Below are positions 1 through 64,000 of a DNA stretch of 64,000 bases, piece by piece (positions within the stretch are counted from its first letter, which is position 1; each line of letters opens with the position of its first letter). The notes beneath the pieces were generated by a model. It was given only the letters and a program-made list of their open reading frames with translations, searched no databases and was not told the DNA's origin. A program made the position numbers and the translations under genes. The stretch comes from Polyangiaceae bacterium. Its GTDB lineage: Bacteria; Myxococcota_A; Polyangia; Polyangiales; Polyangiaceae. The stretch is taken from positions 1-64,000 of the forward strand of contig JAJDAH010000238.1 of assembly GCA_029261965.1 (NCBI GenBank), written 5' to 3'.

Positions 1-1
1 C

Positions 2-625
2 GTCGAGTTGCTCCGGGCCGAGCGAGCGCGCTGTCATGCGCGACTCGGTTTTGGAAGCGTCATCGAGTACGCGGATCGGCTGTTTGGCTATTCGCCGCAC
101 ACCACCGAGGAACGGTTGCGCGTCGCCCGATCGTTGGAAAAGCTACCGCTGACCACCGACGCGCTTCGGGGCGGCACGACGAGCTGGTCGGCCGTACGCG
201 AGTTGACCCGTGTTGCCACGCCCCAGACCGAGGCCGAGTGGCTCGACGCCGCCCGGGACCAGCGCGTGCGCGAGGTGCAGGGCCTGGTCCGTGGCCGTCG
301 ACCAGGCGAGTCGCCGAACGATCCGAGCACTGCCGAGGCCGAGCGCCACGCCGCGGAGTCTGTGCCCGAGCGAGTCTCGAAAGCGGGTGCGGCGACGCCC
401 CGAACGGCGACGGCGACAGCAACCCAGGATCCGCCGCAAACGACTCCGCGGCGGCGGGCGACGCAATCGACAGCAACCGAGGATCCGTCGCAAACGACTC
501 CGCGGCGGCGGGCGACGCAATCGATCCCACCGGCGACTCGACGACTCGTGATGCGTCGTCACCACGGACGCTGCGGCGTGACGGGTTGCCGGCACGCGAG
601 CTTCGTCGACGTGCAAGGACGATGA
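2..625 (+). pseudogene. decayed HNH endonuclease of the DUF222/13E12-like type
   Basis: The frame is open at the left edge, so the true start lies outside the window. The N-terminal ~100 residues resemble the helical region of the HNH proteins common in Myxococcota (segments such as SAVRELTRVATPQTEAEW and a GRRPGESPNDP hinge). The C-terminus begins the HNH motif (RRLVMRRHHGRCGVTGCRH) but stops at FVDVQGR, just where family members continue with the catalytic His-His. The long middle segment usual in the family is missing and replaced by a low-complexity Thr/Arg stretch carrying an 18-residue tandem duplication. I infer an inactive remnant with an internal deletion and a lost catalytic end. 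The family assignment is from memory of the sequence pattern. Confidence 0.6.
416..523 (+). repeat. 54-bp tandem duplication, two copies
   Basis: Copies at 416-469 and 470-523 differ at only a few bases. Each encodes 18 residues of the pattern TATxDPxQTTPRRRATQS. It lies inside the decayed HNH gene and keeps the frame. Confidence 0.9.
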
Positions 626-660
626 AATTCCGATCGCCAAGCCAGCCTCAGTCGATCCGT

Positions 661-1905
661 TCAGATCCCGAAGCCGCCGGTGCAATCGCCGGTCCGAGGC
701 ACCGCGTTTCCTACGCCAATGGCGCAGAACGATGGTGTGCCCGTTGGCAATCCAGTCGCGTTCCACGGAGATTCGCCTGGTGAGAGCCAGTACGGATGCT
801 CGAGCGCGAAGGAGACTATCGCGTCGATCGCTCCTTCGATCGCGTTCGTGCCTTGGCCGGGCTCCGGCGGCGGGACTCCGTGACCGCAGTTGTGGATGCA
901 CTCGACGACGAAATGACCGTTCGCAGCCAGGTTCTGTTCGAGATCGAGGGAGAGCGCCTCGAAGTTGATGATGAAGTTGTCGGTAGGTCCGCCCCACAGG
1001 ACCATCGCCGGCAGCCGGTGCTGAGCGCCGCCCCACAGACGCGCGCCGCCGCCGGTGCCTCCGCTGAGCACGATCATGGACGAGAGGTACTCGCTCCGCG
1101 CCCAGCCAAGCTGCGCAGTCCACAGCGCTCCAGCGCTCACGCCGATCGTGCCGACGCAACCGAGTCTCAAGTTGTACTGCGCAGTGACACAGGCGTACAT
1201 GTCGTCGAAGAAGGTGAGCTCTTCCTGGAAGCGCGGCTCGGAATCCAGCGCCGTGGCGGGCCAAGTGAACTGAACGTCACCCTTCTTCTCCGGGACGATC
1301 CCGATGAAGTTCCAATTGTTCGCTGCCTCCTGCATGGGAGAGGCGAGGTCGTTGGCGTTTCCTGCGAGCCAGTGCCAGATGAATGTCCCCGGTAGTGGTG
1401 AGCTGCCGTCGTAGTCGGTCGGAAGGACCAGCACGAACTCGCGAGCGGCTCCGCCACTCATGATCGTGTTTCGACCCGGCATGATCGCTGGGCACGCGCC
1501 GCCGGAATAGCCTCGGGCTGGTGGCGGCAAAGGCGCGCCGGGAGGCGGGTCGTTGTGGCAAGCGAACTGCGGCGTTTGAGGGCCGCCGCCGGCGCCACCG
1601 GTCGCTGGGCCGCCGGTGCCGACGACGCCGCCAGTTCCTGCGCCACCAACTCCCGCGCCACCAGTGCCCACACCGCCACCTGTACCGCCGGCGCTCGTAG
1701 AGCACGCAAGGTTGCAAGCCGTGCTGTCTCCACCTGCCGCGAAGCAACGTTCGAGGCAGCCTTGGGTCGTGCCGCCGCCGGTGCCACTGCCACCGAAACC
1801 GCCGTCTGCCGAGTTACCGCTGCCCGAGCCACACGCTGCACTCAGTCCGAGCGCAGCGACGGCGATGGCGAGTCCACGAAAGGTTTGAATCGGTGATCGT
1901 TTCAC
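661..1905 (-). CDS. esterase/depolymerase-like lipoprotein with Gly-rich linker
   Basis: 414 residues from a GTG start (KRSPI...). A hydrophobic signal ends in a lipobox at LSAAC (Cys25), so the mature protein should be a lipoprotein. Residues ~26-110 are a Gly/Thr low-complexity linker holding a short Cys pair (CLERC, CNLAC). The rest looks like an alpha/beta hydrolase of the PHB-depolymerase/feruloyl-esterase type: the nucleophile elbow GVSAG, an Asp in GGPTDNF and a late His in NCGHG fit a Ser-Asp-His triad. Substrate is unknown. It stands alone; the next gene upstream on this strand begins beyond 2134. Catalytic assignment is inference from motif order. Confidence 0.75.
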   Translation of the reverse strand: MKRSPIQTFRGLAIAVAALGLSAACGSGSGNSADGGFGGSGTGGGTTQGCLERCFAAGGDSTACNLACSTSAGGTGGGVGTGGAGVGGAGTGGVVGTGGPATGGAGGGPQTPQFACHNDPPPGAPLPPPARGYSGGACPAIMPGRNTIMSGGAAREFVLVLPTDYDGSSPLPGTFIWHWLAGNANDLASPMQEAANNWNFIGIVPEKKGDVQFTWPATALDSEPRFQEELTFFDDMYACVTAQYNLRLGCVGTIGVSAGALWTAQLGWARSEYLSSMIVLSGGTGGGARLWGGAQHRLPAMVLWGGPTDNFIINFEALSLDLEQNLAANGHFVVECIHNCGHGVPPPEPGQGTNAIEGAIDAIVSFALEHPYWLSPGESPWNATGLPTGTPSFCAIGVGNAVPRTGDCTGGFGI

Positions 1906-2133
1906 CCCATCAACATACCAGAAGGATCATCGCTTGGCCCCTGATCAGGATCGGTTGAGGGCACGCCGGTGGAACATTGCAGCGCCGGTGGATCCCGCAC
2001 GCAACGATCCGTCCGCACGTGCGACCTGTAGGGGCAACTTCCGAAGTAGGTGAGTGTCGTGGCACGGAATTTCGACGAAGCGCGGAGCAACGCGGGGCCC
2101 GCGGTCGGCGCTGCTCGACTCGCTTTTCCGCGC

Positions 2134-3834
2134 CTACTTTTCGTCGAGCACTCTGCGGACCGCACGAAGCAAATCGGCAGCCTCGTAAGGCTTCTGAAGG
2201 ATTGCCCGGGCCCCCGACAGCGAAGGCTCGTCGATGCGGCGTCCCGCGTCGCCCGAGGAGATCACGATTCGGGCAGCCTGGTCGACCCTCAAGATCTGAT
2301 TGCACAGCGACTCGCCCGAGCGCTTCGGCATGATCAGATCGACGATGCACAGATCCGGTCGGTGCTCGACGAACTGGGCCAGGCCGTGCTCGCCGTCCAC
2401 CGCGGTCACGACACGATAGCCTCGCATGGTGAGGATGCCCGCTGCGGTTTTTCGCACGAACTCGTCGTCGTCGATGACCAGGATGGTTTCGACGCCGCCG
2501 CGCAGGTCGTCCCAAGGTCGAACTTCCCGGGCGCCCTCGGGGTCAGGGCTCGACTCGGGCAGGTACACGTGCACCGTCGTGCCCTCTCCCTCCGCGCTCT
2601 CGAGCTCCACGTGCCCGCCATGGCCGTTGACGACGATGTTGTAGACCATCGCGAGGCCGAGCCCTTGACCGCGTTGCTCTGTGCGATCCCGAGTCGTGAA
2701 CAGCGGCTCGAACGCCCGGCGCTTCACGTCGGCGGACATGCCTTCGCCCGTGTCGGCAAATCGGAGGTGGACGTAGGCTCCGGCGGCGAGGTCCCGCACG
2801 TCGCCCGCTTGGACCGCGTGTCGTGCCGCCGACAGAGTAATTTGGTCGTCTGGTCGCGGTCCACCGGGTCGGCCGTCGATCGCCCTGGCGGCGTTGGTTG
2901 CGAGGTTCAACAGCACTTGATGCAGCTCGCTCGGTGCCGCGTGAACGACGAAGTTGTCCGGCCCAAAGTCGACGCGTTTCGTGATGAGCCGGTTCGTGGT
3001 CTGCTCGAGGAGAGAAAAAACCTCCGACGCGATGGAGTGGACGTCGGTGGCCTTCCTTTGGCTCACCGTGCCGGCCGACAGGGTCCCGAGCCGACGGGTC
3101 AACGCGGCAGCTCGATTGCAGGCGTCTAGGCAGTCCCGCACACAGGTAGCCTGCTGTTCCGACAAGGGGTCGGGCCCACAGTCCAGCAGTGACTGGCTCG
3201 CCACGATGCCTTGGAGAAGGTTGTTGAAGTCGTGAGCGATCCCGCCAGCAAGCGAGCCGATCGAGTCCATGCGTTGACGGAGACGCAACTGGTCCTCGAG
3301 CTCCCTGCGCCGCTCGACTTGCTCCTCGAGCACCTCGTTGGCGCGGGTGAGCTCCGCGGTTCGTTCTCGGACTCGGCTCTCGAGCTCGTCCTTTGCCCGC
3401 GCCAGATCGGTCTCTGCACGCTTGAGCGCCGTGATGTCGTTGACCGTCGTGCTCACGGCCACGATCTCGCCGCTCGAGGCTCGAACCGGATGGTGACTGA
3501 CGAGGTACGCGCGTTCGACGCCGGGATCCGATGGCACCTCCGTCGAGACCTCGACGTTCAAGACAGGCTGCCCCGTCGCGAGCACCTGCTGGTAGATCGG
3601 CTCGATGTGCGGCGCCACGTTCGGGATCACCTCGCGCAGCGTTCGCCCAAGGTGTTCCTCGATGGAGTTTCCGTTGATGGCCGCGAGGCGTTCGTTGATT
3701 CTGAGGTAGCGCAGATTGGTGTCCACGAGGCACATGCCTACGGGGGCGGTCGCATAAAGATGCTCGAGCTCGACCTGCTTCGAGTCGTCCCGTTGCCCTT
3801 CCGCCGCCCCCGAGCGCCCAACCGGCTTCACCAT
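2134..3834 (-). CDS. PAS-domain hybrid histidine kinase with C-terminal receiver
   Basis: 566 residues, cytoplasmic (no membrane segment). Order: a PAS domain (~20-135, followed by a coiled coil ~140-185); a DHp helix with the H box GGIAHDFNNLL; an HATPase domain with N box (NLATNA), G1 (DTGEGM), F box (FEPLFTTR) and G2 (GQGLGLAMVYNIV); and a receiver domain starting ETILVIDDDE with the phospho-acceptor Asp in CIVDLIMP and the conserved Lys in LQKPY. This is the classic PAS-HK-REC architecture, so signal input, autophosphorylation and intramolecular transfer are expected. No output domain and no partner response regulator lie nearby, so the downstream target is not visible. A large inverted repeat sits 90-184 bp upstream of the ATG. 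Confidence 0.92.
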   Translation of the reverse strand: MVKPVGRSGAAEGQRDDSKQVELEHLYATAPVGMCLVDTNLRYLRINERLAAINGNSIEEHLGRTLREVIPNVAPHIEPIYQQVLATGQPVLNVEVSTEVPSDPGVERAYLVSHHPVRASSGEIVAVSTTVNDITALKRAETDLARAKDELESRVRERTAELTRANEVLEEQVERRRELEDQLRLRQRMDSIGSLAGGIAHDFNNLLQGIVASQSLLDCGPDPLSEQQATCVRDCLDACNRAAALTRRLGTLSAGTVSQRKATDVHSIASEVFSLLEQTTNRLITKRVDFGPDNFVVHAAPSELHQVLLNLATNAARAIDGRPGGPRPDDQITLSAARHAVQAGDVRDLAAGAYVHLRFADTGEGMSADVKRRAFEPLFTTRDRTEQRGQGLGLAMVYNIVVNGHGGHVELESAEGEGTTVHVYLPESSPDPEGAREVRPWDDLRGGVETILVIDDDEFVRKTAAGILTMRGYRVVTAVDGEHGLAQFVEHRPDLCIVDLIMPKRSGESLCNQILRVDQAARIVISSGDAGRRIDEPSLSGARAILQKPYEAADLLRAVRRVLDEK

Positions 3835-3923
3835 CGAAAATCCACTGTCTGCAAAGTAGCCGGGGTTTGCAACCGTGCGCGCTGCGACCCACGCTCCCCG
3901 CTGGGCGAAGCCGCGTGGGAACT

Positions 3924-4017
3924 ATGCCCCTCGGAATGTTCGCAATCGCAACATTTCGACCGGGATACTCATCCATACCCCCCAGAATGTTGCGATCGCG
4001 AACATTTCCGGGGGCAT
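3924..4017. repeat. long imperfect inverted repeat (32-bp arms)
   Basis: Arms 3924-3955 and 3986-4017 match at 28 of 32 positions in inverted orientation with a 30-nt spacer. Each arm begins ATGCCCC at its outer end and contains AATGTT-N9-AACATT, itself a partial palindrome; the right arm is centred on GCGATCGC. The element occupies the 357-bp gap 3835-4191 upstream of the hybrid kinase; I see no ORF in the rest of that gap. There is no T tract, so a simple terminator is unlikely. It could be a paired operator, a cruciform or a small mobile or REP-like element. Confidence 0.85.
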
Positions 4018-4191
4018 GCTTTGGACCGGACTCGACGAGACGGGTATGAGCTCGGCGAACCGGAGGCGGCCGCCGCACGGGCATGGCGTGGGGCGTCTGC
4101 TCTTCTTCGCGCGGTGTTCAGTCGTTGCCCGTCCGCCCCTGCGCGCTAGGCCCGGGTGGCATTTCGGGGCGCATGCCTACCCATGCCGAGA

Positions 4192-4653
4192 TCAGCGTTT
4201 GAGGAACGCCGCTTTGATCTCGTCGGGTGGTGTGCCTTCTTCGCCCATTTGGAAGGCTCGTGTCGATTCGTCGTTCAGGTAGACGACGAGTCCGAACACC
4301 ATGAGGGCGAGTGCCGTGGGTAGACAGTAACAACTGAGAATCGTCAGCGCGCCGGACGAGAGCGCGACGATGCCGAGGGTGCGGCTGCGGAACTTCATGT
4401 TCTTGACGCCGGCGAATATCTTCAGCCCGCCGGCGACGAGCACCAGCACTCCGATGACGATGTAGACCGCGCTCAGAATGCCGAAGACCGCGTCGGGCGG
4501 TGGTCCGCCGCCGGCGGACGAGCTCGGGGGCGGGGCGAACTTCAGCAACGCGAACATCGCCGGGCCCATCGCGACATAGAGCACGCCCATCAGCGCTTCC
4601 ATGATGCCCTGAACGATGAGCAGGACGGCAATCACGGGGATGTTGGTGACCAA
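4192..4653 (-). CDS. small four-helix membrane protein, function unknown
   Basis: 153 residues. The start is a TTG at 4653, supported by GGAGG six bases upstream. Four hydrophobic stretches are visible (~4-30, 55-77, 88-112, 113-125) with a Pro/Ser/Gly loop after the first (PPPSSSAGGGPP). The C-terminal tail is cytosolic-looking and acidic. I do not recognise the family. It is divergent from the TMTC-like gene, with 38 bp between the starts, so the two may share a control region. Confidence 0.7.
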   Translation of the reverse strand: MVTNIPVIAVLLIVQGIMEALMGVLYVAMGPAMFALLKFAPPPSSSAGGGPPPDAVFGILSAVYIVIGVLVLVAGGLKIFAGVKNMKFRSRTLGIVALSSGALTILSCYCLPTALALMVFGLVVYLNDESTRAFQMGEEGTPPDEIKAAFLKR

Positions 4654-4691
4654 AACTCGCCTCCGCCGTCGACCCTACTGCATCCGACCCG

Positions 4692-6551
4692 ATGGCGTAT
4701 ATTGGCTCGGGCGATGCGTCTCAACCAGCTGCAACCGCCCCGTACCGGACCCGCCTGACCGACGACGCACCACGGGACCCCGCCGCCGCGAAGCCGCCGC
4801 TGCGCTGCCACCGCAAAGCCGTGACCGAAGAACACGCCGAGCCGAGCGAAGACCCCTCCGAGCACGTGCCGTGGGTCGTCCTGCTCGTCGCGACGACGGC
4901 GGTCGTCTACTTCCGAGTGGTTGGCTACGATTTCGTCGCCTACGACGACGACCTCTACGTGTTCGCCAACAGCCAGGTCACGTCGGGGCTCGACGCGGAG
5001 TCCGCGTCGTGGGCGTTTCGGCAGCCGCACATCGGGCACTACCACCCGCTGACGTGGCTCTCGCACATGCTCGACGTCACGCTGTTCGAGCTGGACGCGG
5101 GAGGGCACCACGCGACGAGCTTGGCGATTCACGCCGCCAATACACTCCTTCTCTATGCGTTTTTTGCGCGGACCACCGGCTCTGCCGCCCGCGCGGCGAT
5201 GGTGGCCGCGCTTTTTGCGCTTCATCCGTTGAGCGTGGAGCCAGTGGCGTGGATCGCGAGCCGAAAAGACGTGCTGAGCATGCTCTTCGTAGGCCTTGCT
5301 CTCTTGCTCTACGCCCGCCATGCCGAGCGACCGAGCGCGGCGCGACTCGCTTGGGTCGCGCTCTTTTACGTGCTCGGCCTGCTCACCAAATCGATGGTGA
5401 TCATGCTGCCGGTGGTGCTGCTTTTTCTGGACTACTGGCCGCTCCGACGATGGCGACGCGATGGCGACGCGGGGTGGGGGTCAGCGCGCGGCGTGGTCGT
5501 CGAGAAAGTTCCGCTGTTCCTCATCGCCATCGGCGCGGTCGGCCTGATGCTGTACTCGGCGAGCCTCATCGGCGTGATGAACGCTCGCGGGACGCCCCTT
5601 CTCGGCCGATTGTCGACGTCGGTGGCCAACTACGGCGAGTACTTGCTCATGCTCTCGTGGCCGCTGGATCTCGCGGTGCACTACCCACTGCCCGACGAGA
5701 CGCCCGGCGTTGGTGTCACGCTCGTGTGGCTCGCGTCACTCTTGCTCGTCTCGGGGCTGGTGTGGCGCTTCCGTCGAGGCCGCGAGTATCTGGTCGCGGG
5801 CTGGGGTATTTTTCTCGTCACGCTCTTGCCGGTGGTGGGTTTGCTCGAGCTCGGCGCGCACGTGCGGGCGGATCGCTACATGTATCTGCCGGCGGTCGGC
5901 ATTTTCGTCTTGGGCGTGTGGCTCGTGGGTGACCAGTTGCTGAAGCTCGAGCGCGGGCGCCTTTTTTCGATCGCCGTGGGCGGGGCGACAGTGCTCACGC
6001 TCGTCGTGTTGTCGTTCACGCAGGTCACGCATTGGCGCGACAGCGAGACGTTGTTTCGCCACGCCGTCGCCGTCGCCCCCGAGAGCCCGCGCATGCACAA
6101 TCTCCTCGGACGAGAGCTCGCCAATCGCGGGGAGATGCGCGGGGCGGTGCACCACTTGACCACGGCGGTTCGGCTCCGTCCGGACTACGTCAAACCGCGA
6201 AACAATCTCGCGGTCATCCTGTGGCGGAGCGGCCGAGTGGACGAAGCCATCGGCGCGTACCGCGAGATCCTCGCCATCGATCCGGACTACGCCTCGGCGC
6301 ACGCGAATCTCGCGCTGGCGCTCAGGAGCCAGTCGAGCTCCGCCGAAGCGGAGAAGCACTATCGGCGCGCCATCGAGCTCGAGGCGGAATACGTCAACGC
6401 GCACGTGGGGCTCGGCGAGCTTCTGCTCGAGACGGGGCGCGTTCCCGAGGCGCGACGACAGCTCGAACGCGCGCTCGAACTGTCCCCGGACCACGCCGGC
6501 GCCCGCAAGGCGCTGAACGCCGCGAATTCGGCTCGCACCGATGATGGATAG
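4692..6551 (+). CDS. TMTC-like polytopic membrane protein with C-terminal TPRs
   Basis: 619 residues. After a charged N-terminus comes a polytopic domain (~60-460) with signatures of the bacterial TPR membrane protein family related to O-mannosyltransferases: YDDDLYVFANSQV, HYHPLTWLSHMLDV and LHPLSVEPVAWIASRKDVLS. About four TPRs follow (~465-610). An acidic DD pair in the first periplasmic loop is typical of GT-C glycosyltransferases, so transfer of a lipid-linked sugar to protein or glycan is plausible, but neither donor nor acceptor is visible here. The ATG at 4692 is the first in frame after the divergent gene. Confidence 0.8.
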   Translation: MAYIGSGDASQPAATAPYRTRLTDDAPRDPAAAKPPLRCHRKAVTEEHAEPSEDPSEHVPWVVLLVATTAVVYFRVVGYDFVAYDDDLYVFANSQVTSGLDAESASWAFRQPHIGHYHPLTWLSHMLDVTLFELDAGGHHATSLAIHAANTLLLYAFFARTTGSAARAAMVAALFALHPLSVEPVAWIASRKDVLSMLFVGLALLLYARHAERPSAARLAWVALFYVLGLLTKSMVIMLPVVLLFLDYWPLRRWRRDGDAGWGSARGVVVEKVPLFLIAIGAVGLMLYSASLIGVMNARGTPLLGRLSTSVANYGEYLLMLSWPLDLAVHYPLPDETPGVGVTLVWLASLLLVSGLVWRFRRGREYLVAGWGIFLVTLLPVVGLLELGAHVRADRYMYLPAVGIFVLGVWLVGDQLLKLERGRLFSIAVGGATVLTLVVLSFTQVTHWRDSETLFRHAVAVAPESPRMHNLLGRELANRGEMRGAVHHLTTAVRLRPDYVKPRNNLAVILWRSGRVDEAIGAYREILAIDPDYASAHANLALALRSQSSSAEAEKHYRRAIELEAEYVNAHVGLGELLLETGRVPEARRQLERALELSPDHAGARKALNAANSARTDDG

Positions 6552-6557
6552 CCGCGA

Positions 6558-6579
6558 CGGCGAGCCGGTGAGCTCGCCG
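6558..6579. terminator. perfect 8-bp hairpin between convergent genes
   Basis: CGGCGAGC (6558-6565) and GCTCGCCG (6572-6579) form an 8-bp stem with a 6-nt loop, just after the TMTC-like stop and before the stop of the convergent lipoprotein gene. It lacks a T tract, so it may act as a bidirectional roadblock or RNA-stabilising hairpin rather than a canonical intrinsic terminator. Confidence 0.5.
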
Positions 6580-6611
6580 CCGAGGCGCCGGGTTCGGGGC
6601 CCGTTCTTCTA

Positions 6612-7748
6612 CTAGAACATCACGTTGAGAGTTTCCGGGTTGGCGCCGGAAACGTCTGCGCCACGATTCGCCGGATTGAAGTTGACGTGGGCAAACGAGG
6701 AGAAGTTGCCACGCCGCGGCATCGCCGGGAGCTCGGAGCCGTTCAGGATGAAGTAGACCTTGTCCCCGTAGAGCAGCACTTTGGCTGACGAGGGCACGTC
6801 ACTCGTCATCTGCGTGTTGCTGACCTGGGTCACCGAGAGCGACCACTGAAGCAGAACGTGGTTGTAGATGAGCTGCAACCACAGGTCCGTGCCCCGGAAG
6901 AGGTCCCAGTCGAACGGCGGCACAAAAACCCAGTTGTTCGGCACGAGCCCGTCCGAATCCGTGATGAACGAATAGATGAGCGAGTGCTGCGTGCCCATCT
7001 GCGGGATGGGCTGCTCCATGTAGCTCATGCCGACGGCGAGATCGCCGGCGACGAGCGGTTGCGGGTTCATCGGGCAAACGACGCGCATGTTGCCCGACGA
7101 CGTGCCGCACTGGAGGAAGGCGTTCAGCTGCGCGATCTGAGCCACATTGAGCGCGACGATCGCGGCGAAAAAGTGCCGCATGTCGATGTGACCGGGCGTC
7201 AGCGTCGGCGAGTTGCTGGAAACGCTGTCGATGAAGTCCGCGAGCGGGTCGCTGTCGGCAGCGACGCACTGACAGTCGAGGATGTTGCACACCTCGTTCG
7301 GGTCCGTGCACGGCATCGTCAAGGTGCACTCCGGACTCGGACCGCACCACGGAACTGCGCTTCCGTTGCCGCCCATGCCACCCATGCCGGCACTACCGCT
7401 CATGCCACCCATGCCGCCCGCGCCGCCGGTGGCCATCATGCCACCCATCCCGCCGGTAGCGGTCATGCCCGCCATCCCGCCGGTAGCGGTCATGCCGGCC
7501 ATGCCGCCGGTGGCCATTCCAGCACCCCCGCCGGAGCCGCCAGTCGACGGACACATTCCTGATTGCAGCGGGCACATGCCGCCAGTTCCGCCGGTGCCGC
7601 CAGTTCCCGCGGCGCCCGCCATGCCGGGACCACCGCCGGTGCCGCCGGTGGCGTTTCCACCCGAGTCGCTTCCGGAACAGGCCACCGCGCCCAGGGCTAG
7701 GGATGAACAGACCAAGATTTCGCGTAACCGTCGCCGAGTACTCGTCAT
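6612..7748 (-). CDS. Gly/Met-repeat lipoprotein, function unknown
   Basis: 378 residues from the ATG at 7748, chosen because AAGGAG lies 8 nt upstream; the frame is open 11 codons further. The signal ends at GAVAC, predicting a lipoprotein. Residues ~25-130 are a low-complexity linker with a 9-residue repeat of the type TGGMAGMTA. A small Cys cluster (CGPSPEC...CTDPNEVCNILDCQC) precedes a ~230-residue C-terminal domain that I do not recognise. It has no obvious catalytic motif but is rich in aromatic beta-like strands. Probably surface-exposed; role unknown. Confidence 0.7.
   Translation of the reverse strand: MTSTRRRLREILVCSSLALGAVACSGSDSGGNATGGTGGGPGMAGAAGTGGTGGTGGMCPLQSGMCPSTGGSGGGAGMATGGMAGMTATGGMAGMTATGGMGGMMATGGAGGMGGMSGSAGMGGMGGNGSAVPWCGPSPECTLTMPCTDPNEVCNILDCQCVAADSDPLADFIDSVSSNSPTLTPGHIDMRHFFAAIVALNVAQIAQLNAFLQCGTSSGNMRVVCPMNPQPLVAGDLAVGMSYMEQPIPQMGTQHSLIYSFITDSDGLVPNNWVFVPPFDWDLFRGTDLWLQLIYNHVLLQWSLSVTQVSNTQMTSDVPSSAKVLLYGDKVYFILNGSELPAMPRRGNFSSFAHVNFNPANRGADVSGANPETLNVMF
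7425..7505 (-). repeat. 27-bp tandem repeat, three units
   Basis: Units at 7425-7451, 7452-7478 and 7479-7505, with a partial fourth. They encode nine-residue GGMxGMxAT-type repeats in the linker of the surrounding lipoprotein gene; unit number is likely to vary between strains. Confidence 0.85.
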
Positions 7749-7840
7749 GCGTCGTCTCCTTCCACGCCCCGGAGACAGCAATAACAGAGAACCCCGCTGC
7801 TAGCTACGCTCGATCAGCGAGCGAAGCACGCGAAGCCCCG

Positions 7841-8578
7841 TCAACACGCGAAGCACGCGCACGTGACTGTGCGGTCGCGTGCGCTCACGCACGGTCCGCC
7901 GAAGCACAACACTTCGGCGCAGCCGCAGCTGAGCGGATTGTCGCCGCAAGGATCCGGAACGCAGGTGCCGCCAGGGGGTGGAGTCAGGCCTCCACCATGA
8001 AAACAAACTTCGCCCATTCGGCACTCGGCACCGGTCGAGCAAAAGCGCATCGGGCCGACGGTCACTGACCACGTGCTGCCATCGCACACCGCGCTCACCT
8101 GGTTGCCGTCCGGCGCCGGCCAGGTGCACGGAAGACCGACCTGATGAAAGCACGAGTCGCAAGCTTCGCCATCCTGCGGAACTTGATCCGGGCAACCCGG
8201 GGCGATGCAGTCGGGACACGCGGAAATTTCCCACGTGCCGTTGCGACACTCGTAGAAACAAGGACAGCAACCCGGCTCGGTACAAGTCGTCCCAGCGGCG
8301 CACGGCCCACCCTGAACGCAGTCCGCCGATCCGCCACCCGTGCCGCCACTGCCGCTCGTCCCGCCACTGCCGCTCGTCCCGCCGGTCGATGCGCCACCGG
8401 TACCGCCCGCCGATCCACCGCCGCCTGCGGTGCCGCCGCTGCCGGTCGAAGAGCCGCCGCTGCCCGGGCCACCATCGACAGATCCGCCGCCGGTCCCGGT
8501 GCCGTTGCTGCCACCGTCGACATTGCCGCCGCAACCAATGATGAAGAGCGCCAAGCCCGCCCAAGTGGATCGAAGCAT
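7841..8578 (-). CDS. Cys-rich lipoprotein with Gly linker, function unknown
   Basis: 245 residues. The short signal ends at the lipobox IIGC (Cys16). A Gly/Ser/Thr linker runs to ~residue 80. The remaining ~165 residues hold more than 20 cysteines, many in pairs (CTEPGCCPC, CPDCIAPGC, CGDNPLSCGC) and the end is ACFAC, pointing to a disulfide-stabilised extracellular domain. No enzyme motif is visible. It lies 92 bp downstream of the previous lipoprotein's start on the opposite side, both on the minus strand; they may not be co-transcribed. Confidence 0.7.
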   Translation of the reverse strand: MLRSTWAGLALFIIGCGGNVDGGSNGTGTGGGSVDGGPGSGGSSTGSGGTAGGGGSAGGTGGASTGGTSGSGGTSGSGGTGGGSADCVQGGPCAAGTTCTEPGCCPCFYECRNGTWEISACPDCIAPGCPDQVPQDGEACDSCFHQVGLPCTWPAPDGNQVSAVCDGSTWSVTVGPMRFCSTGAECRMGEVCFHGGGLTPPPGGTCVPDPCGDNPLSCGCAEVLCFGGPCVSARDRTVTCACFAC

Positions 8579-8748
8579 GCTGAAACGTTACGAGTCGTCG
8601 GGAGGCCGCGCAAGCCGCCGTGTCGGAGTGGGTGATTCGCCGCGGTGACGAACGAAATCGGAGCGGCTGGGCGGCAGAGGTGCCGGAGTCGCCGCGCAGC
8701 GAGACGCACGGGTGACGATGCGTGCGAACCGTGTGAGCGTGTTCCTCG

Positions 8749-9510
8749 ATGGCTGCGGCACCTACTGACACGGATCCACGCGCCCGAGAGATCCTCGACC
8801 GAGCGGTCGAAGCCCACGGCGGCGCCGAAACCTGGACGAGAATGCGCGAGCTTCGCATCGAGCTGTCGATCGGCGGTCTCGCGCTCGCATCGAAGGGTTG
8901 CACGCCCGCGGCGATGCGACTGAAAACCCGCATCGACCCGAAGAGCGTGCGCGTCGAGATGGCCCCGTACCGAGGCGGCATCGCTCGCCTCGACGGATGG
9001 AAGGCCTCGGTGCTCGACCGCGACGGCAACGTGACCCACTCGCTCGACGTCGCACACGACGCCGAGGGTCAAACCGCGCTTCGCAGACTCTGGCAACCCG
9101 TGCACCACGTGTTTTTTTTCGGGTACGCGATCTGGAACTACGCCCTCACGCCCTGGCTACTGACGCAATCCGACATGCGGTCGACCGCGCTCGAGCCGCT
9201 GCCGTGGCGCGGAGCGATGCACGAGCGCGTTCGTGTGCGCTTTCCGGCCGACTTGCCCACCCACTGCCGAGAGCAAGACTTCTGGTTTGCCCCCGACGGC
9301 CGCCTGTCGCGCCTCGACTACACCGCTCATGTGTTGTCCCGCTTCGCCCACGGTGCCCACGAGGTCGACCGCTACGAGTTGTTCGACGGCGTTCCGTTCG
9401 CGACACGCAGGCGAGTCTGGGTTCGCCCAACCGCTGGAACCTTCGCGCTACGCGCGATCCCCGTGATGGCCGGCACGGTGCACCACGTCGAGTGGGACAG
9501 CGACGGCTGA
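8749..9510 (+). CDS. uncharacterised soluble protein
   Basis: 253 residues with no signal or membrane segment. It begins with a helical motif common to LolA-like sensor proteins (AREILDRAVEAHGGAETWTRMRELRIEL) and continues with beta-strand-rich sequence, a aromatic patch (VHHVFFFGYAIWNY) and a DFWFAPDGRLSRLDY segment. The overall pattern resembles LolA/LppX-type beta-barrel half-shells that bind lipids, but a signal peptide is missing, so I leave the function open. The 170-bp gap before it shows nothing recognisable. Confidence 0.65.
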   Translation: MAAAPTDTDPRAREILDRAVEAHGGAETWTRMRELRIELSIGGLALASKGCTPAAMRLKTRIDPKSVRVEMAPYRGGIARLDGWKASVLDRDGNVTHSLDVAHDAEGQTALRRLWQPVHHVFFFGYAIWNYALTPWLLTQSDMRSTALEPLPWRGAMHERVRVRFPADLPTHCREQDFWFAPDGRLSRLDYTAHVLSRFAHGAHEVDRYELFDGVPFATRRRVWVRPTAGTFALRAIPVMAGTVHHVEWDSDG

Positions 9511-9547
9511 GCGGTGCCGTACGAGCGCTCGTCGCTCGCACGAGTGG

Positions 9548-9931
9548 TCAGTTCAAGGCGTGCGGCATCGCCAGCGTGAACTGGGGGACTACGGCATCGA
9601 ACTCCGTACCGTCGTCGCGCACCATCTGGTAGGTGCCCTCCATCGAACCGACCGGCGTCGATAACGGGCAAAAGCTCGTGTACCGGAAGCCTTCGCCCGG
9701 TTCGAGTCGGGGTTGCTCGCCGACCACGCCGGGCCCGCGCACGTGCTCCTCGGTGCCGGTGCCGTCGGTGATGATCCAATGACGGGACACGAGCTTCGCC
9801 GGCGCGGTGCCTTCGTTCTCGATGGTCACGTTGTAGGCGAAGAAGAACTGCCGGGTCGCCGGATTGGAGCGGTTCGGAACGTATTCGGGGGTGACCGTGA
9901 TGTGGATCCCCTGGGTGGTGGCTTCGGGCAC
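9548..9931 (-). CDS. apaG: ApaG domain protein
   Basis: 127 residues from a GTG at 9931, close to the usual ApaG length of about 125. The frame stays open to 10201, but that part is antisense to the next gene and compositionally unlike ApaG. Typical segments are ITVTPEYVPNRS, FAYNVTIENEG, RHWIITDGTGTEEHVRGPGV and a Gly-rich turn VVGEQPRLEPGE, followed by YTSFCPLSTPVGSMEGTYQM. ApaG has an Ig-like fold; bacterial members are linked to Co/Mg tolerance, with no agreed biochemical role. The GTG start is inferred from family length; upstream Shine-Dalgarno support is weak. Confidence 0.85.
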   Translation of the reverse strand: MPEATTQGIHITVTPEYVPNRSNPATRQFFFAYNVTIENEGTAPAKLVSRHWIITDGTGTEEHVRGPGVVGEQPRLEPGEGFRYTSFCPLSTPVGSMEGTYQMVRDDGTEFDAVVPQFTLAMPHALN

Positions 9932-10022
9932 GCGCCACCAATACAGCGTCGTCCCCCTTTTGTGCAACGGGGCAACGTCCGCGTCGCTTGCAACAGGGAG
10001 GCGCTCAGCCCACGATCTCGGA

Positions 10023-10985
10023 ATGCGAACGAATACCTTTCCTCTAGTGGCCGTCGCTCTGTGTGCCCTCGGCTGCGGCCTGGGCGCCCTCGGTTGCTCC
10101 GACGAGGGCACCGGCGCCGACGGAGGCTCCGGCGGTAGCGCCGGGTCGAGCGCCGATGCCGCCCCCGAGCCATTTCCGGCACCGGTGCCCGACGACTGCA
10201 TTCAAGATGTCACGCCAGGGTTCCAACAGATCGTTTGCGACGAAATCCAGTTCGACCTCGCGGTGCCCGGCGTCTGCCTTCAGGAGGCATGCGGGCTCAT
10301 CTTCGACGTGCACGGGTTCGGCATGAACGGTGAGCTCGAGAACCTACATACGAACATGCAGCAGCTCGGCAACGGGGCGGGCTACATCGTCGTTCAGCCC
10401 AACGCGCCGGGAATGGTCCCTGCGACGAGCTGGAGCGAGGAGCACGACGCCATCGTGTTCGCGTTCATGGAGCGAGTCATCGCTGCCTACCACGTGGACG
10501 ACAGCCGGGTTCACTTCGGCGGCTACTCTCAGGGCGGCTTCATGACCTGGCGCTTCATCTGTGCGCACGCCGACGTCATCGCGTCGGCCGCGCCAATCGC
10601 GGCGGGCCAGCAGGCCGGGGACTGTCAAATCAGTGCCAGCCCCCGAGAGGTCGACATTTTTTACACTCACGGCACGACCGACGGCCTGGTGAATTTCTCC
10701 GGCGCGCCCCCCAAGCGCGACGCCGTGATCAGCGCCTACGGCCTAGCCCAGAGCGAGGTCGTGCAAACGAGCGCCGAGCACGAGTGGACGCGCTACGACA
10801 ACGACGACGGCACCGTCTTCGAATTCGTGCAGCACGATTGGGAGACCGACTTCGCGCTCGGCATGACGCCGCTTGCCGGGCACTGCTTCCCCGGCAGTGA
10901 TGAGTTCCTCGGGTGCGGCGCGAGCAACCCCTTCAATTGGGGGGAAACCGTCTTGCAGTTCTACATGGACCACCCGAGGCAATAG
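10023..10985 (+). CDS. PHB-depolymerase/esterase-like lipoprotein
   Basis: 320 residues from the ATG at 10023, which puts a signal peptide and lipobox (LGALGC) at the N-terminus. An Ala/Gly linker is short here. The catalytic domain shows an oxyanion-type HGFGMNGE segment, the nucleophile elbow GGYSQGG, an Asp in GTTDGLVNF and a His in AGHCFPGS, matching the secreted polyhydroxybutyrate-depolymerase/feruloyl-esterase (LpqC-like) superfamily. Two Cys near the start (CIQDVTPGFQQIVC) may form a disulfide. Expected to hydrolyse ester bonds of a polymer or xenobiotic outside the cell; the substrate is unknown. A terminator-like hairpin follows the stop. Confidence 0.8.
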   Translation: MRTNTFPLVAVALCALGCGLGALGCSDEGTGADGGSGGSAGSSADAAPEPFPAPVPDDCIQDVTPGFQQIVCDEIQFDLAVPGVCLQEACGLIFDVHGFGMNGELENLHTNMQQLGNGAGYIVVQPNAPGMVPATSWSEEHDAIVFAFMERVIAAYHVDDSRVHFGGYSQGGFMTWRFICAHADVIASAAPIAAGQQAGDCQISASPREVDIFYTHGTTDGLVNFSGAPPKRDAVISAYGLAQSEVVQTSAEHEWTRYDNDDGTVFEFVQHDWETDFALGMTPLAGHCFPGSDEFLGCGASNPFNWGETVLQFYMDHPRQ

Positions 10986-10986
10986 G

Positions 10987-11012
10987 GCGCCCTGTGGCGG
11001 GGTGCTTTTTTT
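10987..11012 (+). terminator. intrinsic terminator after esterase lipoprotein
   Basis: GCGCCC (10987-10992) pairs with GGGTGC (11000-11005, one G-T wobble) and is followed at once by seven T. The rest of the ~310-bp gap to 11294 holds only the hairpin at 11217-11240. Confidence 0.7.
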
Positions 11013-11216
11013 CGCTCCATCCGCTTCACATCTTCTCGCCGCCGACTCTTTACCCACGAGTGGCTAGCCTGGCCTCAAAACCAGGGAAAATGGGCAACGC
11101 CGTCATGTTCAATCGTGCGTGCTCGCGAACTCCGTGGGCACCGCGGTAGGCGACGTCCCCACGAGAAACGTGGACGGCGACCCACAGGCCCTGTACTTGG
11201 GACGGTGGCTCAATCC

Positions 11217-11240
11217 GTGCGCATCACGACCGATGCGCAC
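11217..11240. promoter_or_regulatory. perfect 9-bp inverted repeat upstream of lipoprotein gene
   Basis: GTGCGCATC (11217-11225) and GATGCGCAC (11232-11240) are exact inverted copies separated by ACGACC. The element ends 54 bp before the ATG at 11295 and has no T tract, so an operator or 5'-UTR hairpin is more likely than a terminator. Confidence 0.55.
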
Positions 11241-11294
11241 GAACACTGGTAAGCGCCATGCGAACCATGCGTGGCGAACAAGGGAGACGAGCAG

Positions 11295-12083
11295 ATGACC
11301 ATCAAATTAGGCATGCTTGGAGTAGCGATTTTGGCGCTGGGATGTTCGGACAGCGGGGGAAGCAGCGATGGAAGCGCCGGCGCGGGCGCGGGCGGCTCCG
11401 GCGGCGGAGGCACGAGCACGCAGACGGCCACCATCAGCGGGACCATCACCGAGTTCGCTGCCGACCCGGCGGCCGCACCAATTCCCATCGAGGGGGTGGA
11501 GGTCTGCCTGGACGGCTCCGGTGACTGCGTCACGACGGCCGCTAACGGCACCTATTCCTTGACTACGGAGCTGACCGACGGCCAGGAAGGCATGCTCACG
11601 CTCGTAAAGGCGGGTTACCTCGACGTGCTCTTGCCCAACACCGCCGAAACCAGCGCAGGCTCGGCTGTCACGGTCGACGCCGTCATGGGCTCGGACGCAC
11701 TCGTCGGCGCGTTCGCGATGATCCTGATGACGCCGTATCCGGCCCCAGACGTCGGAGTCTCCGCGATCATCGCATCCACGGACACGGGCCCCGACACACC
11801 GAACACGCCCCTGCCCGGCGTGACCTACGAGGTCGTCAGCGGCGGGGGCACACCCTACTTCGTCAGCGACCAGACGATCCCGGAAACGCCGGGGAGCGAG
11901 ACGGGCATGCTCGGTTGGGGCGGATTCTTCGCCATCCCGCCAGGTGAGGTCGAAGTGAAGTTCGGCGGGACCGCGACCAACTGCGTCGTCGGCGGCGGCT
12001 GGGAAGGCTCGGCTCCGGATCGAATCCGGATGCCGGTTCGGGGGGGCTTTCAGACCCAGACCACCATCCTCTGCCAACCCTGA
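11295..12083 (+). CDS. lipoprotein with carboxypeptidase-regulatory-like domain
   Basis: 262 residues from the ATG at 11295, preceded by AGGGAG. The signal ends in ILALGC (lipobox). After a short Gly/Ala linker, residues ~45-130 form a CarboxypepD_reg-like beta-sandwich pattern (SGTITEF, IEGVEVCLDG, TAANGTYSLTTEL, LVKAGYLDVL), typical of surface proteins that carry such Ig-like modules. The C-terminal half is unassigned and ends with a Cys pair that may be disulfide-bonded. Presumably a surface structural or binding protein. It is convergent with the ABC1 kinase gene. Confidence 0.75.
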   Translation: MTIKLGMLGVAILALGCSDSGGSSDGSAGAGAGGSGGGGTSTQTATISGTITEFAADPAAAPIPIEGVEVCLDGSGDCVTTAANGTYSLTTELTDGQEGMLTLVKAGYLDVLLPNTAETSAGSAVTVDAVMGSDALVGAFAMILMTPYPAPDVGVSAIIASTDTGPDTPNTPLPGVTYEVVSGGGTPYFVSDQTIPETPGSETGMLGWGGFFAIPPGEVEVKFGGTATNCVVGGGWEGSAPDRIRMPVRGGFQTQTTILCQP

Positions 12084-12097
12084 TCGGCACACGACGA

Positions 12098-12132
12098 GGG
12101 CGCCCGGGACTCGATGTGAGGCCTGGGCGCCC
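12098..12132. terminator. strong hairpin between convergent genes
   Basis: GGGCGCCCGGG (12098-12108) pairs with CCTGGGCGCCC (12122-12132) with one wobble and a 13-nt loop. It sits between the lipoprotein stop (12083) and the stop of the convergent ABC1 kinase (12192), so it could end transcription in both directions. There is no T tract. Confidence 0.6.
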
Positions 12133-12191
12133 GCCGCCGATCCGCACGAAGCCGGACGGCGACGTGTTTGTGGCGGGCGCCTCGCGGCCGT

Positions 12192-13502
12192 CTACTGCAA
12201 CTGCCGGGCAGGTTTGGTCGGCGACTCGATGGCCGCGCGCCACATGTCTGGCCACGCGCCGGTCGCTCCGAGGTGAGCGAGTACTGAATTCATGCCCCAC
12301 TGCAAGCGGTTCAAGAACAGCCATTCCGGTGGCATGCCGATCTTCATCTTGTTGGGGTTGTCGAAGATCATCAGATCGTAGCTCTCCTTCACGTACTCGT
12401 GCGTGTACTGGAAGGGCTCCTTCTGCGTGAACGGCCGATAGAGGTACTTCATCACCGACCATTGGTAGTCCCAGTCGAACCCCTTCTCCTTCGCGATCAA
12501 CCCGAGCTCGGTGAAGCCTTCTCGAAATCCCGGCTCGTTCCCCAACACCACCGCCAGCGCCAGGCGTTTCCACCCATCGATCATCTTCGGATCGAAGTGA
12601 CGCACGCAACCGTAGTCGAGAAACGTCACGCGCCCGCCGTCACCGAACAGATAGTTCCCCGGATGCGGATCCGCGTTGTAGACGCATCGACCGAACAAGG
12701 AATTGAAGCACGTCCCGAAGATCGTTTCACCCGCCGAATCCTTGTGAGTCTGCTGCGCAGATTCGCAGAACGGGTAGAAGCTCGTCGCCTCGACCAGCTC
12801 CGACGTGAGGACTCGCCTCGAGCTGTGTGACTCGACGACCTCGGGAACGTGCGCTCGCGGGTCATCGGCAAACAGGTTCCTGAAAAATGTCTGGTTCTTC
12901 GCCTCGGCCACGTAGTCGCACTCCGCCAGAGTGCGCTCCCGAAGCTCGTCGGCCACTGCCCCACCATCCACCGGCGTGCCCATCGTCGACATCCGCGTCA
13001 GAAAACGCATCGTCTCGAGATCGCTTCCGAGCAACTCCTCGATCTCCGGGTACTGAACCTTCACCGCGACCTTGCGGCCGTCGAGGCGAGCCCGATGGAC
13101 TTGGCCTATCGACGCGGCGGCGAACGGCTCTTCTTCGAACCCGTCGAACGCCTCGTGCGGGGACGAGCCAAGCTCCGACTGGACGACTTCCGCCACCCGA
13201 TCGAACGCCATCGCCGTGCTGTTGGCTTGAAGCTGCGTGAGCACCCGCTGGGCCTGCGGCGGCAAGGCACCGGGCATGTAGCTCGCCATCTGGCCGAACT
13301 TCATCACGAGCCCCTTGAGCGTGCTCATTTGCTCGACGAGCTGACTGGCGGCCGCCACGGCCTTCTGCTCGTCGACGACCGGTGCTCCGTTGAGGCCGAC
13401 GGATTTCTTGAGGTAGCTGACCCCGACCTTCGACGCGAGCTTTGCCGTCACCAGCGTGCGCTTTCGAAAACCCCGGGCGAGTCGTTGCAATGGCTCAGTC
13501 AT
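12192..13502 (-). CDS. ABC1/UbiB/ADCK-family atypical kinase
   Basis: 436 residues from the ATG at 13502. Family motifs are in order: KFGQMASYM (KxGQ), the Ala-rich loop AAASIGQVHRA, the Lys of VAVKVQYP, NADPHPGNYL and LDYGCVRHF, the last with DYG for DFG. These proteins bind ATP and support quinone biosynthesis (UbiB) or lipid homeostasis; direct protein kinase activity is generally doubted. The start overlaps the stop of the upstream TetR gene as ATGA, so translation is coupled and the kinase is almost certainly controlled by that repressor. The context gives no ubiquinone genes. Confidence 0.9.
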   Translation of the reverse strand: MTEPLQRLARGFRKRTLVTAKLASKVGVSYLKKSVGLNGAPVVDEQKAVAAASQLVEQMSTLKGLVMKFGQMASYMPGALPPQAQRVLTQLQANSTAMAFDRVAEVVQSELGSSPHEAFDGFEEEPFAAASIGQVHRARLDGRKVAVKVQYPEIEELLGSDLETMRFLTRMSTMGTPVDGGAVADELRERTLAECDYVAEAKNQTFFRNLFADDPRAHVPEVVESHSSRRVLTSELVEATSFYPFCESAQQTHKDSAGETIFGTCFNSLFGRCVYNADPHPGNYLFGDGGRVTFLDYGCVRHFDPKMIDGWKRLALAVVLGNEPGFREGFTELGLIAKEKGFDWDYQWSVMKYLYRPFTQKEPFQYTHEYVKESYDLMIFDNPNKMKIGMPPEWLFLNRLQWGMNSVLAHLGATGAWPDMWRAAIESPTKPARQLQ

Positions 13503-14140
13503 ATTTGCTCTCCATTCTTCGCTCCAATTCCCCGAATTAGCGTCTCGAGCGAGTGCCGAAGCGTCGCGACGGCCACCTCCCGAGTGTCGAGCCCCCCGCC
13601 GAGCCACGACATCAAGCAGAACGCGTAGGTGCCAAAAAGCTGATACGCCGCCGGGAACGCGGCGACGTCCTCGGCCACTTCTCCACGCCCCTTCGCAGCT
13701 TCGATGACCGACGACACCTCACCGAGGAAACCCACCGTCATGTCACTCATGCGCTCGCGGTTCTCGCGGTCCAGAAACAGGAGCTCCTTCACGAACACGC
13801 GCGCGAGATCGGGGTCCTCCGCGTAGTAGTCGTAGAACGGCGTGAAGGCGTGCATGAGCTGGTCCACGAGCGGGGCGTGCTCGGGCACGCTGGCGACCGC
13901 CTCGACCCGAACCGCGTTGATGTCCTCGTGAAAAATGTGGCAGAGCAGATCGATCTTCTCGGGGAAGTACACGAACACCGTGCCCACCCCGACCGAAGCC
14001 CGCTTCGCGATCTGACGAGTCGTCGTCGCGGAGTAGCCCTGCTTCTTGAAAAGCGCGCGCCCAGCGCGGACGATTCTGTCAATCTTCTCCCGCTTGTTCC
14101 GCTCCCGGAGGCCTTCTTGAGCTTGCTCAATTTTGAGCAT
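13499..14140 (-). CDS. TetR-family transcriptional regulator
   Basis: 213 residues. The N-terminal HTH is clear (IVRAGRALFKKQGYSATTTRQIAKRASVGVGTVFVYF), with a helical ligand-binding C-terminal domain. It is first in an operon with the ABC1 kinase (4-bp overlap). The start codon lies inside one of two neighbouring palindromes and directly behind a sigma70-like -10, so the mRNA is probably leaderless and self-repressed. The ligand is unknown; fatty-acyl or quinone-like compounds would fit the partner gene but this is speculation. Confidence 0.92.
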   Translation of the reverse strand: MLKIEQAQEGLRERNKREKIDRIVRAGRALFKKQGYSATTTRQIAKRASVGVGTVFVYFPEKIDLLCHIFHEDINAVRVEAVASVPEHAPLVDQLMHAFTPFYDYYAEDPDLARVFVKELLFLDRENRERMSDMTVGFLGEVSSVIEAAKGRGEVAEDVAAFPAAYQLFGTYAFCLMSWLGGGLDTREVAVATLRHSLETLIRGIGAKNGEQI

Positions 14141-14175
14141 GCTCAGTATATTGGCACTGGGATTTCAGCTGTCAA
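14117..14175 (-). promoter_or_regulatory. promoter and paired operator-like palindromes of the TetR-ABC1 operon
   Basis: On the minus strand TTGACA (14175-14170) is followed after 19 bp by TATACT (14150-14145), placing transcription start at about the ATG (14140). Two palindromes overlap the region: TTGAGC-AT-GCTCAG (14133-14146), spanning the -10 edge and start codon, and TTGAGC-TT-GCTCAA (14117-14130), inside the first codons. Their centres are 16 bp apart. The arrangement fits autorepression. Confidence 0.7.
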
Positions 14176-14320
14176 GTGCCCTCGGTTGGATGGAGGCGGG
14201 CGCCCCGGGCGTGATTCTCGTCAGGCTTCCCCCCGCGTCCCGCCGACGTTCACCGAGATCGCACGAGCCGCCCACGCCGCTTGAGCGCGCCTACGCACAG
14301 ACCCGCGCTGCCTCGACCGT

Positions 14321-14764
14321 TCAGGTGCCCTTCATCATCTCGGTGTACCGCCGCTGCATTTCCTCCGGCGTGACCTCTTCGATCGAGCTTCCGATGTTCC
14401 ATTCGTGGCCGAACGGGTCGCGTACTGTGCCGGACCGTTCGCCGTAGAACTGGTCGGCGGCAGGACGAACGACCTCCGCCCCTGCCGCCACGGCGCTGGC
14501 AATCGTCTTGTCGGCATCCTCCACGTGGAGGTGCAGCGTCACGCTGGTTCCTCCGATGGTTTTGGGCCCGCGGACGCCGTACTCCGGAAACTCGTCGGAA
14601 AGCATGAGCGTCCCGCACCCGAAGTCGAGCTCGGCGTGCCCGATGCGGCCGCTCGGCTCGACGAGGCGAAACTTTTCGGTGACGCCGAAGGCTCGAATGT
14701 AAAAGTCGAGCGCCCGGCCCGCGTCGTCGACTCTCAGATAGGCGAACAATTCGTGAATCTTCAT
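14321..14764 (-). CDS. VOC/glyoxalase-fold protein
   Basis: 147 residues from the ATG at 14764. It has the paired beta-alpha-beta-beta-beta layout of vicinal-oxygen-chelate proteins: AYLRVDDAGRALDFYIRAFG, IGHAELDFGCGTLMLSDE, TVTLHLHVEDADK and FYGERSGTVRDPFGHEWNIG. The last segment and the C-terminal EEMQRRY tail match the PhnB-like/bleomycin-resistance-type subgroup often annotated as VOC family protein. Metal-binding His and Glu are present (H in the first half, HEW in the second). Substrate unknown. It lies 55 bp downstream of the AraC gene on the same strand and is probably in its operon. Confidence 0.85.
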   Translation of the reverse strand: MKIHELFAYLRVDDAGRALDFYIRAFGVTEKFRLVEPSGRIGHAELDFGCGTLMLSDEFPEYGVRGPKTIGGTSVTLHLHVEDADKTIASAVAAGAEVVRPAADQFYGERSGTVRDPFGHEWNIGSSIEEVTPEEMQRRYTEMMKGT

Positions 14765-14819
14765 GGTGGGCATATTCTGGCGCACCATACGGGGCGGCGT
14801 CTTGGACGAAATTGAACCC

Positions 14820-15659
14820 TCAGCCTCGCACGAGCGCCACGGGAACGTGGTTCGGCGAGCTCGGCCCGATGGCTCGGTATGCCCCGGGAGAAATGCCCGC
14901 CATCTCGCGAAATTCGCGATTGAAATGAGGCTGATCGAAGTAGCCGGAATCGACGGCGACACGAGCCGTTGGGGCATCGCCCCGCGCCAAATGCACGAGT
15001 GCCTGCTGAAACCGTCGTACGCGGCAGAACCGCTTCGGCGTCAGGCCGATCTGCCGACTGAACAAGGTGACGAACCGCCGGTGGCTCAGCCCGGTCTCGT
15101 CCACCACGTCGCGGATGGGGACGGCGCCGCTGAACCGCTCGAGCGCGTACGCCACAGCCGGATGGACGCCGCGCACACGTGGCAACCTTTGGCCGAGAAA
15201 TCGTTCGAGCACGTCCAGCCGCTGAGCGGGATCGCCCGTGTCGCGAAGCTCGTCGACGAGCTCCCTCGTCTGCGCGCCCCACAAGGCATCGACGCTGGTG
15301 TGGGAGCCGGCGAGCTCATCCACCGGAACCCCGAACAGGATCGCCGCGGCACCTGATTCGAGCTGCGCACCGACCGACGCCACCGGCGCCGAAACGTCCC
15401 GGAGGTAAGCGTGGGTCCTCGGCCCACCAACGATCGCGCGGTCGAAGCTGCGCCCTACGGTGTCGTCGCCGTCGCGATAGATCTTGAGCGCCGGACCCTC
15501 GAGACGAATCGCCAAGTGCGAGTTGCCGGTGGGCAGGACTCTCTCCCTCGAACCGCTCTCCCTCGAACCGCTCGGTTCCTGTCGTAGATCGATGGATGAC
15601 GCCCAGAGTCGACTGACAAACGGCCGGAGCGCGGGACGCGGGGCACGAGTGAAAAGCAT
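14820..15659 (-). CDS. AraC-family transcriptional regulator
   Basis: 279 residues. The C-terminal ~100 residues carry two HTH motifs of the AraC type (IRDVVDETGLSHRRFVTLFS and ARVAVDSGYFDQPHFNREFR, ending GISPGAYR). The N-terminal domain resembles the DUF6597-like sensor of regulators paired with small enzymes (RLWASSIDLRQE, VLPTGNSHLAIRL, GGPRTHAYL). A 15-bp tandem repeat (15541-15570) encodes the doubled GSRE- motif near residue 33. It is followed by the VOC gene, a likely target or co-transcribed partner. Confidence 0.9.
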   Translation of the reverse strand: MLFTRAPRPALRPFVSRLWASSIDLRQEPSGSRESGSRERVLPTGNSHLAIRLEGPALKIYRDGDDTVGRSFDRAIVGGPRTHAYLRDVSAPVASVGAQLESGAAAILFGVPVDELAGSHTSVDALWGAQTRELVDELRDTGDPAQRLDVLERFLGQRLPRVRGVHPAVAYALERFSGAVPIRDVVDETGLSHRRFVTLFSRQIGLTPKRFCRVRRFQQALVHLARGDAPTARVAVDSGYFDQPHFNREFREMAGISPGAYRAIGPSSPNHVPVALVRG

Positions 15660-15716
15660 CGGCGGAAGATTGTAGCTGGGTTCGCCGGCGGGGGGGGTCG
15701 GAGGGCAAGAATCACC

Positions 15717-16511
15717 GTGGGTCGATCGATGGGGGTATCGATGGGGGTGGAGTTGATCAGTAACCCCGCCAAATGGTCGAATTTCGACTATCTATGGTGG
15801 CGTACCGCCGCCATGAACGACCCCGCGACAGGCTTCGTCTTCTACTTCGTGTTCTTGGTCTCCACGACCTTGCACGAAGCAGCGCACGCCTGGGCCGCCA
15901 AGCGAGGAGGCGATCTGACGGCCTACGAGGGTGGGCAGGTTTCGGTCGACCCGATACCTCACATCAAACGGGAGCCTTTCGGCATGGTCGTGCTTCCGAT
16001 CCTCACCGTGGTCCTGTCCGGATGGCCGATCGGCTACGCCAGCGCACCCTACGACCGCGAGTGGGCTCGCGAGCATCCGAATCGCGCCGCGTGGATGTCG
16101 CTGGCCGGTCCGGCCGCGAACATCGCCCTCGTCATCGTCGCCGCCCTCTTGATTCGCCTCGGGATGTCCCTCGACATCTTCCATCCACCCGAGGCCATCA
16201 ACTTCGGGAAGATCACGGCGTCCGATGTGTCGTCGGCCTGGAACTCCGCAGGCTTCTTGCTCGGGGCGTTCTTCTCTCTCAACCTGCTTCTCTTCGTGTT
16301 CAACATGTTCCCCGTTCCCCCACTCGACGGTAGCGGCGCGCTCCCGCTCTTGCTGAGTCGCTCGGCGGGGGAAAGGTGGAGCCGGTTCATCGAGCAACCC
16401 ATGCTCGGAATGATCGGCATCCTCATCGCGTGGCAGCTCTTCGACGAGATTTTCACGCCGGTTTTTTTCGCGTCGCTGGCGTTGCTCTATCCAGAAGTGT
16501 CCTACGGTTGA
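15717..16511 (+). CDS. M50-type site-2 protease-like membrane metalloprotease
   Basis: 264 residues from a GTG at 15717 with GGAGG ten bases upstream; ATGs at 15729, 15741 and 15813 are alternatives and the last may be the ancestral start. The zinc motif HEAAH lies in the first membrane helix (STTLHEAAHAWAAK) and the second metal-ligand motif is FPVPPLDGSG. At least four more hydrophobic helices are visible. Members cut transmembrane segments in regulated proteolysis or are of unknown role. It is divergent from the AraC gene and followed after 11 bp by a small lipoprotein gene. Confidence 0.85.
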   Translation: MGRSMGVSMGVELISNPAKWSNFDYLWWRTAAMNDPATGFVFYFVFLVSTTLHEAAHAWAAKRGGDLTAYEGGQVSVDPIPHIKREPFGMVVLPILTVVLSGWPIGYASAPYDREWAREHPNRAAWMSLAGPAANIALVIVAALLIRLGMSLDIFHPPEAINFGKITASDVSSAWNSAGFLLGAFFSLNLLLFVFNMFPVPPLDGSGALPLLLSRSAGERWSRFIEQPMLGMIGILIAWQLFDEIFTPVFFASLALLYPEVSYG

Positions 16512-16522
16512 GGCGAGCCGAA

Positions 16523-16819
16523 ATGTTGGTACTGCCGCTCCTCATCTCCTTGCTGCTCGCGGGCTGCGGTGGAGCCACGAGCGACGAGAGAGTCGACGAA
16601 GGCGCCGAGCGAGCCGACGCGGGCGGCGGCGACACCTGCACGATCGGGGAAAGCACCGGCCATCCTCATGGATGCGACTTCGAGTGCTTGGGCACGAGCG
16701 CCACGTGCTTCGTCGCCAACTCGGCCCCGTTCATCTGCAACTGTGACGACGTCTCGGACAGCTTTCGGACGGACACCTGCCCACCGTCGCAGAAGCAACT
16801 CTTGGCCACGTGCCGTTAG
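16523..16819 (+). CDS. small Cys-rich lipoprotein
   Basis: 98 residues from the ATG at 16523. The signal ISLLLAGC ends in a lipobox Cys. The ~75-residue mature part has nine more Cys in an EGF-like pattern (CTIGESTGHPHGCDFEC, CFVANSAPFICNCDD). No family is recognised. The start is 12 bases behind the site-2 protease stop, so the two are probably co-transcribed. Confidence 0.65.
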   Translation: MLVLPLLISLLLAGCGGATSDERVDEGAERADAGGGDTCTIGESTGHPHGCDFECLGTSATCFVANSAPFICNCDDVSDSFRTDTCPPSQKQLLATCR

Positions 16820-16835
16820 TTTTTGAGACGGACCT

Positions 16836-18149
16836 CTACGAACGCCCCATCCTCGTTTCGGCACGCGCTTGCAGCTCGCTGCCCGTAGGAAAAAGCGGCA
16901 ACGACTCGTGGCGAAGCAGCATCTCGTTCGAGTAGGCGAGCAACGATTGAATCTTCGATAGTTGCGCGAAAACTTCCGGTCGCCGGTCCGCGCCGGCGCC
17001 CGTCTTTTCGAGCACACCGTCTAGGATCTCGCGCACCGTGCGTCGCCCATCCATGAGCTCGAAGATGCTGGCGTTGAAGTCCGTTCGCCCGATGTGCAGC
17101 TTGGCCTGCTCGGATCCGAACGCGGTGCGACCCTCCGTCGACAGCTCGGCGCTCGCTTCGAGGTGAGTCTTTTTCGACCAGAGAAACGGCACCATGCTCT
17201 CGTCGTCCAGCTTAGCGGTACAGCCTCTACGACGCGAACAATGGAAAGTGTGCTTCAGCGCTTGTGAAGTCAGCAGCTCTCCGATCGCTTGACGAACAGC
17301 GAGTGGCTGCGAGGCCACCCGCCGCGCCAGGTCGCGATCGCGCTGGTCGCGATTGCGGAAGTAGAGCTCTGGCGAGTAGAGGTGGCGATCCTCGGTGAAC
17401 GCTACGAGTTCGAGGCCGGCGTCCGCGACGAGCTCGTACACCTCCGGCACGGTATAGGTGCGCTCCCGCGCGTGGAGAAACATGTCGACGATGCCCGCGT
17501 CGTCGTGAGTGCCGTCATTGACGAGGCCTGGCGTGAGCGAGAACCAATTCGTGTCCGGCAGGGTCTGCAGGACGGCCTTCGCCGTTTCTATCCGCGCCGC
17601 GAGATCGGTCGACTCGCCGTCGACGAGCCCGAGCAAGTCGCGCACTTGTGTGATCGCGGTGCGGCCGTGGGCGCCGTAGAGCATCAGCCCCATGGCGCCG
17701 TCGTCGGCCAGCGATCCAACCAGCGACGCGAGCCCCGCACCAGGGTCATCGAGGTGGTGCAGCACCCCGCCGCAATTGATGTAGTCGAACTTCCCGAAAC
17801 CGAGCTCGCCGAGATCGAGCAATGACCGATTGACCCACCGGATCCGGTCGAGCCCGCGGACGCGCGCCCGCTCCTTGGCGATCGCGATGGACGCTCCGCT
17901 CAGGTCCAAATGCACGACCTCCGCGTCCGTACCCGCTAGCTGCTCCGCCAGAAAGATCGTGCTGTCCCCGGTACCGCCGCCGGCAACCAACACCCGAAAC
18001 GGCTCACGAAAGTCGCGTCGACCGCCAAAGCAGTTGTGGTTGAGGAGTGGCAGCAGATCGAGAAAGCCAAATAGCAGGCGTCGCCGCTCGTCGGACGGAT
18101 CCCGAGTGGGGTACGGGTACGCTTCGTACTGACCGCGCACCGCGTCCAT
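16836..18149 (-). CDS. class I SAM-dependent methyltransferase with C-terminal extension
   Basis: 437 residues. The methyltransferase core occupies ~1-200: SAM-binding VLVAGGGTGDSTIFLAEQL, acidic VHLDLSGASI and the post-motif FDYINCGGVLHHLDDP. The N-terminal YEAYPYPTRDPSDER is typical of myxobacterial bin-like methyltransferases that precede such a Rossmann core. The C-terminal ~150 residues contain HCSRRRGC and a winged-helix-like stretch (SIFELMDGRRTVREILDGVL), reminiscent of a PqqD-like or regulatory module. Substrate unknown. It starts 10 bp behind the stop of the lipoprotein gene at 18160, on the same strand. Confidence 0.8.
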   Translation of the reverse strand: MDAVRGQYEAYPYPTRDPSDERRRLLFGFLDLLPLLNHNCFGGRRDFREPFRVLVAGGGTGDSTIFLAEQLAGTDAEVVHLDLSGASIAIAKERARVRGLDRIRWVNRSLLDLGELGFGKFDYINCGGVLHHLDDPGAGLASLVGSLADDGAMGLMLYGAHGRTAITQVRDLLGLVDGESTDLAARIETAKAVLQTLPDTNWFSLTPGLVNDGTHDDAGIVDMFLHARERTYTVPEVYELVADAGLELVAFTEDRHLYSPELYFRNRDQRDRDLARRVASQPLAVRQAIGELLTSQALKHTFHCSRRRGCTAKLDDESMVPFLWSKKTHLEASAELSTEGRTAFGSEQAKLHIGRTDFNASIFELMDGRRTVREILDGVLEKTGAGADRRPEVFAQLSKIQSLLAYSNEMLLRHESLPLFPTGSELQARAETRMGRS

Positions 18150-18159
18150 GAAAAAGAGT

Positions 18160-19545
18160 CTACTGGCTCACGTGGCTCGGGTTTCCGTTGATCATGTCGG
18201 TGACCCAATCCGTGAGCATCACGCCGTTAACGCTGTCGGTGTAGAAGCTGTTCTTGTCGAGGAAGGTGTGAATGTCGTTCGGGAAGAGGAACGTCCCCCA
18301 CTGCGGTCCCGTAGCCCAGTTGTCCCGAAGGTCGTAGACGCCGTCGCGGTACATGCCGCCGGGGTAGCCCGGCGGAAAGAGCGAGTTGATGTTCGCGCAG
18401 TTGCTGGTGCCGTAGCCCCAAAACAGGCGCATGAAGTTGTCCTGCTCGGCGGTCACGAGGCCTAGGGTAGCGGTCGGATACTTGTCGTTGAGGTACTTCA
18501 CGTAGTTGATGACGCCGCCGCCGTTTGGCGGGCTGCAATCGACACAATCGACCGGCATCGTTTCGGTCATTCCCCAGACGTCTCGCCAATGTTGCTGCAG
18601 ACACGGCGCGAGAAACTGGTCCGCCATCGGCAATCCCGCGTCGGAGATGAGAATCACGTCGACCGAGCCAGGAAACGCGCGCGCCGTTCGGTCGTAGTTG
18701 TATGCGGCGCCAAACGCCCCGGCGCTACTGCCCGTGATGAGCACCTTCTGAACGTTGGGGAAGCTGGGCACGATGCGCGAGAGAAAAATCCCCATGTTCG
18801 TGTAGCCGACGAACTGCTGAACGGCGCCACCCTCGACCATGGGATGTACCGCGTCCACCTTTCCACCCGCAGTCACGTCGCCGGTGCAATACGGCACGAA
18901 GACGTGGGTCCAGTCGCGCACGGGGTTCGCCGGGTTGGCGATGTCGTGAATGCCGACGTTGTCGTCGCGCGTCCCGACCGCCGAGTCGTTGACGAGGCAG
19001 GAAGTAGTGTTGAAACAGGCGTTGCCACCGTCCATGTAGATCATCAGGTTCGGCGACGAGCCATGACGAACCGAAACACCCGCCGGTGATCCGTCGCGAC
19101 ACTTCGATCCCGCGATCTCCACGTAAGTCCAATCGCCATCCGGAGCGCTCGGAAGAGGATCTCCGTGCGGCAGCGGGGCACCGGGATCGACGCCTCCGAC
19201 GCCGCCGCCACCCATCGCCCCAGCGCCGGCGCTTCCGGCCGCCCCCGAGGCACCACCAGTTCCGGGCGCGCCGCCGGTTGCTGGCGCGCCGCCAGTTGCT
19301 GGCGCGCCGGCTCCGCCGCCGGTGCCCGGACTGCCTGCCATCCCGCCGCCGCCGGTGCCTGGAGAGCCCCCCGTGGCGGTGGATCCGCCCGTAGCCTGGC
19401 TGCCGCCGCTACCGGAGGCGCCGCTGGCCCCGCCGGACGCGGTTTGATCGTTCGAAAACCCATCGCTGCTGCCGCATCCCCCGGCGACGCTGGCCGCGAC
19501 CAGGGTGGGAGCCAACTGCGCGCATGCAAGCCAAGTCTTTTTCAT
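18160..19545 (-). CDS. pectinacetylesterase-like lipoprotein
   Basis: 461 residues from the ATG at 19545 (a GTG one codon earlier is possible). The signal ends in VAGGC. A Gly/Ala/Thr linker fills ~30-120. The C-terminal ~330 residues show the pectinacetylesterase/Notum layout: NLMIYMDGGNACFN (oxyanion region), a disulfide-rich core and the elbow LITGSSAGAFGA, then an Asp in DAGLPM and a His in NDIHTFL. Family members remove acyl groups from glycans or proteins; here the target is unknown. Followed after 10 bp by the methyltransferase gene. Confidence 0.8.
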   Translation of the reverse strand: MKKTWLACAQLAPTLVAASVAGGCGSSDGFSNDQTASGGASGASGSGGSQATGGSTATGGSPGTGGGGMAGSPGTGGGAGAPATGGAPATGGAPGTGGASGAAGSAGAGAMGGGGVGGVDPGAPLPHGDPLPSAPDGDWTYVEIAGSKCRDGSPAGVSVRHGSSPNLMIYMDGGNACFNTTSCLVNDSAVGTRDDNVGIHDIANPANPVRDWTHVFVPYCTGDVTAGGKVDAVHPMVEGGAVQQFVGYTNMGIFLSRIVPSFPNVQKVLITGSSAGAFGAAYNYDRTARAFPGSVDVILISDAGLPMADQFLAPCLQQHWRDVWGMTETMPVDCVDCSPPNGGGVINYVKYLNDKYPTATLGLVTAEQDNFMRLFWGYGTSNCANINSLFPPGYPGGMYRDGVYDLRDNWATGPQWGTFLFPNDIHTFLDKNSFYTDSVNGVMLTDWVTDMINGNPSHVSQ

Positions 19546-19613
19546 CACACCAGGAGTTTATCACGGCATCGAAGTCCTTTGGCGCGGGCCCGCGGCCGGG
19601 ATAACGTGAGTCG

Positions 19614-21149
19614 GTGACTGTCGAAATGTCTTCCACAGGGTCTTCGGACGCCCGCGTCACATTTGACGTGATCATCGTGGGTGCCGGCCTATCGGGGATC
19701 GGCGCGGCCCACCACCTTCAAACGTCCTGTCCCGGCAAGTCCTACGCGATCCTCGAAGGGCGCGAGCGCCTCGGCGGCACCTGGGACTTGTTCCAGTATC
19801 CGGGCATTCGGTCCGACTCCGACATGTACACGCTCGGCTACTCGTTCCGGCCATGGACGAACGCGAAGGCAATCGCGGATGGACCGTCGATCCTGAAGTA
19901 CATCGCGGACACCGCCGAAGAAGGCGGTATCGATCGCCACATCCGCTTCGGCCACCGCGTGGTGGGGGCGTCCTGGTCGAGCAAACGAGCCGAGTGGACG
20001 CTCGAGGTGCAAAAGTCGAGCGGCGAGCTCGTGCACCTCAAGAGCAAGTTCCTCTTCATGTGCGGTGGTTACTACCGGTACGAAGCGGGCTACGTGCCGG
20101 ACTTCGAGGGCGTCGACCGGTTCCGGGGGTCGGTGGTTCACCCCCAAACGGGTGACATCGACTACGAGGGCAAGCGCGTCGTCATCATTGGCAGCGGAGC
20201 GACCGCAGTCACCCTCGTACCCGAAATGGCCAAGTTGGCCGAGCACGTCACGATGCTCCAGCGATCGCCGACCTACATCGTGTCCCTGCCCGCCGAGGAC
20301 AAGGCGGCCAACTGGCTACGCGAGCGCCTCCCCCCGAAGGTGGCGTACGGCATCACGCGCTGGAAAAACGTTCTGTTCGGCGCGTTCTTTTTTCAGATGT
20401 CTCGGCGGCGGCCGGAAAAAGTCAAAGAATGGATTCTTCAGGGCGTACGCAACGCACTCGGCGAAGACTTCGACGTCGATAAGCACTTCACCCCGCGATA
20501 CAACCCCTGGGATCAGCGGGTCTGTCTCGTGCCGGACGGCGATCTCTTCAAGACGATCAAGTCCGGCCGGGCATCCGTGGTCACCGATCACGTGGACACG
20601 TTCACTGAAACGGGGATCAAGCTTCGCTCGGGAGAAGAGCTCGAAGCCGATGTCATCGTGACCGCCACAGGACTCGAGATGCAGTTCGCCGGGGGCGCCA
20701 GCCTCGAAGTCGATGGGCGGCCGGTCGAGCTGTCCCAGACGATGTTCTACAAGGGCATGATGCTCAGCGACGTGCCGAACTTCGCGCTCTCGATGGGCTA
20801 CACCAATGCGTCCTGGACGCTGAAGTGCGATCTCACGTGCGAGTACGTATGCCGACTGCTCAACCACATGGATGACCACGGAGCCGACATCGCCGTGGCC
20901 CACCGAGACCCCGCCGTGGAGGAGGAGACGCTGCTCGACTTCACCTCGGGCTACGTCCAGCGAGGAATCGGCAGGTTTCCCAAGCAAGGCAAGAGTTGGC
21001 CGTGGAAGCTCTATCAAAACTACTTCCTCGACCGATTCTTGGTGCGCCACGCCAAGATCGCCGACGGGGTGCTCGAATTTTCCAAAGCTCACCCGCTGTC
21101 GACCAAAAGCAACTCGGTGGCGATGCGCGCCGCCCCGACGACCGAATAG
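19614..21149 (+). CDS. FAD-dependent monooxygenase of the FMO/Baeyer-Villiger type
   Basis: 511 residues from a GTG (MTVEMSSTG...); the ATG four codons later is an alternative. FAD motif IIVGAGLSGIGAA (~20-32) and NADPH motif VVIIGSGATAVTLVPEMA are present, with an ATG-type motif (VTATGLE) further on. The Baeyer-Villiger fingerprint FxGxxxHxxxW is altered: FRGSVVHPQTGDIDY keeps the first half but has Asp where Trp is expected. Closest in style to the EthA/MymA-like monooxygenases of lipid metabolism. It is followed 20 bp on by a wax-ester synthase gene, suggesting a shared lipid pathway. Confidence 0.88.
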   Translation: MTVEMSSTGSSDARVTFDVIIVGAGLSGIGAAHHLQTSCPGKSYAILEGRERLGGTWDLFQYPGIRSDSDMYTLGYSFRPWTNAKAIADGPSILKYIADTAEEGGIDRHIRFGHRVVGASWSSKRAEWTLEVQKSSGELVHLKSKFLFMCGGYYRYEAGYVPDFEGVDRFRGSVVHPQTGDIDYEGKRVVIIGSGATAVTLVPEMAKLAEHVTMLQRSPTYIVSLPAEDKAANWLRERLPPKVAYGITRWKNVLFGAFFFQMSRRRPEKVKEWILQGVRNALGEDFDVDKHFTPRYNPWDQRVCLVPDGDLFKTIKSGRASVVTDHVDTFTETGIKLRSGEELEADVIVTATGLEMQFAGGASLEVDGRPVELSQTMFYKGMMLSDVPNFALSMGYTNASWTLKCDLTCEYVCRLLNHMDDHGADIAVAHRDPAVEEETLLDFTSGYVQRGIGRFPKQGKSWPWKLYQNYFLDRFLVRHAKIADGVLEFSKAHPLSTKSNSVAMRAAPTTE

Positions 21150-21169
21150 AACTCACCCCGACGAGAAGC

Positions 21170-22543
21170 ATGAAAGCTCTGAGCCCCATCGATAACGGCT
21201 TCTTGACCGGCGAAACCCGGCAGACGCCCATGCACGTCGGTGGCCTGGTGTTGCTCCGACCGCCGGCAGGGACGGGCATCGACAACCTCGCCGACATCTA
21301 CCGTGATTGCATCTCTGAAACGGAATTCCGTCGGCCCTTCGACCAGAAGCTCGTTCATCCCGCGTCCCGCGCCGGCTACCCGCACTGGGAAAAGGACCCG
21401 GCCTTCGACGTGGAGTACCACGTGCGCCACTCCGCGCTTCCACGTCCAGGCAGGTACCGGGAGCTTTTCGCGCTCGTGTCTCGGCTGCATGGCTCGTTGC
21501 TCGATCGCACGCGTCCGCTCTGGGAGTTTCATCTCATCGAGGGGCTCGAGTCCGGGCAATTCGCGATGTACACGAAAATGCACCACGCGATGATCGACGG
21601 CATGGCCGGCATGCGCATGCTGCAAGCGTCGCTCAGCGAAGACCCGGACGAACGGGGGCTGCCGGTCATTTGGTCGGCCGGGATGAACAAGAGGCGCCCG
21701 CCTCGCCCGGAGCCGAGCAAGATGACCCTCGCGATCGCCGCGGAAGCGGTGCAGTCGCAGCTCGGCTCGATCCCGGGGGCCGTACGTGCCCTCACCCACG
21801 CGGTCAGCTCCCTGCGCCGCCCCGCGGACGAACGCATGGCGCTGCCGTTTCAGTCGCCACGCTCGTCGTTCAATACGAGAATCACGGGGGCCCGACGATT
21901 CGTTGCGCAGTCCTATTCGATGGAGCGCATCGACCAGGCGCGAAAGAAACTCGACGCCACCGTCAACGACATCGTGCTCGCCATGTGTTCGAGCGCACTT
22001 CGGCGGTACCTGCAAGACTACGGCGACGGCGTGCCCGACCAGCCGCTCACTGCGATGGCACCAGTTTCCATCCGGCCGAGCGATGGTGACGACTACGGCA
22101 ACGCCGTCAGCGCGATTCTGGTCAATCTCGGCACCCACATCGCCGATCCGATTCGCCGCATCGAAACCATCCGCGCGTCGGTCAACGACGGCAAAGCGCT
22201 CGTCAGCGAGCTCACCTATCGCGAGGTGCTCCAGTACACGATGCTCATGGGAGGGCCCATGTTCGCCCCCACCCTGCTCGGCGTGGCCGACCGCCTCCCG
22301 GCGTTCAACGTCGTCATCTCCAACGTTCCCGGTCCGAAGAAGCCGATGTATTGGAACGGGGCGCGCCTCGAGGGGCTCTACCCCGTGTCGATCGTTTTTC
22401 ACGGGAGCGCGCTCAACTTTACGGTGTCCAGCTACGCGGGCAGCCTCGACTTCGGCATCACCGCGTGTCGCCGATCGGTCCCGCGGGTTCAGCGCTTCAT
22501 CGACTTTTTGGAAGATGGCCTGAAAGAGCTCGAGCGCGTCTGA
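21170..22543 (+). CDS. wax ester synthase / diacylglycerol acyltransferase (WS/DGAT)
   Basis: 457 residues from the ATG at 21170. The condensation-type active site HHAMIDG is at 138-144, and the family blocks PLWEFHLIEG, NDIVLAMCSSALRRYL and VISNVPGPKKPMYWNGA follow. WS/DGAT enzymes transfer acyl-CoA to long-chain alcohols or diacylglycerol, forming storage wax esters and triacylglycerol at the membrane. The FMO directly upstream could oxidise a lipid substrate. Convergent with the amine oxidase gene, three bases apart. Confidence 0.93.
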   Translation: MKALSPIDNGFLTGETRQTPMHVGGLVLLRPPAGTGIDNLADIYRDCISETEFRRPFDQKLVHPASRAGYPHWEKDPAFDVEYHVRHSALPRPGRYRELFALVSRLHGSLLDRTRPLWEFHLIEGLESGQFAMYTKMHHAMIDGMAGMRMLQASLSEDPDERGLPVIWSAGMNKRRPPRPEPSKMTLAIAAEAVQSQLGSIPGAVRALTHAVSSLRRPADERMALPFQSPRSSFNTRITGARRFVAQSYSMERIDQARKKLDATVNDIVLAMCSSALRRYLQDYGDGVPDQPLTAMAPVSIRPSDGDDYGNAVSAILVNLGTHIADPIRRIETIRASVNDGKALVSELTYREVLQYTMLMGGPMFAPTLLGVADRLPAFNVVISNVPGPKKPMYWNGARLEGLYPVSIVFHGSALNFTVSSYAGSLDFGITACRRSVPRVQRFIDFLEDGLKELERV

Positions 22544-22546
22544 CGT

Positions 22547-23920
22547 TCAGGGAATGTGCCGCTCGGCTTCACGCACGCCCGACAAGTAAGCCCCGTGCAC
22601 CGTGCCGCGAAATTCGTGGCTCGTGGCTTCGCCGGCGAAAAACAATCGCGAGCTCGCGGGCTCGGCGAGATCCCGATAGGCCTGACTGCTGCCGCCGACG
22701 GGCACGTGGGAATACGATCCGAACGCAAAAGGATCCGACGACCATCGAGCCACGAGGTGCGCCGTGAGTGGGGGCACGGCAGTTCCAAACATTCTTGTCA
22801 GCACGCCGATGGCGCCAGCCGCAACGTCCTTCGATGAAATTTTCTCGATCGATCGAGCGGTGTCACCGCCGGTAAACGCCACGAGGGCGTGCGCATCCGA
22901 AAAAGCCCGCGCGTTCATGAACACGGCAAACTCGCCGTGGGTCTTGGACATGTAGCCGAGGAAGTCTCTATCCGTCGGCCAGAACGTCTTCGGGAATACG
23001 AGCACAACCTTGTTCAGCACGCCCATCGACAAGTGGGTCAGCGCCTTTTCGGTTCGCGGGGGCAGCGCTGGAGAGAACACGATCTTCTTCTGCTTGAGTA
23101 CCCCGAGCGGCACCGTCACGATCACCCGCTCGGCTTGGAACGTTCCCTTGCTCGAAACGACTTGGGCGCCGTCGGCGCCGTGTTCGATGCGATCCACCCG
23201 GTGCCCGAGACGCACGTCGAGTCCGCTAGCGAGGACCGACGGGATCGCGTCGTAGCCCTCGGGGAAAATTCGATCCCCGCCGCCAAGCTCGCCGTCGTCA
23301 TCATTCTGCGCCAGCGAGAGCTTGGAAAAGTCCTCCGCGGCCGCGATTTCGAGAGTCGCCGTCACCCAGCTGAGCTGGCGTTTCTCCGCGATGGACAGTT
23401 TTTCTCCGGCGATGGCGCGTTGCACGCCGGTTTGCATGGAAATGTCGCGGCCACCCGGTGCGAGCGCGGCGACACCCTCGGCGACTTCTTCCCACCCGGC
23501 GGCAATGCTTTCGATCGCCGAGTCCTTCAGACGAGCGCCGTCGTGGTCCCAGAGGTGCAGATTGTCGTAGCTGCTTTTCTTGGTGCGAGCGCCAATCTTC
23601 TTGGCCAGCTTGGTGATCGGATTGTCGTCGACGCCGTGAATCCACGACGCGCCCAAGTCGAAAGGCGTACCCAAAGATCGATCGGTCCAGATCCTCCCCC
23701 CGATGCGGTCCCGCCCTTCGAGCACGGTGACGTGTTTGCCCGCATCAACGAGCGTCCTAGCCGCCGCAAGCCCGGCCACACCGGCGCCGACGACGACAAT
23801 CTCCGCTCGCGCAGACGAACGCGGTCGCGGCGGCCGAGCCTCGGCCTTCGGTTCGTCACAACCGAAAGCGCCCGCCGCAGCCGCGAGCCCACCGAGCTTC
23901 AAGATGCTTCGTCGATGCAC
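22547..23920 (-). CDS. Tat-exported flavin amine oxidase
   Basis: 457 residues from a GTG at 23920 with a purine-rich GGAGCGGAAG upstream; the longer open frame upstream is dismissed as low-complexity. The N-terminus MHRRSILKLGG is a twin-arginine signal and is followed by GAFGC, a possible lipobox at Cys21. The FAD motif IVVVGAGVAGLAAA begins at ~41, followed by LEGRDRIGGRIW and a substrate-binding signature LGASWIHG. The C-terminal FAD block RLFFAGEATSHEFRGTVHGAYLSG completes the amine-oxidase/polyamine-oxidase fold. Substrates could be polyamines or amino acids outside the cytoplasm. Confidence 0.9.
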   Translation of the reverse strand: MHRRSILKLGGLAAAAGAFGCDEPKAEARPPRPRSSARAEIVVVGAGVAGLAAARTLVDAGKHVTVLEGRDRIGGRIWTDRSLGTPFDLGASWIHGVDDNPITKLAKKIGARTKKSSYDNLHLWDHDGARLKDSAIESIAAGWEEVAEGVAALAPGGRDISMQTGVQRAIAGEKLSIAEKRQLSWVTATLEIAAAEDFSKLSLAQNDDDGELGGGDRIFPEGYDAIPSVLASGLDVRLGHRVDRIEHGADGAQVVSSKGTFQAERVIVTVPLGVLKQKKIVFSPALPPRTEKALTHLSMGVLNKVVLVFPKTFWPTDRDFLGYMSKTHGEFAVFMNARAFSDAHALVAFTGGDTARSIEKISSKDVAAGAIGVLTRMFGTAVPPLTAHLVARWSSDPFAFGSYSHVPVGGSSQAYRDLAEPASSRLFFAGEATSHEFRGTVHGAYLSGVREAERHIP

Positions 23921-24055
23921 GACGCTTCCGCTCCCCCCGGGCGATTCTAGCAGCCAAGAAAGCACGCGGTTTCGATTCCTGAAAGCTTCTGAATTCGACC
24001 GTTTCGCCCCGGGCCACCGGTAGTCCCAGCCCGTGAAACCCCTTAGAATTCTTCG

Positions 24056-25285
24056 ATGGGAAAAATGGCGCGCGCTTGGTCGATCGCTTCGGCATCGTTG
24101 TCTTTCGTCCTGACCCTGGCCGGGTGCAGCGGCGGCACCAGTGACGACGCGGGCGCTGGAGGCGTCGGAGGCGGCGGCGTCGGAGGCGGCAGTGGCGGAG
24201 GCGGGAGTGGCGGAGGCGGAACGGCCGACACTTGCACGCCGGCCGGCAACGTTTGCGACTGCGGTTGCGACTCCGGCTCGACGCTCGTGATGGGGCTGAC
24301 GTGCCCGCAAGGGCCTCCGGGATCCGGCGCGTGTTCGGCAATGTGTTGCTCGCCAGTCAGCGGCGCTGGCGGTACGGGGGCGACCTCGGGAGCCGGGGGC
24401 GCAAGCACGGGCGGAACGGCCGGAACCGGCGGGGGCGGTGGCTCGGCGGCCACGAGCGGAGCCGGCGGAACGGGCGCTGCCGCAGGCGCAGGTGGCACGG
24501 GAGCGAGCGGCGGCTCCCCTGGCACGGGCGGAACGGGCGGCGGCGGCGGAACCGGCGGCTCAGCCACCTTCTGGTCACCGGCACCCGGCACGACTTGGCA
24601 GTGGCAACTCACCGAGACCATCGACACCAGCCTCGACGTCGACATGTACGACATCGATCTCTTCGACGTGCCCCAGTCGACAATCTCCAGCCTCCAGAGC
24701 CAGGGCCGCATCGTGATCTGCTACTTCTCGGCGGGCAGCCGAGAGGAGTGGCGCCCGGATGCGAGCCAGCTCACCAGCTCCGCGGGCAACCCGCTCGACG
24801 GCTGGGACGGGGAGCGGTGGCTGGACACTCGCACTTCCGAAGTTCGGCAAGTCATGCGCTCCCGGCTCGATCTCGCCGCCACCAAGGGCTGCGACGGCGT
24901 CGAGCCCGACAACGTCGACGGCTACACCAACAACACCGGGTTCCCTCTCACCGAGGCCGACCAGCTCGATTACAATCGTTTTCTGGCGTCCGAGGCCCAT
25001 GCCCGCGGCCTCTCGGTCGGACTGAAAAACGCCGTGGACCTGGTCCCCCAACTGGTGTCCGAGTTCGACTGGGCCCTCAACGAAGAGTGCCTCGAGTTCA
25101 ACGAATGCTCGACCACGGCGCCGTTCATCCAGGCCGGCAAAGCCGTTTTCCACGTGGAGTACGTCAATTCACAGTCGCAAGGGTCGAGCAAGATCAACCA
25201 AGTGTGCGGTGATTCGACGACGTCGGGCTTCTCGACACTCGTGAAGACCTTCGATCTCGACGCCTGGCGCCTCGCCTGCCCCTGA
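24056..25285 (+). CDS. GH114-like (endo-alpha-1,4-polygalactosaminidase type) lipoprotein
   Basis: 409 residues. The start may be the ATG at 24056 or 24065. The signal ends LTLAGC. A Gly-rich linker with two small Cys clusters (CTPAGNVCDCGCD, CPQGPPGSGACSAMCC) reaches ~175. The catalytic part is a TIM-barrel of the GH114/TM1410 family: WQWQLTE, MYDIDLFDV, ICYFSAGSREEWRPD, CDGVEPDNVDGY and LNEECLEFNEC. Acidic residues in the last two fit the catalytic positions. Members degrade galactosaminoglycan-type exopolysaccharides; here the substrate is inferred only. Confidence 0.82.
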   Translation: MGKMARAWSIASASLSFVLTLAGCSGGTSDDAGAGGVGGGGVGGGSGGGGSGGGGTADTCTPAGNVCDCGCDSGSTLVMGLTCPQGPPGSGACSAMCCSPVSGAGGTGATSGAGGASTGGTAGTGGGGGSAATSGAGGTGAAAGAGGTGASGGSPGTGGTGGGGGTGGSATFWSPAPGTTWQWQLTETIDTSLDVDMYDIDLFDVPQSTISSLQSQGRIVICYFSAGSREEWRPDASQLTSSAGNPLDGWDGERWLDTRTSEVRQVMRSRLDLAATKGCDGVEPDNVDGYTNNTGFPLTEADQLDYNRFLASEAHARGLSVGLKNAVDLVPQLVSEFDWALNEECLEFNECSTTAPFIQAGKAVFHVEYVNSQSQGSSKINQVCGDSTTSGFSTLVKTFDLDAWRLACP

Positions 25286-25365
25286 GCGAGAAGCACCGTC
25301 AGTTCGGTTGGCGTTGCTCGAGCACCTGAGGGCTCCCGGAAAAAGCGGCCGGCAACGAAGAGCCC

Positions 25366-25396
25366 TTGACTTGAAGTGCACTCGAAGTCGCAGGCT
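25366..25396 (+). promoter_or_regulatory. MerR-type promoter with 19-bp spacer and palindromic operator
   Basis: A -35 TTGACT (25366-25371) and a -10-like CAGGCT (25391-25396) are separated by 19 bp, the overlong spacing used by MerR-family activators. The spacer is filled by a 20-bp palindrome, ACTTNNAGTGCACTNNAAGT (25369-25388). The expected transcription start falls on the ATG at 25403, so the message should be leaderless. No merR gene lies in the window. Confidence 0.75.
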
Positions 25397-25402
25397 GATG
25401 CC

Positions 25403-25987
25403 ATGACATCGCCAACTCGCGTCGAGTCCGCCAACGATAAACCCGTGTCCTGTGATCCCGCCGCGATCTGCGCGCTGCCCCCCGATCGACTCGAGGGTCG
25501 CATCGAATGGATCAGAAGCGAGATCCTGCCCCACGCGATCGCCACCGAGCGGCTCGAGCACGGACTCGCCTTCGAGCTCAGTCTCGCGCCGGGTATCGAA
25601 GAGAAGCTCAATCGACTCGTTCAGCTCGAGAGCGAGTGCTGTACTAGCATCGACATCGAACGTGTGCCGAGCGCGTCACCGGAGCGGGCACGACTCGAAA
25701 TCCGTGGGGTCGACCCTGACGCAGCGATCTTTGCATCGCTGGGAAAGACGCCATCGCCGGTCACACACCGCGGCAGGCTCGCCAAAGCCGCCGGAGCCGG
25801 CGTTCTCGGCAGCCTGATCGTGTGCTGTGTTTTGCCGATCGCAGCCGTCGCCGTTCTCGGAGGCGCCGTGGCCCCGTTGCTTTCGCTCGATGGGCCGATC
25901 CCCATCCTGCTCGGCGCGATGCTCGGGGGAACGGTGACTTGGTGGCGGCTCGACCGGGGTCGGCGTGCTCGGAACGAGACGAAGTGA
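25403..25987 (+). CDS. Cys-Cys domain fused to a MerF-like membrane hairpin
   Basis: 194 residues from the ATG at 25403, seven bases behind the predicted -10. The N-terminal ~110 residues contain LESECC (Cys79-Cys80) in a layout like the small domain with an ERxCCPF motif often encoded beside MerR-type regulators (family recalled from memory; function not known to me). The C-terminus has two hydrophobic helices, ~129-157 and ~162-182, the first holding Cys141-Cys142 (LIVCCVLP), as in MerF/MerT mercury transporters. The promoter is of the metal-responsive MerR type. I infer a metal-binding membrane protein, probably for Hg or another soft metal. Cys at 17 and 23 may add a binding site. Confidence 0.7.
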   Translation: MTSPTRVESANDKPVSCDPAAICALPPDRLEGRIEWIRSEILPHAIATERLEHGLAFELSLAPGIEEKLNRLVQLESECCTSIDIERVPSASPERARLEIRGVDPDAAIFASLGKTPSPVTHRGRLAKAAGAGVLGSLIVCCVLPIAAVAVLGGAVAPLLSLDGPIPILLGAMLGGTVTWWRLDRGRRARNETK

Positions 25988-26011
25988 GCGCGCCCGGGTA
26001 TCGTCTCCCTG

Positions 26012-26602
26012 GTGACCCCGCGTACCGACGAGCTACTCGAGCAAGGCGCCGACGCCCTCGACGCCGGCAACGAGACGCACGCTCGTGACCTCCTCGAGCA
26101 GGCGGTCGAGCTCGATCCAGACGACGCGGACGTGCGGCATCTTCTCGCCTTGGCGTACAGCGCGCTCGGGGACGAAAAACGAGTTCGAGACCAGTTTCTG
26201 CTGGTCCGGCAGCTGGACGCTAGAAACGACGACGCGGCAGGCCCGATCGACCCGGCGCTACTCGACCTGATGCGGGACATCACGGTGCGGGTGATCGAGA
26301 GCCTGCCGAAACGCTTTCGTGAGCCGCTTCGGAACGTGCCCGTTTTTCTCGAACCCCGGCCGTCGGTAGCGTTGGTAGAAGAGGGCTTCGATCCGCGCGC
26401 TCTCGGCGTGTTCGAGGGCCCGCGGGCCTTCGACGACAACACCGCGGCGCTCACGAGAATCGTCATCTTCACCGACAATCTGCTCGCGGAGACTCGGGAC
26501 GAAGAGGAGCTTCGGCGCGAAGTCGAGGTGACGGTGCTGCATGAGGTGGGTCACTATTTCGGACTCGAAGAGGACGACCTCGAACGCCTCGGGCTCGGCT
26601 GA
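26012..26602 (+). CDS. TPR-fused zincin-like metallopeptidase (PF06262 type)
   Basis: 196 residues from a GTG at 26012. Residues ~5-70 form about two TPR units (GADALDAGNETHARDLLEQA, HLLALAYSALGDEK). The rest matches the small zincin-like family with the motif HEVGHYFGLEEDDLERLG: HEVGH at 177-181 and the downstream Gly-acidic cluster. The family is soluble and of unknown substrate; the fused TPR is an addition to the usual ~120-residue protein. It follows the membrane-hairpin gene by 24 bp on the same strand. Its 3' end overlaps the end of the convergent lnt gene by 49 bp. Confidence 0.82.
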   Translation: MTPRTDELLEQGADALDAGNETHARDLLEQAVELDPDDADVRHLLALAYSALGDEKRVRDQFLLVRQLDARNDDAAGPIDPALLDLMRDITVRVIESLPKRFREPLRNVPVFLEPRPSVALVEEGFDPRALGVFEGPRAFDDNTAALTRIVIFTDNLLAETRDEEELRREVEVTVLHEVGHYFGLEEDDLERLGLG

Positions 26603-28089
26603 GACCGCCACCGGACGCGCCGAAACACGAGCGGGCCGAACGCCAGCGCCGCCCAGACGAACGACCACCACAAACCCACGCGCCGGTAGATCGTCGGGAC
26701 GTCGTGCAGCGGCACGTCGGCCGTGAGCTGTCCCACCTCCCACCAGTCGAGCTGCCCGAGCACGCGACCGTAGGCGTCGGTGGCGTAGCTCAGCCCCACC
26801 TGCCCGGCCCGCACCAGGGGTAAGCCCACCTCGATCGCGCGCATCCGCCCCTGCTGAGAGTGGGTCCACGCGATCGGCGCCCAACGCATGCCCCCGTCGT
26901 CGGACACGATGGTCAACAGCTTGGCCTTGCTTCGCGCCGCAAAGAGCCCCGCTTGCGGGTGCATCGACTCGTAACAGACCATCACACCGAGTCGAACCTC
27001 GCCCACTTGCGCCAGGGCCCAGCGCTGCGCGGGTTGATGGCCGACTTCGATGAACGGCACGAGTTGCCGCTTGACGATCAGCCCGCGCAGGTTCGGTCGA
27101 CCGAGCGGGTCGGGAGTGACTACGCCGACCCCGTTGCGAGAGCCGAGCCCAGACCGCTTGCTGAAGCTCGCGCCGACGAGCAGCGACGTGTGCTCGGGGA
27201 TCTTCGTCGCTCCGAGCGTCGTGATGCGCCTCACCCCCGCCGTCGTTGGCTCGACGTTCCAGTTGAACGTCGTTTCGGGAAACAGCACGATGTCCGGCGC
27301 GGGCTTCTGCGCCAGCGCCTCCCGGTAGAGAAATCCGTAGTGCTCCTCGATGAGGCGCTTGAACGGGCCGGGCCCCGACGCCAGCGTATACAACCACGGA
27401 GGGATGGACCCCTGGAGCGCGCTGACCTTCACCGATGCCGAGGCTTCCGGCGCATTCTTCACCCGCATCCACCCGCCGAACGTCGCCAGCCCGCAAATGG
27501 CCAGTCCCGGCGCCCACTGGATTGCACGAGCCCATCGACGTTCGCCCCACAGAGCAGCAAGGGGACCGGCCACGCAAAATCCGACCCAGAAAACCAAACC
27601 AGAAAGCCCCGTCGAGCCGACGACGCTCGCTACCTGCGCGACAGGCAGCTCGTCGGCGAGCATGCCCCCGAAAAAGAATGGGTAAGCAAACGTACCGAGA
27701 GAGCGAAGATTCTCAATCAGCGCCCATAGCGCACCCACTGAGAGCGTCGCGACGACGCCGCCGCGCAACAAGAGCGGCATGGCCAGGGCGCCGAACGCGC
27801 TCCACACCAGAGTGTGGTAGCCGATGACGACGTAGTAGACCGACGGCGCGTAGTACGCGACGCCCCACTGCTGCACGCCCGCAAGCACGCCGGCAAAGCC
27901 GCTGAGCAACGCGGCGCGAAACACTGCCCGTCGCAGGGGCGTCCCCTCCGGTGTGGAGAGCATCAGCATCAACCCCCAGACGACGGCGCTCAGCCACATG
28001 AAGTGCCCGGCGGTCATCGCCCCCAACCCCTGGGTCAAAGATGCGGTGGCGGCGAGCACCCAGGGCAGCGCCCGACGTACACGAGTCAC
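26554..28089 (-). CDS. lnt: apolipoprotein N-acyltransferase
   Basis: 511 residues from a GTG at 28089, which overlaps the upstream stop as GTGA; the longer frame (to 28146) would intrude on the upstream gene. Seven or so membrane helices are followed by the nitrilase-like domain with the triad Glu272 (LFPETTF), Lys340 (LIVKRQLVPF) and Cys372 (VMVCYESM). Lnt adds the third acyl chain to the N-terminal Cys of lipoproteins. It is the last gene of an operon whose first two products are lipoproteins, which makes a dedicated maturation role attractive. Whether it is the only Lnt of the genome cannot be seen. Confidence 0.93.
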   Translation of the reverse strand: MTRVRRALPWVLAATASLTQGLGAMTAGHFMWLSAVVWGLMLMLSTPEGTPLRRAVFRAALLSGFAGVLAGVQQWGVAYYAPSVYYVVIGYHTLVWSAFGALAMPLLLRGGVVATLSVGALWALIENLRSLGTFAYPFFFGGMLADELPVAQVASVVGSTGLSGLVFWVGFCVAGPLAALWGERRWARAIQWAPGLAICGLATFGGWMRVKNAPEASASVKVSALQGSIPPWLYTLASGPGPFKRLIEEHYGFLYREALAQKPAPDIVLFPETTFNWNVEPTTAGVRRITTLGATKIPEHTSLLVGASFSKRSGLGSRNGVGVVTPDPLGRPNLRGLIVKRQLVPFIEVGHQPAQRWALAQVGEVRLGVMVCYESMHPQAGLFAARSKAKLLTIVSDDGGMRWAPIAWTHSQQGRMRAIEVGLPLVRAGQVGLSYATDAYGRVLGQLDWWEVGQLTADVPLHDVPTIYRRVGLWWSFVWAALAFGPLVFRRVRWRSQPSPRRSRSSSSSPK

Positions 28090-28460
28090 GGATTTCGCAT
28101 CACTAGCCCTTTGCCCGGGTCGACGTAAAGCCGACGCGGGGGCCAACCCCCGAGATCGATCTCACGATCCTGCTTGACCGTGGATTCGTCGAAGAGCCCG
28201 ATGGTCAGCGCGGGGTAGTGTTTCTCGAGCCAGCCGAGCAACTGCTGCCGGGTCGCGTCCTCCGGCGGTGGCTCCACCGTCGGGCTCGCGTACCACGCCG
28301 CGGTTTCGTCAGCCGGAGGCGGTGCCCACGGAGCGGACAGCGCGTGCATTCCCGCGTAACCGAGGTCCTTTTTGGCGCTCGTCCAAGCCTGATTCGAGAC
28401 GGCCCAGAGCACTACCGCCGCCCCAACGACGACAGACGCCGTCGCGACTGCTTCCCGCAT
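28086..28460 (-). CDS. small single-pass membrane protein
   Basis: 124 residues from the ATG at 28460. One hydrophobic helix at ~7-25 (VATASVVVGAAVVLWAV) anchors a periplasmic domain of ~100 residues with Trp- and Pro-rich patches (APWAPPPADETAAWY, LGWLEKHYPALTIGLFDES). I recognise no family. It overlaps the stop of the lipoprotein gene by one base (TGATG) and lnt by four, so it is translated with both. Confidence 0.75.
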   Translation of the reverse strand: MREAVATASVVVGAAVVLWAVSNQAWTSAKKDLGYAGMHALSAPWAPPPADETAAWYASPTVEPPPEDATRQQLLGWLEKHYPALTIGLFDESTVKQDREIDLGGWPPRRLYVDPGKGLVMRNP

Positions 28461-29071
28461 CAGAATATGCTGCAGAACCCGGCGCAGAACCCGTTGGCAC
28501 ACCCGCCCGGGCCGGCAACGGCATTGAAATCCGTCGACCCGTTGGGCTCAGCCTGGATGCAATTCGACGCGCATTGGCCATCGACCGCACCCTGCGAGAT
28601 GCAGCTCGACTTGATGCAGCCGAGGATCGAGACGCACGAGGCGTTGTCCTCGCACTTGATGCATGGGTTGTTGCAGAACATCCGGATGCAGCTGTCGCAC
28701 GAGTCGATGTCGGTGCTGAGGGTGCACATGCGCGCCGGGCCGCCACCAGAGCCCGCGCCTGCCGCGCCCGATGCCCCCGCGCTACCGCCCGTGCCAGGCG
28801 ATCCGGCGCCGCCGCCCGTGCCGGGTGATCCCGCGCTACCTCCGGTACCCGTCGTGCCAGCGTCACCTCCCGTGCCGCCGCCAGCGTCGCCGCCGGTCCC
28901 CGTCGAGTTACCCGTGCCGCCGGTGCCGTCACCACCTGTGCCGCCGGTGGCGGCAGTGCTCCCGCCCGTGCTTGCGGGCGGAGGAGGCGGCGACTCCGTG
29001 CTCGAGCAAGCAGTCATCACCGCGGTGACGACGAACGCCGAGAGAAGTGGAGCAACGCGAGGCATCATCAT
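28460..29071 (-). CDS. Cys-rich lipoprotein of the lnt operon
   Basis: 203 residues starting MMMPRV. The signal ends VMTAC. A Gly/Thr/Ser linker follows to ~110. The C-terminal ~95 residues hold 16 Cys (CDSCIRMFCNNPCIKCED, CVSILGCIKSSC, CAGFC), a pattern of small disulfide domains in secreted myxobacterial proteins. Its start overlaps the stop of the upstream VWA gene. Function unknown. Confidence 0.75.
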   Translation of the reverse strand: MMMPRVAPLLSAFVVTAVMTACSSTESPPPPPASTGGSTAATGGTGGDGTGGTGNSTGTGGDAGGGTGGDAGTTGTGGSAGSPGTGGGAGSPGTGGSAGASGAAGAGSGGGPARMCTLSTDIDSCDSCIRMFCNNPCIKCEDNASCVSILGCIKSSCISQGAVDGQCASNCIQAEPNGSTDFNAVAGPGGCANGFCAGFCSIF

Positions 29072-32000
29072 TCGCTGAACTCGCAGGTGAGCTGGAGGTC
29101 CCAGTCCGACAGGGTCGGGCCTTGCATCATGTCCGAGGAGGGGTTGAGCGTCGCTCGAATGCGCAAATAGTTGCCGTTGCGCGGGATCCCGGCGTTGGCC
29201 AACGTCGTATCCACCACCGCGTCACCAGGCTGGAAGTTGAGCGGGCCACCCACCTGAGTGTCCGTACCGATGCCCGCGTTGCAAATGTTGGGCAATGACG
29301 CGCAGGCCTGGTTGGCCGCCAGAGCGTTCGTGAACTCGAGCGGTACCTCCGCACTCAGGTTGGTGACGTTGCCCATCGAGTCGCGGTCACCCGTGGCGAC
29401 GGTGAACGAGATGTTCGTGTCGGACGGGGTCATCGTGGTCCACGACCAGTCGCCCCAGACCGGCTGCTGAGCGCTGCCGCACGCGGTGGCCGCGTCGTAC
29501 TCGAAGATCGCCGAGCCCGCCATGAGGGTGTTGTTCTGTACGCACTGGTAGAGAATGTCGACACCAGAGCTGGTGTCGTTCTGCACCAACGAGCAGGCGG
29601 CCGGGCACAGGTTGACGGTCGTCGGATTGACGTTGTCGTCGTAGTACCACTCGAGGCCCGCGCAGAGAGTCGCGTCGTTGACCTTCGTCAGCGAAACCTC
29701 GACCGCCGGGGTGCCCGCGGTCACGAGAATCTGCGGCGAGTTGATGTCGATCATGCCCATCGCCGGTGGTGTCGGCAGAGCGAAGGCGCAGTTGAGCGAG
29801 CGCTGACGAATAGCCGTGAGAGCGTCGATGAATCCGGCAGGGTTGCCGGTGTCCACGATGAACGCGTTGAACTGGTTGCCCGAGCCGGCCTGGGCGATCG
29901 TGTCGAGGTTGGCGAGACTCGTCGGATTGTCGGTGATGCCGATGACGAAGGTGTCGATGCCCGCGGCGTAGCCCGCCCCGGCGATCGCCGCCGTGCCCGG
30001 CACATCGCTGTTGCAGCCCGCAGCCGTGTTCGACGGCTGACCGTCGGTCACGAGCACGACGATTTGCTTCCGGTCGGGCACCGTGGGCGCTCGAGCCAAG
30101 GCGTGGTCGATGGCGCCCTGGAGCGACGGCTCGGTCGGCGTCGCGCCGGAGGGAATGACCTTCGCGAGCGAGCCCATCACGTTGTTCACGTGGGCATCCG
30201 CCGCGCCGGGAAGGATGTCGTAGTCGACCCCGGCGGTTGCGGCGAAGTTGACGTAGCCCGACGGCGTGCACTGGGTGAGGGAGCTGGCGTAGTACTCGTA
30301 GCTACCGAACGCGCCATCGGCGCCCACGCAGTCGCCGTACGCACCACTGGTTCTGGGATCCGGGCAGAATGGCCACGGCGTCGGGTCCCATTGAGAACAG
30401 AACAAGCCACAAGAGCTGTCGACACCGCACGTCTGGCAGCCGTTTGGCACCGGGAAGTAGCTGATGCCGAAGCCCATGCCAACCGATTCGGAGTTGCGAA
30501 TGAAGTTCCTGAGCGCCACCGTCGCGCCCTGCCATCTCGTGACGCCGTCGACTTCGGTGCCCATCGACCCCGACCGATCCATCATGACGAACATGTCGAG
30601 AGGGCCTGGGTCGGCTCGGTTCGATCCCGAGCTGCAAGAATCTCGGCATCCGTACACAATTTCGATGGAAGCGGTGAGATCGGCCTTGGCCGTCGAGCAC
30701 GTCGTCGGGCACAGAACGATCTTCGGCCCATTCGTATCGAACACGAAGCCATCCCCCGCGCCGCACGCGCCGAGAGAGGTGACCTTGGGAATTGCCGTAC
30801 CCGACAGCGAAACGGTCGTCGTCGCGGGATCGATGACGCCCATCGGTGGCGTCGGCACGTCGAAATCGCACGAGAGCGATTGATCGCGAATGGCGTTCAG
30901 CGCATCGACCAGCGCCGCCTGAGCCCCGGCGCTGCTGCCGCTGATGATGGTCGCGTCGCGCGCGCCACCGCTGCCAGCGCGGGCCAGAATGTTCAAGAAA
31001 TCGAGGTTGTTCCCCGTGTCGACGCCAATGACGAACGTCTCGATCGAAGTCGACGAGAAGAAGAAGTTCTCCACGAGCGTGGCTACTTCCTGAACCCGGC
31101 ACGCGGTTTCTTGCTTGGCGCTCTTGCCCTTCTTGCCGCCGCAGTTGCCACAGTCGGTCGGGAGACCATCGGTGACGAGAACCGCCACGCACTTTCGATC
31201 GGGAGCGCCAGAAGCCCACACCGCGGCGTCGAGCAGCGCTCCGTTCATTGCCGGCAGCGTGGGAGTCGAACCGCCGGGAACGATCGCGCCGATTTGCGAG
31301 ATGACGGCCGGCGCGACGCCGGGCAGGAGCCCAAGCGGCACGGAGAGGTTGGCTCCCGAATATTGGACCGCGTTGCACTGGTCCAACGGGCTGGGGAAGA
31401 AGTCGAGCCCAGCGGTCATGCCGTCCAATCCCGGATCCGCAATGAAGGTCTGGATCGCGCCGGAGACGTTGAGCCACGGGGCGCCCGCCATCGAGCCCGA
31501 CTTGTCGACCATCAACACCATGCAGAGCGGATCGCGCTGCGCAGTCTGGGGCGTCATGCCGCACGACGAGGGCGGACCGCTATCGCCGGGTCCGGCGCCG
31601 GTGGGGACGAGTTCCACGCCGCCCGGCCCAACCATCGTGTTCGGGTCGGTGGTGGGCGTGACGGTCGAAGGAAAGTGCACGCAAAACGGATCGCAGGGAT
31701 TGGCGACACACGGCGATGGCATCGTGCCGACCTGGTGGAGTCGATAATTCGAGCTCGGAACCGACATCGTGCTCATCGAGGTCGGTCGGCACTCGCTCCA
31801 CACTCCGCCTTCACACGCGCGGTCGCCCACGACGCAGGTGACCGTCTCGCCGACTTTGCTGGACACGGAGCCACAGCTGACGACCTGCCCCTCGGACGGG
31901 CACTCGCAGCCGTCGTTGGGCGTATTGCAGCGGTAGCATTCGTCGGTGACCGAGGCGTCGTTGTCGTCGCAATCGGCGCCGCTGGCGCAGTTGGCGCCAA

Positions 32001-32187
32001 AACTGTCGTTGTCACCGTCCTGACAAATCGCCGGTCCGCCCCCACCGGTGCCGCCGACGACCACCGGACCCCCGGTCGGCGGCAGACGATCTCCGTCGCT
32101 GCAGCCGGTATATATGCCGACGAGCGCAAGGGCTCCGGCAGCCAGGAGACCGAGGCGCACGCCGAGTTGATGGATCGCAGTCGTCAT
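29068..32187 (-). CDS. large lipoprotein with two VWA domains
   Basis: 1039 residues from the ATG at 32187. The signal ends GIYTGC. A MopE-like acidic metal-binding stretch (DGDNDSFGANC, GADCDDND) and a Cys-rich region precede the first VWA domain, which has a MIDAS DKSGSM followed by VLVTDGLPTD. A second VWA has DRSGSM and VLVTDGQPSN. The C-terminal ~200 residues are beta-rich with several Cys pairs. VWA domains bind ligands through a MIDAS metal and often mediate adhesion. It is the first gene of the four-gene operon ending in lnt. Confidence 0.88.
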   Translation of the reverse strand: MTTAIHQLGVRLGLLAAGALALVGIYTGCSDGDRLPPTGGPVVVGGTGGGGPAICQDGDNDSFGANCASGADCDDNDASVTDECYRCNTPNDGCECPSEGQVVSCGSVSSKVGETVTCVVGDRACEGGVWSECRPTSMSTMSVPSSNYRLHQVGTMPSPCVANPCDPFCVHFPSTVTPTTDPNTMVGPGGVELVPTGAGPGDSGPPSSCGMTPQTAQRDPLCMVLMVDKSGSMAGAPWLNVSGAIQTFIADPGLDGMTAGLDFFPSPLDQCNAVQYSGANLSVPLGLLPGVAPAVISQIGAIVPGGSTPTLPAMNGALLDAAVWASGAPDRKCVAVLVTDGLPTDCGNCGGKKGKSAKQETACRVQEVATLVENFFFSSTSIETFVIGVDTGNNLDFLNILARAGSGGARDATIISGSSAGAQAALVDALNAIRDQSLSCDFDVPTPPMGVIDPATTTVSLSGTAIPKVTSLGACGAGDGFVFDTNGPKIVLCPTTCSTAKADLTASIEIVYGCRDSCSSGSNRADPGPLDMFVMMDRSGSMGTEVDGVTRWQGATVALRNFIRNSESVGMGFGISYFPVPNGCQTCGVDSSCGLFCSQWDPTPWPFCPDPRTSGAYGDCVGADGAFGSYEYYASSLTQCTPSGYVNFAATAGVDYDILPGAADAHVNNVMGSLAKVIPSGATPTEPSLQGAIDHALARAPTVPDRKQIVVLVTDGQPSNTAAGCNSDVPGTAAIAGAGYAAGIDTFVIGITDNPTSLANLDTIAQAGSGNQFNAFIVDTGNPAGFIDALTAIRQRSLNCAFALPTPPAMGMIDINSPQILVTAGTPAVEVSLTKVNDATLCAGLEWYYDDNVNPTTVNLCPAACSLVQNDTSSGVDILYQCVQNNTLMAGSAIFEYDAATACGSAQQPVWGDWSWTTMTPSDTNISFTVATGDRDSMGNVTNLSAEVPLEFTNALAANQACASLPNICNAGIGTDTQVGGPLNFQPGDAVVDTTLANAGIPRNGNYLRIRATLNPSSDMMQGPTLSDWDLQLTCEFSE

Positions 32188-32339
32188 GGACAAGAAGCTC
32201 AGGGGCAACTCAGCAAGAAGTGCGCCTCCATGGAACCGAAATTTCGCACGGAAATCCGCGCCAGTCGACCACCAGGCTGCCGCAAAGATTTCCACCCCAT
32301 GAAACGCTTGCGAGGCTCGGGGGGGCCACTAACGTATCA

Positions 32340-33527
32340 ATGATGCACCGCTGGACACCTACTTGCACCTACATGCTCAGCGTCGGGTGTCTGCTGGTCG
32401 CGGCATGTTCGGACTCGAAGTCGAGCGCGGGGCCGCCCGGGGCGACGGGCGGGACGACGACGGGCACGGGCGGAGCGGGAACCGGCGGCGGCGCGGGAAC
32501 CGGCGGCGGCGCCGGAGGATCCGCAGGCGCTGCCGGCGCTGCCGGAACAGGTGGTGGCGACGTGGATGCTGCGCCGGACGGTTCGGGCGGCGACGCCGCG
32601 GCAGACGCATCAACCCCACCGGACACCGGACCAGACGCTCCACCGGATCCCTGTGATCCACCGACCGCATCGAACGAAACTTCGATCTGCCTCGAGTTGA
32701 CGCCGGACGTCGTCACGTTCGAATCCGATCCAGCTCTCGATGGCCAGGGGACCCTCCTCATCCAGATCTTCGATCGGCTCGACCCGCCGGCATTGGACGC
32801 CGCCAGCTCTGCGCTGTTTTCACAAACGATCATGAGCGGCGCCATGCTGTCGGTCGACAACTTGCCGCCGATTCGAGTCACGGCGCAGCTCCCCAGGCGG
32901 ATCTTCGTGCGCGTCATCTTCGCGGACAATGCCACCCGGGCCGCGCCAGAAGAGGTGACCTTCGGCACTTGGGTAGGAGGCGTGGACTTCACGACGGGCA
33001 TCGAGCAGCGGATGGAACTCGTGCCCCACGACATCGACGTTGGGCTCGGAAACACATTGGCGATGCCTCTGGTCGCGTATCGCAAGCTCGACGTCACGGT
33101 GAGCACGTCGGCTACACCAGTGGGCGACGGAGAAGGACCGCTGCAAGTCGCCGCGCTGGGCGACGAAAATGCTGGAAGCCAGCCCTCGCTTCTGGGGCAA
33201 ACCTTGGTCCCATGCGCCGATTTGTCGGGGGGTCAGAGTCTGGTCGTGACGATGCCATTCATCAGCGACGGACCACTGTTCGTGTCAGCCGCACTCAACG
33301 ACCTCGGTACGACCGCAATGCTAGGCGAGCTGTTCGAAGGCGGGCTGTTCTCGTTGGCGCCGAACCCCGATGGTGGCACGCCGCTAGTGCCCAACCGCGT
33401 CGACATCCCAGCCGGCGCGTACTCGGCCGCGACGACGATTGATCTCAGCTTGGTCTCGCCTCTGCCCCCGGACTCCGGTGCACCCGGCCCGAACGCCTGC
33501 AGCGACCTGGGCGACGCCGGTCCCTAG
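32340..33527 (+). CDS. Gly-linker lipoprotein, function unknown
   Basis: 395 residues (MMHRW...); the second ATG is equally possible. The signal ends in LLVAAC. A Gly/Thr/Ala linker fills ~30-85, and an Asp/Pro-rich stretch follows. The C-terminal ~300 residues are beta-rich (LLIQIFDRLD, VRVIFADNA, VTFGTWVGGV) with four Cys; the pattern suggests a repeated beta-sandwich but I recognise no family. Divergent from the two-VWA operon, with 152 bp between starts. Confidence 0.7.
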   Translation: MMHRWTPTCTYMLSVGCLLVAACSDSKSSAGPPGATGGTTTGTGGAGTGGGAGTGGGAGGSAGAAGAAGTGGGDVDAAPDGSGGDAAADASTPPDTGPDAPPDPCDPPTASNETSICLELTPDVVTFESDPALDGQGTLLIQIFDRLDPPALDAASSALFSQTIMSGAMLSVDNLPPIRVTAQLPRRIFVRVIFADNATRAAPEEVTFGTWVGGVDFTTGIEQRMELVPHDIDVGLGNTLAMPLVAYRKLDVTVSTSATPVGDGEGPLQVAALGDENAGSQPSLLGQTLVPCADLSGGQSLVVTMPFISDGPLFVSAALNDLGTTAMLGELFEGGLFSLAPNPDGGTPLVPNRVDIPAGAYSAATTIDLSLVSPLPPDSGAPGPNACSDLGDAGP

Positions 33528-33570
33528 AACGAACCTTTCGGCGTTCAGCAGCGGGCGACGCCAGGCGCGC

Positions 33571-35433
33571 TCACTGCTCCACGATCTCCACCAACGTTTT
33601 CGCATCGACGTTGCTGACCGTCTGAACCGCACCCCCAGGCCACGTCACCACGACTTCGGCCACAGTCGAAGCGTTTTCTCCCAGACCAAAGTGCTCGACG
33701 ACGTCGTTTTGACCCAGGAACTGGCCGCCGCAGCGAACCTCTCGGCTCTGCTCCGGCGCTCCGCCGCCCGGTCGCACGACCACGCGTGACCCGACGCCGA
33801 ATCGATTCGACTGAGTGCCGACGAGCTTGACCTTCAGCCAGTCGAAGTCGTTGCCGCGATCGTTTCGGTAGAGAACCGGAGTCTGACCGTGTCGGGTCAC
33901 GAAGACATCGAGGTCCCCGTCGTTGTCGTAGTCGAAAACCGTCACCCCCTTGCCGTCGCCGGTGTCGGTGAGACCGACTCGTTGCGCGACCTCCGGCATC
34001 CCGCCGGGCATCACGTTCTCCCACAGGCGCATCGGCTGCTCACCGGCGAATTCGAATGAGCCGTCCGCGAAAACGACCCCGGAGGTCATCACGATGTCGA
34101 GATCCCCATCGTTGTCGTAGTCGAACGCGGCGCTGCCCCAACCCCACCCGCCGTCACGAACCGCGCGGGCATCGGTGACGTCAGTGAATGTTCTGCCCCC
34201 CGAATTCGAAAACAGTCGGTTGCCGTTTTCGATGAGGCACTCGGGCAGAACGCAATAGATGGACGTGATGAACCAATCGTCACGCCCGTCCCCATCGATG
34301 TCGCCAATCGCCGAGCCCATGCCGTTTTCGTCCGTGCCGACTCCCGCCGCAGTCGTCCCCCTGATGAACGTGCCGTCTCCGGCGTTCCAATAAAGCTGGC
34401 TCGTTTTGTAGTCCGCCGTCACGGCGAGATCCGGAAACCCGTTGTCGTCGAGATCCGCGAACGTCGAAACGAATCCGAACACGCCCTTGTTGAAGCCGAC
34501 GTCCTGAATGAGCCCGGCGGCCTCGGTCACGTCTTCGAAATTGCCGGGATTCGCCGCGCCGAGGTTTCGCAGGAGCCGCCCGTGTTTGTGGGTTTGACCC
34601 AGATCCCGCTCGACGACGACCCATTCGTTGGTGTGAATGTCGAGGAAGCCATCTCGATCGTAATCACCGAAGGCTGCGCTGAACCCATAGTGAGGATACG
34701 GGCTCCGAAGGGCGGCCCCCCGCTCGAGCGCCTCCTCCAGGAACGTTCCGTCACCCTGGTTGATCCACAAGTAGAAACGGTCGTGCCACACCGTGGTCAC
34801 GTAGAGATCGGGATCCCCGTCATTGTCGACGTCGCCCCAGGCCGCACCATTCGTCGGAACGTCGAAGAAGAACCCGGCCGCCGCAGAAACGTCCTCGAAG
34901 GTGCCGTCGCCCCGATTGCGGTACAGGATGTCGGTCGCGTCGTCCCTCGTGACGAAGAGGTCGACGTTGCCATCGCCGTCGTAGTCGGCCGCCGCGGCCC
35001 CACCGGTGAGCGAATGGGTGCACTCCTGCGATTTGCCGACGCAACCCCCGGGTGGCCGCATCGATTGCACGTGGGTGATGCCGGCCTGCGCCGTGACGTC
35101 GGTGAAGCTCACGCGCAGCGCTCCCACCGGATCGGCAACGGGGACCGCGCCACCGGTGCCCCCGCTACCCGGGCCAGCCCCTACTCCGCTCGAACCTGCG
35201 TCGCCGGAGCTCCCCCCACCAGCGCCCACGCCGCTTTCTCCACCCGACGGGACTCCAGCGACTCCGGCAGCCCCGCCGGTCGACGAAGTCCCCGCTGAGC
35301 CGGGAGCACCCGCCGCGCCTCGCGGGGGAGGAGAGTGGCGGCTCGAATCCGAACAAGCCGCTCCCAACGCCAACAAGAGAACGCAAGAAAGCGGGTGCTT
35401 AGCGACAGCTCGACATCGTTGCGGGTCAATCAT
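33571..35433 (-). CDS. FG-GAP/VCBS lipoprotein with C-terminal UnbV-like domain
   Basis: 620 residues from the ATG at 35433. The signal ends LGAAC. After a Ser/Gly linker come about seven Asp-rich beta-propeller repeats (DYDGDGNVDLFVTRD, DVDNDGDPDLYVTTV, DYDNDGDLDIVMTSG and others) that bind calcium. The last ~75 residues (NRFGVGSRVVVRPGG...HFGLGENASTVAEVVVTWPGG) match the ASPIC/UnbV end domain found with FG-GAP repeats in the CRTAC1 family. Likely a surface-attached beta-propeller for binding rather than catalysis. Confidence 0.88.
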   Translation of the reverse strand: MIDPQRCRAVAKHPLSCVLLLALGAACSDSSRHSPPPRGAAGAPGSAGTSSTGGAAGVAGVPSGGESGVGAGGGSSGDAGSSGVGAGPGSGGTGGAVPVADPVGALRVSFTDVTAQAGITHVQSMRPPGGCVGKSQECTHSLTGGAAAADYDGDGNVDLFVTRDDATDILYRNRGDGTFEDVSAAAGFFFDVPTNGAAWGDVDNDGDPDLYVTTVWHDRFYLWINQGDGTFLEEALERGAALRSPYPHYGFSAAFGDYDRDGFLDIHTNEWVVVERDLGQTHKHGRLLRNLGAANPGNFEDVTEAAGLIQDVGFNKGVFGFVSTFADLDDNGFPDLAVTADYKTSQLYWNAGDGTFIRGTTAAGVGTDENGMGSAIGDIDGDGRDDWFITSIYCVLPECLIENGNRLFSNSGGRTFTDVTDARAVRDGGWGWGSAAFDYDNDGDLDIVMTSGVVFADGSFEFAGEQPMRLWENVMPGGMPEVAQRVGLTDTGDGKGVTVFDYDNDGDLDVFVTRHGQTPVLYRNDRGNDFDWLKVKLVGTQSNRFGVGSRVVVRPGGGAPEQSREVRCGGQFLGQNDVVEHFGLGENASTVAEVVVTWPGGAVQTVSNVDAKTLVEIVEQ

Positions 35434-35531
35434 GCTCGCTCGAATCCGCCGGCGGGTCGGCGGATTCACGTTGCAAGGGTGACATTCCCATCCATCGCGT
35501 GCCCACAAAAATTATCCGCTACGATGGTTCG

Positions 35532-36488
35532 ATGGGCGCGTGGGCACGATGGTCGCTGGCAACGCTCGTTTTGGCGTCGGCGTGCGGCGGCCAAACGTCG
35601 AGCTCGAGCAGCCGTGGCGATCGGTCCGACGCCAGCATGTCACCGGATGCGAAAGTAGCCACTGACGACGCCGGCGCGGACACCGGCCACTCCGACGCTG
35701 CGGGATCTTGCTTGGATCTCGGAGCCGATTGCGGGCCGAACGAGTGCTGCGACGGCGTCTGCGGGCCGGCGAGCGTGTGCGTTTCATGCCTTTCTTCCGG
35801 AGAGTTTTGCCTCGACGGCACCGATTGCTGCGCCGGGCTCGAGTGTTTCGGTCGGCAGTGCACTTCGCCGGTGGCATGCGGACCCGTTGGTACCGCATGT
35901 TCCCGAGACCTTCCATGTTGCGGCAGCGTGTTGTGCATCGACGACGTTTGTAGGTGCGGAAAGTTCGCCGAGCTGTGCAGCTCGCGAGCGCCGTGCTGCG
36001 ATGGTTTCTCCTGCTCTGGTGGACGGTGCGCCGACGAGGTCGCCTGCGCCGAGATCGACGACGAATGCAGCGTCGGAACCCCGTGCTGTGGCGCGCTCGT
36101 CTGTGTCGACGATCGGTGCCGGGTACGAACCGGGTGCGGCGATGTGACGGAGCCGTGCGTCGCGGACGGCGCGTGCTGCGACGAGCTCGTTTGCTCGAGC
36201 GCTGCGTGCATCGAGCGCACGCTTCCGCCTCCGTGTCCGCTAGGGCCGACCGATTGCACCGCGTGCGTGGCGCGCGAGTGTTGCGCCGAAGTCGGAGAAT
36301 GTCGAAGCAACACCGAATGCGATTCAGCTCTTGATTGTGTCGAGTCGTGCGTCGATGCCACCGGTGTCGAGTGCATGCAGTCCTGCTTCGGCGACCCGAT
36401 GAATCCGGACGAGCGACGCCTGGTGACCTGCGCTCTGAGCTCGTGCTTGTCGGAGTGCGTCGAGCTACCGGTGGAACCCGATCCGTGA
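35532..36488 (+). CDS. lipoprotein with repeated cysteine-knot-like modules
   Basis: 318 residues from the ATG at 35532. The signal ends LASAC. About five tandem modules follow, each of the form C-x5/6-C-x4/5-CC-x3-C-x4/6-C, such as CGPNECCDGVCG, FCLDGTDCCAGLEC, CSRDLPCCGSVLC and CSVGTPCCGALVC. A C-terminal segment has further Cys pairs (CTACVARECC, CDSALDCVESC). The layout is like inhibitor-cystine-knot or Dickkopf-type folds. Function could be protease inhibition, binding or toxicity; nothing in the sequence decides. Divergent from the FG-GAP gene. Confidence 0.72.
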   Translation: MGAWARWSLATLVLASACGGQTSSSSSRGDRSDASMSPDAKVATDDAGADTGHSDAAGSCLDLGADCGPNECCDGVCGPASVCVSCLSSGEFCLDGTDCCAGLECFGRQCTSPVACGPVGTACSRDLPCCGSVLCIDDVCRCGKFAELCSSRAPCCDGFSCSGGRCADEVACAEIDDECSVGTPCCGALVCVDDRCRVRTGCGDVTEPCVADGACCDELVCSSAACIERTLPPPCPLGPTDCTACVARECCAEVGECRSNTECDSALDCVESCVDATGVECMQSCFGDPMNPDERRLVTCALSSCLSECVELPVEPDP

Positions 36489-36540
36489 GGAGCCGAGTGG
36501 CGCGTTGGACAGCTCTCGCAACCCGGCTATGCTCCACCGC

Positions 36541-36810
36541 ATGAATGCGACGACCGGCGTAATCACCGCGGGCTTCCTTTTCGGTCGCAACGGCTCGAAC
36601 GACCAGTCCTTCAGCGCGGTGACCAACAACGGTTGGAACGTCACCGGCGCCTCCCACGGCGATCAGGTCGCGAATACGACCTTCCACAACTTGCCGTTCG
36701 ACACGGACATCACCGTGATGGGCCAAGGTGCCGGTGGAACGTACGAAATCACGTTCCGCGTGCAGGAGTCCCCGTCGACCATCACGATCCAGTCGTTCAC
36801 GTTCATGTGA
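36541..36810 (+). CDS. small beta-rich protein, function unknown
   Basis: 89 residues (MNATTGVITAGFLFGRNG...). No signal or membrane segment; rich in Asn, Thr, Gly and Phe with alternating hydrophobic residues at the end (TITIQSFTFM), consistent with a small beta domain. The frame opens 12 codons further up, but the ATG at 36541 gives the compact start. It lies in the gap between the cystine-knot gene and the convergent ceramidase-like gene, three bases from the latter. Confidence 0.5.
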   Translation: MNATTGVITAGFLFGRNGSNDQSFSAVTNNGWNVTGASHGDQVANTTFHNLPFDTDITVMGQGAGGTYEITFRVQESPSTITIQSFTFM

Positions 36811-36813
36811 GCG

Positions 36814-38160
36814 TCAGAACGTATCGTTGAACACGCCGATTCTCTCCATCAAGAGCTGCTGGGAAAGATCTCCGACCACCTCGCCCATGGAGAGCGTCTC
36901 TTCGTAGGCGCCGTTGCGACCGCTTTCCCATTCGTCGGATGGAATGAAATAGCCGAGCGTGTCGGTCGTGAGCCCGAAAAACAGACGAAATGGCGTGTCG
37001 AGCGTATCCTTGATGGGTAAACCGTGTCGGGTGACCGACTCCCCCGGAAACGCGATCCCCGAGACCTCGCTTCCCAATCTGAAGATGGCCGACTGGGTGT
37101 CGACCCCGAGATCGCCGGGGGTGTCGTCGGCGTCGTAGTCCAGGATGCCCGCACGGTAAGCGAGCTCGAAGCGACCGTTCGTCACCGGCGCTCGGAACTT
37201 CACCGGTTCGAACCCGAGTCCCGACGAAACGCGAGCGGCTCCGGACAGGACGTCGATCGCCTGATTCGCGATGCTGGTTCCGTAGTCCTCGGCTCGATCG
37301 AATTCGCTTCCCGTGCCCGCCGGCGAGCAGTCGCCGATGATGCCGTTGAAGTAGAGCACCGGAGCGCCAAGCACCGACTCGGCGTGGTCGACGAGGTAGC
37401 CTGTGTAGTCACGGCTCACCTCCCGGTTGTCGCGGCCCACGGTCACCGGGTGCGCGGAAAACTGGATTAGCGTCCCGACGCGGGCCCCAGTGTCGTCGGT
37501 CGCGTCCAGCACCGTGAGCTCTTGGTCGGTGAAGGGCCAGTCGCGGCGATTGTTGTTCTCGTGCTCACCGCGAGCCACGCTCAGGGTCGCACTCGCCCTC
37601 CGTTCGTACGCGCTCGACAGGGCGTCGATGGTGAGAGCAATGACGCGGTTGCGATACTCGACAGGGATGCCGCCCCAAAGACCCTGGAAGTCCGGAGCCG
37701 AGTGCGTGTGCGTGACTCCGACCAAGACCCGATCGGGATCGATGCCCGTGCGATCCGCAACGCCAGCGCGGATCTCTCGCATCGGGCGGTTGCCCATGCC
37801 GGGAAGGTCGAGAATGGCGAGCGCGAGTGCCTCTTGCCCACTCGTGATGACCATGGCTCGGGCGAAGATCGAATCGTGCACGCCGAGCGCCTCTCCGCGC
37901 TGGGTGAGGATCCCGTAGGCACCGAGGTAGAGCGTGCCCGTGGCGATTTCTGCGTCCGTAGGCGAGATGTCGGTCACGTCGAACCCGACCTCGAAATCTT
38001 CCTCTGGGCCCGTTTGCCCAGCGTCGGAGCCCGGGCCACTGCCCGCGCTTCCTCCTGCGCCACCGGCATCGTCGCCGCCGGTGGAGGCGGGAGTCGAGCT
38101 CCCGCATGCCGCGAGAAGAAGCAACGACAGACACGAAACGTCGAGCCGCAATCCAAGCAT
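36814..38160 (-). CDS. neutral-ceramidase-like lipoprotein (N-terminal domain only)
   Basis: 448 residues. The signal ends LLLLAAC. The domain matches the N-terminal catalytic part of alkaline/neutral ceramidases (PF04734): VGVTHTHSAPDFQGLW, FSAHPVTVGRD, RDYTGYLVDHAE and YFNGIIGDCSPAG provide the zinc-binding His and the active-site region. Family enzymes run to ~650 residues with a C-terminal immunoglobulin-like domain that is missing here. It would hydrolyse ceramide or a related N-acyl lipid if active; substrate is inferred. Confidence 0.82.
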   Translation of the reverse strand: MLGLRLDVSCLSLLLLAACGSSTPASTGGDDAGGAGGSAGSGPGSDAGQTGPEEDFEVGFDVTDISPTDAEIATGTLYLGAYGILTQRGEALGVHDSIFARAMVITSGQEALALAILDLPGMGNRPMREIRAGVADRTGIDPDRVLVGVTHTHSAPDFQGLWGGIPVEYRNRVIALTIDALSSAYERRASATLSVARGEHENNNRRDWPFTDQELTVLDATDDTGARVGTLIQFSAHPVTVGRDNREVSRDYTGYLVDHAESVLGAPVLYFNGIIGDCSPAGTGSEFDRAEDYGTSIANQAIDVLSGAARVSSGLGFEPVKFRAPVTNGRFELAYRAGILDYDADDTPGDLGVDTQSAIFRLGSEVSGIAFPGESVTRHGLPIKDTLDTPFRLFFGLTTDTLGYFIPSDEWESGRNGAYEETLSMGEVVGDLSQQLLMERIGVFNDTF

Positions 38161-38247
38161 CGGGCCAGAGTATAGGTGCTATCGCTGACGCCGCCCGCAG
38201 GGATTGGCTTCGCTGAGTCGATTCGTTCGCTGCTAGTGTCTCACTCG

Positions 38248-38973
38248 ATGGGCTGGCACGCGGTCGGCGTGATTTGGGGAGTCGTCAGTCTCCTTTTCGC
38301 GGGGCTCTCGATCGCGCTCTTCCGGGAGGCTCGCCGGATGCGAAAAACGTCGACGAGCCGGCTTTCCGACGCGCAAGACGGGTTGCTCGAGCTGTCCGGG
38401 GAAGTGACCGAAAGCGGCGCCGTAATGAGCCCCGTGACCGACCGATTGGTCGGTTACGCCGAATGCACGATCGTAATCCACTCGAAAGGAGCCAAGTCCG
38501 AAACGATCCAAAAGAATCTCGGCGACCGAATCACGCTGCGGGACGCCACCGCCACGGTGACATTGCCCACCCAAGGGGTTGATCTGAGCCCGCTATTCAC
38601 CTCGACGAGCATGAAGTGGCAGGCCGAGCAGCTGCCGCCATCCGTGGCTTCGCTGCTCGCGGAGCGCGTCGGCGAACCGGCAGCGATCGAGAGCGTCACT
38701 GCCACGGAAAAGGCCATCGTGCCGGGCGATCAGCTCTACGTCATCGGACACGCCAAGGTGCTGCATGACGACCGCGGAGCCTACCGCGAGGCGCCGGCCA
38801 CGATCGTACCGCTCGCGCAGACGGCCCCGCTCTTCGTGTCCACCAAGAGCGAGGCCGAGGAACACGGCGCGTCAATCGCCGGCTCGATCATGGCGGCCAT
38901 GTCCTTTGCCGCTTCGGCGTTTGCTTGGGCGAAGTACTACCTGCCGGATCTGCTGGCAGCATTCGACGAATGA
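38248..38973 (+). CDS. GIDE-domain membrane protein
   Basis: 241 residues from the ATG at 38248, flanked by two helices (~4-25 and ~214-236). The middle has the GIDE/MULAN-type core: SGEVTESGAVMSPVTDRLVGYAECTIVI, RITLRDATATVTLP and VIGHAKVLHDDRG. Eukaryotic relatives carry a RING and act as E3 ligases; bacterial ones lack RING and their role is unknown. No partner genes are adjacent. Confidence 0.75.
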   Translation: MGWHAVGVIWGVVSLLFAGLSIALFREARRMRKTSTSRLSDAQDGLLELSGEVTESGAVMSPVTDRLVGYAECTIVIHSKGAKSETIQKNLGDRITLRDATATVTLPTQGVDLSPLFTSTSMKWQAEQLPPSVASLLAERVGEPAAIESVTATEKAIVPGDQLYVIGHAKVLHDDRGAYREAPATIVPLAQTAPLFVSTKSEAEEHGASIAGSIMAAMSFAASAFAWAKYYLPDLLAAFDE

Positions 38974-39017
38974 TTGAGCGTGCGACCGAGCATCGGGCCC
39001 GGAACAGAAGCGCGCGC

Positions 39018-39830
39018 TCAGCTGAACGCTAGGATTTGCTTGGCGCGTTCGCGCTCGTTGTCGGTCATCATCGACATCCGTCCGCGGATCGAGTCTTGGT
39101 ACCGCCGAAATAGCGCGCGATCGAAGTCGCCCGCCGTCTTGAGCGCCAGTCCGAACGGGGAGAGAACGTCCGGCGACATGACGCGATCGAGCTTGAGATG
39201 CATTTCGATCGCCCGCTCTATCCAGATCCCTTCGCCGAGGGCGGCCCCGAGCTGGAGACAATACCGAGCCGCGGTATCGAGCAACTCGTCGTCGATGGGG
39301 GCGTTGTTCGACGCCTCGGCGATGACCGTTCGCACGTGGCCGGCGAGCACCCGCGCCGCCCCTTTGGCGTCCCCCCGCCCGAGGAGTCGATCAGCGAGCC
39401 CGCCGACGACTTTGAACGCTTCTGCTCGCGTCGTGTGCGCCGTCGGGCTCGGCGGCTTGCTGCCGGGAGACGAGTCCCGCGCGGCCGGAATGAGATCCGA
39501 AATGACGCGCGTGCCGCGCGCGTGCGGATCTTCGTAGAGCATAAGATCGTAGGTGCCAATCACGACTCGATCGCCGCTGTCTAGATCGTAGGGGCGGCGA
39601 ACGCGCACCTCGTTGACGAAGACTCCGTTCGCGCTGCCCAAGTCCTCGAGGCGAACGCCAGTTTCGGTGACGATGAGCCGAGCGTGGCGCCGGGACACGA
39701 GCTCGTCGACGATGACGATGGAGCATTCGTCGGCCCGGCCGATCACGTGCTCGCCCACCGACAGCGCCACTTCTTTGCCGCGGTACCTGAGCACGAACGC
39801 TCGCCGGCCAGGCGCTTCCTTAGTCAGCAT
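39018..39830 (-). CDS. FHA-domain protein
   Basis: 270 residues. The N-terminal ~95 residues are an FHA domain with the phosphothreonine-binding residues in VIGRADECSIVI, SRRHARL and LGSANGVFVN. The C-terminal ~150 residues are helical (VVGGLADRLLGRGDAKGAARVLAGHV) and unassigned. FHA proteins read Ser/Thr kinase signals; the kinase at 59437 is a possible distant source. Convergent with the GIDE gene. Confidence 0.88.
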   Translation of the reverse strand: MLTKEAPGRRAFVLRYRGKEVALSVGEHVIGRADECSIVIVDELVSRRHARLIVTETGVRLEDLGSANGVFVNEVRVRRPYDLDSGDRVVIGTYDLMLYEDPHARGTRVISDLIPAARDSSPGSKPPSPTAHTTRAEAFKVVGGLADRLLGRGDAKGAARVLAGHVRTVIAEASNNAPIDDELLDTAARYCLQLGAALGEGIWIERAIEMHLKLDRVMSPDVLSPFGLALKTAGDFDRALFRRYQDSIRGRMSMMTDNERERAKQILAFS

Positions 39831-39953
39831 GACCTCACGCGGATTCCGATGACCCCCGAACCAGAGCTTAGGGCCGCACAGCAGCAGCGAGAAGCCAGAA
39901 AAATTGGACCCGCGGGCCGGAAATTCAGAAAGGCGAAAAAACCTTCGACCGAG

Positions 39954-40826
39954 TCACATTCCGGCCGCTTCGACGCAGGTGGTGTAGGTCCGAAAATCGG
40001 ACCCGCAACCCGCGGAGCTCGCAAAACCGAGAACGCAGGTGAACGTCGCATTCCCGTTCGCGCACGTCAGAAAATCCTCCCACTCGTCGCCGCACCCCGT
40101 GCCCGTAGCGCCTGCCCAGAGGCAGTTCGAGACACATTCTGCTTTCGTCGGCGCGTTGAACGGGCAAGAGGCGGCGATGACCTTGTCGCAGTACTCGTCG
40201 CACGGAGTCACGATGGCGGGGTTGGGGTTGGCGGACACCGCACAGTCGATCGCAGACAGGTAGAGAAGACCGCAACCCTGGAAGAACGGATCGCCGGCGC
40301 CGCTGCACTGCACGGTCCCCGATTCGGTGCAGTCGAAGTAGCCGTCGGCGGCGCGGTCGCAAGACGACGACGACGTCAGCGCTCGGCAGGTGAGCAAGCA
40401 ACCACTCTCGGTGGGCGCGCCGGTGCATCCCGACATCGAAAGGTCGTTGCAGAGCGCGTCGCAACGACCAGTCGTGCCGCTTCCCGCGGCGCCCGACGCG
40501 CCGCTGGACGCACCCGCGCCCGCAGTAGCCCCGGAGCCGGCAGCGCCTCCAACACCGGCGCCCGCCGATCCACCCGACGACGCCCCCGCCGCTCCGGCAC
40601 CGCCACCCGTGGAAGCACCGGAGCTGCCGCCAGTCGCGGTACTGCCGCCAGTCGCGGTACTGCCGCCGCTCGCGGTACTGCCGCCGGTCGCCGTGCTACC
40701 GCCGCTGGCGGTGCTGCCGGATTCGCCCGCGCTGCCCGTCGTCCCGCCGTCGTCCGTCGTGCTCGAGCAGGCCAACAGAATCATCGACAGGGCGGACAGC
40801 GACACCAACACGTTGCATGAATTCAT
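39954..40826 (-). CDS. Cys-rich duplicated-domain lipoprotein
   Basis: 290 residues from the ATG at 40826. The signal ends ILLAC. Residues ~25-100 hold a Gly/Ser/Thr linker with the GGSTAT repeat. The rest is two similar ~75-residue halves, each starting CDxxC and carrying about eight Cys in the same order (CDALCNDLSMSGC...CLLTC and CDEYCDKVIAASC...CVSNC). The doubling suggests a repeated extracellular disulfide domain. Function unknown. Confidence 0.75.
   Translation of the reverse strand: MNSCNVLVSLSALSMILLACSSTTDDGGTTGSAGESGSTASGGSTATGGSTASGGSTATGGSTATGGSSGASTGGGAGAAGASSGGSAGAGVGGAAGSGATAGAGASSGASGAAGSGTTGRCDALCNDLSMSGCTGAPTESGCLLTCRALTSSSSCDRAADGYFDCTESGTVQCSGAGDPFFQGCGLLYLSAIDCAVSANPNPAIVTPCDEYCDKVIAASCPFNAPTKAECVSNCLWAGATGTGCGDEWEDFLTCANGNATFTCVLGFASSAGCGSDFRTYTTCVEAAGM
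40624..40713 (-). repeat. 18-bp tandem repeat, five units
   Basis: Five 18-bp units from 40624 encode GGSTAT/GGSTAS in the linker of the surrounding lipoprotein. The first two are identical. Confidence 0.88.
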
Positions 40827-41000
40827 GATCGCAAAAGCTAGCACGGCGGCCCGCCGCGAGCGCGCTCCCCCGCTCGGAAGTAGTGTCCGGACGTGCGCGT
40901 GACGGCTCAGAAAAGCGACGCCGCGTAGTAACAAAAAAACCTGTATTTCCCAGCACTCCGGAGCTTGTCACTCGGGGCGACGAGGCGAATACTGAATCTC

Positions 41001-41951
41001 ATGAACGCGCGCACATCGCTACTGACTCTCCTCGGCGTCGGCTTGGCCTCCACCAGTTGTTTGCCAACGGATACTCGGCCGCCGCCGAGCGAGCTCTTGA
41101 TCACCGGCACCGGCGCCACACGAACCGTCGACGGTGTGCCCGCTACCGAGACTTCGGATGGATGGGCCATCTCGTTCTCCCAAACCTTGATCTCGATCGG
41201 CTACTTCGCCGCCGAGGGTGACGAGTGCGCGCTCTACTCGAGTCCCGGCTACGCCCGCGTGATGGAGATGACCCGCTCCGGGGCGCAGAAGATCAATCTC
41301 GTGCATGCACTCGGCACCTGCATCCTCGACTACGAGCTTTCGAGCTCGGGTCTCGACGAGCCCGTGGGGGAAGGAGTCACCGAAGAAATGCAGACGTTCA
41401 TGCTCACTCCCGAGGATGACCCCTATTCCGTGCAGGCATCAGCCAACATCTACGTGGTCGGCAGCGCGAGCAAGGACGGCGTCGAAAAAACGTTCGCGTT
41501 GGCCTACCGACACGGCGTCGACTACGAAGCCTGCGGGCCCATCGTCGAAGACGTTCACATGCCGACGACCGTCATGCTCGAAGAAAACGGCAACGCCGTC
41601 GTCGACGTGTCGGTCGACAGCAGCGCCCTGTTCCGCGACACCCTCGACGACGAAACGACGACGATCGGTTTTCAGGTGTTCGCAGATGCCGATACCGTCT
41701 ACGGCAACGACGACGGAGAGGTCACCCTCGATGAGCTCGAAGCCGTGCCCCTCGCCGACATCATGTCCGAAGGCCGATACGACGACGCCAACGAGGAGCC
41801 CGTGCTCGAGGTGGAAGACAAGAACCTTCCCGAGGAGCTCACCACCCTCGGGCACTACGTGTACTTCCAGCTCTTCCCGTTGATCTTGCGGGTGGAGGGC
41901 AATGGGCTTTGCCGTCAAGACCGGTTCGTCAACGACCGGACGCCCCGCTGA
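41001..41951 (+). CDS. lipoprotein, function unknown
   Basis: 316 residues from the ATG at 41001. The signal ends LASTSC. The mature part is beta-rich (LLITGTGATRTVDG, NIYVVGSASKDG, TVMLEENGNAVVDVSVDSSALF) and acidic near the end (NDDGEVTLDELEAVPLADI, an EF-hand-like loop). The motif EVTLDELEAVPL could bind calcium. No family recognised. Convergent with the VWA gene, six bases apart. Confidence 0.72.
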   Translation: MNARTSLLTLLGVGLASTSCLPTDTRPPPSELLITGTGATRTVDGVPATETSDGWAISFSQTLISIGYFAAEGDECALYSSPGYARVMEMTRSGAQKINLVHALGTCILDYELSSSGLDEPVGEGVTEEMQTFMLTPEDDPYSVQASANIYVVGSASKDGVEKTFALAYRHGVDYEACGPIVEDVHMPTTVMLEENGNAVVDVSVDSSALFRDTLDDETTTIGFQVFADADTVYGNDDGEVTLDELEAVPLADIMSEGRYDDANEEPVLEVEDKNLPEELTTLGHYVYFQLFPLILRVEGNGLCRQDRFVNDRTPR

Positions 41952-41957
41952 CGCGAC

Positions 41958-43298
41958 TCAGCGAACGACGACAGTCTCGCACCCGAGAACGATTTCGACC
42001 CGCGCGTCGACGTCGCTCTTGACGGTGTCGCAGATCGAGCCGCACAGAACGATCTTCGTATTGTCGGGGGAGTACTGCCAACCTTCGGCGCCCGCGGCGC
42101 AGTCCTGCGTCGTATCCTGGAGGATCGGCATCGGATCCGGAGTCCCACCGGGGAAGTAGTCGACGTTGACCTTGCCGAGGTCGACCATCACGCCGTCGGG
42201 GCTCGGAGGAATGTCGAACTCACAAGTGATGGTGTTGCCGCTGATGGCGGCCAGCGCCGCGGACAGATCCGCCGCGAAGTCCACGCTGGTGGTCATGTCG
42301 AAGTGACAGTCACCGACGTCGCTGGCCGTAATCGAGTGGTCGCAGCCCGGGTCGTTCGCCGTGCCGCCTTCCCACGCGATGCTCGACAGAAGCGCGCGAC
42401 CGTTCTCACTGCCCGGCGCACCGATGGCGAACGTGCGGATGTTGACCGACCGCGCCTTGGGGATCTCGGCTTGAATCAGCGTCGTCGCCTGCTCCGGGTC
42501 GCAAGTGTCCGCCCCGTCGGTGATGAGCACGACGAAGTTGTTCCCCGGCAGACGCGCCTGCTCGTGCAGATGTTTGTAGCCGAGAATCGTCGCACCGATG
42601 ATCGGCGTCGGTCCGCGGGGGGTCGTGCTCGCGATGCTCGCGGTGAACGTGTCGAATTGGGGTTGATCGACCGGCAACACGGGCACGTTCGGCGAGGATT
42701 GTGCCCCGCAGACGTTGTTGTTGCTGAAGTAGGTCAGCCCCGCGCTCGAGCCGGGAGGCAGCTGCGAGATGGCGTCGAGCAGACCCGCCGTGACGACGTC
42801 CCACTTGGTGGGCTGCGTCGGATCGACCGGCACCGGGTCGGCCTCGCAATCGGCCGAGGTCTGGAGTGGTGGCAGGTTGCAGTTCATGCTCCCGCTGCGG
42901 TCGAGCAAGAACAGGATGTTCGAGGGCAAGAGCTCGGACTCGATGCTCGCCGAGGCGCACCCCATCGGGGGAGCCCCGCCGGCGCCGGGATCACCGCCCG
43001 TGCCGCTACTCGTGACGCCATCGACACAGATCGCCTGACACACGGGGCCGTTATTGCCGAGGCAGAAGCACCGCTCCGGGCACGTCGTGCACCCACCGCA
43101 GTCAGGCGTAGCCGTGCACCCTGGACCCGGCGGCATCGGCGGCTGCCCACCGCCGTCCGCGGACGCCATGCCGAAACCACCGAAGCCGTTTTGACGCGGC
43201 GCGGTTTCGTCCGAGCACGCCATGCCGGCGGCCAACAACACGACGAGCGACGACGCTCCCATCCACTGATTCGTTCGGAACATTTTTTTGCGCTTCAC
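41958..43298 (-). CDS. VWA-domain lipoprotein
   Basis: 446 residues from a GTG at 43298 that overlaps the upstream stop as GTGA, giving a KRKK-rich signal with lipobox GMAC. A ~30-residue module C-x4-PDC-x-GC-T-xC-x3-C-x-C precedes the VWA domain, whose MIDAS is DRSGSM and whose downstream ITDGAD fits the fold. The end is beta-rich with several Cys. It may form a surface complex with the preceding gene's product, which carries the same Cys module. Confidence 0.85.
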   Translation of the reverse strand: MKRKKMFRTNQWMGASSLVVLLAAGMACSDETAPRQNGFGGFGMASADGGGQPPMPPGPGCTATPDCGGCTTCPERCFCLGNNGPVCQAICVDGVTSSGTGGDPGAGGAPPMGCASASIESELLPSNILFLLDRSGSMNCNLPPLQTSADCEADPVPVDPTQPTKWDVVTAGLLDAISQLPPGSSAGLTYFSNNNVCGAQSSPNVPVLPVDQPQFDTFTASIASTTPRGPTPIIGATILGYKHLHEQARLPGNNFVVLITDGADTCDPEQATTLIQAEIPKARSVNIRTFAIGAPGSENGRALLSSIAWEGGTANDPGCDHSITASDVGDCHFDMTTSVDFAADLSAALAAISGNTITCEFDIPPSPDGVMVDLGKVNVDYFPGGTPDPMPILQDTTQDCAAGAEGWQYSPDNTKIVLCGSICDTVKSDVDARVEIVLGCETVVVR

Positions 43299-44104
43299 GG
43301 GCACGTCGGCAGGGGGTTGCCGAAAATGGTCGCCTTCCAGACGCCGGAGCCGCCGAAGGCATTGTTCGCCGTCTCGACTCCGCTCCAACCGCCGGGAACG
43401 AAAGTGGAAGTGTTGGCGTCGTAGCCTGCGGTGACGGTGCCAGACCAGGGTACTGCGACGCCGATGGCGACGTAGTCGGCGTTGACCAGGAGCCCGTCGA
43501 ACTGAAACGTTCGGCAATCGAGCCGCCCGCTGATCGTCGCCTGATAGGGAAAGGTCTCGTTGGCAACGCCGGTCACCGAGCCTTGACTGATTTCGAGGAA
43601 CTCTCCGCTCTGGCCTTCCACCAGGGTCATGTCCACGTTGCCAACGACCGGAATCGGCAGGCCGATGAAGGTGAGCGACGACGACCACATGCCGTCGAAA
43701 CAACCGACGTAGCGACCTGCCCGACAAGGGTTGCCCGGCGGAGACTCCGGCCAACTGAAAGTCTGGGAAGGCACGGCGCCGGTTCCCATCCCGCCGGTTC
43801 CGCCGACACCCGGCACGCCGGCGCTGCCGCCGGCACCCGCCGTGCAAAACTCGATGCACGCGGTCTGATCGTTGCCTTCGCAGGTGCAGAGCGCCGCGCA
43901 ACTCGTGCAGCCGGCGCAATCCGGAGCGCTCGAGCACGACGCGACGGGTTCGATGGGTCCTGACCCGCCGGTTGCCGCGCCGCCAGTACCACCGGGACCG
44001 CCTTGCGCGTTGCCGCCAAAACCGCCGCTGCTCCCCGCGCCATCGGAGCTGCACGCGAACGCCCCTGCAAGCAGCAAGGTGGCAGTCCACATCATGAATT
44101 TCAT
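43295..44104 (-). CDS. lipoprotein sharing a Cys module with the VWA partner
   Basis: 269 residues from the ATG at 44104. The signal ends GAFAC. A Gly linker is followed by CSSAPDCAGCTSC and a CTCEGNDQTACIEFC segment, matching the module of the downstream VWA lipoprotein. The rest (~160 residues) is beta-rich (YVGCFDGMWSSSLTFIGLPI, GEFLEISQG, ISGRLDCRTFQFDG) with no family match. The last codon overlaps the start of the VWA gene, so the two are co-translated. Confidence 0.78.
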   Translation of the reverse strand: MKFMMWTATLLLAGAFACSSDGAGSSGGFGGNAQGGPGGTGGAATGGSGPIEPVASCSSAPDCAGCTSCAALCTCEGNDQTACIEFCTAGAGGSAGVPGVGGTGGMGTGAVPSQTFSWPESPPGNPCRAGRYVGCFDGMWSSSLTFIGLPIPVVGNVDMTLVEGQSGEFLEISQGSVTGVANETFPYQATISGRLDCRTFQFDGLLVNADYVAIGVAVPWSGTVTAGYDANTSTFVPGGWSGVETANNAFGGSGVWKATIFGNPLPTCP

Positions 44105-44303
44105 GTCATCACTCTCCGCTAGCCGAACACAGTTTACGCGCACGCGGAGACAAGCTCAATGAACGACGGGGGCAACCGCGCGACACACACGATCAAACGA
44201 CCGCACGACGGCGATGGAAACCGGAAAACGCGTCACGGGCGCGATACCGGTGTCTCGAAAGTCGTGGAACTCGTCGCCGGCCGCGATACCCTTTCAGGGT
44301 CGA

Positions 44304-45635
44304 ATGAAACGGCAAGAACTCGCGGGCTTGATTCTGACGGTGCACGCCGCGCTCGCGTGTTCATCTGGCGATGGTGGCTCGGCGCTACCGCCGCCAGGGT
44401 GCGAGGCGTTCAGCTTCGAGCGTTGCAACGTTCTGGACGAAGATTGCCAACGCGACGTTTTCGGAGCGGTAGCCTGCTTGCGCGACCAGGACCCAGGCCC
44501 GCTGCCGGAGATCCGCACCATCAGTCGTGCCGACGTGCAACCGCTCTTCGAAGAAATGGCGACCGAAGAGCTCGCAGAGTCGCCGCAAGATCCCGACGTG
44601 ACTCGGGCAGCGGAGTTGCTCGGCCTGGTACCGCCGGGCGGCCTCGAGCCGGCGGCCATCTCCGAAGCGCAGGCGACCCTCGTCGCGGGTTTTTTCGACA
44701 CCGACTCCGGGGCCATCACCTTGGTGGCGGAAAACGCCAGACGAGATGGTGCGGTCGGCCTGCTCGCCCACGAGTTCGTACACGTGCTGCAAGATCGCCG
44801 ACACGACTTGAGCGCGGTCCCGCCGGACGACGCGAGCACCGACACCAACCTCGGCGCTTCCGGCCTCGTCGAAGGGGAGGCTTCTCTCTATTCGACCTTG
44901 TGGGAAGTCTCGAATCTCGGTCGCACCCCTAGCGACGTCGCGTGGCCGCGCCTGTTCGCCAACTCCACGGCCGACGCCGACCTGTTCATGCAAGAGAGCG
45001 AGTCTCCACTGCTCGACGCGTTTCTCAGTTTTCCCTACACCTACGGTTTCCGATTCGTCCACGCGACATGGGAGACGACCGGCCAAGAAGGCATCGACGC
45101 GCGCTACGCCGACATGCCGAGCACCCTCGAGATCCTGCACGGCCGAGCATCGATGGTCTCCGCTCTACCGACGCCGGAGCCCGCGACTGGCTACGAGCTC
45201 ATCGGCGTCGACGAACTCGGCGCCCAGCTCACCGCGTTGTTCGCTTCGAAAAACCGAGTCGGACCTTCGGCGCGCGAGCTCACTTCCGCGTGGCGCGCCG
45301 ACTGGCTCTGGATCTTCGGCGCCACCGACTCGGACGATACGTTGGTGATCTGGAGGATCCTCTTGGACGATTTCTCGGCCGAAGCCCTGACCGAGGACGT
45401 CAACGATCGTGCCTCGCCGACGGGCGCCTCCTGGATGGCCCGGCTGGCCCCGAGCCCCGACCTCGGCCTGAGCGCGGTCATCGTGGTTGGAAGCGACCCT
45501 GCCGCCGTCTCGACCGCGGTTTCGAGCTTCGCGGATTCAACCAACGGCCAGAACGGCGGGCCCTCCGGTTCGAGCCGCGAGGCTCCGCCTCTTTCCATCG
45601 GCCACCGACTCGGCAGCGGCTGCCTCGTCCATTGA
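44304..45635 (+). CDS. HEFVH metallopeptidase-like lipoprotein
   Basis: 443 residues from the ATG at 44304. The signal ends AALAC. The zinc motif HEFVH lies at 156-160 in LLAHEFVHVLQDR, with a candidate third ligand in the segment GLVEGEASL at ~188-195. This pair is typical of a poorly described gluzincin-like family. The remaining domain has mixed helix and strand with no family match. Expected to be secreted and to cut peptides, but activity is untested. Confidence 0.7.
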   Translation: MKRQELAGLILTVHAALACSSGDGGSALPPPGCEAFSFERCNVLDEDCQRDVFGAVACLRDQDPGPLPEIRTISRADVQPLFEEMATEELAESPQDPDVTRAAELLGLVPPGGLEPAAISEAQATLVAGFFDTDSGAITLVAENARRDGAVGLLAHEFVHVLQDRRHDLSAVPPDDASTDTNLGASGLVEGEASLYSTLWEVSNLGRTPSDVAWPRLFANSTADADLFMQESESPLLDAFLSFPYTYGFRFVHATWETTGQEGIDARYADMPSTLEILHGRASMVSALPTPEPATGYELIGVDELGAQLTALFASKNRVGPSARELTSAWRADWLWIFGATDSDDTLVIWRILLDDFSAEALTEDVNDRASPTGASWMARLAPSPDLGLSAVIVVGSDPAAVSTAVSSFADSTNGQNGGPSGSSREAPPLSIGHRLGSGCLVH

Positions 45636-45768
45636 CTTTTCGCCTCGGAAACCGCGCGACCCGTCGGACGTGGCACACTCTGAGCCGCGGCCCGAGTACG
45701 ATGCTCGGTGTTTTCAGGCTTTCAGCGAGGCATGGGGATTGCTTTTGACTGCTCCCGGAGGAACTCGA

Positions 45769-45945
45769 ATGAACACTGTGTTTCGCACCATCGCGCTCGG
45801 ATGCATCGCGGCGCTCGGCACCGTGCTCGATCTCGGGCAACGCGGTGTCACTCGTGCGGACGCCCTCGCCATCGACCCGGCGTCGGACACGCTGCTCGTC
45901 ATCGACGGCGCCACACGAACGCTGGTCGAGACTCCCCTCCCCTGA
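45769..45945 (+). CDS. short secreted peptide
   Basis: 58 residues from the ATG at 45769, with GGAGG seven bases upstream. The N-terminus is a signal peptide (MNTVFRTIALGCIAALGTVL). The end (AIDPASDTLLVIDGATRTL) looks like the first blade of a beta-propeller or a PQQ-like domain and stops soon after, so it may be a truncated gene. Lies just before the ArsR remnant. Confidence 0.45.
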   Translation: MNTVFRTIALGCIAALGTVLDLGQRGVTRADALAIDPASDTLLVIDGATRTLVETPLP

Positions 45946-46051
45946 AAACGGCCGCCGCGCGCCAGCCGCCACGCGGTCCAGCCCAATCGCGTCCACCTGC
46001 CGCGGGGGTAAAGCCGGCAGCGTGCTTGACGAACATGTGCCGGGCCATTAG

Positions 46052-46067
46052 TTAACCAGTCAGTTAA
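46052..46067. promoter_or_regulatory. ArsR-type inverted repeat before the DUF899 gene
   Basis: TTAAC (46052-46056) and GTTAA (46063-46067) are inverted with a 6-nt spacer, at the point where an ArsR-like coding remnant begins. It resembles operators of the small ArsR/SdpR regulators that pair with DUF899 genes. Confidence 0.5.
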
Positions 46068-46160
46068 TTGATTGGCGAGTTGACGTCGGCGCTGGACCTC
46101 GACCACACGTTTTTTGCGCTCTCGGACCCCACCCGGCACCCCGCCGCAGTCGCGAACGAC
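46068..46160 (+). pseudogene. N-terminal remnant of an ArsR-family regulator
   Basis: The ~31 codons from the TTG at 46068 read TSALDLDHTFFALSDPTR, the hallmark start of SdpR-like ArsR regulators (A-L-x-D-P-T-R), then lose all similarity before the HTH. The remainder of the gene is absent, replaced directly by the DUF899 leader. I infer a deletion that removed the HTH and left the operator. Confidence 0.6.
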
Positions 46161-46182
46161 AAAAAAAGGAAGCCGAGGACCG

Positions 46183-46857
46183 ATGACCGAAAAGCGACAC
46201 GAGATGAGGTACCCGGGGGAGTCCGACGAATATCGCGCCAAGCGCAACGAGCTGCTCGAAGCGGAGATCGCGCTTCGGCAACAGGTCGAGGATCTCGCCA
46301 AGCTACGACGCGAGCTACCGGACGGTGGTGCGCTCGCCGAGGACTACGTCTTCGAAGGCGTGGACGACGGAAAGAAAACCAAGCTCTCCGAACTCTTCAG
46401 TGACGGGAAGGATTCTCTCATCGTCTACAGCTTCATGTACGGACCGGACATGAAAGCGGCATGCCCCGCGTGCACGTCGTTTCTCGACGGTGCGGACGCC
46501 TACTCGAGGCACGTCACGCAGAGAACCAATCTCGTCGTCGCCGCCAAGTCGCCCCCGGAACGAATTCGCCGATGGAAGACCGAACGAGGCTGGAACCGAC
46601 TGCGCATGCTCTCGTCCGCCGGCAACACCTACAACTCGGACTACTTCGCGGAGACTCCCGACGGCGAGCAGATCCCGGCCTGCAACGTGTTCCGACGAAC
46701 GTCGAAAGGCATCGTGCACTTCTGGGGCGCCGAGCTGCTCTACGCCAAGCTCGACGGGCACCCCCGGCACGTCGACTCGCTCTGGCCCGTTTGGAGCTAC
46801 TTCGACATCCTGCCCGAAGGCCGCGGCGACTTCTTCCCGAAGCTCAGCTACGGATGA
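46183..46857 (+). CDS. DUF899 thioredoxin-like protein
   Basis: 224 residues from the ATG at 46183. The N-terminal helical part (YRAKRNELLEAEIALRQQVEDLAKLRRELP) is followed by the DUF899 core VYSFMYGPDMKAACPACTSFLDGAD, with a Cys-x-x-Cys placed as in thioredoxin-like folds, and NVFRRTSKGIVHFWGAELLYA. The family is common in soil bacteria next to ArsR regulators; activity unknown. The regulator appears here as a remnant only. Confidence 0.88.
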   Translation: MTEKRHEMRYPGESDEYRAKRNELLEAEIALRQQVEDLAKLRRELPDGGALAEDYVFEGVDDGKKTKLSELFSDGKDSLIVYSFMYGPDMKAACPACTSFLDGADAYSRHVTQRTNLVVAAKSPPERIRRWKTERGWNRLRMLSSAGNTYNSDYFAETPDGEQIPACNVFRRTSKGIVHFWGAELLYAKLDGHPRHVDSLWPVWSYFDILPEGRGDFFPKLSYG

Positions 46858-46873
46858 TCGCCGAAGGTGCACA

Positions 46874-47050
46874 CTAGCGGCGCCCCTTGAACCCCATCAT
46901 TTCTTGCACGACCGATTCGCTCTCTTCGGCGATTTCGGCCTCCTCGGCTGCCAGCTCGGCGCAGTCCTCGCAGACCTTCTTGCGCTTGCCGTCCACCTTG
47001 ATGCTCACCAGCTCGTCCGCTTCGTCGCCACAGGCTTTACACGTAGGCAC
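46874..47050 (-). CDS. small zinc-ribbon-like protein
   Basis: 58 residues from a GTG at 47050, with AAAAGG just upstream; the frame stays open to 47086. Two CxxC knuckles (CKACGDEAD and CEDCAELA) separated by ~18 residues suggest one zinc site. The end is helical and finishes VVQEMMGFKGRR, a strongly conserved-looking tail. No named function; likely a small metal-binding or protein-binding factor. Confidence 0.7.
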   Translation of the reverse strand: MPTCKACGDEADELVSIKVDGKRKKVCEDCAELAAEEAEIAEESESVVQEMMGFKGRR

Positions 47051-47099
47051 GGAGGGCCTTTTCGAAGAGACCCCATTGCGTGTCAAGGCACCTCACGGC

Positions 47100-47963
47100 T
47101 CAGGCGTGCTCGGCCAAGGGGAACATGCACTCGAAATCCCGGCTCTCGCGGACGGCGGCGTTTCTTTCGCTCTCACCGAGTTGCTCGAAATCGTCAGCGG
47201 CAGCGTAGCAACCAGGAAGTAGCGACAACTCCCCGGGGGTGCAGATCGCGTGAACACCGGGGACGGAGAGCGCAAAATGCACGCCGCGGGTGATCGCGTC
47301 CGGATCGGTGTGCGGCTCGTACCACGTGCTCGCGAAGCGCTCTCGCTCGCCCCACGGCCGGCGGGCGACGCTCTTGATGGCCATCACCCCGACGTCGTGT
47401 TTCCCGCACTCTTCGAGTAGCGCCTCGGCGTCCTCGCGGTAGCTCGGAATGTTCCAGAGACCCGGTGACACGGGAAACATGACCGTGTCGAGGTCCCAAC
47501 GTCGGAGCGCCTCGAGTTGCGCCCGCGGTGTTTCGAGATCGTGACCGGTAATTCCGACAAAGCGCGTGAGCCCCTCCTCGCGGGCGCCCAGGATGGTTTC
47601 AACCGCGCCGGCTCGTTCGTCGAGCACCGCGACACTCGTCACCGCGTGCAACTGGTAGAGGTCGAGGTGATCGGTCCGCAAGAGCTCGAGGGAATGTTCG
47701 AGCTGCGCGCGAACACCCTCGGGCTGGCGACGAGTGGTTTTGCAGCCGAGAAAGATGTCGCTCCGAATGTCGGGGATGAACGGCCCGACGAGCGACTCCG
47801 CCTCGCCGTACCGCGGCGCAATGTCGAAATGGTTCACACCGCGTTCGATCGCCGCTTCGATCGCCGCCTCGGTCTTGCCGGGATCGGCCTGCCAGAAAGC
47901 CGCGCAGCCCAGAATCGCCACCGAGCTCTCGTGCTCGGTCCGACCGAGCCGTCGACGCTTCAC
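47100..47963 (-). CDS. aldo/keto reductase
   Basis: 287 residues from a GTG at 47963. The TIM-barrel landmarks are visible: NHFDIAPRYGEAESLVGPF (with the catalytic Asp and Tyr of the AKR tetrad), CKTTRRQPEG (Lys), and DLYQLHAVTS (His). The C-terminal part includes an NADPH-binding-like SVPGVHAICTPG. Substrates are unpredictable. The GTG is chosen because the upstream reading frame is low-complexity. Confidence 0.88.
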   Translation of the reverse strand: MKRRRLGRTEHESSVAILGCAAFWQADPGKTEAAIEAAIERGVNHFDIAPRYGEAESLVGPFIPDIRSDIFLGCKTTRRQPEGVRAQLEHSLELLRTDHLDLYQLHAVTSVAVLDERAGAVETILGAREEGLTRFVGITGHDLETPRAQLEALRRWDLDTVMFPVSPGLWNIPSYREDAEALLEECGKHDVGVMAIKSVARRPWGERERFASTWYEPHTDPDAITRGVHFALSVPGVHAICTPGELSLLPGCYAAADDFEQLGESERNAAVRESRDFECMFPLAEHA

Positions 47964-48260
47964 TTCCTCGAGCTCCGCTTGCCGTTGAACACCGTCGGCG
48001 AGCCTACCTTGCTTGGCCCCCCGTCGCGCACACCGAGCCCTCCCCCCACGGAAAGCCCCGTGGCCCCAATAGCCGAGGGCGGTCCGAAACTCGTGCCCCG
48101 GGCGCGTGGCCTTCGCGGTTAGGCGAAGAAATTGCGGGTTCCAGCGCGGGACCCACCTCCGGGGAGGTCGCCGAACAATTGCCGTCCCATTCTGGTTGTG
48201 CGAAATAGGTGGGGTTCTATGGCGGTGGCGGGAACCGCCCAAAATCCAGGAGCTCGAGAA
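47964..48260. other. 297-bp gap, no gene seen
   Basis: Between the aldo/keto reductase start and the divergent lipoprotein ATG. A short palindrome ACCTCC-GG-GGAGGT is at 48155-48168; otherwise nothing is recognised. Both flanking promoters must lie here. Confidence 0.5.
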
Positions 48261-48896
48261 ATGAAGATGGTCGCGCGCGCAACTACTTTGGTTTCGATTG
48301 GTCTCGTGTCGATGGCGATCGCGTGTGGCAGCGACGGCAACGGTGACGACGGCACGGGCGGGAGCGCCGGAGCGGGGACCGGCGGCAGCGCCGGCGCCGG
48401 CACTGGCGGCACGGCCGGAATGGCCGGCAGCGGCGGGGGTGGAACCTCCGGGGTCGATCCTTCGAAGCAACTCGACGAAGTCACCAACGCCGAAGCGATG
48501 ACTCTTTGCCAGGAGCTCAGCGACTACAGCGCGATGCAGCTGCCGAGGAGTCTCACCGATCCGAGCTCCTGCACCGTGGCAGCGCTCACGATTCAGATGA
48601 ACATGACCGAAGCCGCATGCGATCAAACGGTCACCGATTGCATCGCGGCCGGCGCGCCGGCTCCGGAGCCACCGGACTGCAGCGCGTTCATGGCCGGTGG
48701 CACCTGCACCGCGACGGTCGGTGAAACCGTCGCCTGCACACAAGCGCTCATCGACGCGACCGCCGCCGCGTTCGCCATGCTGCAGTGCTCGCTCGCGGGC
48801 GCGGACGCGACCACCCAGGTCATGAACATTCTCGACATCACGCTGCCCACGGAGTGCGACACGGTCGAGACGAAGTGCCCCGGCACTTTCATGTAG
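48261..48896 (+). CDS. Gly-linker lipoprotein with Cys-rich helical head
   Basis: 211 residues from the ATG at 48261 with AGGAG ten bases upstream. The signal ends VSMAIAC. A Gly/Ala/Thr linker reaches ~65. The head is helical, with nine Cys and a repeated sense of pairs (CQELSDYS, CTVAALTIQMNMTEAACDQTVTDC). No enzyme motif seen. Confidence 0.72.
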   Translation: MKMVARATTLVSIGLVSMAIACGSDGNGDDGTGGSAGAGTGGSAGAGTGGTAGMAGSGGGGTSGVDPSKQLDEVTNAEAMTLCQELSDYSAMQLPRSLTDPSSCTVAALTIQMNMTEAACDQTVTDCIAAGAPAPEPPDCSAFMAGGTCTATVGETVACTQALIDATAAAFAMLQCSLAGADATTQVMNILDITLPTECDTVETKCPGTFM

Positions 48897-48970
48897 ACCG
48901 CTGAAACCAAATTTCGCGGACTGCCCGAGCAATCGGCAGTGGCGGTAGCGTTGACGCTCGCCCTCGGGAC

Positions 48971-48987
48971 CTGTACATTCGTTCAGT
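48971..48987 (+). promoter_or_regulatory. LexA (SOS) box in front of dinB
   Basis: The sequence CTGTACATTCGTTCAGT matches 16 of 17 positions of the Myxococcus xanthus LexA consensus CTRHAMRYBYGTTCAGS as I recall it; only the last base differs. It ends 50 bp before the dinB start. Confidence 0.72.
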
Positions 48988-49037
48988 GATTGTCGGCGAC
49001 ACGCTCTGGTGTGGGTCTAGAGCGAGCGAGGTGCCGC

Positions 49038-50294
49038 GTGAATGCTCCCCATGCCCGGATTTGCTGCCTCGATCTCGACACGTTTTTCGTATCGGTCGAG
49101 CGGCTGCTCGACCCGTCGCTCGAAGGAAAGCCCGTCATCGTCGGTGGGCGGCCCGGCAGTCGCGGTGTCGTCACCGCCTGTAGCTATGAGGTCCGGCCCT
49201 TCGGCGTGCGCTCGGGCATGAGTCTCACCAAAGCCGCCGAGCTGACCCCGTGGGCCGTTTTCCTGCCAACTCGCCACGACACCTACGGCCCCTACTCGAA
49301 ACGAGTCCGCGAGATCGCGGCGACGTACTGCCCCGTGATCCAGGTGGCGAGCATCGACGAGCTCTACATGGACTTCACCGGTTGCGAGAACATGTATCGA
49401 TCGCCCGGGGACGGCAGCGACGACCACGTCATACTTCGCGTGCTTCGCGAGATCACCCGAAGCGTCCGCCAACAGACCGGCCTGCCGTCGAGCATCGGAG
49501 CCGGCACGAGCAAAAAAATGGCCAAGGTCGCCAGTGGTCTGGCGAAACCCGCCGGCGTGCTGCTCGTCCCCGCGGGTCTCGAAGCCCGGGTGCTCTCGGG
49601 GCTACCGGTGAGAAAGCTGCCGGGGATAGGGCCGGTCGCCGCTGGCAAGCTGCATGCGCTGGGCATCGAGACGCTCGGACAAGTGGCCCGGACACCGCTC
49701 TCGGCGCTTCGTCGGATCTTCGGCGCCTGGGCGGAGCCCGTCCAAGACGGCGCTGGCGGTCGAGGTAGCGCCGACCTCAGCCGCGACCGCCCCGCGTTTC
49801 AGGAGCACGACCCCGAAGGCGGCATCGTCGGCAGCATCTCGAACGAGCGCACGTTCCGTGAAGACGTGCGCGATCCTTCGACCATCGATCGCATGCTTTG
49901 CGGTCTGTGCGAACGAGTCTGCTGGCGAGCCAGAAAGCGGGGGGTTCGCGCGCGCACCGTCACGCTGAAGCTGCGCTACGCCGATTTCCACTCGATCTCG
50001 CGCTCCCGAACCATGACGCCGACCTGCTCGGAGCTCGAGCTCTATCCGGTCCTGAAGGATTTGTACGTGGCCGGAAGAACGCGACGAGTGCCGATCCGTT
50101 TGTTGGGGGTGCAACTGTCGAACCTGGGCTTCTTCGACGGCCAGCTCTGCTTGTTCGGCGACTCTCAGCCACTGCACGAGGGCGTCGACGCCATCCGAGC
50201 GCGCTACGGCTTCGACGCGGTCCGCCTGGCCACCGCGAGAGACCCGCGCGAGGAGAGAGAAGACGGAGCGTCGCGAGGCCGAGCGTCGGGCTGA
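49038..50294 (+). CDS. dinB: DNA polymerase IV (Y family)
   Basis: 418 residues from a GTG at 49038 supported by GAGG six bases upstream; the frame is open to 48990, just behind the LexA box. The palm carries CCLDLDTFFVSVE (metal ligand and Phe steric gate) and the second acid pair in ASIDELYMDF. Thumb HhH motifs follow (GLPVRKLPGIGPVAAGKLHALGI), then a little-finger domain. Translesion synthesis after damage is expected. The C-terminal ~20 residues are basic and disordered; a beta-clamp motif is possible in QLCLF. Confidence 0.93.
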   Translation: MNAPHARICCLDLDTFFVSVERLLDPSLEGKPVIVGGRPGSRGVVTACSYEVRPFGVRSGMSLTKAAELTPWAVFLPTRHDTYGPYSKRVREIAATYCPVIQVASIDELYMDFTGCENMYRSPGDGSDDHVILRVLREITRSVRQQTGLPSSIGAGTSKKMAKVASGLAKPAGVLLVPAGLEARVLSGLPVRKLPGIGPVAAGKLHALGIETLGQVARTPLSALRRIFGAWAEPVQDGAGGRGSADLSRDRPAFQEHDPEGGIVGSISNERTFREDVRDPSTIDRMLCGLCERVCWRARKRGVRARTVTLKLRYADFHSISRSRTMTPTCSELELYPVLKDLYVAGRTRRVPIRLLGVQLSNLGFFDGQLCLFGDSQPLHEGVDAIRARYGFDAVRLATARDPREEREDGASRGRASG

Positions 50295-50417
50295 CCCGGC
50301 GGACTCGTATCTTTGTCCATGAGAGAAGAGAGGACGGAGTCGACGAGGCGGCTTCCACCGCACCCAAATCCCGAAATGGGCAGGAGTTGCTGTAGGCTGC
50401 TCGGCAGGAGGTTGCGC

Positions 50418-51488
50418 ATGAAGGGGCTTTACTTCGGGGTCATGGCAACGGCGTTGGCGAGCACGGCGTTGGCGGTAGCGGCGTGCGGAGGCGGCTCGAG
50501 CACGTCCGACGGTGCGGACGGAAGCTCCGGCCAGAGTGGTGGGAGCAGCACGGGCGGCTCGGGAGGAGGGACCAGCGCTGGTGGCACTGGCGGTAGCTCG
50601 GCGTCAGGCGGAAGCACCTCGACCGGCGGGACCGCGGGAACTGGAGGCTCGGCTGGTGGCGGTACCGGCGGCGCGGCGGCGACCGGAGGCTCGGCAGGTG
50701 CGGCGACCGGTGGTGCCGCGGGTGCAAACGGCGGCTCGGCAGGCATGGGCACCGGCGGCAGCGCCGGCGGCGGAAACAACTGCCTCGTCGATTGTGCCAA
50801 TCGCGGCCTCAGATGCTGCGGCGACCGATGCGTCAACCCGGGCAACGACGTCGACAACTGCGGCCGGTGCGGCAACGAATGCACCGGACGCTTTCCGTTC
50901 TGCGACGCGGGAACCTGCGGAGCTCCGACGTGCAGCGCCGGCACCACCTGTGGGGGTAACGAGCAATGCTGCGGCGGCGACTGCTGCACCACCGGTGAGC
51001 TGTGCTGCGACGTGCCCGGCGGTCCCGTCGGCGGGTTGCCTCGGTGCATGCCCCCAGTCATGGGCACGTGCCCGCAAGGTTGTCCGAACTGTCCGTGCGC
51101 GTCCCCGTCGACCCCCATCGCGACTCCAGACGGCGAGCGGCCCATCTCGGAGATTTCTCCTGGCGATTTGGTCTACAGCGTCGAGGGCGAGGGCATCGAA
51201 GCCGTACCGGTGGCGCAGGTTCAAAAGAACCCCGTGTCCGGCCACTACGTCTTGCGGGTGAAGCTCGCGAGCGGCGTCACTTTGGAAATCACGGGCGCTC
51301 ACCCCCTGGCAGACGGTCGCCCACTCAGCTCGCTGAGCGTTGGCAACGAACTCGACGGCGTCGTCGTGCTTGATATCGAGCAAGTGCCGTACCAGCACGA
51401 TTTCACCTACGACATCCTCCCCGCCTCGGACACCGGCACTTATTTCGCCGGCGGTGTGCGAATCGGCAGCACGATGAGCCACCGCTGA
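50418..51488 (+). CDS. lipoprotein with Cys-rich region and C-terminal Hint domain
   Basis: 356 residues from the ATG at 50418 with AGGAGG seven bases upstream. Lipobox Cys23 (AVAAC). A Gly/Ala/Thr linker (~25-120) leads to about 28 Cys at ~122-227 in repeated CC and CxxC patterns. Residues 227-352 form a Hint (hedgehog/intein) domain: catalytic-type Cys227 (CASPSTPI), the block ERPISEISPGDLVYS, the TxxH motif T292-G-A-H295, and YDILPASDTGTYFAGG. There is no downstream extein and no His-Asn at the end, so self-cleavage rather than splicing is the only processing that could occur. Confidence 0.85.
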   Translation: MKGLYFGVMATALASTALAVAACGGGSSTSDGADGSSGQSGGSSTGGSGGGTSAGGTGGSSASGGSTSTGGTAGTGGSAGGGTGGAAATGGSAGAATGGAAGANGGSAGMGTGGSAGGGNNCLVDCANRGLRCCGDRCVNPGNDVDNCGRCGNECTGRFPFCDAGTCGAPTCSAGTTCGGNEQCCGGDCCTTGELCCDVPGGPVGGLPRCMPPVMGTCPQGCPNCPCASPSTPIATPDGERPISEISPGDLVYSVEGEGIEAVPVAQVQKNPVSGHYVLRVKLASGVTLEITGAHPLADGRPLSSLSVGNELDGVVVLDIEQVPYQHDFTYDILPASDTGTYFAGGVRIGSTMSHR

Positions 51489-51504
51489 GGAGGGCTGCTC
51501 GGCC

Positions 51505-51762
51505 TCAAGCGGGAGTGCGAGTGGTCAACTGGTCGACCGCATGCACCGGCGGGGCGTCCCCGGTCATGAGGTGCGTGATCGCCCCGTAGACCAGTCGCTG
51601 GCTTTCGACCATGTTCTTGCCCTCGAAAGCCGGCGAGATCACCCGGATGACGTAGTGGCCGCCTCCGCCGCTCACTTCCACTTGCGCGGAATCGATGGCC
51701 GATTCGATGGCCTGCTGGATCGCATCGGGAACGGAGCCTTGAAAATCGGTGGGGTGAGACAT
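51505..51762 (-). CDS. BolA-family protein
   Basis: 85 residues. The fold's class II KH-like signature is visible: VEVSGGGGHYVIRVISPAFEGKNMVESQRLVYGAI, then APPVHAVDQLTT with the conserved His. BolA/IbaG proteins bind monothiol glutaredoxins and [2Fe-2S] clusters or act as transcription regulators; no glutaredoxin gene is near. Divergent from the Sel1 gene, across the 32-bp palindrome. Confidence 0.9.
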   Translation of the reverse strand: MSHPTDFQGSVPDAIQQAIESAIDSAQVEVSGGGGHYVIRVISPAFEGKNMVESQRLVYGAITHLMTGDAPPVHAVDQLTTRTPA

Positions 51763-51812
51763 GCCCGCTCCTTATAGGGGATCCGATTCAGCCGAACCAG
51801 CGAGGCCATGGC

Positions 51813-51844
51813 CTTCGACCCGAGTACATGTACTCGGGTCGAAG
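51813..51844. repeat. perfect 32-bp palindrome
   Basis: The half-site CTTCGACCCGAGTACA (51813-51828) is followed at once by its exact reverse complement (51829-51844), with no spacer. The centre reads ACATGT. It lies in the 178-bp divergent region between bolA (start 51762) and the Sel1 gene (start 51941). Confidence 0.92.
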
Positions 51845-51940
51845 ATCCAGCGGCATGCACGCTCAGAAATCTCGGACCAAAGGGCGACGAGCCTTCGACG
51901 ATTGACTCGTGAGCGTCCTTCGTAAGATCCTTCCAGGCCT

Positions 51941-54805
51941 ATGTTCATCGACGACGCGCGCAAATCGCTGGGATGGGGATTCGGGTTGGCAATCGTAGCG
52001 TTCACCCAGGTGGCGTGCGGGCCGGGTGGCGTCGCGGACGGGATCCGGGAGCCACCTCCAACCGGCGAAGAAGCCATGGATGGTTGGAAGTGCGAGTCCA
52101 AAGAGGACGTCAAAAACGCGGCGGAGCCGCTCGTCGTCGATTGGCCCGGAGGCATGCGCGGCAAGCTCGAGACGCGGATGACCAAGGGCGTGGCGGTGGT
52201 CAAGTACGACTGCGAAACCATCGAGCTACTGGAAGACTGCACCGCCGGTGGGACCTACGGGTACATGGGCATGACCACCAAAGAAGAAATGGTCCGCCTC
52301 AAGTCCGCCGACGAGGTCAAAGCCAACTTGCCGCTCAGCGGCCTGTCGATCGTGGCGAAAATCGGCGCAGAAATGCAGCGCGACACCTCGCTCGACATCG
52401 CCACCGTCATGGTCGGTCGCCGACGCACCACGGTGCAGGAGGTTCGACCCGAACAGCTCGATGGTCGATGCGACGGGGCGAGTCACTTCGTTCGCGGCGC
52501 GATGGTCGGCGCCTTCGTCATGAAGAGCGGTTCGAAGGCCAAAGTCGAAACCGTCGCTCAGGTTTTCGGAGCCGGAGCTTCGGCGGGAAGTGCCGCGTCG
52601 AAGATTAGCCGGACTCAAGATGGCTACGCCGACAAGTGCAAGGCCAGCTCTCCGGACTCCTCCGAGCCACCGGGGCAGTGCGGCGCGCTCATTCGGCTCG
52701 AGCTCACGCCGATCCGCAGCCTCCAGGACGAGCTCGCGGGCAACGGTGAGGGTGGAGGCGGCTGCCCTGCCGGCCTGGTGCGCGTTTCGGGCAAGTGCAC
52801 GAAGGCAACGAAGCGCGTCGCCTACGAATGCAAGACAAACGACCCCATCGATTGCGGGCGCCAGTGCGACGCCGGGGATATGGCAAGCTGCGTGCACCTG
52901 TCGGTCATGTACGCCGCGGGCAAGCAGCTTCAAACCGATCACAAGAAAGCCGTCGCCTACGCGAAGCAGAGCTGCCAGGCGGGATTCGCCGGCGGTTGCA
53001 ACGCCCTCGGTCGGGCCGCCGACTACGGAAACGGAATCAAACGCGACCCGCAAAACGCGTTCCGGCACTACAAGATCGCGTGCGACGGCGGCGATCCCGA
53101 CGGTTGCGTGGCCATGGGGCTCGCGCTTCGTGACGGACGCGGCATTCCGCGTGACTACAAACGCGCGAAACGAATCCTCAACCGCGCGTGCGAAGGCGGC
53201 GAGCCGTCCGGCTGCAGCGCCCTCGGCGAGATGTACCACAAGGGCCAGGGGCCCGAGATCCAGGAGATGGACCCGAAGGAACGTGGACTCGTCGCCGTCC
53301 AGCTCTACCAGCGCTCGGCCGCCGGCGACTGGCCGGACGGGTACCGGAATCTCGCATCGCTCTACACCGACGGGCTGATCCTCGCCCGAGACGACGCCAA
53401 GGCGCGCGAACTCTACAACAAGGCGCTGAAGCGCTACCAGGTGCTCTGTGACGATAGCGGCGTCGGCCGCGCATGCCACGAAGTCGCCGGCATGTTCCGT
53501 CGCGGCGACGGCATTGCGGCGAGCCGCGACAAGGCTGGCGAGTACTACGACCGCGCCTGCGGCTTCGGCTTCATGGATAGCTGCGTCCGACTCGCGCTCT
53601 TCTACAAGAACGGCGAAGGCGGAAAAGCGCGCGACGTCAAGAAGTCCTGGGCGCTGATCGAGAAGGCGTGCGAGGTCGGCAACGGCTGGGGATGCACCAA
53701 GGCCGGCTACTACGCGCAACAAGGCATCGGCCGGAAACTCGACAAGCCCGGAGCCGCCAAGTTCTACGAAAAAGCCTGCACCCTCGGCGACCCGAGCGGG
53801 TGCAACGATTACGGCTGGTGCGCGGGCACCGGATTCGGCATCCCGCGAGATTTCAAAAAAGCGCGGACGCTCTACATTCGCTCTTGCGACATGGGTAGCC
53901 AGTTCGGTTGCTACAACTCCGGCCTGTTTCACAAGAACGGAACCGGTGGGCCGAGGGACGAAAAGAAGGCCATCGCGTACTACCGGATCGCCTGCAACAA
54001 GGGGTATCGGAAGGCCTGCGAGCACCTGGCCGAAATGCTCGACCGCAAGAACCCTCGAGAAGCGCTGGCCATTCACGAGCGCGCGTGTGAACAGGGCAGC
54101 TCGGCGAGCTGCTATCAGGCTGGGCTAGCCCACCTCAACGCCAAACGGGGCGTTCGCCGAGACGAGAAGCTCGCCTTCGCGCGCATGCGCAAGAGTTGCG
54201 ATGGCGGCAACAAGTTGGCCTGTAGCTACGTCGGCGACATGTACCGAAACGGCATCGGCGTGACCGTCAACCTCTACTCGGCGAAAAAAGTCCTCGAGAC
54301 CGCATGCCGCAAAGGCGAGTACTACGCCTGCGCGAGCCTCGGCGAGCTCGTGGAGAACGGGCTCGGTGGGAAGGCCGACGTGAAACGTGCCTTCTCCCTC
54401 TACGAAAAGTCCTGTTCCCGTGGGCGCATCAACCTCGGCTGCGTGCACCAGGGCATGCTCTACGAGACCGGAACCGAAGGCGTGAAGAAGGACAAGAAGA
54501 AGGCGCAAGATCTCTACGATCGAGCCTGCAAAAAGAGATCTCCCATCGGCTGTTTCCTCGCCGACGTCATCCAGAAACGCGGCAAGAAGCTGCCGATGCA
54601 GGACAAGCAGATCTTCCGCAAGTTCGAGCGGAGCTGCGCCGCCAAGAAAAACGCCGAAGACTGCGCGGCGGTGGCATTCATGTACCTCGTCGGCAAAGGC
54701 ACGACGATGGATGAGGAAACCGCGGTCGTTTATCTCAAGCGTGGATGCCGCGGTGGTTTTCAGCCGGCGTGCACCGAGATGCGCACGCGGCTGATCCAAA
54801 AGTGA
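51941..54805 (+). CDS. large Cys-rich Sel1-repeat lipoprotein
   Basis: 954 residues. The signal ends FTQVAC. The N-terminal ~290 residues are a unique domain with an acidic start and Cys pairs. From ~300 to the end there are about 17 Sel1-like repeats (e.g. ACEGGEPSGCSALGEMYHKGQG, YDRACGFGFMDSCVRLALFY) in which Cys pairs recur every ~36 residues in the manner of HcpA-type disulfide-locked solenoids. Such proteins bind peptides or glycans at the surface. Very long for the family. Confidence 0.87.
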   Translation: MFIDDARKSLGWGFGLAIVAFTQVACGPGGVADGIREPPPTGEEAMDGWKCESKEDVKNAAEPLVVDWPGGMRGKLETRMTKGVAVVKYDCETIELLEDCTAGGTYGYMGMTTKEEMVRLKSADEVKANLPLSGLSIVAKIGAEMQRDTSLDIATVMVGRRRTTVQEVRPEQLDGRCDGASHFVRGAMVGAFVMKSGSKAKVETVAQVFGAGASAGSAASKISRTQDGYADKCKASSPDSSEPPGQCGALIRLELTPIRSLQDELAGNGEGGGGCPAGLVRVSGKCTKATKRVAYECKTNDPIDCGRQCDAGDMASCVHLSVMYAAGKQLQTDHKKAVAYAKQSCQAGFAGGCNALGRAADYGNGIKRDPQNAFRHYKIACDGGDPDGCVAMGLALRDGRGIPRDYKRAKRILNRACEGGEPSGCSALGEMYHKGQGPEIQEMDPKERGLVAVQLYQRSAAGDWPDGYRNLASLYTDGLILARDDAKARELYNKALKRYQVLCDDSGVGRACHEVAGMFRRGDGIAASRDKAGEYYDRACGFGFMDSCVRLALFYKNGEGGKARDVKKSWALIEKACEVGNGWGCTKAGYYAQQGIGRKLDKPGAAKFYEKACTLGDPSGCNDYGWCAGTGFGIPRDFKKARTLYIRSCDMGSQFGCYNSGLFHKNGTGGPRDEKKAIAYYRIACNKGYRKACEHLAEMLDRKNPREALAIHERACEQGSSASCYQAGLAHLNAKRGVRRDEKLAFARMRKSCDGGNKLACSYVGDMYRNGIGVTVNLYSAKKVLETACRKGEYYACASLGELVENGLGGKADVKRAFSLYEKSCSRGRINLGCVHQGMLYETGTEGVKKDKKKAQDLYDRACKKRSPIGCFLADVIQKRGKKLPMQDKQIFRKFERSCAAKKNAEDCAAVAFMYLVGKGTTMDEETAVVYLKRGCRGGFQPACTEMRTRLIQK

Positions 54806-54823
54806 GCTGTGGGCCGCGTCGAC

Positions 54824-55855
54824 CTACCAGTCGACGATGGCCGAGCCCCAGGTAAAACCGCTGCCGAACGCCACCATCGCGACCTTCATGCCGCGCTCGA
54901 GCTTGCCGTTGCGAGTGGCTTCGGCGATGAGCAAAGGAATCGTCGCGGCAGTCGTATTCCCGTACTTGTGCAGATTGTGCACCAGCCGATCCTCGGGGAT
55001 GCCGATCTGATCGGCGACATACTGGTTGATGCGCATGTTCGCCTGATGGAAGAGGAACAGATCGATGTCGTCTCGGGTGATCTCGTGGTCGCTGCACGCC
55101 TTCATCAACGATTGAATCATGCGCTCGACGGCGTTGCGGAAGACCAGCTTGCCCTCCATGTAGGGCCACATCATCTCCGGAGTGACCCGCCCGCAGTCGT
55201 CGTCGCCCACCGGAATGTACGGCCGACGACGCATGTCCCACCCCTTGAGGCAGAGTGAGTCAGCGTACCGACCGTCCGCGCCCAAGTACCAACCGCGAAC
55301 ACCCCGGTCCTCTTCGGTCTGGCTCACGACGACCGCCGCCGCGGCGTCGCCGAACAACGATGAAACCTGGCGACCCCGCGTCGACATGTCCATCGCTGCC
55401 GAATGGCATTCCGCGCCGACGATGAGCACGTTTTTGCAGCCGCCGGCTTTGACCATGGAAGCGGCCGTAGCCAGCGAGTAGATGAACGCCGAGCACTGGT
55501 TCCTGACGTCCAGGCACGGGACGAAGTTGGGGTTCGGTCCGTCGCAAAGTCCGAGCTTTTGCTGCAGATACACGCCGGAGCCGGGAAAGATGGCATCCGG
55601 AGAAAGCGTGCCGAAGATGATCATGTCGAGATCCTTCATCTCGATGCCGGCGTCTTCAACCGCCTGCTTCGCCGCCGGGACCGCGAGATCCGAGGCGTTG
55701 ACCCCCTCGGGCGCGAATCGTCGTTCTTCGATCCCCGACCGCTTGTGGATCCATTCGTGATCGGTATCGATGCCGTAGATCTTCTTCAGATCGTCGTTCT
55801 TGATGACGGTCTCTGGGACGTACATTCCCGAACCGGAGATGTAGGCATTCGGCAA
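54824..55855 (-). CDS. ketoacyl-ACP synthase III-like enzyme
   Basis: 343 residues from a TTG at 55855, chosen because AAGGAG lies 7-8 bases upstream; the longer frame to 55915 lacks one. The triad is Cys121 (DVRNQCSAF), His270 (LFLFHQANMRI) and Asn300 (HKYGNTTAA). The RSGIEERRF and SLFGDAAAA blocks are also typical. FabH-like enzymes start fatty-acid synthesis from acyl-CoA; variants initiate polyketide or olefin pathways. The desaturase gene 163 bp upstream on the same strand suggests a lipid-modifying pair. Confidence 0.92.
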   Translation of the reverse strand: MPNAYISGSGMYVPETVIKNDDLKKIYGIDTDHEWIHKRSGIEERRFAPEGVNASDLAVPAAKQAVEDAGIEMKDLDMIIFGTLSPDAIFPGSGVYLQQKLGLCDGPNPNFVPCLDVRNQCSAFIYSLATAASMVKAGGCKNVLIVGAECHSAAMDMSTRGRQVSSLFGDAAAAVVVSQTEEDRGVRGWYLGADGRYADSLCLKGWDMRRRPYIPVGDDDCGRVTPEMMWPYMEGKLVFRNAVERMIQSLMKACSDHEITRDDIDLFLFHQANMRINQYVADQIGIPEDRLVHNLHKYGNTTAATIPLLIAEATRNGKLERGMKVAMVAFGSGFTWGSAIVDW

Positions 55856-56018
55856 GAGCAGGCTCCTTTTTGGTGGCCCGCTTCCTAGCCGAATTCGGCA
55901 CGATTCGAGGGCCACACCGCCGTGACAGAAGCGTGACTGATCGTGTCAATCGCGCGGCGAGCCTCCAAGAAGGGGCTCGGAGGAAACGGCTATGTTTTCA
56001 AGCCGGCGCCCCGACCCG

Positions 56019-56828
56019 TCAGCCGACGGCTTCAGCGGTTCGGTCGAGCGGATAGTGCGCGCGTTGGCTCGTATTGATCTCGAGGATCCCGAGGCCGGCG
56101 AGCAGTCGGATGACGGGGTACGTCGGGTCGATCTCCCACTTGCGAGCCGCAAAGTTCGGGCTCATGCCGAACTTGTGGTGGTTGTTCTGAAAGAGCTCCC
56201 CACCGGTGACGAAATCGAACGGCAGGGTGTTGCGCGAGGCGTCACCGTTCTCGAAGTTCTGGTAGCCGTACTTGTGACCGCACCAGTTCACGATCGCACC
56301 CTGAATCGGGCCGATGACGAAGTGAATGGGGAGGAGCAGGTACCACCATGGCGACGGGGCCACCGCGATGTAGAACAGCGAGTAGATGGCGCCCCAGCCG
56401 ACGCGAGACACCCAGGTCTGACTGAACTTGTCGAGGCTCGGCCACTCCGGCACGTCCCCGTCGAACTTCGCTTCGGGCTCGACGCGATAGTAGGCGTAGT
56501 CGTCGTAGCGCTTCTTGGTGTCGAGCATCATGCTCGCGACGTTGGTGTAGTTGAGCGGCGAATGCGGATCCTTCTCGCTGTCGCTGTAGGCGTGATGCTG
56601 TCGGTGCAAGATCGCGTAGCCACGGGGATGGAGGTAGCTCGCGCCCTGGGCGACGTAGGTGAACAAGTGGAAGAACCGCTCCCATCCCTTGCTCATCGTG
56701 AACATCTTGTGCGCCCCGTACCGATGCAGAAAAAACGTCTGGCAGAAAATCGCCGAGAGCCAATGCCCGACGATGAACGCGAACAGGATTGCGACGGCGT
56801 AGGTGGCGGGAAGATTGGGGAACAACAT
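56019..56828 (-). CDS. membrane fatty-acid desaturase
   Basis: 269 residues from the ATG at 56828, with GAGG eight bases upstream; the frame is open further but lacks one. Three His boxes are present: HRYGAH (35-40), HRQHH (75-79) and NNHHKFG near 207, plus four hydrophobic helices in the usual order. The family introduces double bonds (usually delta-9) in acyl chains of phospholipid or CoA. Electron donors are not nearby. Confidence 0.92.
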   Translation of the reverse strand: MLFPNLPATYAVAILFAFIVGHWLSAIFCQTFFLHRYGAHKMFTMSKGWERFFHLFTYVAQGASYLHPRGYAILHRQHHAYSDSEKDPHSPLNYTNVASMMLDTKKRYDDYAYYRVEPEAKFDGDVPEWPSLDKFSQTWVSRVGWGAIYSLFYIAVAPSPWWYLLLPIHFVIGPIQGAIVNWCGHKYGYQNFENGDASRNTLPFDFVTGGELFQNNHHKFGMSPNFAARKWEIDPTYPVIRLLAGLGILEINTSQRAHYPLDRTAEAVG

Positions 56829-57071
56829 TTCGGTGACCTCGGAGGGTAGCCTAAATCCCGCGAGAGCGACGCGCCGCAAGGGTTCAGTCATTTCACGCCG
56901 GCACGCGTCAGGATTCAGTCACGGGATCCTCGTCTCATTTCCGTCGTGTTTCCAATTTTGCGACACGGTGCGAAGCGCAGGTAGCACTCGAGCCACGCGG
57001 CGAACACGCCCGTATGGAAGCGCGTTCGCCCGTGTGCTCGGTTGGCCGGCTCGCCACGATGGCGGGCCCGT

Positions 57072-57530
57072 TCAACCGCAGCAGCCTCCTTGCGGAACCG
57101 CGGCATCGTCGACGCAGCAAGCATCGCTGTCCCCGATCGCAGGACCGTCCGTCGCGACTGGTCCCAGCGAGTCGGCGTCGCCCTTGAATTGGTAGAACTC
57201 CCACATGAGCCCCTGGGGGTCGTGGGTGTAGACGGTGCTCTTCTCGGCGTAGCAGCAGGTCTCGTTCTCGATGACCTCGTGCTCGAGGCCGCTCGGCGCG
57301 ATCCGTTCGAGCTGCGTCTCGACTTCGGCTTTTTCCATTTCGAAACCGACGTGATTGAGTCGCTCGCTGGCGTCGGGGGCTTCGAAGAGCACGAGCTTGA
57401 GCGGCGGGTTCTCCACGGCAAAGTTGGCGTACCCGGGTTTTCGCTTGTTCACTTCGACTCCGAAGAGCTTCGAGTAGTACGCGACGGCTTCGTCGAGGTC
57501 CTGAACGTTGAGGGCTAGCTGAAATCTCAT
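57072..57530 (-). CDS. arsI: ArsI/CadI-family VOC protein
   Basis: 152 residues from the ATG at 57530. A VOC fold (QLALNVQDLDEAVAYYSKLFG, LNHVGFEMEK, VYTHDPQGLMWEFYQFKG) carries the vicinal Cys pair 92-93 in ENETCCYAEKS that ArsI uses to bind trivalent organoarsenicals. ArsI cleaves the C-As bond of methylated arsenicals such as MAs(III). The C-terminus adds a Cys-rich tail (DACCVDDAAVPQGGCCG), perhaps another thiol site. ArsR is encoded 101 bp upstream on the same strand. Confidence 0.9.
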   Translation of the reverse strand: MRFQLALNVQDLDEAVAYYSKLFGVEVNKRKPGYANFAVENPPLKLVLFEAPDASERLNHVGFEMEKAEVETQLERIAPSGLEHEVIENETCCYAEKSTVYTHDPQGLMWEFYQFKGDADSLGPVATDGPAIGDSDACCVDDAAVPQGGCCG

Positions 57531-57631
57531 GGCGGTTCTCTTTCTTCGTTGCTTGGTTGGTTGGTTGGGCGGTTTCGTTGGGGGCGAGATGCTTCGGCGG
57601 TTTTCGTTGGGGACGAGAGGAGACCGAGGGC

Positions 57632-57985
57632 TCAACAGCACCGGGTGGATTTCTTCTTCGACCGCGATGACCGAGCTCGGACGGGGTTCTGGTCGGCGTC
57701 GACGCCTTGGCAGCACTTCTCGTTGAGAAAACCGACGAGGTTTTTCATCGCGACGAAGTCCGGGGCATAGATGAGCGAGCGCCCCTCCCTGCGCTGCTTG
57801 ACGACGCCGGCATTCTTGAGCTCCTTGAGGTGGAACGAGAGCGTCGGTCCCGGCACGCCCAGCGAATCACTGATGCTGCCCGCCGGGAGGCCGCCAGGAC
57901 CGGCCCGAACCAACAGTCGGTAGATGTCCAGGCGCGTCTCCTGCGCAAGCGCCGCGAGGGCTCGAACGACGTCCGGCGTATTCAT
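57632..57985 (-). CDS. arsR: ArsR-family metalloregulator
   Basis: 117 residues. The winged-helix core is clear: ALAALAQETRLDIYRLLVRAGPGG, GPTLSFHLKELKNAGVVKQRREGR and SLIYAPDF. The Cys residues are C-terminal (NEKCCQG, STRCC) rather than in the alpha3 helix, as in the ArsR types that bind arsenite at C-terminal sites. It heads a unit with arsI and lies on its own operator (57985-58006), which overlaps the start codon. Confidence 0.92.
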   Translation of the reverse strand: MNTPDVVRALAALAQETRLDIYRLLVRAGPGGLPAGSISDSLGVPGPTLSFHLKELKNAGVVKQRREGRSLIYAPDFVAMKNLVGFLNEKCCQGVDADQNPVRARSSRSKKKSTRCC

Positions 57986-58020
57986 ATTTCTAAATCTATC
58001 GAAATATAGAGCCGTGTCAA
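57985..58020 (-). promoter_or_regulatory. arsR promoter and operator
   Basis: On the minus strand TTGACA (58020-58015) and TAGATT (57998-57993) are 16 bp apart. The start codon begins eight bases behind the -10, so the message should be leaderless. An inverted repeat TATTTC-N10-GAAATA (57985-58006) covers the -10 and touches the ATG; binding there would block transcription. Confidence 0.65.
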
Positions 58021-58054
58021 GACTTGTCGAGCAGAAAAACGCCGCGACTGCAGA

Positions 58055-59365
58055 TCACATCGTAATCTGGGTTCGAGTGCAGTTGCCGTCGTTGATGTTG
58101 AAACGCGTGCCGAGCTCGGGCACTTCGAAATCGGACCAGTCCAGCGGCTTGAGGTCGTGGGGGCCGAGTCCAGCGGCGGCCCAAGTGTTGCTCGTGAACT
58201 TGTCGCTGTTGGCGGTGAACGTGAGATTGCCGCCGTCCGCAAGGAACATCCCGTACTTCTTGAGGGCGCGGGCCACCACCTGGGCCGCGGGGGTCAGCCC
58301 GCTGATGTCCACGCTCTGTTTGAGTCGCAACCGAGCGGTGTACGGCGGCGCCGTCGAGGGGCCGCCCGTTGCCGAGGTCGAATGGGTTCCGGGCGCGACA
58401 AAAACGTCGGCCCGAATGTGGGCGTTCGGAAGGATGAAACGAATCGCATGGTCGATCTCGCCGGCAACCACCTCGTCCGCGGTGAAGAGCAGCGGTGCAA
58501 TCGGCAACCCGGCGGCGTCGGCGCTCGTGCAGTACAGCCCACGACCGTCCGGAGGAGGCACTTGGCTGATGTCCCACACGGCCTGGCAACCGCCGTCGAA
58601 CGTCGGGCCTTGAATGTCCGCTCGCCACATCTCGAAAAGTCGGCATTCGTCTCGATCGATGACGATCAGATGGCAGTCTTCACTGTTGACGTCGGGGCAT
58701 GCGTAGCTGTTGGAGCCCTCGATGGATCCGCCGGCGACGATGGGCGGCGGTGCCGTGTCGCAGTGGTTCCCGAAGAAGTTCGAGCTCGGGACGAACGGCA
58801 TGTGCGGCGTCGTCGCGTCGGCTTCGAGAATGGTCAGCGAGAAGTCCGTCTGAAATCGGGTGCCGGTGTCGTGGTTGGCATCGAGGTAAGAGATGATCGC
58901 GGCAGACTCGGAATCGAGGGGCGCGGTGTCGACGGGCGTGTTCCAGGGGGCCCCCGCAGGAAAAAGCTGTTCGGACGTGTTGCCGCAAGAGTCCGTGGCT
59001 CCCGAGCCCCCAGCGCCCGCCTGCCCGCCGGACCCACCGGTTGCGGGGCTACCCGCTTGTCCGCCGCTACCCGAGACTCCGCCGCTACCCGAGACTCCGC
59101 CGGTTCCAGCTCCCGCGCCGGTGCCCGCGGATCCCCCAGTGCCGGGCGCCCCCCCAGAACCAGATCCACCGCCGGTGCTCGGACCGCCGCCGGTGCTCGG
59201 GCCGCCGCCGGTCGAGGCTCCGCCGGTTCCTGGTCCCCCACCCGCGGAGGTCACGCCCGCGGAACCTCCCGAGTCACCGTCATTCGATCCACTCGAATCC
59301 GAGCAACTCGCCAGCGCGCCGGCGAAGAGCAGCCCCACAAAAGCCCAACCGCGACTTCGTTTCAT
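58055..59365 (-). CDS. Gly-linker lipoprotein of an uncharacterised extracellular family
   Basis: 436 residues from the ATG at 59365. The signal ends GALASC. A Gly/Thr/Ser linker fills ~30-120. The C-terminal ~310 residues belong, as far as I recall the pattern, to a family of secreted proteins with QLFPAGAPWNTPVD, LIVIDRDECRLFEMW, GLPIAPLLFTADEVVAGEIDHA and ALKKYGMFLADGG as landmarks; no function is known to me. Divergent from the Ser/Thr kinase, with 71 bp between starts. Confidence 0.72.
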   Translation of the reverse strand: MKRSRGWAFVGLLFAGALASCSDSSGSNDGDSGGSAGVTSAGGGPGTGGASTGGGPSTGGGPSTGGGSGSGGAPGTGGSAGTGAGAGTGGVSGSGGVSGSGGQAGSPATGGSGGQAGAGGSGATDSCGNTSEQLFPAGAPWNTPVDTAPLDSESAAIISYLDANHDTGTRFQTDFSLTILEADATTPHMPFVPSSNFFGNHCDTAPPPIVAGGSIEGSNSYACPDVNSEDCHLIVIDRDECRLFEMWRADIQGPTFDGGCQAVWDISQVPPPDGRGLYCTSADAAGLPIAPLLFTADEVVAGEIDHAIRFILPNAHIRADVFVAPGTHSTSATGGPSTAPPYTARLRLKQSVDISGLTPAAQVVARALKKYGMFLADGGNLTFTANSDKFTSNTWAAAGLGPHDLKPLDWSDFEVPELGTRFNINDGNCTRTQITM

Positions 59366-59436
59366 GAAGCGGATGTTAACCCCAACGTTCGCCGGGGAAC
59401 ACCGGCCCCGGCAATTGCGTCTATGATGCAGCTTCC

Positions 59437-60825
59437 ATGAAGCCGACGGACGCTTCGGCGGAGTGTGCGACGAGTGCGGGGGCACGAGCCGTGTCCACCG
59501 GTGCGAACACCGTGAGCTGCGTCGCTCCGGCAGAGCTCGCGCAGACCATGCCCGGCGACTCGAGCCCCGTTGCGCCAGCGAGCCCAGCGGACGGCGCGCG
59601 GTTCACCATCGAGGGCGAAATTGGTCGCGGCGGGATGGGGGTCGTGAAAGCCGTACGCGACAACGTTCTGCGCCGGCTCGTGGCGATGAAGGTGCTCGAA
59701 CAAGACGACGAGACGCCCGCGGCTCTGGCCCCGCGGTTCGTGGAGGAAGCACAAATCACGGGGCAGCTCGATCATCCGAACATCGTTCCGGTCCACGACT
59801 TCGGCGTTGCCGCCGACGGTCTCGAGCTTCATTTCACGATGAAGCTCGTCGAGGGGCGAACCCTGAGCGATCTGTTCTCCGAGCTGCACGCACGACCTTT
59901 CGACAGCGACGCGCTCGAACACGCTTTGCGCATCATTCTCAAGGTGTGTGACGCCATCGCGTTCGCCCACAGTCGGGGCGTCATCCACCGTGACATCAAA
60001 CCGGACAACGTGATGGTGGGAAGTCACGGACAGGTGTACGTCATGGATTGGGGTATCGCGCACCTGGTCTCGGGCAAGCGGATCGCCGAGACCGAAGTCG
60101 TTGCCACCGACCGCGGCGGACGCGACCTCGAAGGCACCATCATCGGCACGCCCACGCACATGGCCCCCGAGCAGGCTCGCGGAGACATCGCTGCGATTGG
60201 GCCGACGACGGACGTTTTCGGGTTGGGAGCGCTTCTCTACGATCTGTTGACCGGCCGAGGCCCCCACGCCACCGAAACTCCTCATCGCACCATCGAGTTC
60301 GCTCGTGAGCGCACGGTGCCACCGCCCGAAGAGCATGGCATCTGGCCCTCGCTGCCACCGGAGCTTTGTCGGATCACTTCGCAGGCCCTCGAGACCGATC
60401 CGGGCGACCGACACCCGAACCCGCAGGCCTTGGCCGACGACATCGAAAAGTTCCTCAAGGGAGGCGGCTGGTTCAGCGAGACCCGTTTCCTCACCGGCGA
60501 GCTGATCATGCGCGAGGGCGACGACGGTGACTGCGCCTACATCATCGTCAAAGGGCGATGTGAGGCCTTCAAGATGGTCGATGGTGAGCGCGTGCTCCTG
60601 CGCGAGATGGGACCCGGCGACGTCGTCGGCGAGCTCGCGGTGCTCGCAAAAACTCCCCGAAGTGCCAACGTCGTCGCGATCGACGACGTTCTGGTCAAAG
60701 TCGTCACCGCAGACTCGCTCGAACGCGAGTTGACCCGGAACGCCTGGCTGCACCGCTTCGTCAAGACGCTCGCAGAACGCTTCCTCGAAGCCGACGAGCG
60801 CCTCACCGGCCGCCGCCCGCGCTGA
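59437..60825 (+). CDS. Ser/Thr protein kinase with cyclic-nucleotide-binding domain
   Basis: 462 residues. The kinase domain (~55-340) has the P-loop GEIGRGGMGVV, VAIK-type VAMKVLEQ, the HRDIKPDNVMVG catalytic loop, a DWG in place of the DFG, and HMAPEQARG. The C-terminal ~110 residues form a cNMP-binding-type domain (REGDDGDCAYIIVKGRCEAF, EMGPGDVVGELAVLAKTPRSANVVA). No membrane helix is present. Binding of cNMP could gate the kinase. Such kinases are common in myxobacterial developmental signalling; the role here is inference. Confidence 0.88.
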   Translation: MKPTDASAECATSAGARAVSTGANTVSCVAPAELAQTMPGDSSPVAPASPADGARFTIEGEIGRGGMGVVKAVRDNVLRRLVAMKVLEQDDETPAALAPRFVEEAQITGQLDHPNIVPVHDFGVAADGLELHFTMKLVEGRTLSDLFSELHARPFDSDALEHALRIILKVCDAIAFAHSRGVIHRDIKPDNVMVGSHGQVYVMDWGIAHLVSGKRIAETEVVATDRGGRDLEGTIIGTPTHMAPEQARGDIAAIGPTTDVFGLGALLYDLLTGRGPHATETPHRTIEFARERTVPPPEEHGIWPSLPPELCRITSQALETDPGDRHPNPQALADDIEKFLKGGGWFSETRFLTGELIMREGDDGDCAYIIVKGRCEAFKMVDGERVLLREMGPGDVVGELAVLAKTPRSANVVAIDDVLVKVVTADSLERELTRNAWLHRFVKTLAERFLEADERLTGRRPR

Positions 60826-60826
60826 G

Positions 60827-61498
60827 CTACCTTTCGGCGGACCTCATGAGGACGCGGCACGCTTCGTCCTTGAGCTCGTCGATGGGGAACCGAGTCTCGC
60901 CGCCTACGGACTGGACTCCACTCACCAACGAAACGAGCCCGTGCGCCGTCGTCCACGCGACGTTGGCCAGTTTTCTCGGGTTGGCCGCCGGATCCAGCTT
61001 GCCCGCCGCGCGGTCGGCATTCAACTTCGCTTCGAGAGCTTCGTTGACCGACCAACTCAAGGGATAGATCTCCGACTCGAGTAACCGCTTTTCGATGCCG
61101 ATGACCTGCGGCCACACGTAGACGACGCGGAACGCGTCGAGGTCGCTCGTGTAGTGATCGACGTAGGTATGCAACAACGCGACCAGGGCCTCGACGCCCG
61201 TCGGCGCGCGCGCGATCGCCGCGCGCAGAAGCTCCACCTCTTTCTTCAGCGCGGCGACGGCGAGCCCACCGACGAGCTCCTCCTTCGATTCGAAGTAGTA
61301 GTAGACCGCCGACTTGCTCACGCCCGCTACCGACGCGACCGCGGCGATCGTGAAGTGCTCGATGCCGCGTTCGACGAGCAGAGTTCGCGCGGCGTCCAGA
61401 ATCGCTTGACGCCGCGACTCGTGTCGCAGCTCCTTTCTTTCGAGCCGGCGCGCTTCCGCGCTCGGTTCGCGCGGCGCACGTTTCGTCAAAGCAGCCAT
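60827..61498 (-). CDS. TetR-family regulator
   Basis: 223 residues from the ATG at 61498. HTH: RQAILDAARTLLVERGIEHFTIAAVASVAGVSKSAVYYYFESKEEL. The C-terminal domain is helical and unassigned. The gene overlaps the end of the DUF4336 gene by 13 bp and is probably controlled from the palindrome at 62189-62204. Convergent with the kinase gene, one base apart. Confidence 0.9.
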   Translation of the reverse strand: MAALTKRAPREPSAEARRLERKELRHESRRQAILDAARTLLVERGIEHFTIAAVASVAGVSKSAVYYYFESKEELVGGLAVAALKKEVELLRAAIARAPTGVEALVALLHTYVDHYTSDLDAFRVVYVWPQVIGIEKRLLESEIYPLSWSVNEALEAKLNADRAAGKLDPAANPRKLANVAWTTAHGLVSLVSGVQSVGGETRFPIDELKDEACRVLMRSAER

Positions 61499-62160
61499 GA
61501 GAACGCGGAGCGTATCGCGTCCTTGGCGCCCCGCTCTAGTACTTCTCCGTGAGTTACAATGATGCGGTCGAATTCCCAAGACAGCATCCGTTCGACAGAT
61601 TCTTTCGCCAGAGCTCGGTCCCGCGTGCTGGCCTTGATGAGCCAGCTCTGTCCGAATTTTCCGTCCGCGTTGCTCATCTTGAGATAACTCCGCGTCCACC
61701 ATCCGACCGGGCTACGGATGTTGAAGGCCAAGTCGGTGAGCATCAAAGAAGCCGTCGGCCGATGGAGGAACACGACCTCGTTCATGAACGGCGCGCCCGC
61801 GTAGAGTTCGAGATCGATCGTGTCGCCCCACTCCACCGTGTCTTCGGTCAAGGTGGAGTGGAAGTCGACATCCTTGCGCTTCTTCTTCAGGCCTGGCGCG
61901 CCGAACACGCGGGCGTCCGGAAACGCCTCGGCCCACGGCTTGACGAACATGTGGTGGACCCGGCTGGGCGCCACGATGAAGCGCACCGGAGCGATCGCCT
62001 GAAGCGCCCGCCGGAGCTCCCCATCGAGGCGGCCCGGGGAATGCACCCACAGGCCGTCCGGAGTGCGAACGACGGTAGTTTTTGTACCGAGCTCCAGTCC
62101 CATCGGTTTCAGCGGGGTCTTCATGCTCCAGATCGAATCGGTGACCATTTCCAGGCTCAT
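61486..62160 (-). CDS. DUF4336 domain protein
   Basis: 224 residues with GGAGGT eight bases before the ATG. Hallmarks: SIWSMKTPLKPMGLELGTKTTVVR, APSRVHHMFVKPWAEAFPDARVFGAPGL and HGEVLERGAKDAIRSAF. The fold is related to metallo-beta-lactamase-type hydrolases (VHHMF and THGEV carry His residues). Function unknown; likely soluble. It heads a two-gene operon with the TetR regulator. Confidence 0.85.
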   Translation of the reverse strand: MSLEMVTDSIWSMKTPLKPMGLELGTKTTVVRTPDGLWVHSPGRLDGELRRALQAIAPVRFIVAPSRVHHMFVKPWAEAFPDARVFGAPGLKKKRKDVDFHSTLTEDTVEWGDTIDLELYAGAPFMNEVVFLHRPTASLMLTDLAFNIRSPVGWWTRSYLKMSNADGKFGQSWLIKASTRDRALAKESVERMLSWEFDRIIVTHGEVLERGAKDAIRSAFSWLL

Positions 62161-62188
62161 CGAGCTACCTCCAGTGCCACTGACGCAC

Positions 62189-62204
62189 AGTCTAAAATTA
62201 GACT
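62189..62204. promoter_or_regulatory. TetR-type palindromic operator
   Basis: AGTCTAA-AA-TTAGACT has seven-base arms around a two-base centre, 29-44 bp upstream of the DUF4336 start. It is the only strong palindrome before the operon that encodes the TetR regulator. Confidence 0.65.
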
Positions 62205-62312
62205 ATTGGACGATTCGGGCGGCCCGCAAGGGCCGCGAGCGCATTTGAGTGCCGCGAGCGCCCGACTCGCCCTGGCAAGGTCGCCATCGCGGTATTAGCT
62301 TGCCGCGCACTC

Positions 62313-64000
62313 ATGCTTGCCTGGGCCGCCAAGAGGTTATTCGGAACAGCGAACGAGCGAGCGATCCGCAAGATCCGCCCGCGAGTCTCGAGAATCAACG
62401 ATCTCGAGCCCAAGTACGAGGCCTTGTCCGACGCGGAGCTTCAGGCGATGACGCCGAAGTTCAAGGAGCAACTCGACAACGGCGCGAGTCTCGACGACAT
62501 CCTGAACGACGCCTTCGCCGTCTGCCGCGAAGCCAGTAAGCGCACGCTGAAGATGCGGCACTTCGACGTGCAGCTCGTCGGCGGAATGGTTCTGCACAAC
62601 GGATCAATCGCCGAGATGAAGACCGGCGAGGGCAAAACTCTCGTCTCCACACTCCCGGCGTACTTGAACGCTCTGTCCGGCAAAGGCGTGCACATCGTCA
62701 CGGTCAACGACTATCTGGCCCAACGCGACTCGGAGTGGATGGGCCACATCCATCGCTACCTCGGACTCGAAGTGGGCGTGGTGGTTCCCCAGCAGGGCGA
62801 CGACGAAAAACGCCGGGCGTACCTCGCGGACATCACCTACGGACAGAACAACGAGTTCGGGTTCGACTACTTGCGCGACAACATGAAGTTCTCCGCGCTC
62901 GAGTATCAACAGCGTCCGCTCAACTACGCCATCATCGACGAAGTCGACTCAATCCTCATCTACGAAGCGCGCACGCCTCTCATCATCAGCGGCCCGGCGG
63001 AAAAATCGAGCGAAAAGTACCGCACGATCAACGAGATCATCCCCAAGCTCCAGCGCGACGAGCACTACAACGTCGACGAAAAAGCGTTCAGCGTGACCCT
63101 CACGGACGACGGCGTCGACCTGATGGAAAAGTTGATCGGGATCAAGAACCTCTACGATCCGGTCAACGTGCAAACGCTCCACATCGCATACCAGTTGCTC
63201 CGCGCCCACGCCCTCTACAAGCGCGACCAGCACTACCTCGTCTCCCCCGACGGGAAGGTGCTGATCATCGACGAGTTCACCGGGCGCGTGCTCTCCGGCC
63301 GGCGCTGGAGCGATGGTCTCCACCAGGCGGTGGAAGCCAAAGAGAACGTGCGCATCCAGGAGGAAAGCCGCACCTTCGCGACGATCACGTTTCAGAACTT
63401 GTTCCGCATCTACGACAAGCTCTCGGGCATGACCGGCACGGCCGAAACCGAGGCGCCTGAGTTTCACTCCACTTACAAGCTCGATTGCAGCGTCGTCCCG
63501 ACGAACAAGCCGATGATTCGGCAGGACGACGAGGACGTCGTCTACAAAACCGAGCGAGAGAAGTTCACCGCGGTCATCAAAGACATCATCGAAAGCCACG
63601 AGCGCGGCCAACCGGTGCTCGTCGGGACGACGAGCGTCGAGAAGAGCTCGGCCATCGCGAGGATCCTCAAGAAAAAGAAGATCCCCCACCACGTCTTGAA
63701 CGCCAAACACCACGAGAACGAAGCCTTCGTCGTCGCCCAGGCCGGCTCGCGCGGCGCGATTACAGTGAGCACGAACATGGCAGGCCGAGGCACCGACATC
63801 GTGCTCGGCGGCAACCCCGAGATGCTCGCCAAGCTCGAGTTCAAAGAGAACAATCGGCTCCCCGAGGCCGAGCCCGAGGAGTTCGAGGAGGTCGTCGAAA
63901 GATATCGCACCACGGGCGACGCCGAACGAGAGGACATTCTCGAGCTCGGCGGCCTTCGCATCATCGGTACCGAGCGGCACGAGTCGCGACGAATCGACAA
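62313..64000 (+). CDS. secA: preprotein translocase ATPase SecA, 3' end beyond the window
   Basis: 562 codons seen from the ATG at 62313; the gene runs off the right edge. Landmarks: the N-terminal [17 protein letters not shown], the Walker [14 protein letters not shown] in the NBD1, [16 protein letters not shown], the [19 protein letters not shown] Walker B (Tyr replaces the usual Asp after ILI), the preprotein-binding region, and the start of NBD2 ([26 protein letters not shown]). SecA drives export through SecYEG, which this lipoprotein-rich region depends on. Confidence 0.96.

Follow-up and report, generated by a model that had tools for sequence, protein, structure and literature searches.

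A dispersed palindromic element with a REPIN-like build in front of a hybrid histidine kinase gene of a Polyangiaceae bacterium

An inverted repeat lies in front of a hybrid histidine kinase gene in a 64,000-nucleotide stretch of a Polyangiaceae genome, referred to here as the window, and it raises the question of whether the repeat belongs to the kinase or to a family of its own. An earlier note on this DNA had described two 32-bp arms matching at 28 positions, each with an AATGTT-N9-AACATT palindrome and with ATGCCCC at the outer ends, 90 bp from the kinase start, and had offered three readings: a double operator of the kinase, a cruciform, or a small mobile or REP-like repeat. The description proved to be accurate, including the 90-bp distance between the kinase start and the near arm. 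The arms occupy positions 3924-3955 and 3986-4017, are complementary at 28 of 32 nt (88%) and enclose 30 nt; the palindrome is free of mismatches in both arms, and the outer ends read ATGCCCC and GGGGCAT. A scan of the 64 kb (32-bp arms, at least 28 matches, spacer of 0-60) returned this pair as the single one, and no pair of equal quality was found in 20 windows simulated with a first-order Markov model. The flanks of both 21-bp modules are in direct order, with a CCCC side, the module and a CGACCGGG side occurring two times in succession; the arm pair can therefore also be described as quasi-palindromes in direct repeat at 51 bp. The inverted repeat is real and is one copy of a discrete element of ~103 bp, and the element as modelled reaches slightly beyond the ends first described (Table 1).

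Table 1. Features of the element copy in the window and of its surroundings
Feature	Position	Strand	Basis
Whole modelled element, ~103-bp core, TGTTCG subfamily	3919-4023	+	models R1, R2 and R3; edges from a 24-copy comparison
Left outer arm, pairs with 4015-4021	3920-3926	+	A3 columns 2-8
Right outer arm	4015-4021	+	A3 columns 98-104
Module h1, AATGTT-N9-AACATT	3935-3955	+	pattern matches, alignment
Module h2, reverse complement of h1 at 20 of 21 positions	3986-4006	+	pattern matches, alignment
Inner arms flanking the centre; weak pairing in the window copy (2 of 5 pairs) and good pairing in most copies	3964-3977	+	A3 columns 46-50 with 56-60
Fragment of a second dispersed repeat, module M1; 82-89% identity at eight further genome sites	4093-4161	+	sequence match
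Weak match to the element centre (9.6 bits, E 0.019 on 277 bases), possibly left over from another element	4165-4188	-	model match
Hybrid kinase, PAS + HATPase_c + Response_reg	2134-3834	-	domain search
153-aa protein, DUF4064 match below threshold	4192-4653	-	domain search

In the 9.59-Mb genome that contains the window (G000), the bare AATGTT-N9-AACATT pattern occurs at 11 exact sites and at six sites with one mismatch, and the reversed control pattern has none. Several of the exact sites are paired, 51 bp apart. A covariance model of six paired sites, R1, which holds local hairpins only and TGTTCG stems, found many further copies, and a second model, R2, built from 31 copies, identified 30 full-length copies and one partial copy on 23 of the 480 contigs. 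The search of the genome and its relatives that the earlier note had proposed thus led to a dispersed repeat family. With the exception of one overlap with a weak 80-aa call, the copies lie outside called genes. The 20 full copies with called genes on both sides are divided among co-directional (8), convergent (6) and divergent (6) neighbors, orientations that are rough because the gene caller misses ORFs (as on L052), and the remaining 10 of the 30 lie near contig ends. Among the best 25 of 80 families by membership, no Pfam family occurs in more than two of the 70 neighboring proteins. A comparison of 24 copies places the start and the stop of conservation sharply at AAnnATG and CATnnTT, and in the same copies no flanking direct repeat above background, as of a target-site duplication, was found outside the element.

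Most copies are solitary, with short series on contigs C313 and C463; on C313 the tandem copies of 116 bp are 98% identical. Copies also sit in mosaics with other repeats, and some have spread with larger duplicated blocks (C45, C437, C466), so that passive spread may account for some of the copies. It is noted that copies lie near bases 1-1300 of contigs C63, C277, C466, C187, C42, C45, C219 and C437. With many copies near contig ends, it is probable that the assembly breaks within composite repeats of greater length, and the count may fall short of the true copy number.

From the outside inward, the element consists of an outer arm, a C-rich or CGACC-type side, the 21-bp module (AAT-stem-loop-stem-ATT), another side and an inner arm (usually CATG), and then the same parts again. 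The start-to-start spacing of h1 and h2 is 51 in 29 of the 30 copies of G000 and 50 in one, 52 in 10 of 11 copies of a second genome (G023) and 51 in the other, and 51 in both aligned copies of G047, whose rows are off by one base in alignment A4 and were left out of the local-stem counts. In the 31-row alignment, a four-way structure pairs in 78.4% of the cells (shuffled, 67.9) and a long inverted repeat in 73.7% (shuffled, 64.0). The covariation of both structures exceeds that of all 500 shuffles, and slid versions score far lower. RNAalifold favors the long inverted repeat, in which the sides at columns 39-45 and 61-67 are unpaired (0.33 in G000). Folded as single-stranded DNA, all seven inputs, namely six elements with the window copy on both strands, were far better than shuffles (z from -4.7 to -11.0); a CCAAC copy is predicted to form a four-way junction and the window copy one long hairpin, and the alignment fits both. 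The loops are strongly complementary to each other overall (0 of 2000 shuffles) and modestly so once the CCAAC type is removed (39 of 2000). Since R1 held only local hairpins, the outer, inner and h1-h2 pairing was unselected in finding the G000 copies, and since R2 and the later model R3 contain this pairing, copies in further genomes are biased towards it. The potential of the element to form a hairpin or cruciform is supported by these calculations, and only in this computed sense does the cruciform of the earlier note find support.

The copies differ most in their stems. In A3, the 29 copies from G000 comprise CCAAC (10), TGTTCG (6, including the window copy) and GAGAG (5) types and an "other" type (8). 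When CCAAC is compared with TGTTCG, identity is 71.7% over the frame without the sides, a similarity that is partly ascertained, but 6.4% over the 20-base stem core, against 25.8% by chance; since R1 was built on TGTTCG stems, the other stems were found in spite of the bias of the model. Within CCAAC, identity is 99% in the stem core and 83% in the frame. Despite the stem differences, h1 and h2 of one copy remain reverse complements. The GAGAG type has local stems that pair poorly (0.48 and 0.64) and a cross pairing that is kept (0.76 and 0.88). For the "other" type, the cross pairing is just 0.65-0.68. The AAT...ATT ends, 8-bp stem and 5-base loop are found in CCAAC and in most TGTTCG copies, and not in all GAGAG copies. 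Different stems again occur in further genomes: CACAC and TTGC types in G023, GCTCAC in G047, GATCACAC in G272 and TTGGACG in G121. There are, then, many discrete intergenic copies with sharp edges and a fixed two-module layout, with stems that are wholly different between subfamilies yet complementary within each copy.

The element is also found in some relatives. R2 matched three of 108 genomes of the family, and the same three among 183 genomes of the order. The most sensitive model, R3, matched six of the 108 family genomes and none in 102, and eight of 317 genomes of the class (own genome included) in three families and seven genera, where the counts are lower bounds and the absences provisional since the wide searches score 12-36 candidates per genome. 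By genome, R3 gave 17 loci in G023, at least 7 in G272 (all 12 scored candidates matched), 6 in G047, 3 each in G119 and G121, and one weak match each in G074 and G255 that may be due to chance. As 102 of the 108 family genomes have no match, the element is not conserved before the kinase in that family. It should be mentioned that the elements of G119 (L211-L213) lie within short tandem arrays of the element unit and not as lone pairs, and that many G023 copies (L101, L104, L095, L220-L222) have a common CGCAACCCAA block ~20 bp before the element, which is another mosaic module.

A blastn search of phage and plasmid sequences returned no match to the element, and in viral contigs 20 loci carry a single palindrome with no twin (best 10 of 18); a phage or plasmid origin was rejected on these grounds. 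In other public genomes, a collection that may omit records of the own genome, the CCAAC palindrome was found at 55 loci (56 matches) with no convincing twin (best 13 of 18). On a Chthoniobacter contig (L131, ~3567-3720), a run of short palindromes split by GGGCA/GGCAT is apparently another palindromic array, unrelated to the twin-palindrome family.

We propose that the inverted repeat is probably a copy of a dispersed, non-coding, palindromic DNA element that is REPIN-like, non-autonomous and hairpin-forming, and that falls outside the two tagged REP superfamilies; its mobility and its enzyme are presumed. The element would spread as non-autonomous mobile DNA by way of a hairpin of single-stranded DNA or a cruciform extruded from it, which an enzyme encoded elsewhere may handle. 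The conserved frame (ATG-CCC outer arms, CGACC side and CATG inner arms) could be the part for cutting and joining, and the stem the part recognized by a given enzyme variant. It would thus work in the manner of a REPIN without the REPIN tag and without the known REPIN transposase, and any effect on the kinase would be incidental. A similar build with other stems in other genera supports this mobile reading; against it, no pair of filled and empty sites was seen, the usual Y1/RAYT enzyme is not linked to the element, a target-site duplication is lacking, and the mosaics and duplicated blocks would explain some copies as passive. Overall, the element is more likely small selfish DNA than a switch of the kinase.

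Where the mover of dispersed bacterial palindromes is known, it is a Y1 transposase, to which a short tag links them. REPINs are GTAG-tagged REP doublets moved by RAYT transposases (PMC3116915, PMC3733652). The element resembles REPINs in having two inverted palindromic modules at fixed spacing (71 bp in the REPIN GI type, 51/52 here), an intergenic location, compensatory changes and an inverted doublet predicted to be capable of a long hairpin; it differs in having ~30 copies rather than hundreds (PMC3116915, PMC3733652), and here the outer arms and C-rich sides are conserved and whole stems are swapped between subfamilies. GTAG was found within 8 bases beside the stem in 0 of 41 copies at each of the four sides. 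G000 has three Y1_Tnp matches, whose loci of ~3 kb contain no element, and G047 has no Y1_Tnp match in its genome, though it carries six elements. This is a multi-genome family of similar build without the tag, with one carrier genome in which no Y1 transposase is detectable.

Dimers of CGTC-tagged REPs are similar in having 8-9-bp stems that start with A/T pairs, 5-base loops and no association with a transposase (PMC3733652), and an 8-9-bp stem with an A/T start and a 4-5-base loop is found here in CCAAC and most TGTTCG copies. In one species such dimers are described inside a 41-bp palindrome, which is comparable to the outer arms here, and they are mostly head-head, in contrast to the direct order of the flanks in the G000 TGTTCG type (PMC3733652). 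CGTC stands beside the stem in 0, 4, 1 and 3 of 41 copies at the four sides, and TGTC or CCTC in 7, 4, 12 and 3; both are inconsistent everywhere. MITEs such as ERIC and RU (PMC2229807, PMC2759123, PMC10969869) are likewise short, dispersed, non-coding inverted repeats with sharp ends, and the present element differs from them in its lack of a target-site duplication and in the swapping of the stem between subfamilies. No report of such elements in myxobacteria was found in searches confined largely to open-access literature.

Several other explanations have to be weighed against the mobile element. The many dispersed copies, their unrelated neighbors and mixed orientations, and the lack of a match in 102 of 108 family genomes support the REP-like or mobile reading of the earlier note and not its double operator of the kinase; an operator of this kinase was rejected as the 30 full copies lie beside unrelated genes and not before the kinase alone. 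In a wider form of the operator idea, two palindromes about five helical turns apart would bind a regulator, the subfamilies would correspond to paralogous regulators and the copies to their regulons. The constant 51/52-bp spacing, the 21-bp dyads and a stem that is almost invariant inside each subfamily speak for it, yet we consider it unlikely in view of the unrelated neighbors, the convergent gene pairs among the orientations, a conservation that spans the whole ~103 bp, the 102 family genomes without a match and the failure to find a promoter-like site in 3700-4300. A terminator was also rejected, as the single terminator-like site in 3700-4300 lies away from the element and is no more than the count expected by chance. 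Rather improbable, in our judgement, is that the copies are passive palindromes, that is, old repeats between genes that were multiplied by duplication, that stay alike in their two arms because replication switches template from one arm to the other, and that have no dedicated mobility or function. Arm-to-arm correction alone would yield paired changes, and copies do occur in duplicated blocks and in tandem (the near-identical C313 repeats). However, within CCAAC conservation is highest in the stem (0.99, compared with 0.83 in the frame), it is again the stem that differs most from one subfamily to another, the sides at columns 39-45 and 61-67 have been left uncorrected, and the spacing is kept across genera.

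Covariation and strong folding could also point to a small RNA with a defined structure or to a control element within mRNA. Selection on a single RNA strand would favor G-U pairs, and G-U and A-C cells are about equally frequent in every helix of the oriented alignment (9/8, 14/15, 2/4 and 37/25; cross pairing 38/32), which suggests DNA rather than RNA, in a test that loses power if the copies are transcribed from either strand. There is no fixed orientation relative to genes and no Rfam family for the element, a tRNA and a tmRNA matched in the Rfam search being separate features, and the RNA reading appears very unlikely. Integron-like recombination sites (attC) are bounded by the end boxes RYYYAAC and GTTRRRY. 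The copies are imperfect palindromes of a suitable length, and some stand in short series (C313, C463); however, their ends, read by eye, are AAnnATG...CATnnTT without these boxes and most copies are solitary, so that an attC identity is improbable in the extreme. The genome has 22 tyrosine-recombinase matches.

Beyond the single copy, we tentatively raise the possibility, which we hold to be short of probable, that the family is a separate lineage of hairpin-borne mobile DNA in this class of bacteria, beside the GTAG and CGTC REP superfamilies. Its constant frame could be the cutting and joining site, and its exchangeable stem, present in all four half-positions of the most regular types, could be an address for co-evolving enzyme variants other than RAYTs. 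Such an address would explain why stems hardly vary inside a subfamily and bear no relation to those of other subfamilies and genomes, although the frame is retained together with the 51/52-bp register. A natural series of swapped stems in a fixed frame makes the recognized part of a palindromic repeat directly testable. For annotation, palindrome pairs of this kind should not be taken as operators of the next gene.

The surroundings of the copies have repeats of their own. A second non-coding dispersed repeat, M1, often followed by M2 with CCTCGAAGG/CCTTCGAGG ends, occurs together with CCAAC copies within mosaic blocks several hundred bases long. It was noted as the fragment in the window (Table 1) and at L051:180-600, L067:1033-1725, L064:5208-5384 and L061:38-239 and 1554-1769. 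A composite repeat block that includes a CCAAC copy is ~230 bp away from the tmRNA gene (L067:1952-2297, minus strand). Two perfect TTGTCAGCGCTGACAA palindromes in tandem (L017:5416-5460) adjoin the C463 element. A 15-bp minisatellite (GCACCGCCCGTCAGC, L016:8879-9071) follows directly after element C313c, and related GTCAGCGCC-type repeats adjoin C313a and C199. A stretch of 331 bp is shared at 79% identity between L016:6422-6752 and L053:3660-3989, both on contigs that carry elements.

Follow-up and report, generated by a model that had tools for sequence, protein, structure and literature searches.

The window analysed here, a stretch of 64,000 nucleotides from a Polyangiaceae bacterium (a relative of soil bacteria), encodes an Lnt-like N-acyltransferase, P0001, which by its sequence and its place in the tree belongs to a distinct clade of Lnt proteins without a lid and is a paralogue of the canonical Lnt. 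It is very probably a specialised lid-less enzyme. The P0001 gene stands at the end of a row that also encodes two predicted lipoproteins and a one-helix membrane protein. We consider it an evenly balanced proposition that this operon provides a specialised second Lnt-type enzyme working with the one-helix protein, for which the two lipoproteins may serve as acceptors. The catalysis of the lid-less Lnt, its complex and its acceptors are what we infer.

The four-gene row and its counterpart in a second genus

The window lies on contig C155 of an incomplete assembly (9.6 Mb, 96% complete). Its open reading frames bore out the earlier note, which had described four minus-strand genes overlapping stop to start, from 32187 down to 26554. 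The first gene (29068..32187, minus strand) codes for P0004 (1039 aa), in which two VWA domains were recognised (PF00092/PF13519). It is followed by the gene for P0003 (28460..29071, minus strand), a protein of 203 aa with a Gly/Thr/Ser linker and a C-terminal Cys-rich domain. The third gene (28086..28460, minus strand) encodes P0002, a putative partner subunit of 124 aa with a hydrophobic helix at residues 4-22; its start is ambiguous and can be placed at ATG 28460 or GTG 28502. The last gene (26554..28089, minus strand) encodes P0001 (511 aa). The junctions are short stop-start overlaps with the sequences ATGA, TGATG and GTGA. No promoter-like site was found for the row, and terminator-like sites were no more frequent than in shuffled sequences.

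Both P0004 and P0003 are predicted lipoproteins, each with an N-terminal signal that carries a lipobox Cys. As judged by eye, the lipobox-like motif is IYTG-C in P0004, with an atypical Tyr at position -3, and VMTA-C in P0003. Together with the domain matches and the alignment of P0001 with E. coli Lnt, these motifs confirmed the gene identities proposed earlier: a two-VWA lipoprotein, a Cys-rich lipoprotein, a one-helix protein and an Lnt-like protein with a Glu-Lys-Cys triad.

The same four genes in the same order were found in a member of another genus, the MAG of Polyangiaceae bacterium SJ329 (JADLEQ010000001.1, hereafter G032). The identity between the two blocks is 51% for the Lnt, 50% for the VWA protein and 40-41% for the one-helix protein; the Cys-rich lipoprotein is also present in G032, and the lipobox-like motifs of the two lipoprotein counterparts are VSTA-C and LAAG-C. 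The genes that flank the block in G032 are unrelated to those around the window block. A chance neighbourhood is unlikely, since gene content and order are kept despite different flanks, and the four-gene unit therefore stands as a real association. The block is rare: of the family's 108 genomes, only the window genome and G032 have the P0002 gene. P0004 belongs to an extensive VWA family with numerous copies in each genome, of which only the G032 protein matched it in full length and with a high score. A search of the genome contigs and viral contigs with the single P0001 sequence gave no match, and a search with a two-row alignment of P0001 and its G032 counterpart gave G032 as the sole match. 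The whole operon was also considered as a general unit and rejected; members of the VWA family mostly occur without lnt, and most lid-less loci are without lipoproteins.

Two neighbouring genes were noted. The Lnt gene runs into a convergent gene at 26012-26602, which encodes a protein with TPR and a zincin-like metallopeptidase domain (PF06262); the ends of the two genes overlap by about 49 bases. At 24056-25285 lies the gene of a lipoprotein-like protein that combines a GH114 glycoside hydrolase domain (305 bits) with an N-terminal part rich in Gly and Cys.

The Lnt paralogue without a lid

P0001 scored 60.1 bits with the CN_hydrolase profile of Pfam, which is over the cut-off, and 21.7 bits with LNT_N against a cut-off of 27.1. 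With the NCBIfam lnt equivalog TIGR00546 (cut-off 132.9), the score was 127.5 bits for the protein and 137.4 bits in a six-frame search. In the alignment with E. coli Lnt, for which the reference sequence was taken from the MG1655 record, Glu272, Lys340 and Cys372 of P0001 occupy the triad positions, and Glu348, Tyr373 and Glu374 are also aligned. The equivalents of E. coli Glu267, Lys335, Glu343, Cys387, Tyr388 and Glu389 are thus kept. The domain order of P0001 appears to be that of E. coli Lnt (TIGR00546, PF20154 + PF00795), with which it also shares the multi-pass N-terminal part and the C-terminal helix.

The difference lies between the Glu343 and Cys387 equivalents, where about 20 residues are absent. 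In E. coli Lnt this is the place of helix alpha5-6 and, after it, of the lid loop (F357-Q372) between strands beta5 and beta6, so that the Lys-Cys spacing is 32 residues in P0001 versus 52 in E. coli Lnt. The lid was proposed to cover the cavity and to contact the membrane, and the F357A/F358A double mutant of the E. coli enzyme is inactive (PMC5500890); the same stretch is called arm 3 in PMC5500888. Unlike in E. coli Lnt, W415 and F416 (NDAWF motif) are replaced by Gly and Met in P0001, and the NNG motif by GQxG. The AlphaFold2 model of P0001, built from a two-row alignment, was poor (mean pLDDT 40), and the missing lid is for this reason read from the sequence.

A profile of the window and G032 enzymes (A3) retrieved full-length relatives from the families f38, f56 and f49 of the same phylum. 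The resulting lid-less set comprised 21 sequences: window, G032 and 19 relatives. The Lys-Cys spacing is 32 in the window, in G032 and in 18 of the 19 relatives, and 33 in the remaining one, versus 50-57 in E. coli Lnt and in canonical and other lid-bearing Lnt paralogues. The NDAWF and TNSG motifs are altered across the clade. In an Lnt tree computed with the motif columns left out, all 21 sequences fell on one side of a branch, with support of 83/92 as drawn and 90/89 when scored as a group, and in 200/200 bootstrap trees; within it, the window and G032 enzymes grouped with the f56 members at 99/98.

The loss of substrate-side elements could be read as a sign that P0001 is a non-catalytic or regulatory homologue; subsidiary Lnt homologues of this sort are known, among them Lnt2 of Streptomyces scabies and BCG_2279c (PMC3850990). 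This explanation is very improbable, as 21/21 sequences retain the Glu-Lys-Cys triad together with equivalents of Glu343 and Glu389, whereas BCG_2279c has lost the Cys.

A six-frame search with TIGR00546 revealed four Lnt-like genes in the window genome: on contig C401 (253 bits), on C42 (141 bits), in the window (137 bits) and on C310 (64 + 42 bits, in two pieces). The gene on C401 is the canonical lnt. The earlier note had suggested counting the lnt genes and had named a sole lnt, equally required for all lipoproteins, as the finding that would speak against a dedicated role; with four Lnt-like genes and a canonical copy elsewhere, that objection falls away. A second lnt elsewhere, according to the note, would support specialisation. 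The second copy does exist and its enzyme is divergent, but on its own it says little, since several Lnt copies per genome are common in Polyangiaceae, where the extra copies form separate clades, each with its own neighbour genes. Of the 15 tested genomes with a lid-less enzyme, 13 also have another Lnt match of the lid-bearing type, and the two genomes without one are assemblies 65% and 81% complete.

The frequency of extra copies, and the conserved neighbours that other paralogue clades have as well, would also suit a redundant Lnt with accidental operon neighbours. We regard such redundancy as improbable, because one would not expect a simple backup copy to have a fixed partner gene and to share its changes of lid and motifs with a whole clade, and the four-gene block is kept at 40-51% identity.

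Two of the other clades resemble the lid-less one in being extra Polyangiaceae Lnt copies with clade-specific upstream neighbours (clades B and C), but they are separate clades that keep the lid and the NDAW/NDSW motif. In clade B, the gene of the lid-bearing paralogue is preceded by that of a different one-helix protein, and in most cases the two overlap (L080, L086, L088, L091, L112); a secreted protein of unknown role is encoded nearby. In another lid-bearing clade, the gene ahead of the Lnt gene encodes a secreted protein with an NCPPGSWFC-like motif (L081, L084, L085, L087, L090, L113). The Lnt-like protein on contig C310 of the window genome (G000, L053:5756-7753) carries a Peptidase_C39 domain (66.5 bits) as a C-terminal fusion and has a short Lys-Cys spacing of 31; its gene belongs to a row of overlapping genes for a lipoprotein-like protein, a one-helix protein and a 321-aa membrane protein.

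The one-helix protein as a putative partner

The earlier note had read the coupling to two lipoproteins as a hint at dedicated acylation or at a jointly assembled surface complex. In the wider clade, however, the constant neighbour of the lid-less enzyme is a one-helix protein and not a lipoprotein. Its gene was found immediately upstream and on the same strand in all 19 usable lid-less loci of f38, f49 and f56, as counted in the fetched stretches around lnt genes; one of these loci breaks off at a contig end before the helix is reached. The encoded proteins consist of a single hydrophobic helix and a soluble part of about 100-150 residues. The f38 and f49 partners are homologous (hhalign probability 98.7%), and their common profile (A5) matched 16 genomes at E < 1e-10, in 16/16 cases beside a lid-less enzyme. 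These include G348, where the enzyme gene beside the partner runs off the contig within its start (judged by eye), and G193, where the partner is split over two contigs.

The A5 profile gave no match in the window genome or G032, and homology of the f56 partner to the f38/f49 partners was not demonstrable with hhalign. As homology of P0002 to the f38, f49 and f56 partners was likewise not established (hhalign probability < 2%), its role as a partner is assigned by analogy, from position and layout. No similarity was detected by hhalign between P0002 and the one-helix neighbour of clade B. The AlphaFold2 model of P0002, from a two-row alignment, is of low confidence (pLDDT 62.6).

The fixed gene pair is consistent with a two-subunit enzyme made of the Lnt-like protein and the one-helix protein, to which we give about an even chance. 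In this model the one-helix protein would bind the enzyme, its soluble domain facing the periplasm. As there is no amphipathic lid of the kind proposed to lie over the cavity in E. coli and to hold it at the membrane, the one-helix protein could stand in for the lid, or else it may select the acceptor. Slightly short of even is our confidence in the broader proposal that the lid-less Lnt and its one-helix partner represent a new class of two-subunit envelope acyltransferases, in which the partner replaces the lid and sets the acceptor.

Candidate acceptors and known systems

In the window and G032, the acceptors may include the two co-encoded lipoproteins, which we put forward tentatively. By hhalign (94.5%, E 8e-8), the Cys-rich domain of P0003 is related to lipoproteins encoded beside the canonical lnt of two other genomes. 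It was found only beside lnt genes, namely in the window, in G032 and at the canonical lnt of two congeneric genomes, in a survey of 558 kb of fetched stretches that were centred on lnt genes and hence biased. These matches hint at a link between the P0003 lipoprotein family and Lnt; an enrichment beside lnt is not provable from such lnt-centred sampling. The idea that a ribosomal-peptide cluster such as that in PMC12636315 makes P0003 as its product was also considered, and no support for this was seen. Downstream of the canonical lnt, Polyangiaceae usually have a lipoprotein gene whose product contains a Cys-rich domain, in most cases preceded by a Gly-rich linker (L051:8054-8617, L102, L103, L105, L108, L110, L111).

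Beside most lid-less loci of the other families lipoprotein genes are absent, and the two lipoproteins may thus be passengers. It is accordingly possible, at a likelihood that we put well under even, that the enzyme and the one-helix protein form one unit that acylates different targets, such as the N-terminus of some other protein or an envelope lipid with an amine, while the lipoproteins share only the transcript. Such acceptors would fit the change of the substrate-side motifs with retention of the catalytic residues, and the presence of a canonical Lnt for the ordinary lipoproteins. They would fit less well with the two lipoproteins staying with the pair in two genera despite differing flanks, and with one f49 locus (genome G276) in which the gene of an 818-aa lipoprotein lies directly upstream (L169 9145-11601).

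A dedicated Lnt-like enzyme would have a precedent in AatD of enteroaggregative E. coli, the N-acyltransferase for Aap (PMC7478709). As proposed for the window enzyme, AatD is an operon-encoded Lnt relative that serves particular exported proteins and occurs alongside a canonical Lnt. By the description in that paper, on which our comparison is based, its operon holds an exporter, and its Lys268 and Cys316 are 48 residues apart, so that AatD has no comparable shortening. Lnt2 of S. scabies and BCG_2279c of Mycobacterium bovis BCG resemble the window enzyme as second Lnt homologues of subsidiary or unknown role; in the part of PMC3850990 that was seen, neither a one-helix partner nor a lipoprotein operon is described for them.

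Our search of open-licence papers found no description of an Lnt in Polyangiaceae, of a lid-less Lnt or of an Lnt with a one-helix partner, and the novelty is provisional. Lnt is regarded as a single-chain housekeeping enzyme that requires its lid loop. If the proposed reading is true, the core for acyl transfer can be put to new use in combination with a separate subunit, and some bacteria acylate chosen envelope proteins through dedicated enzymes. A two-subunit class would mean that single lipoproteins or other envelope molecules have an acylation enzyme of their own. The lid-less clade would also offer a natural test of lid function.
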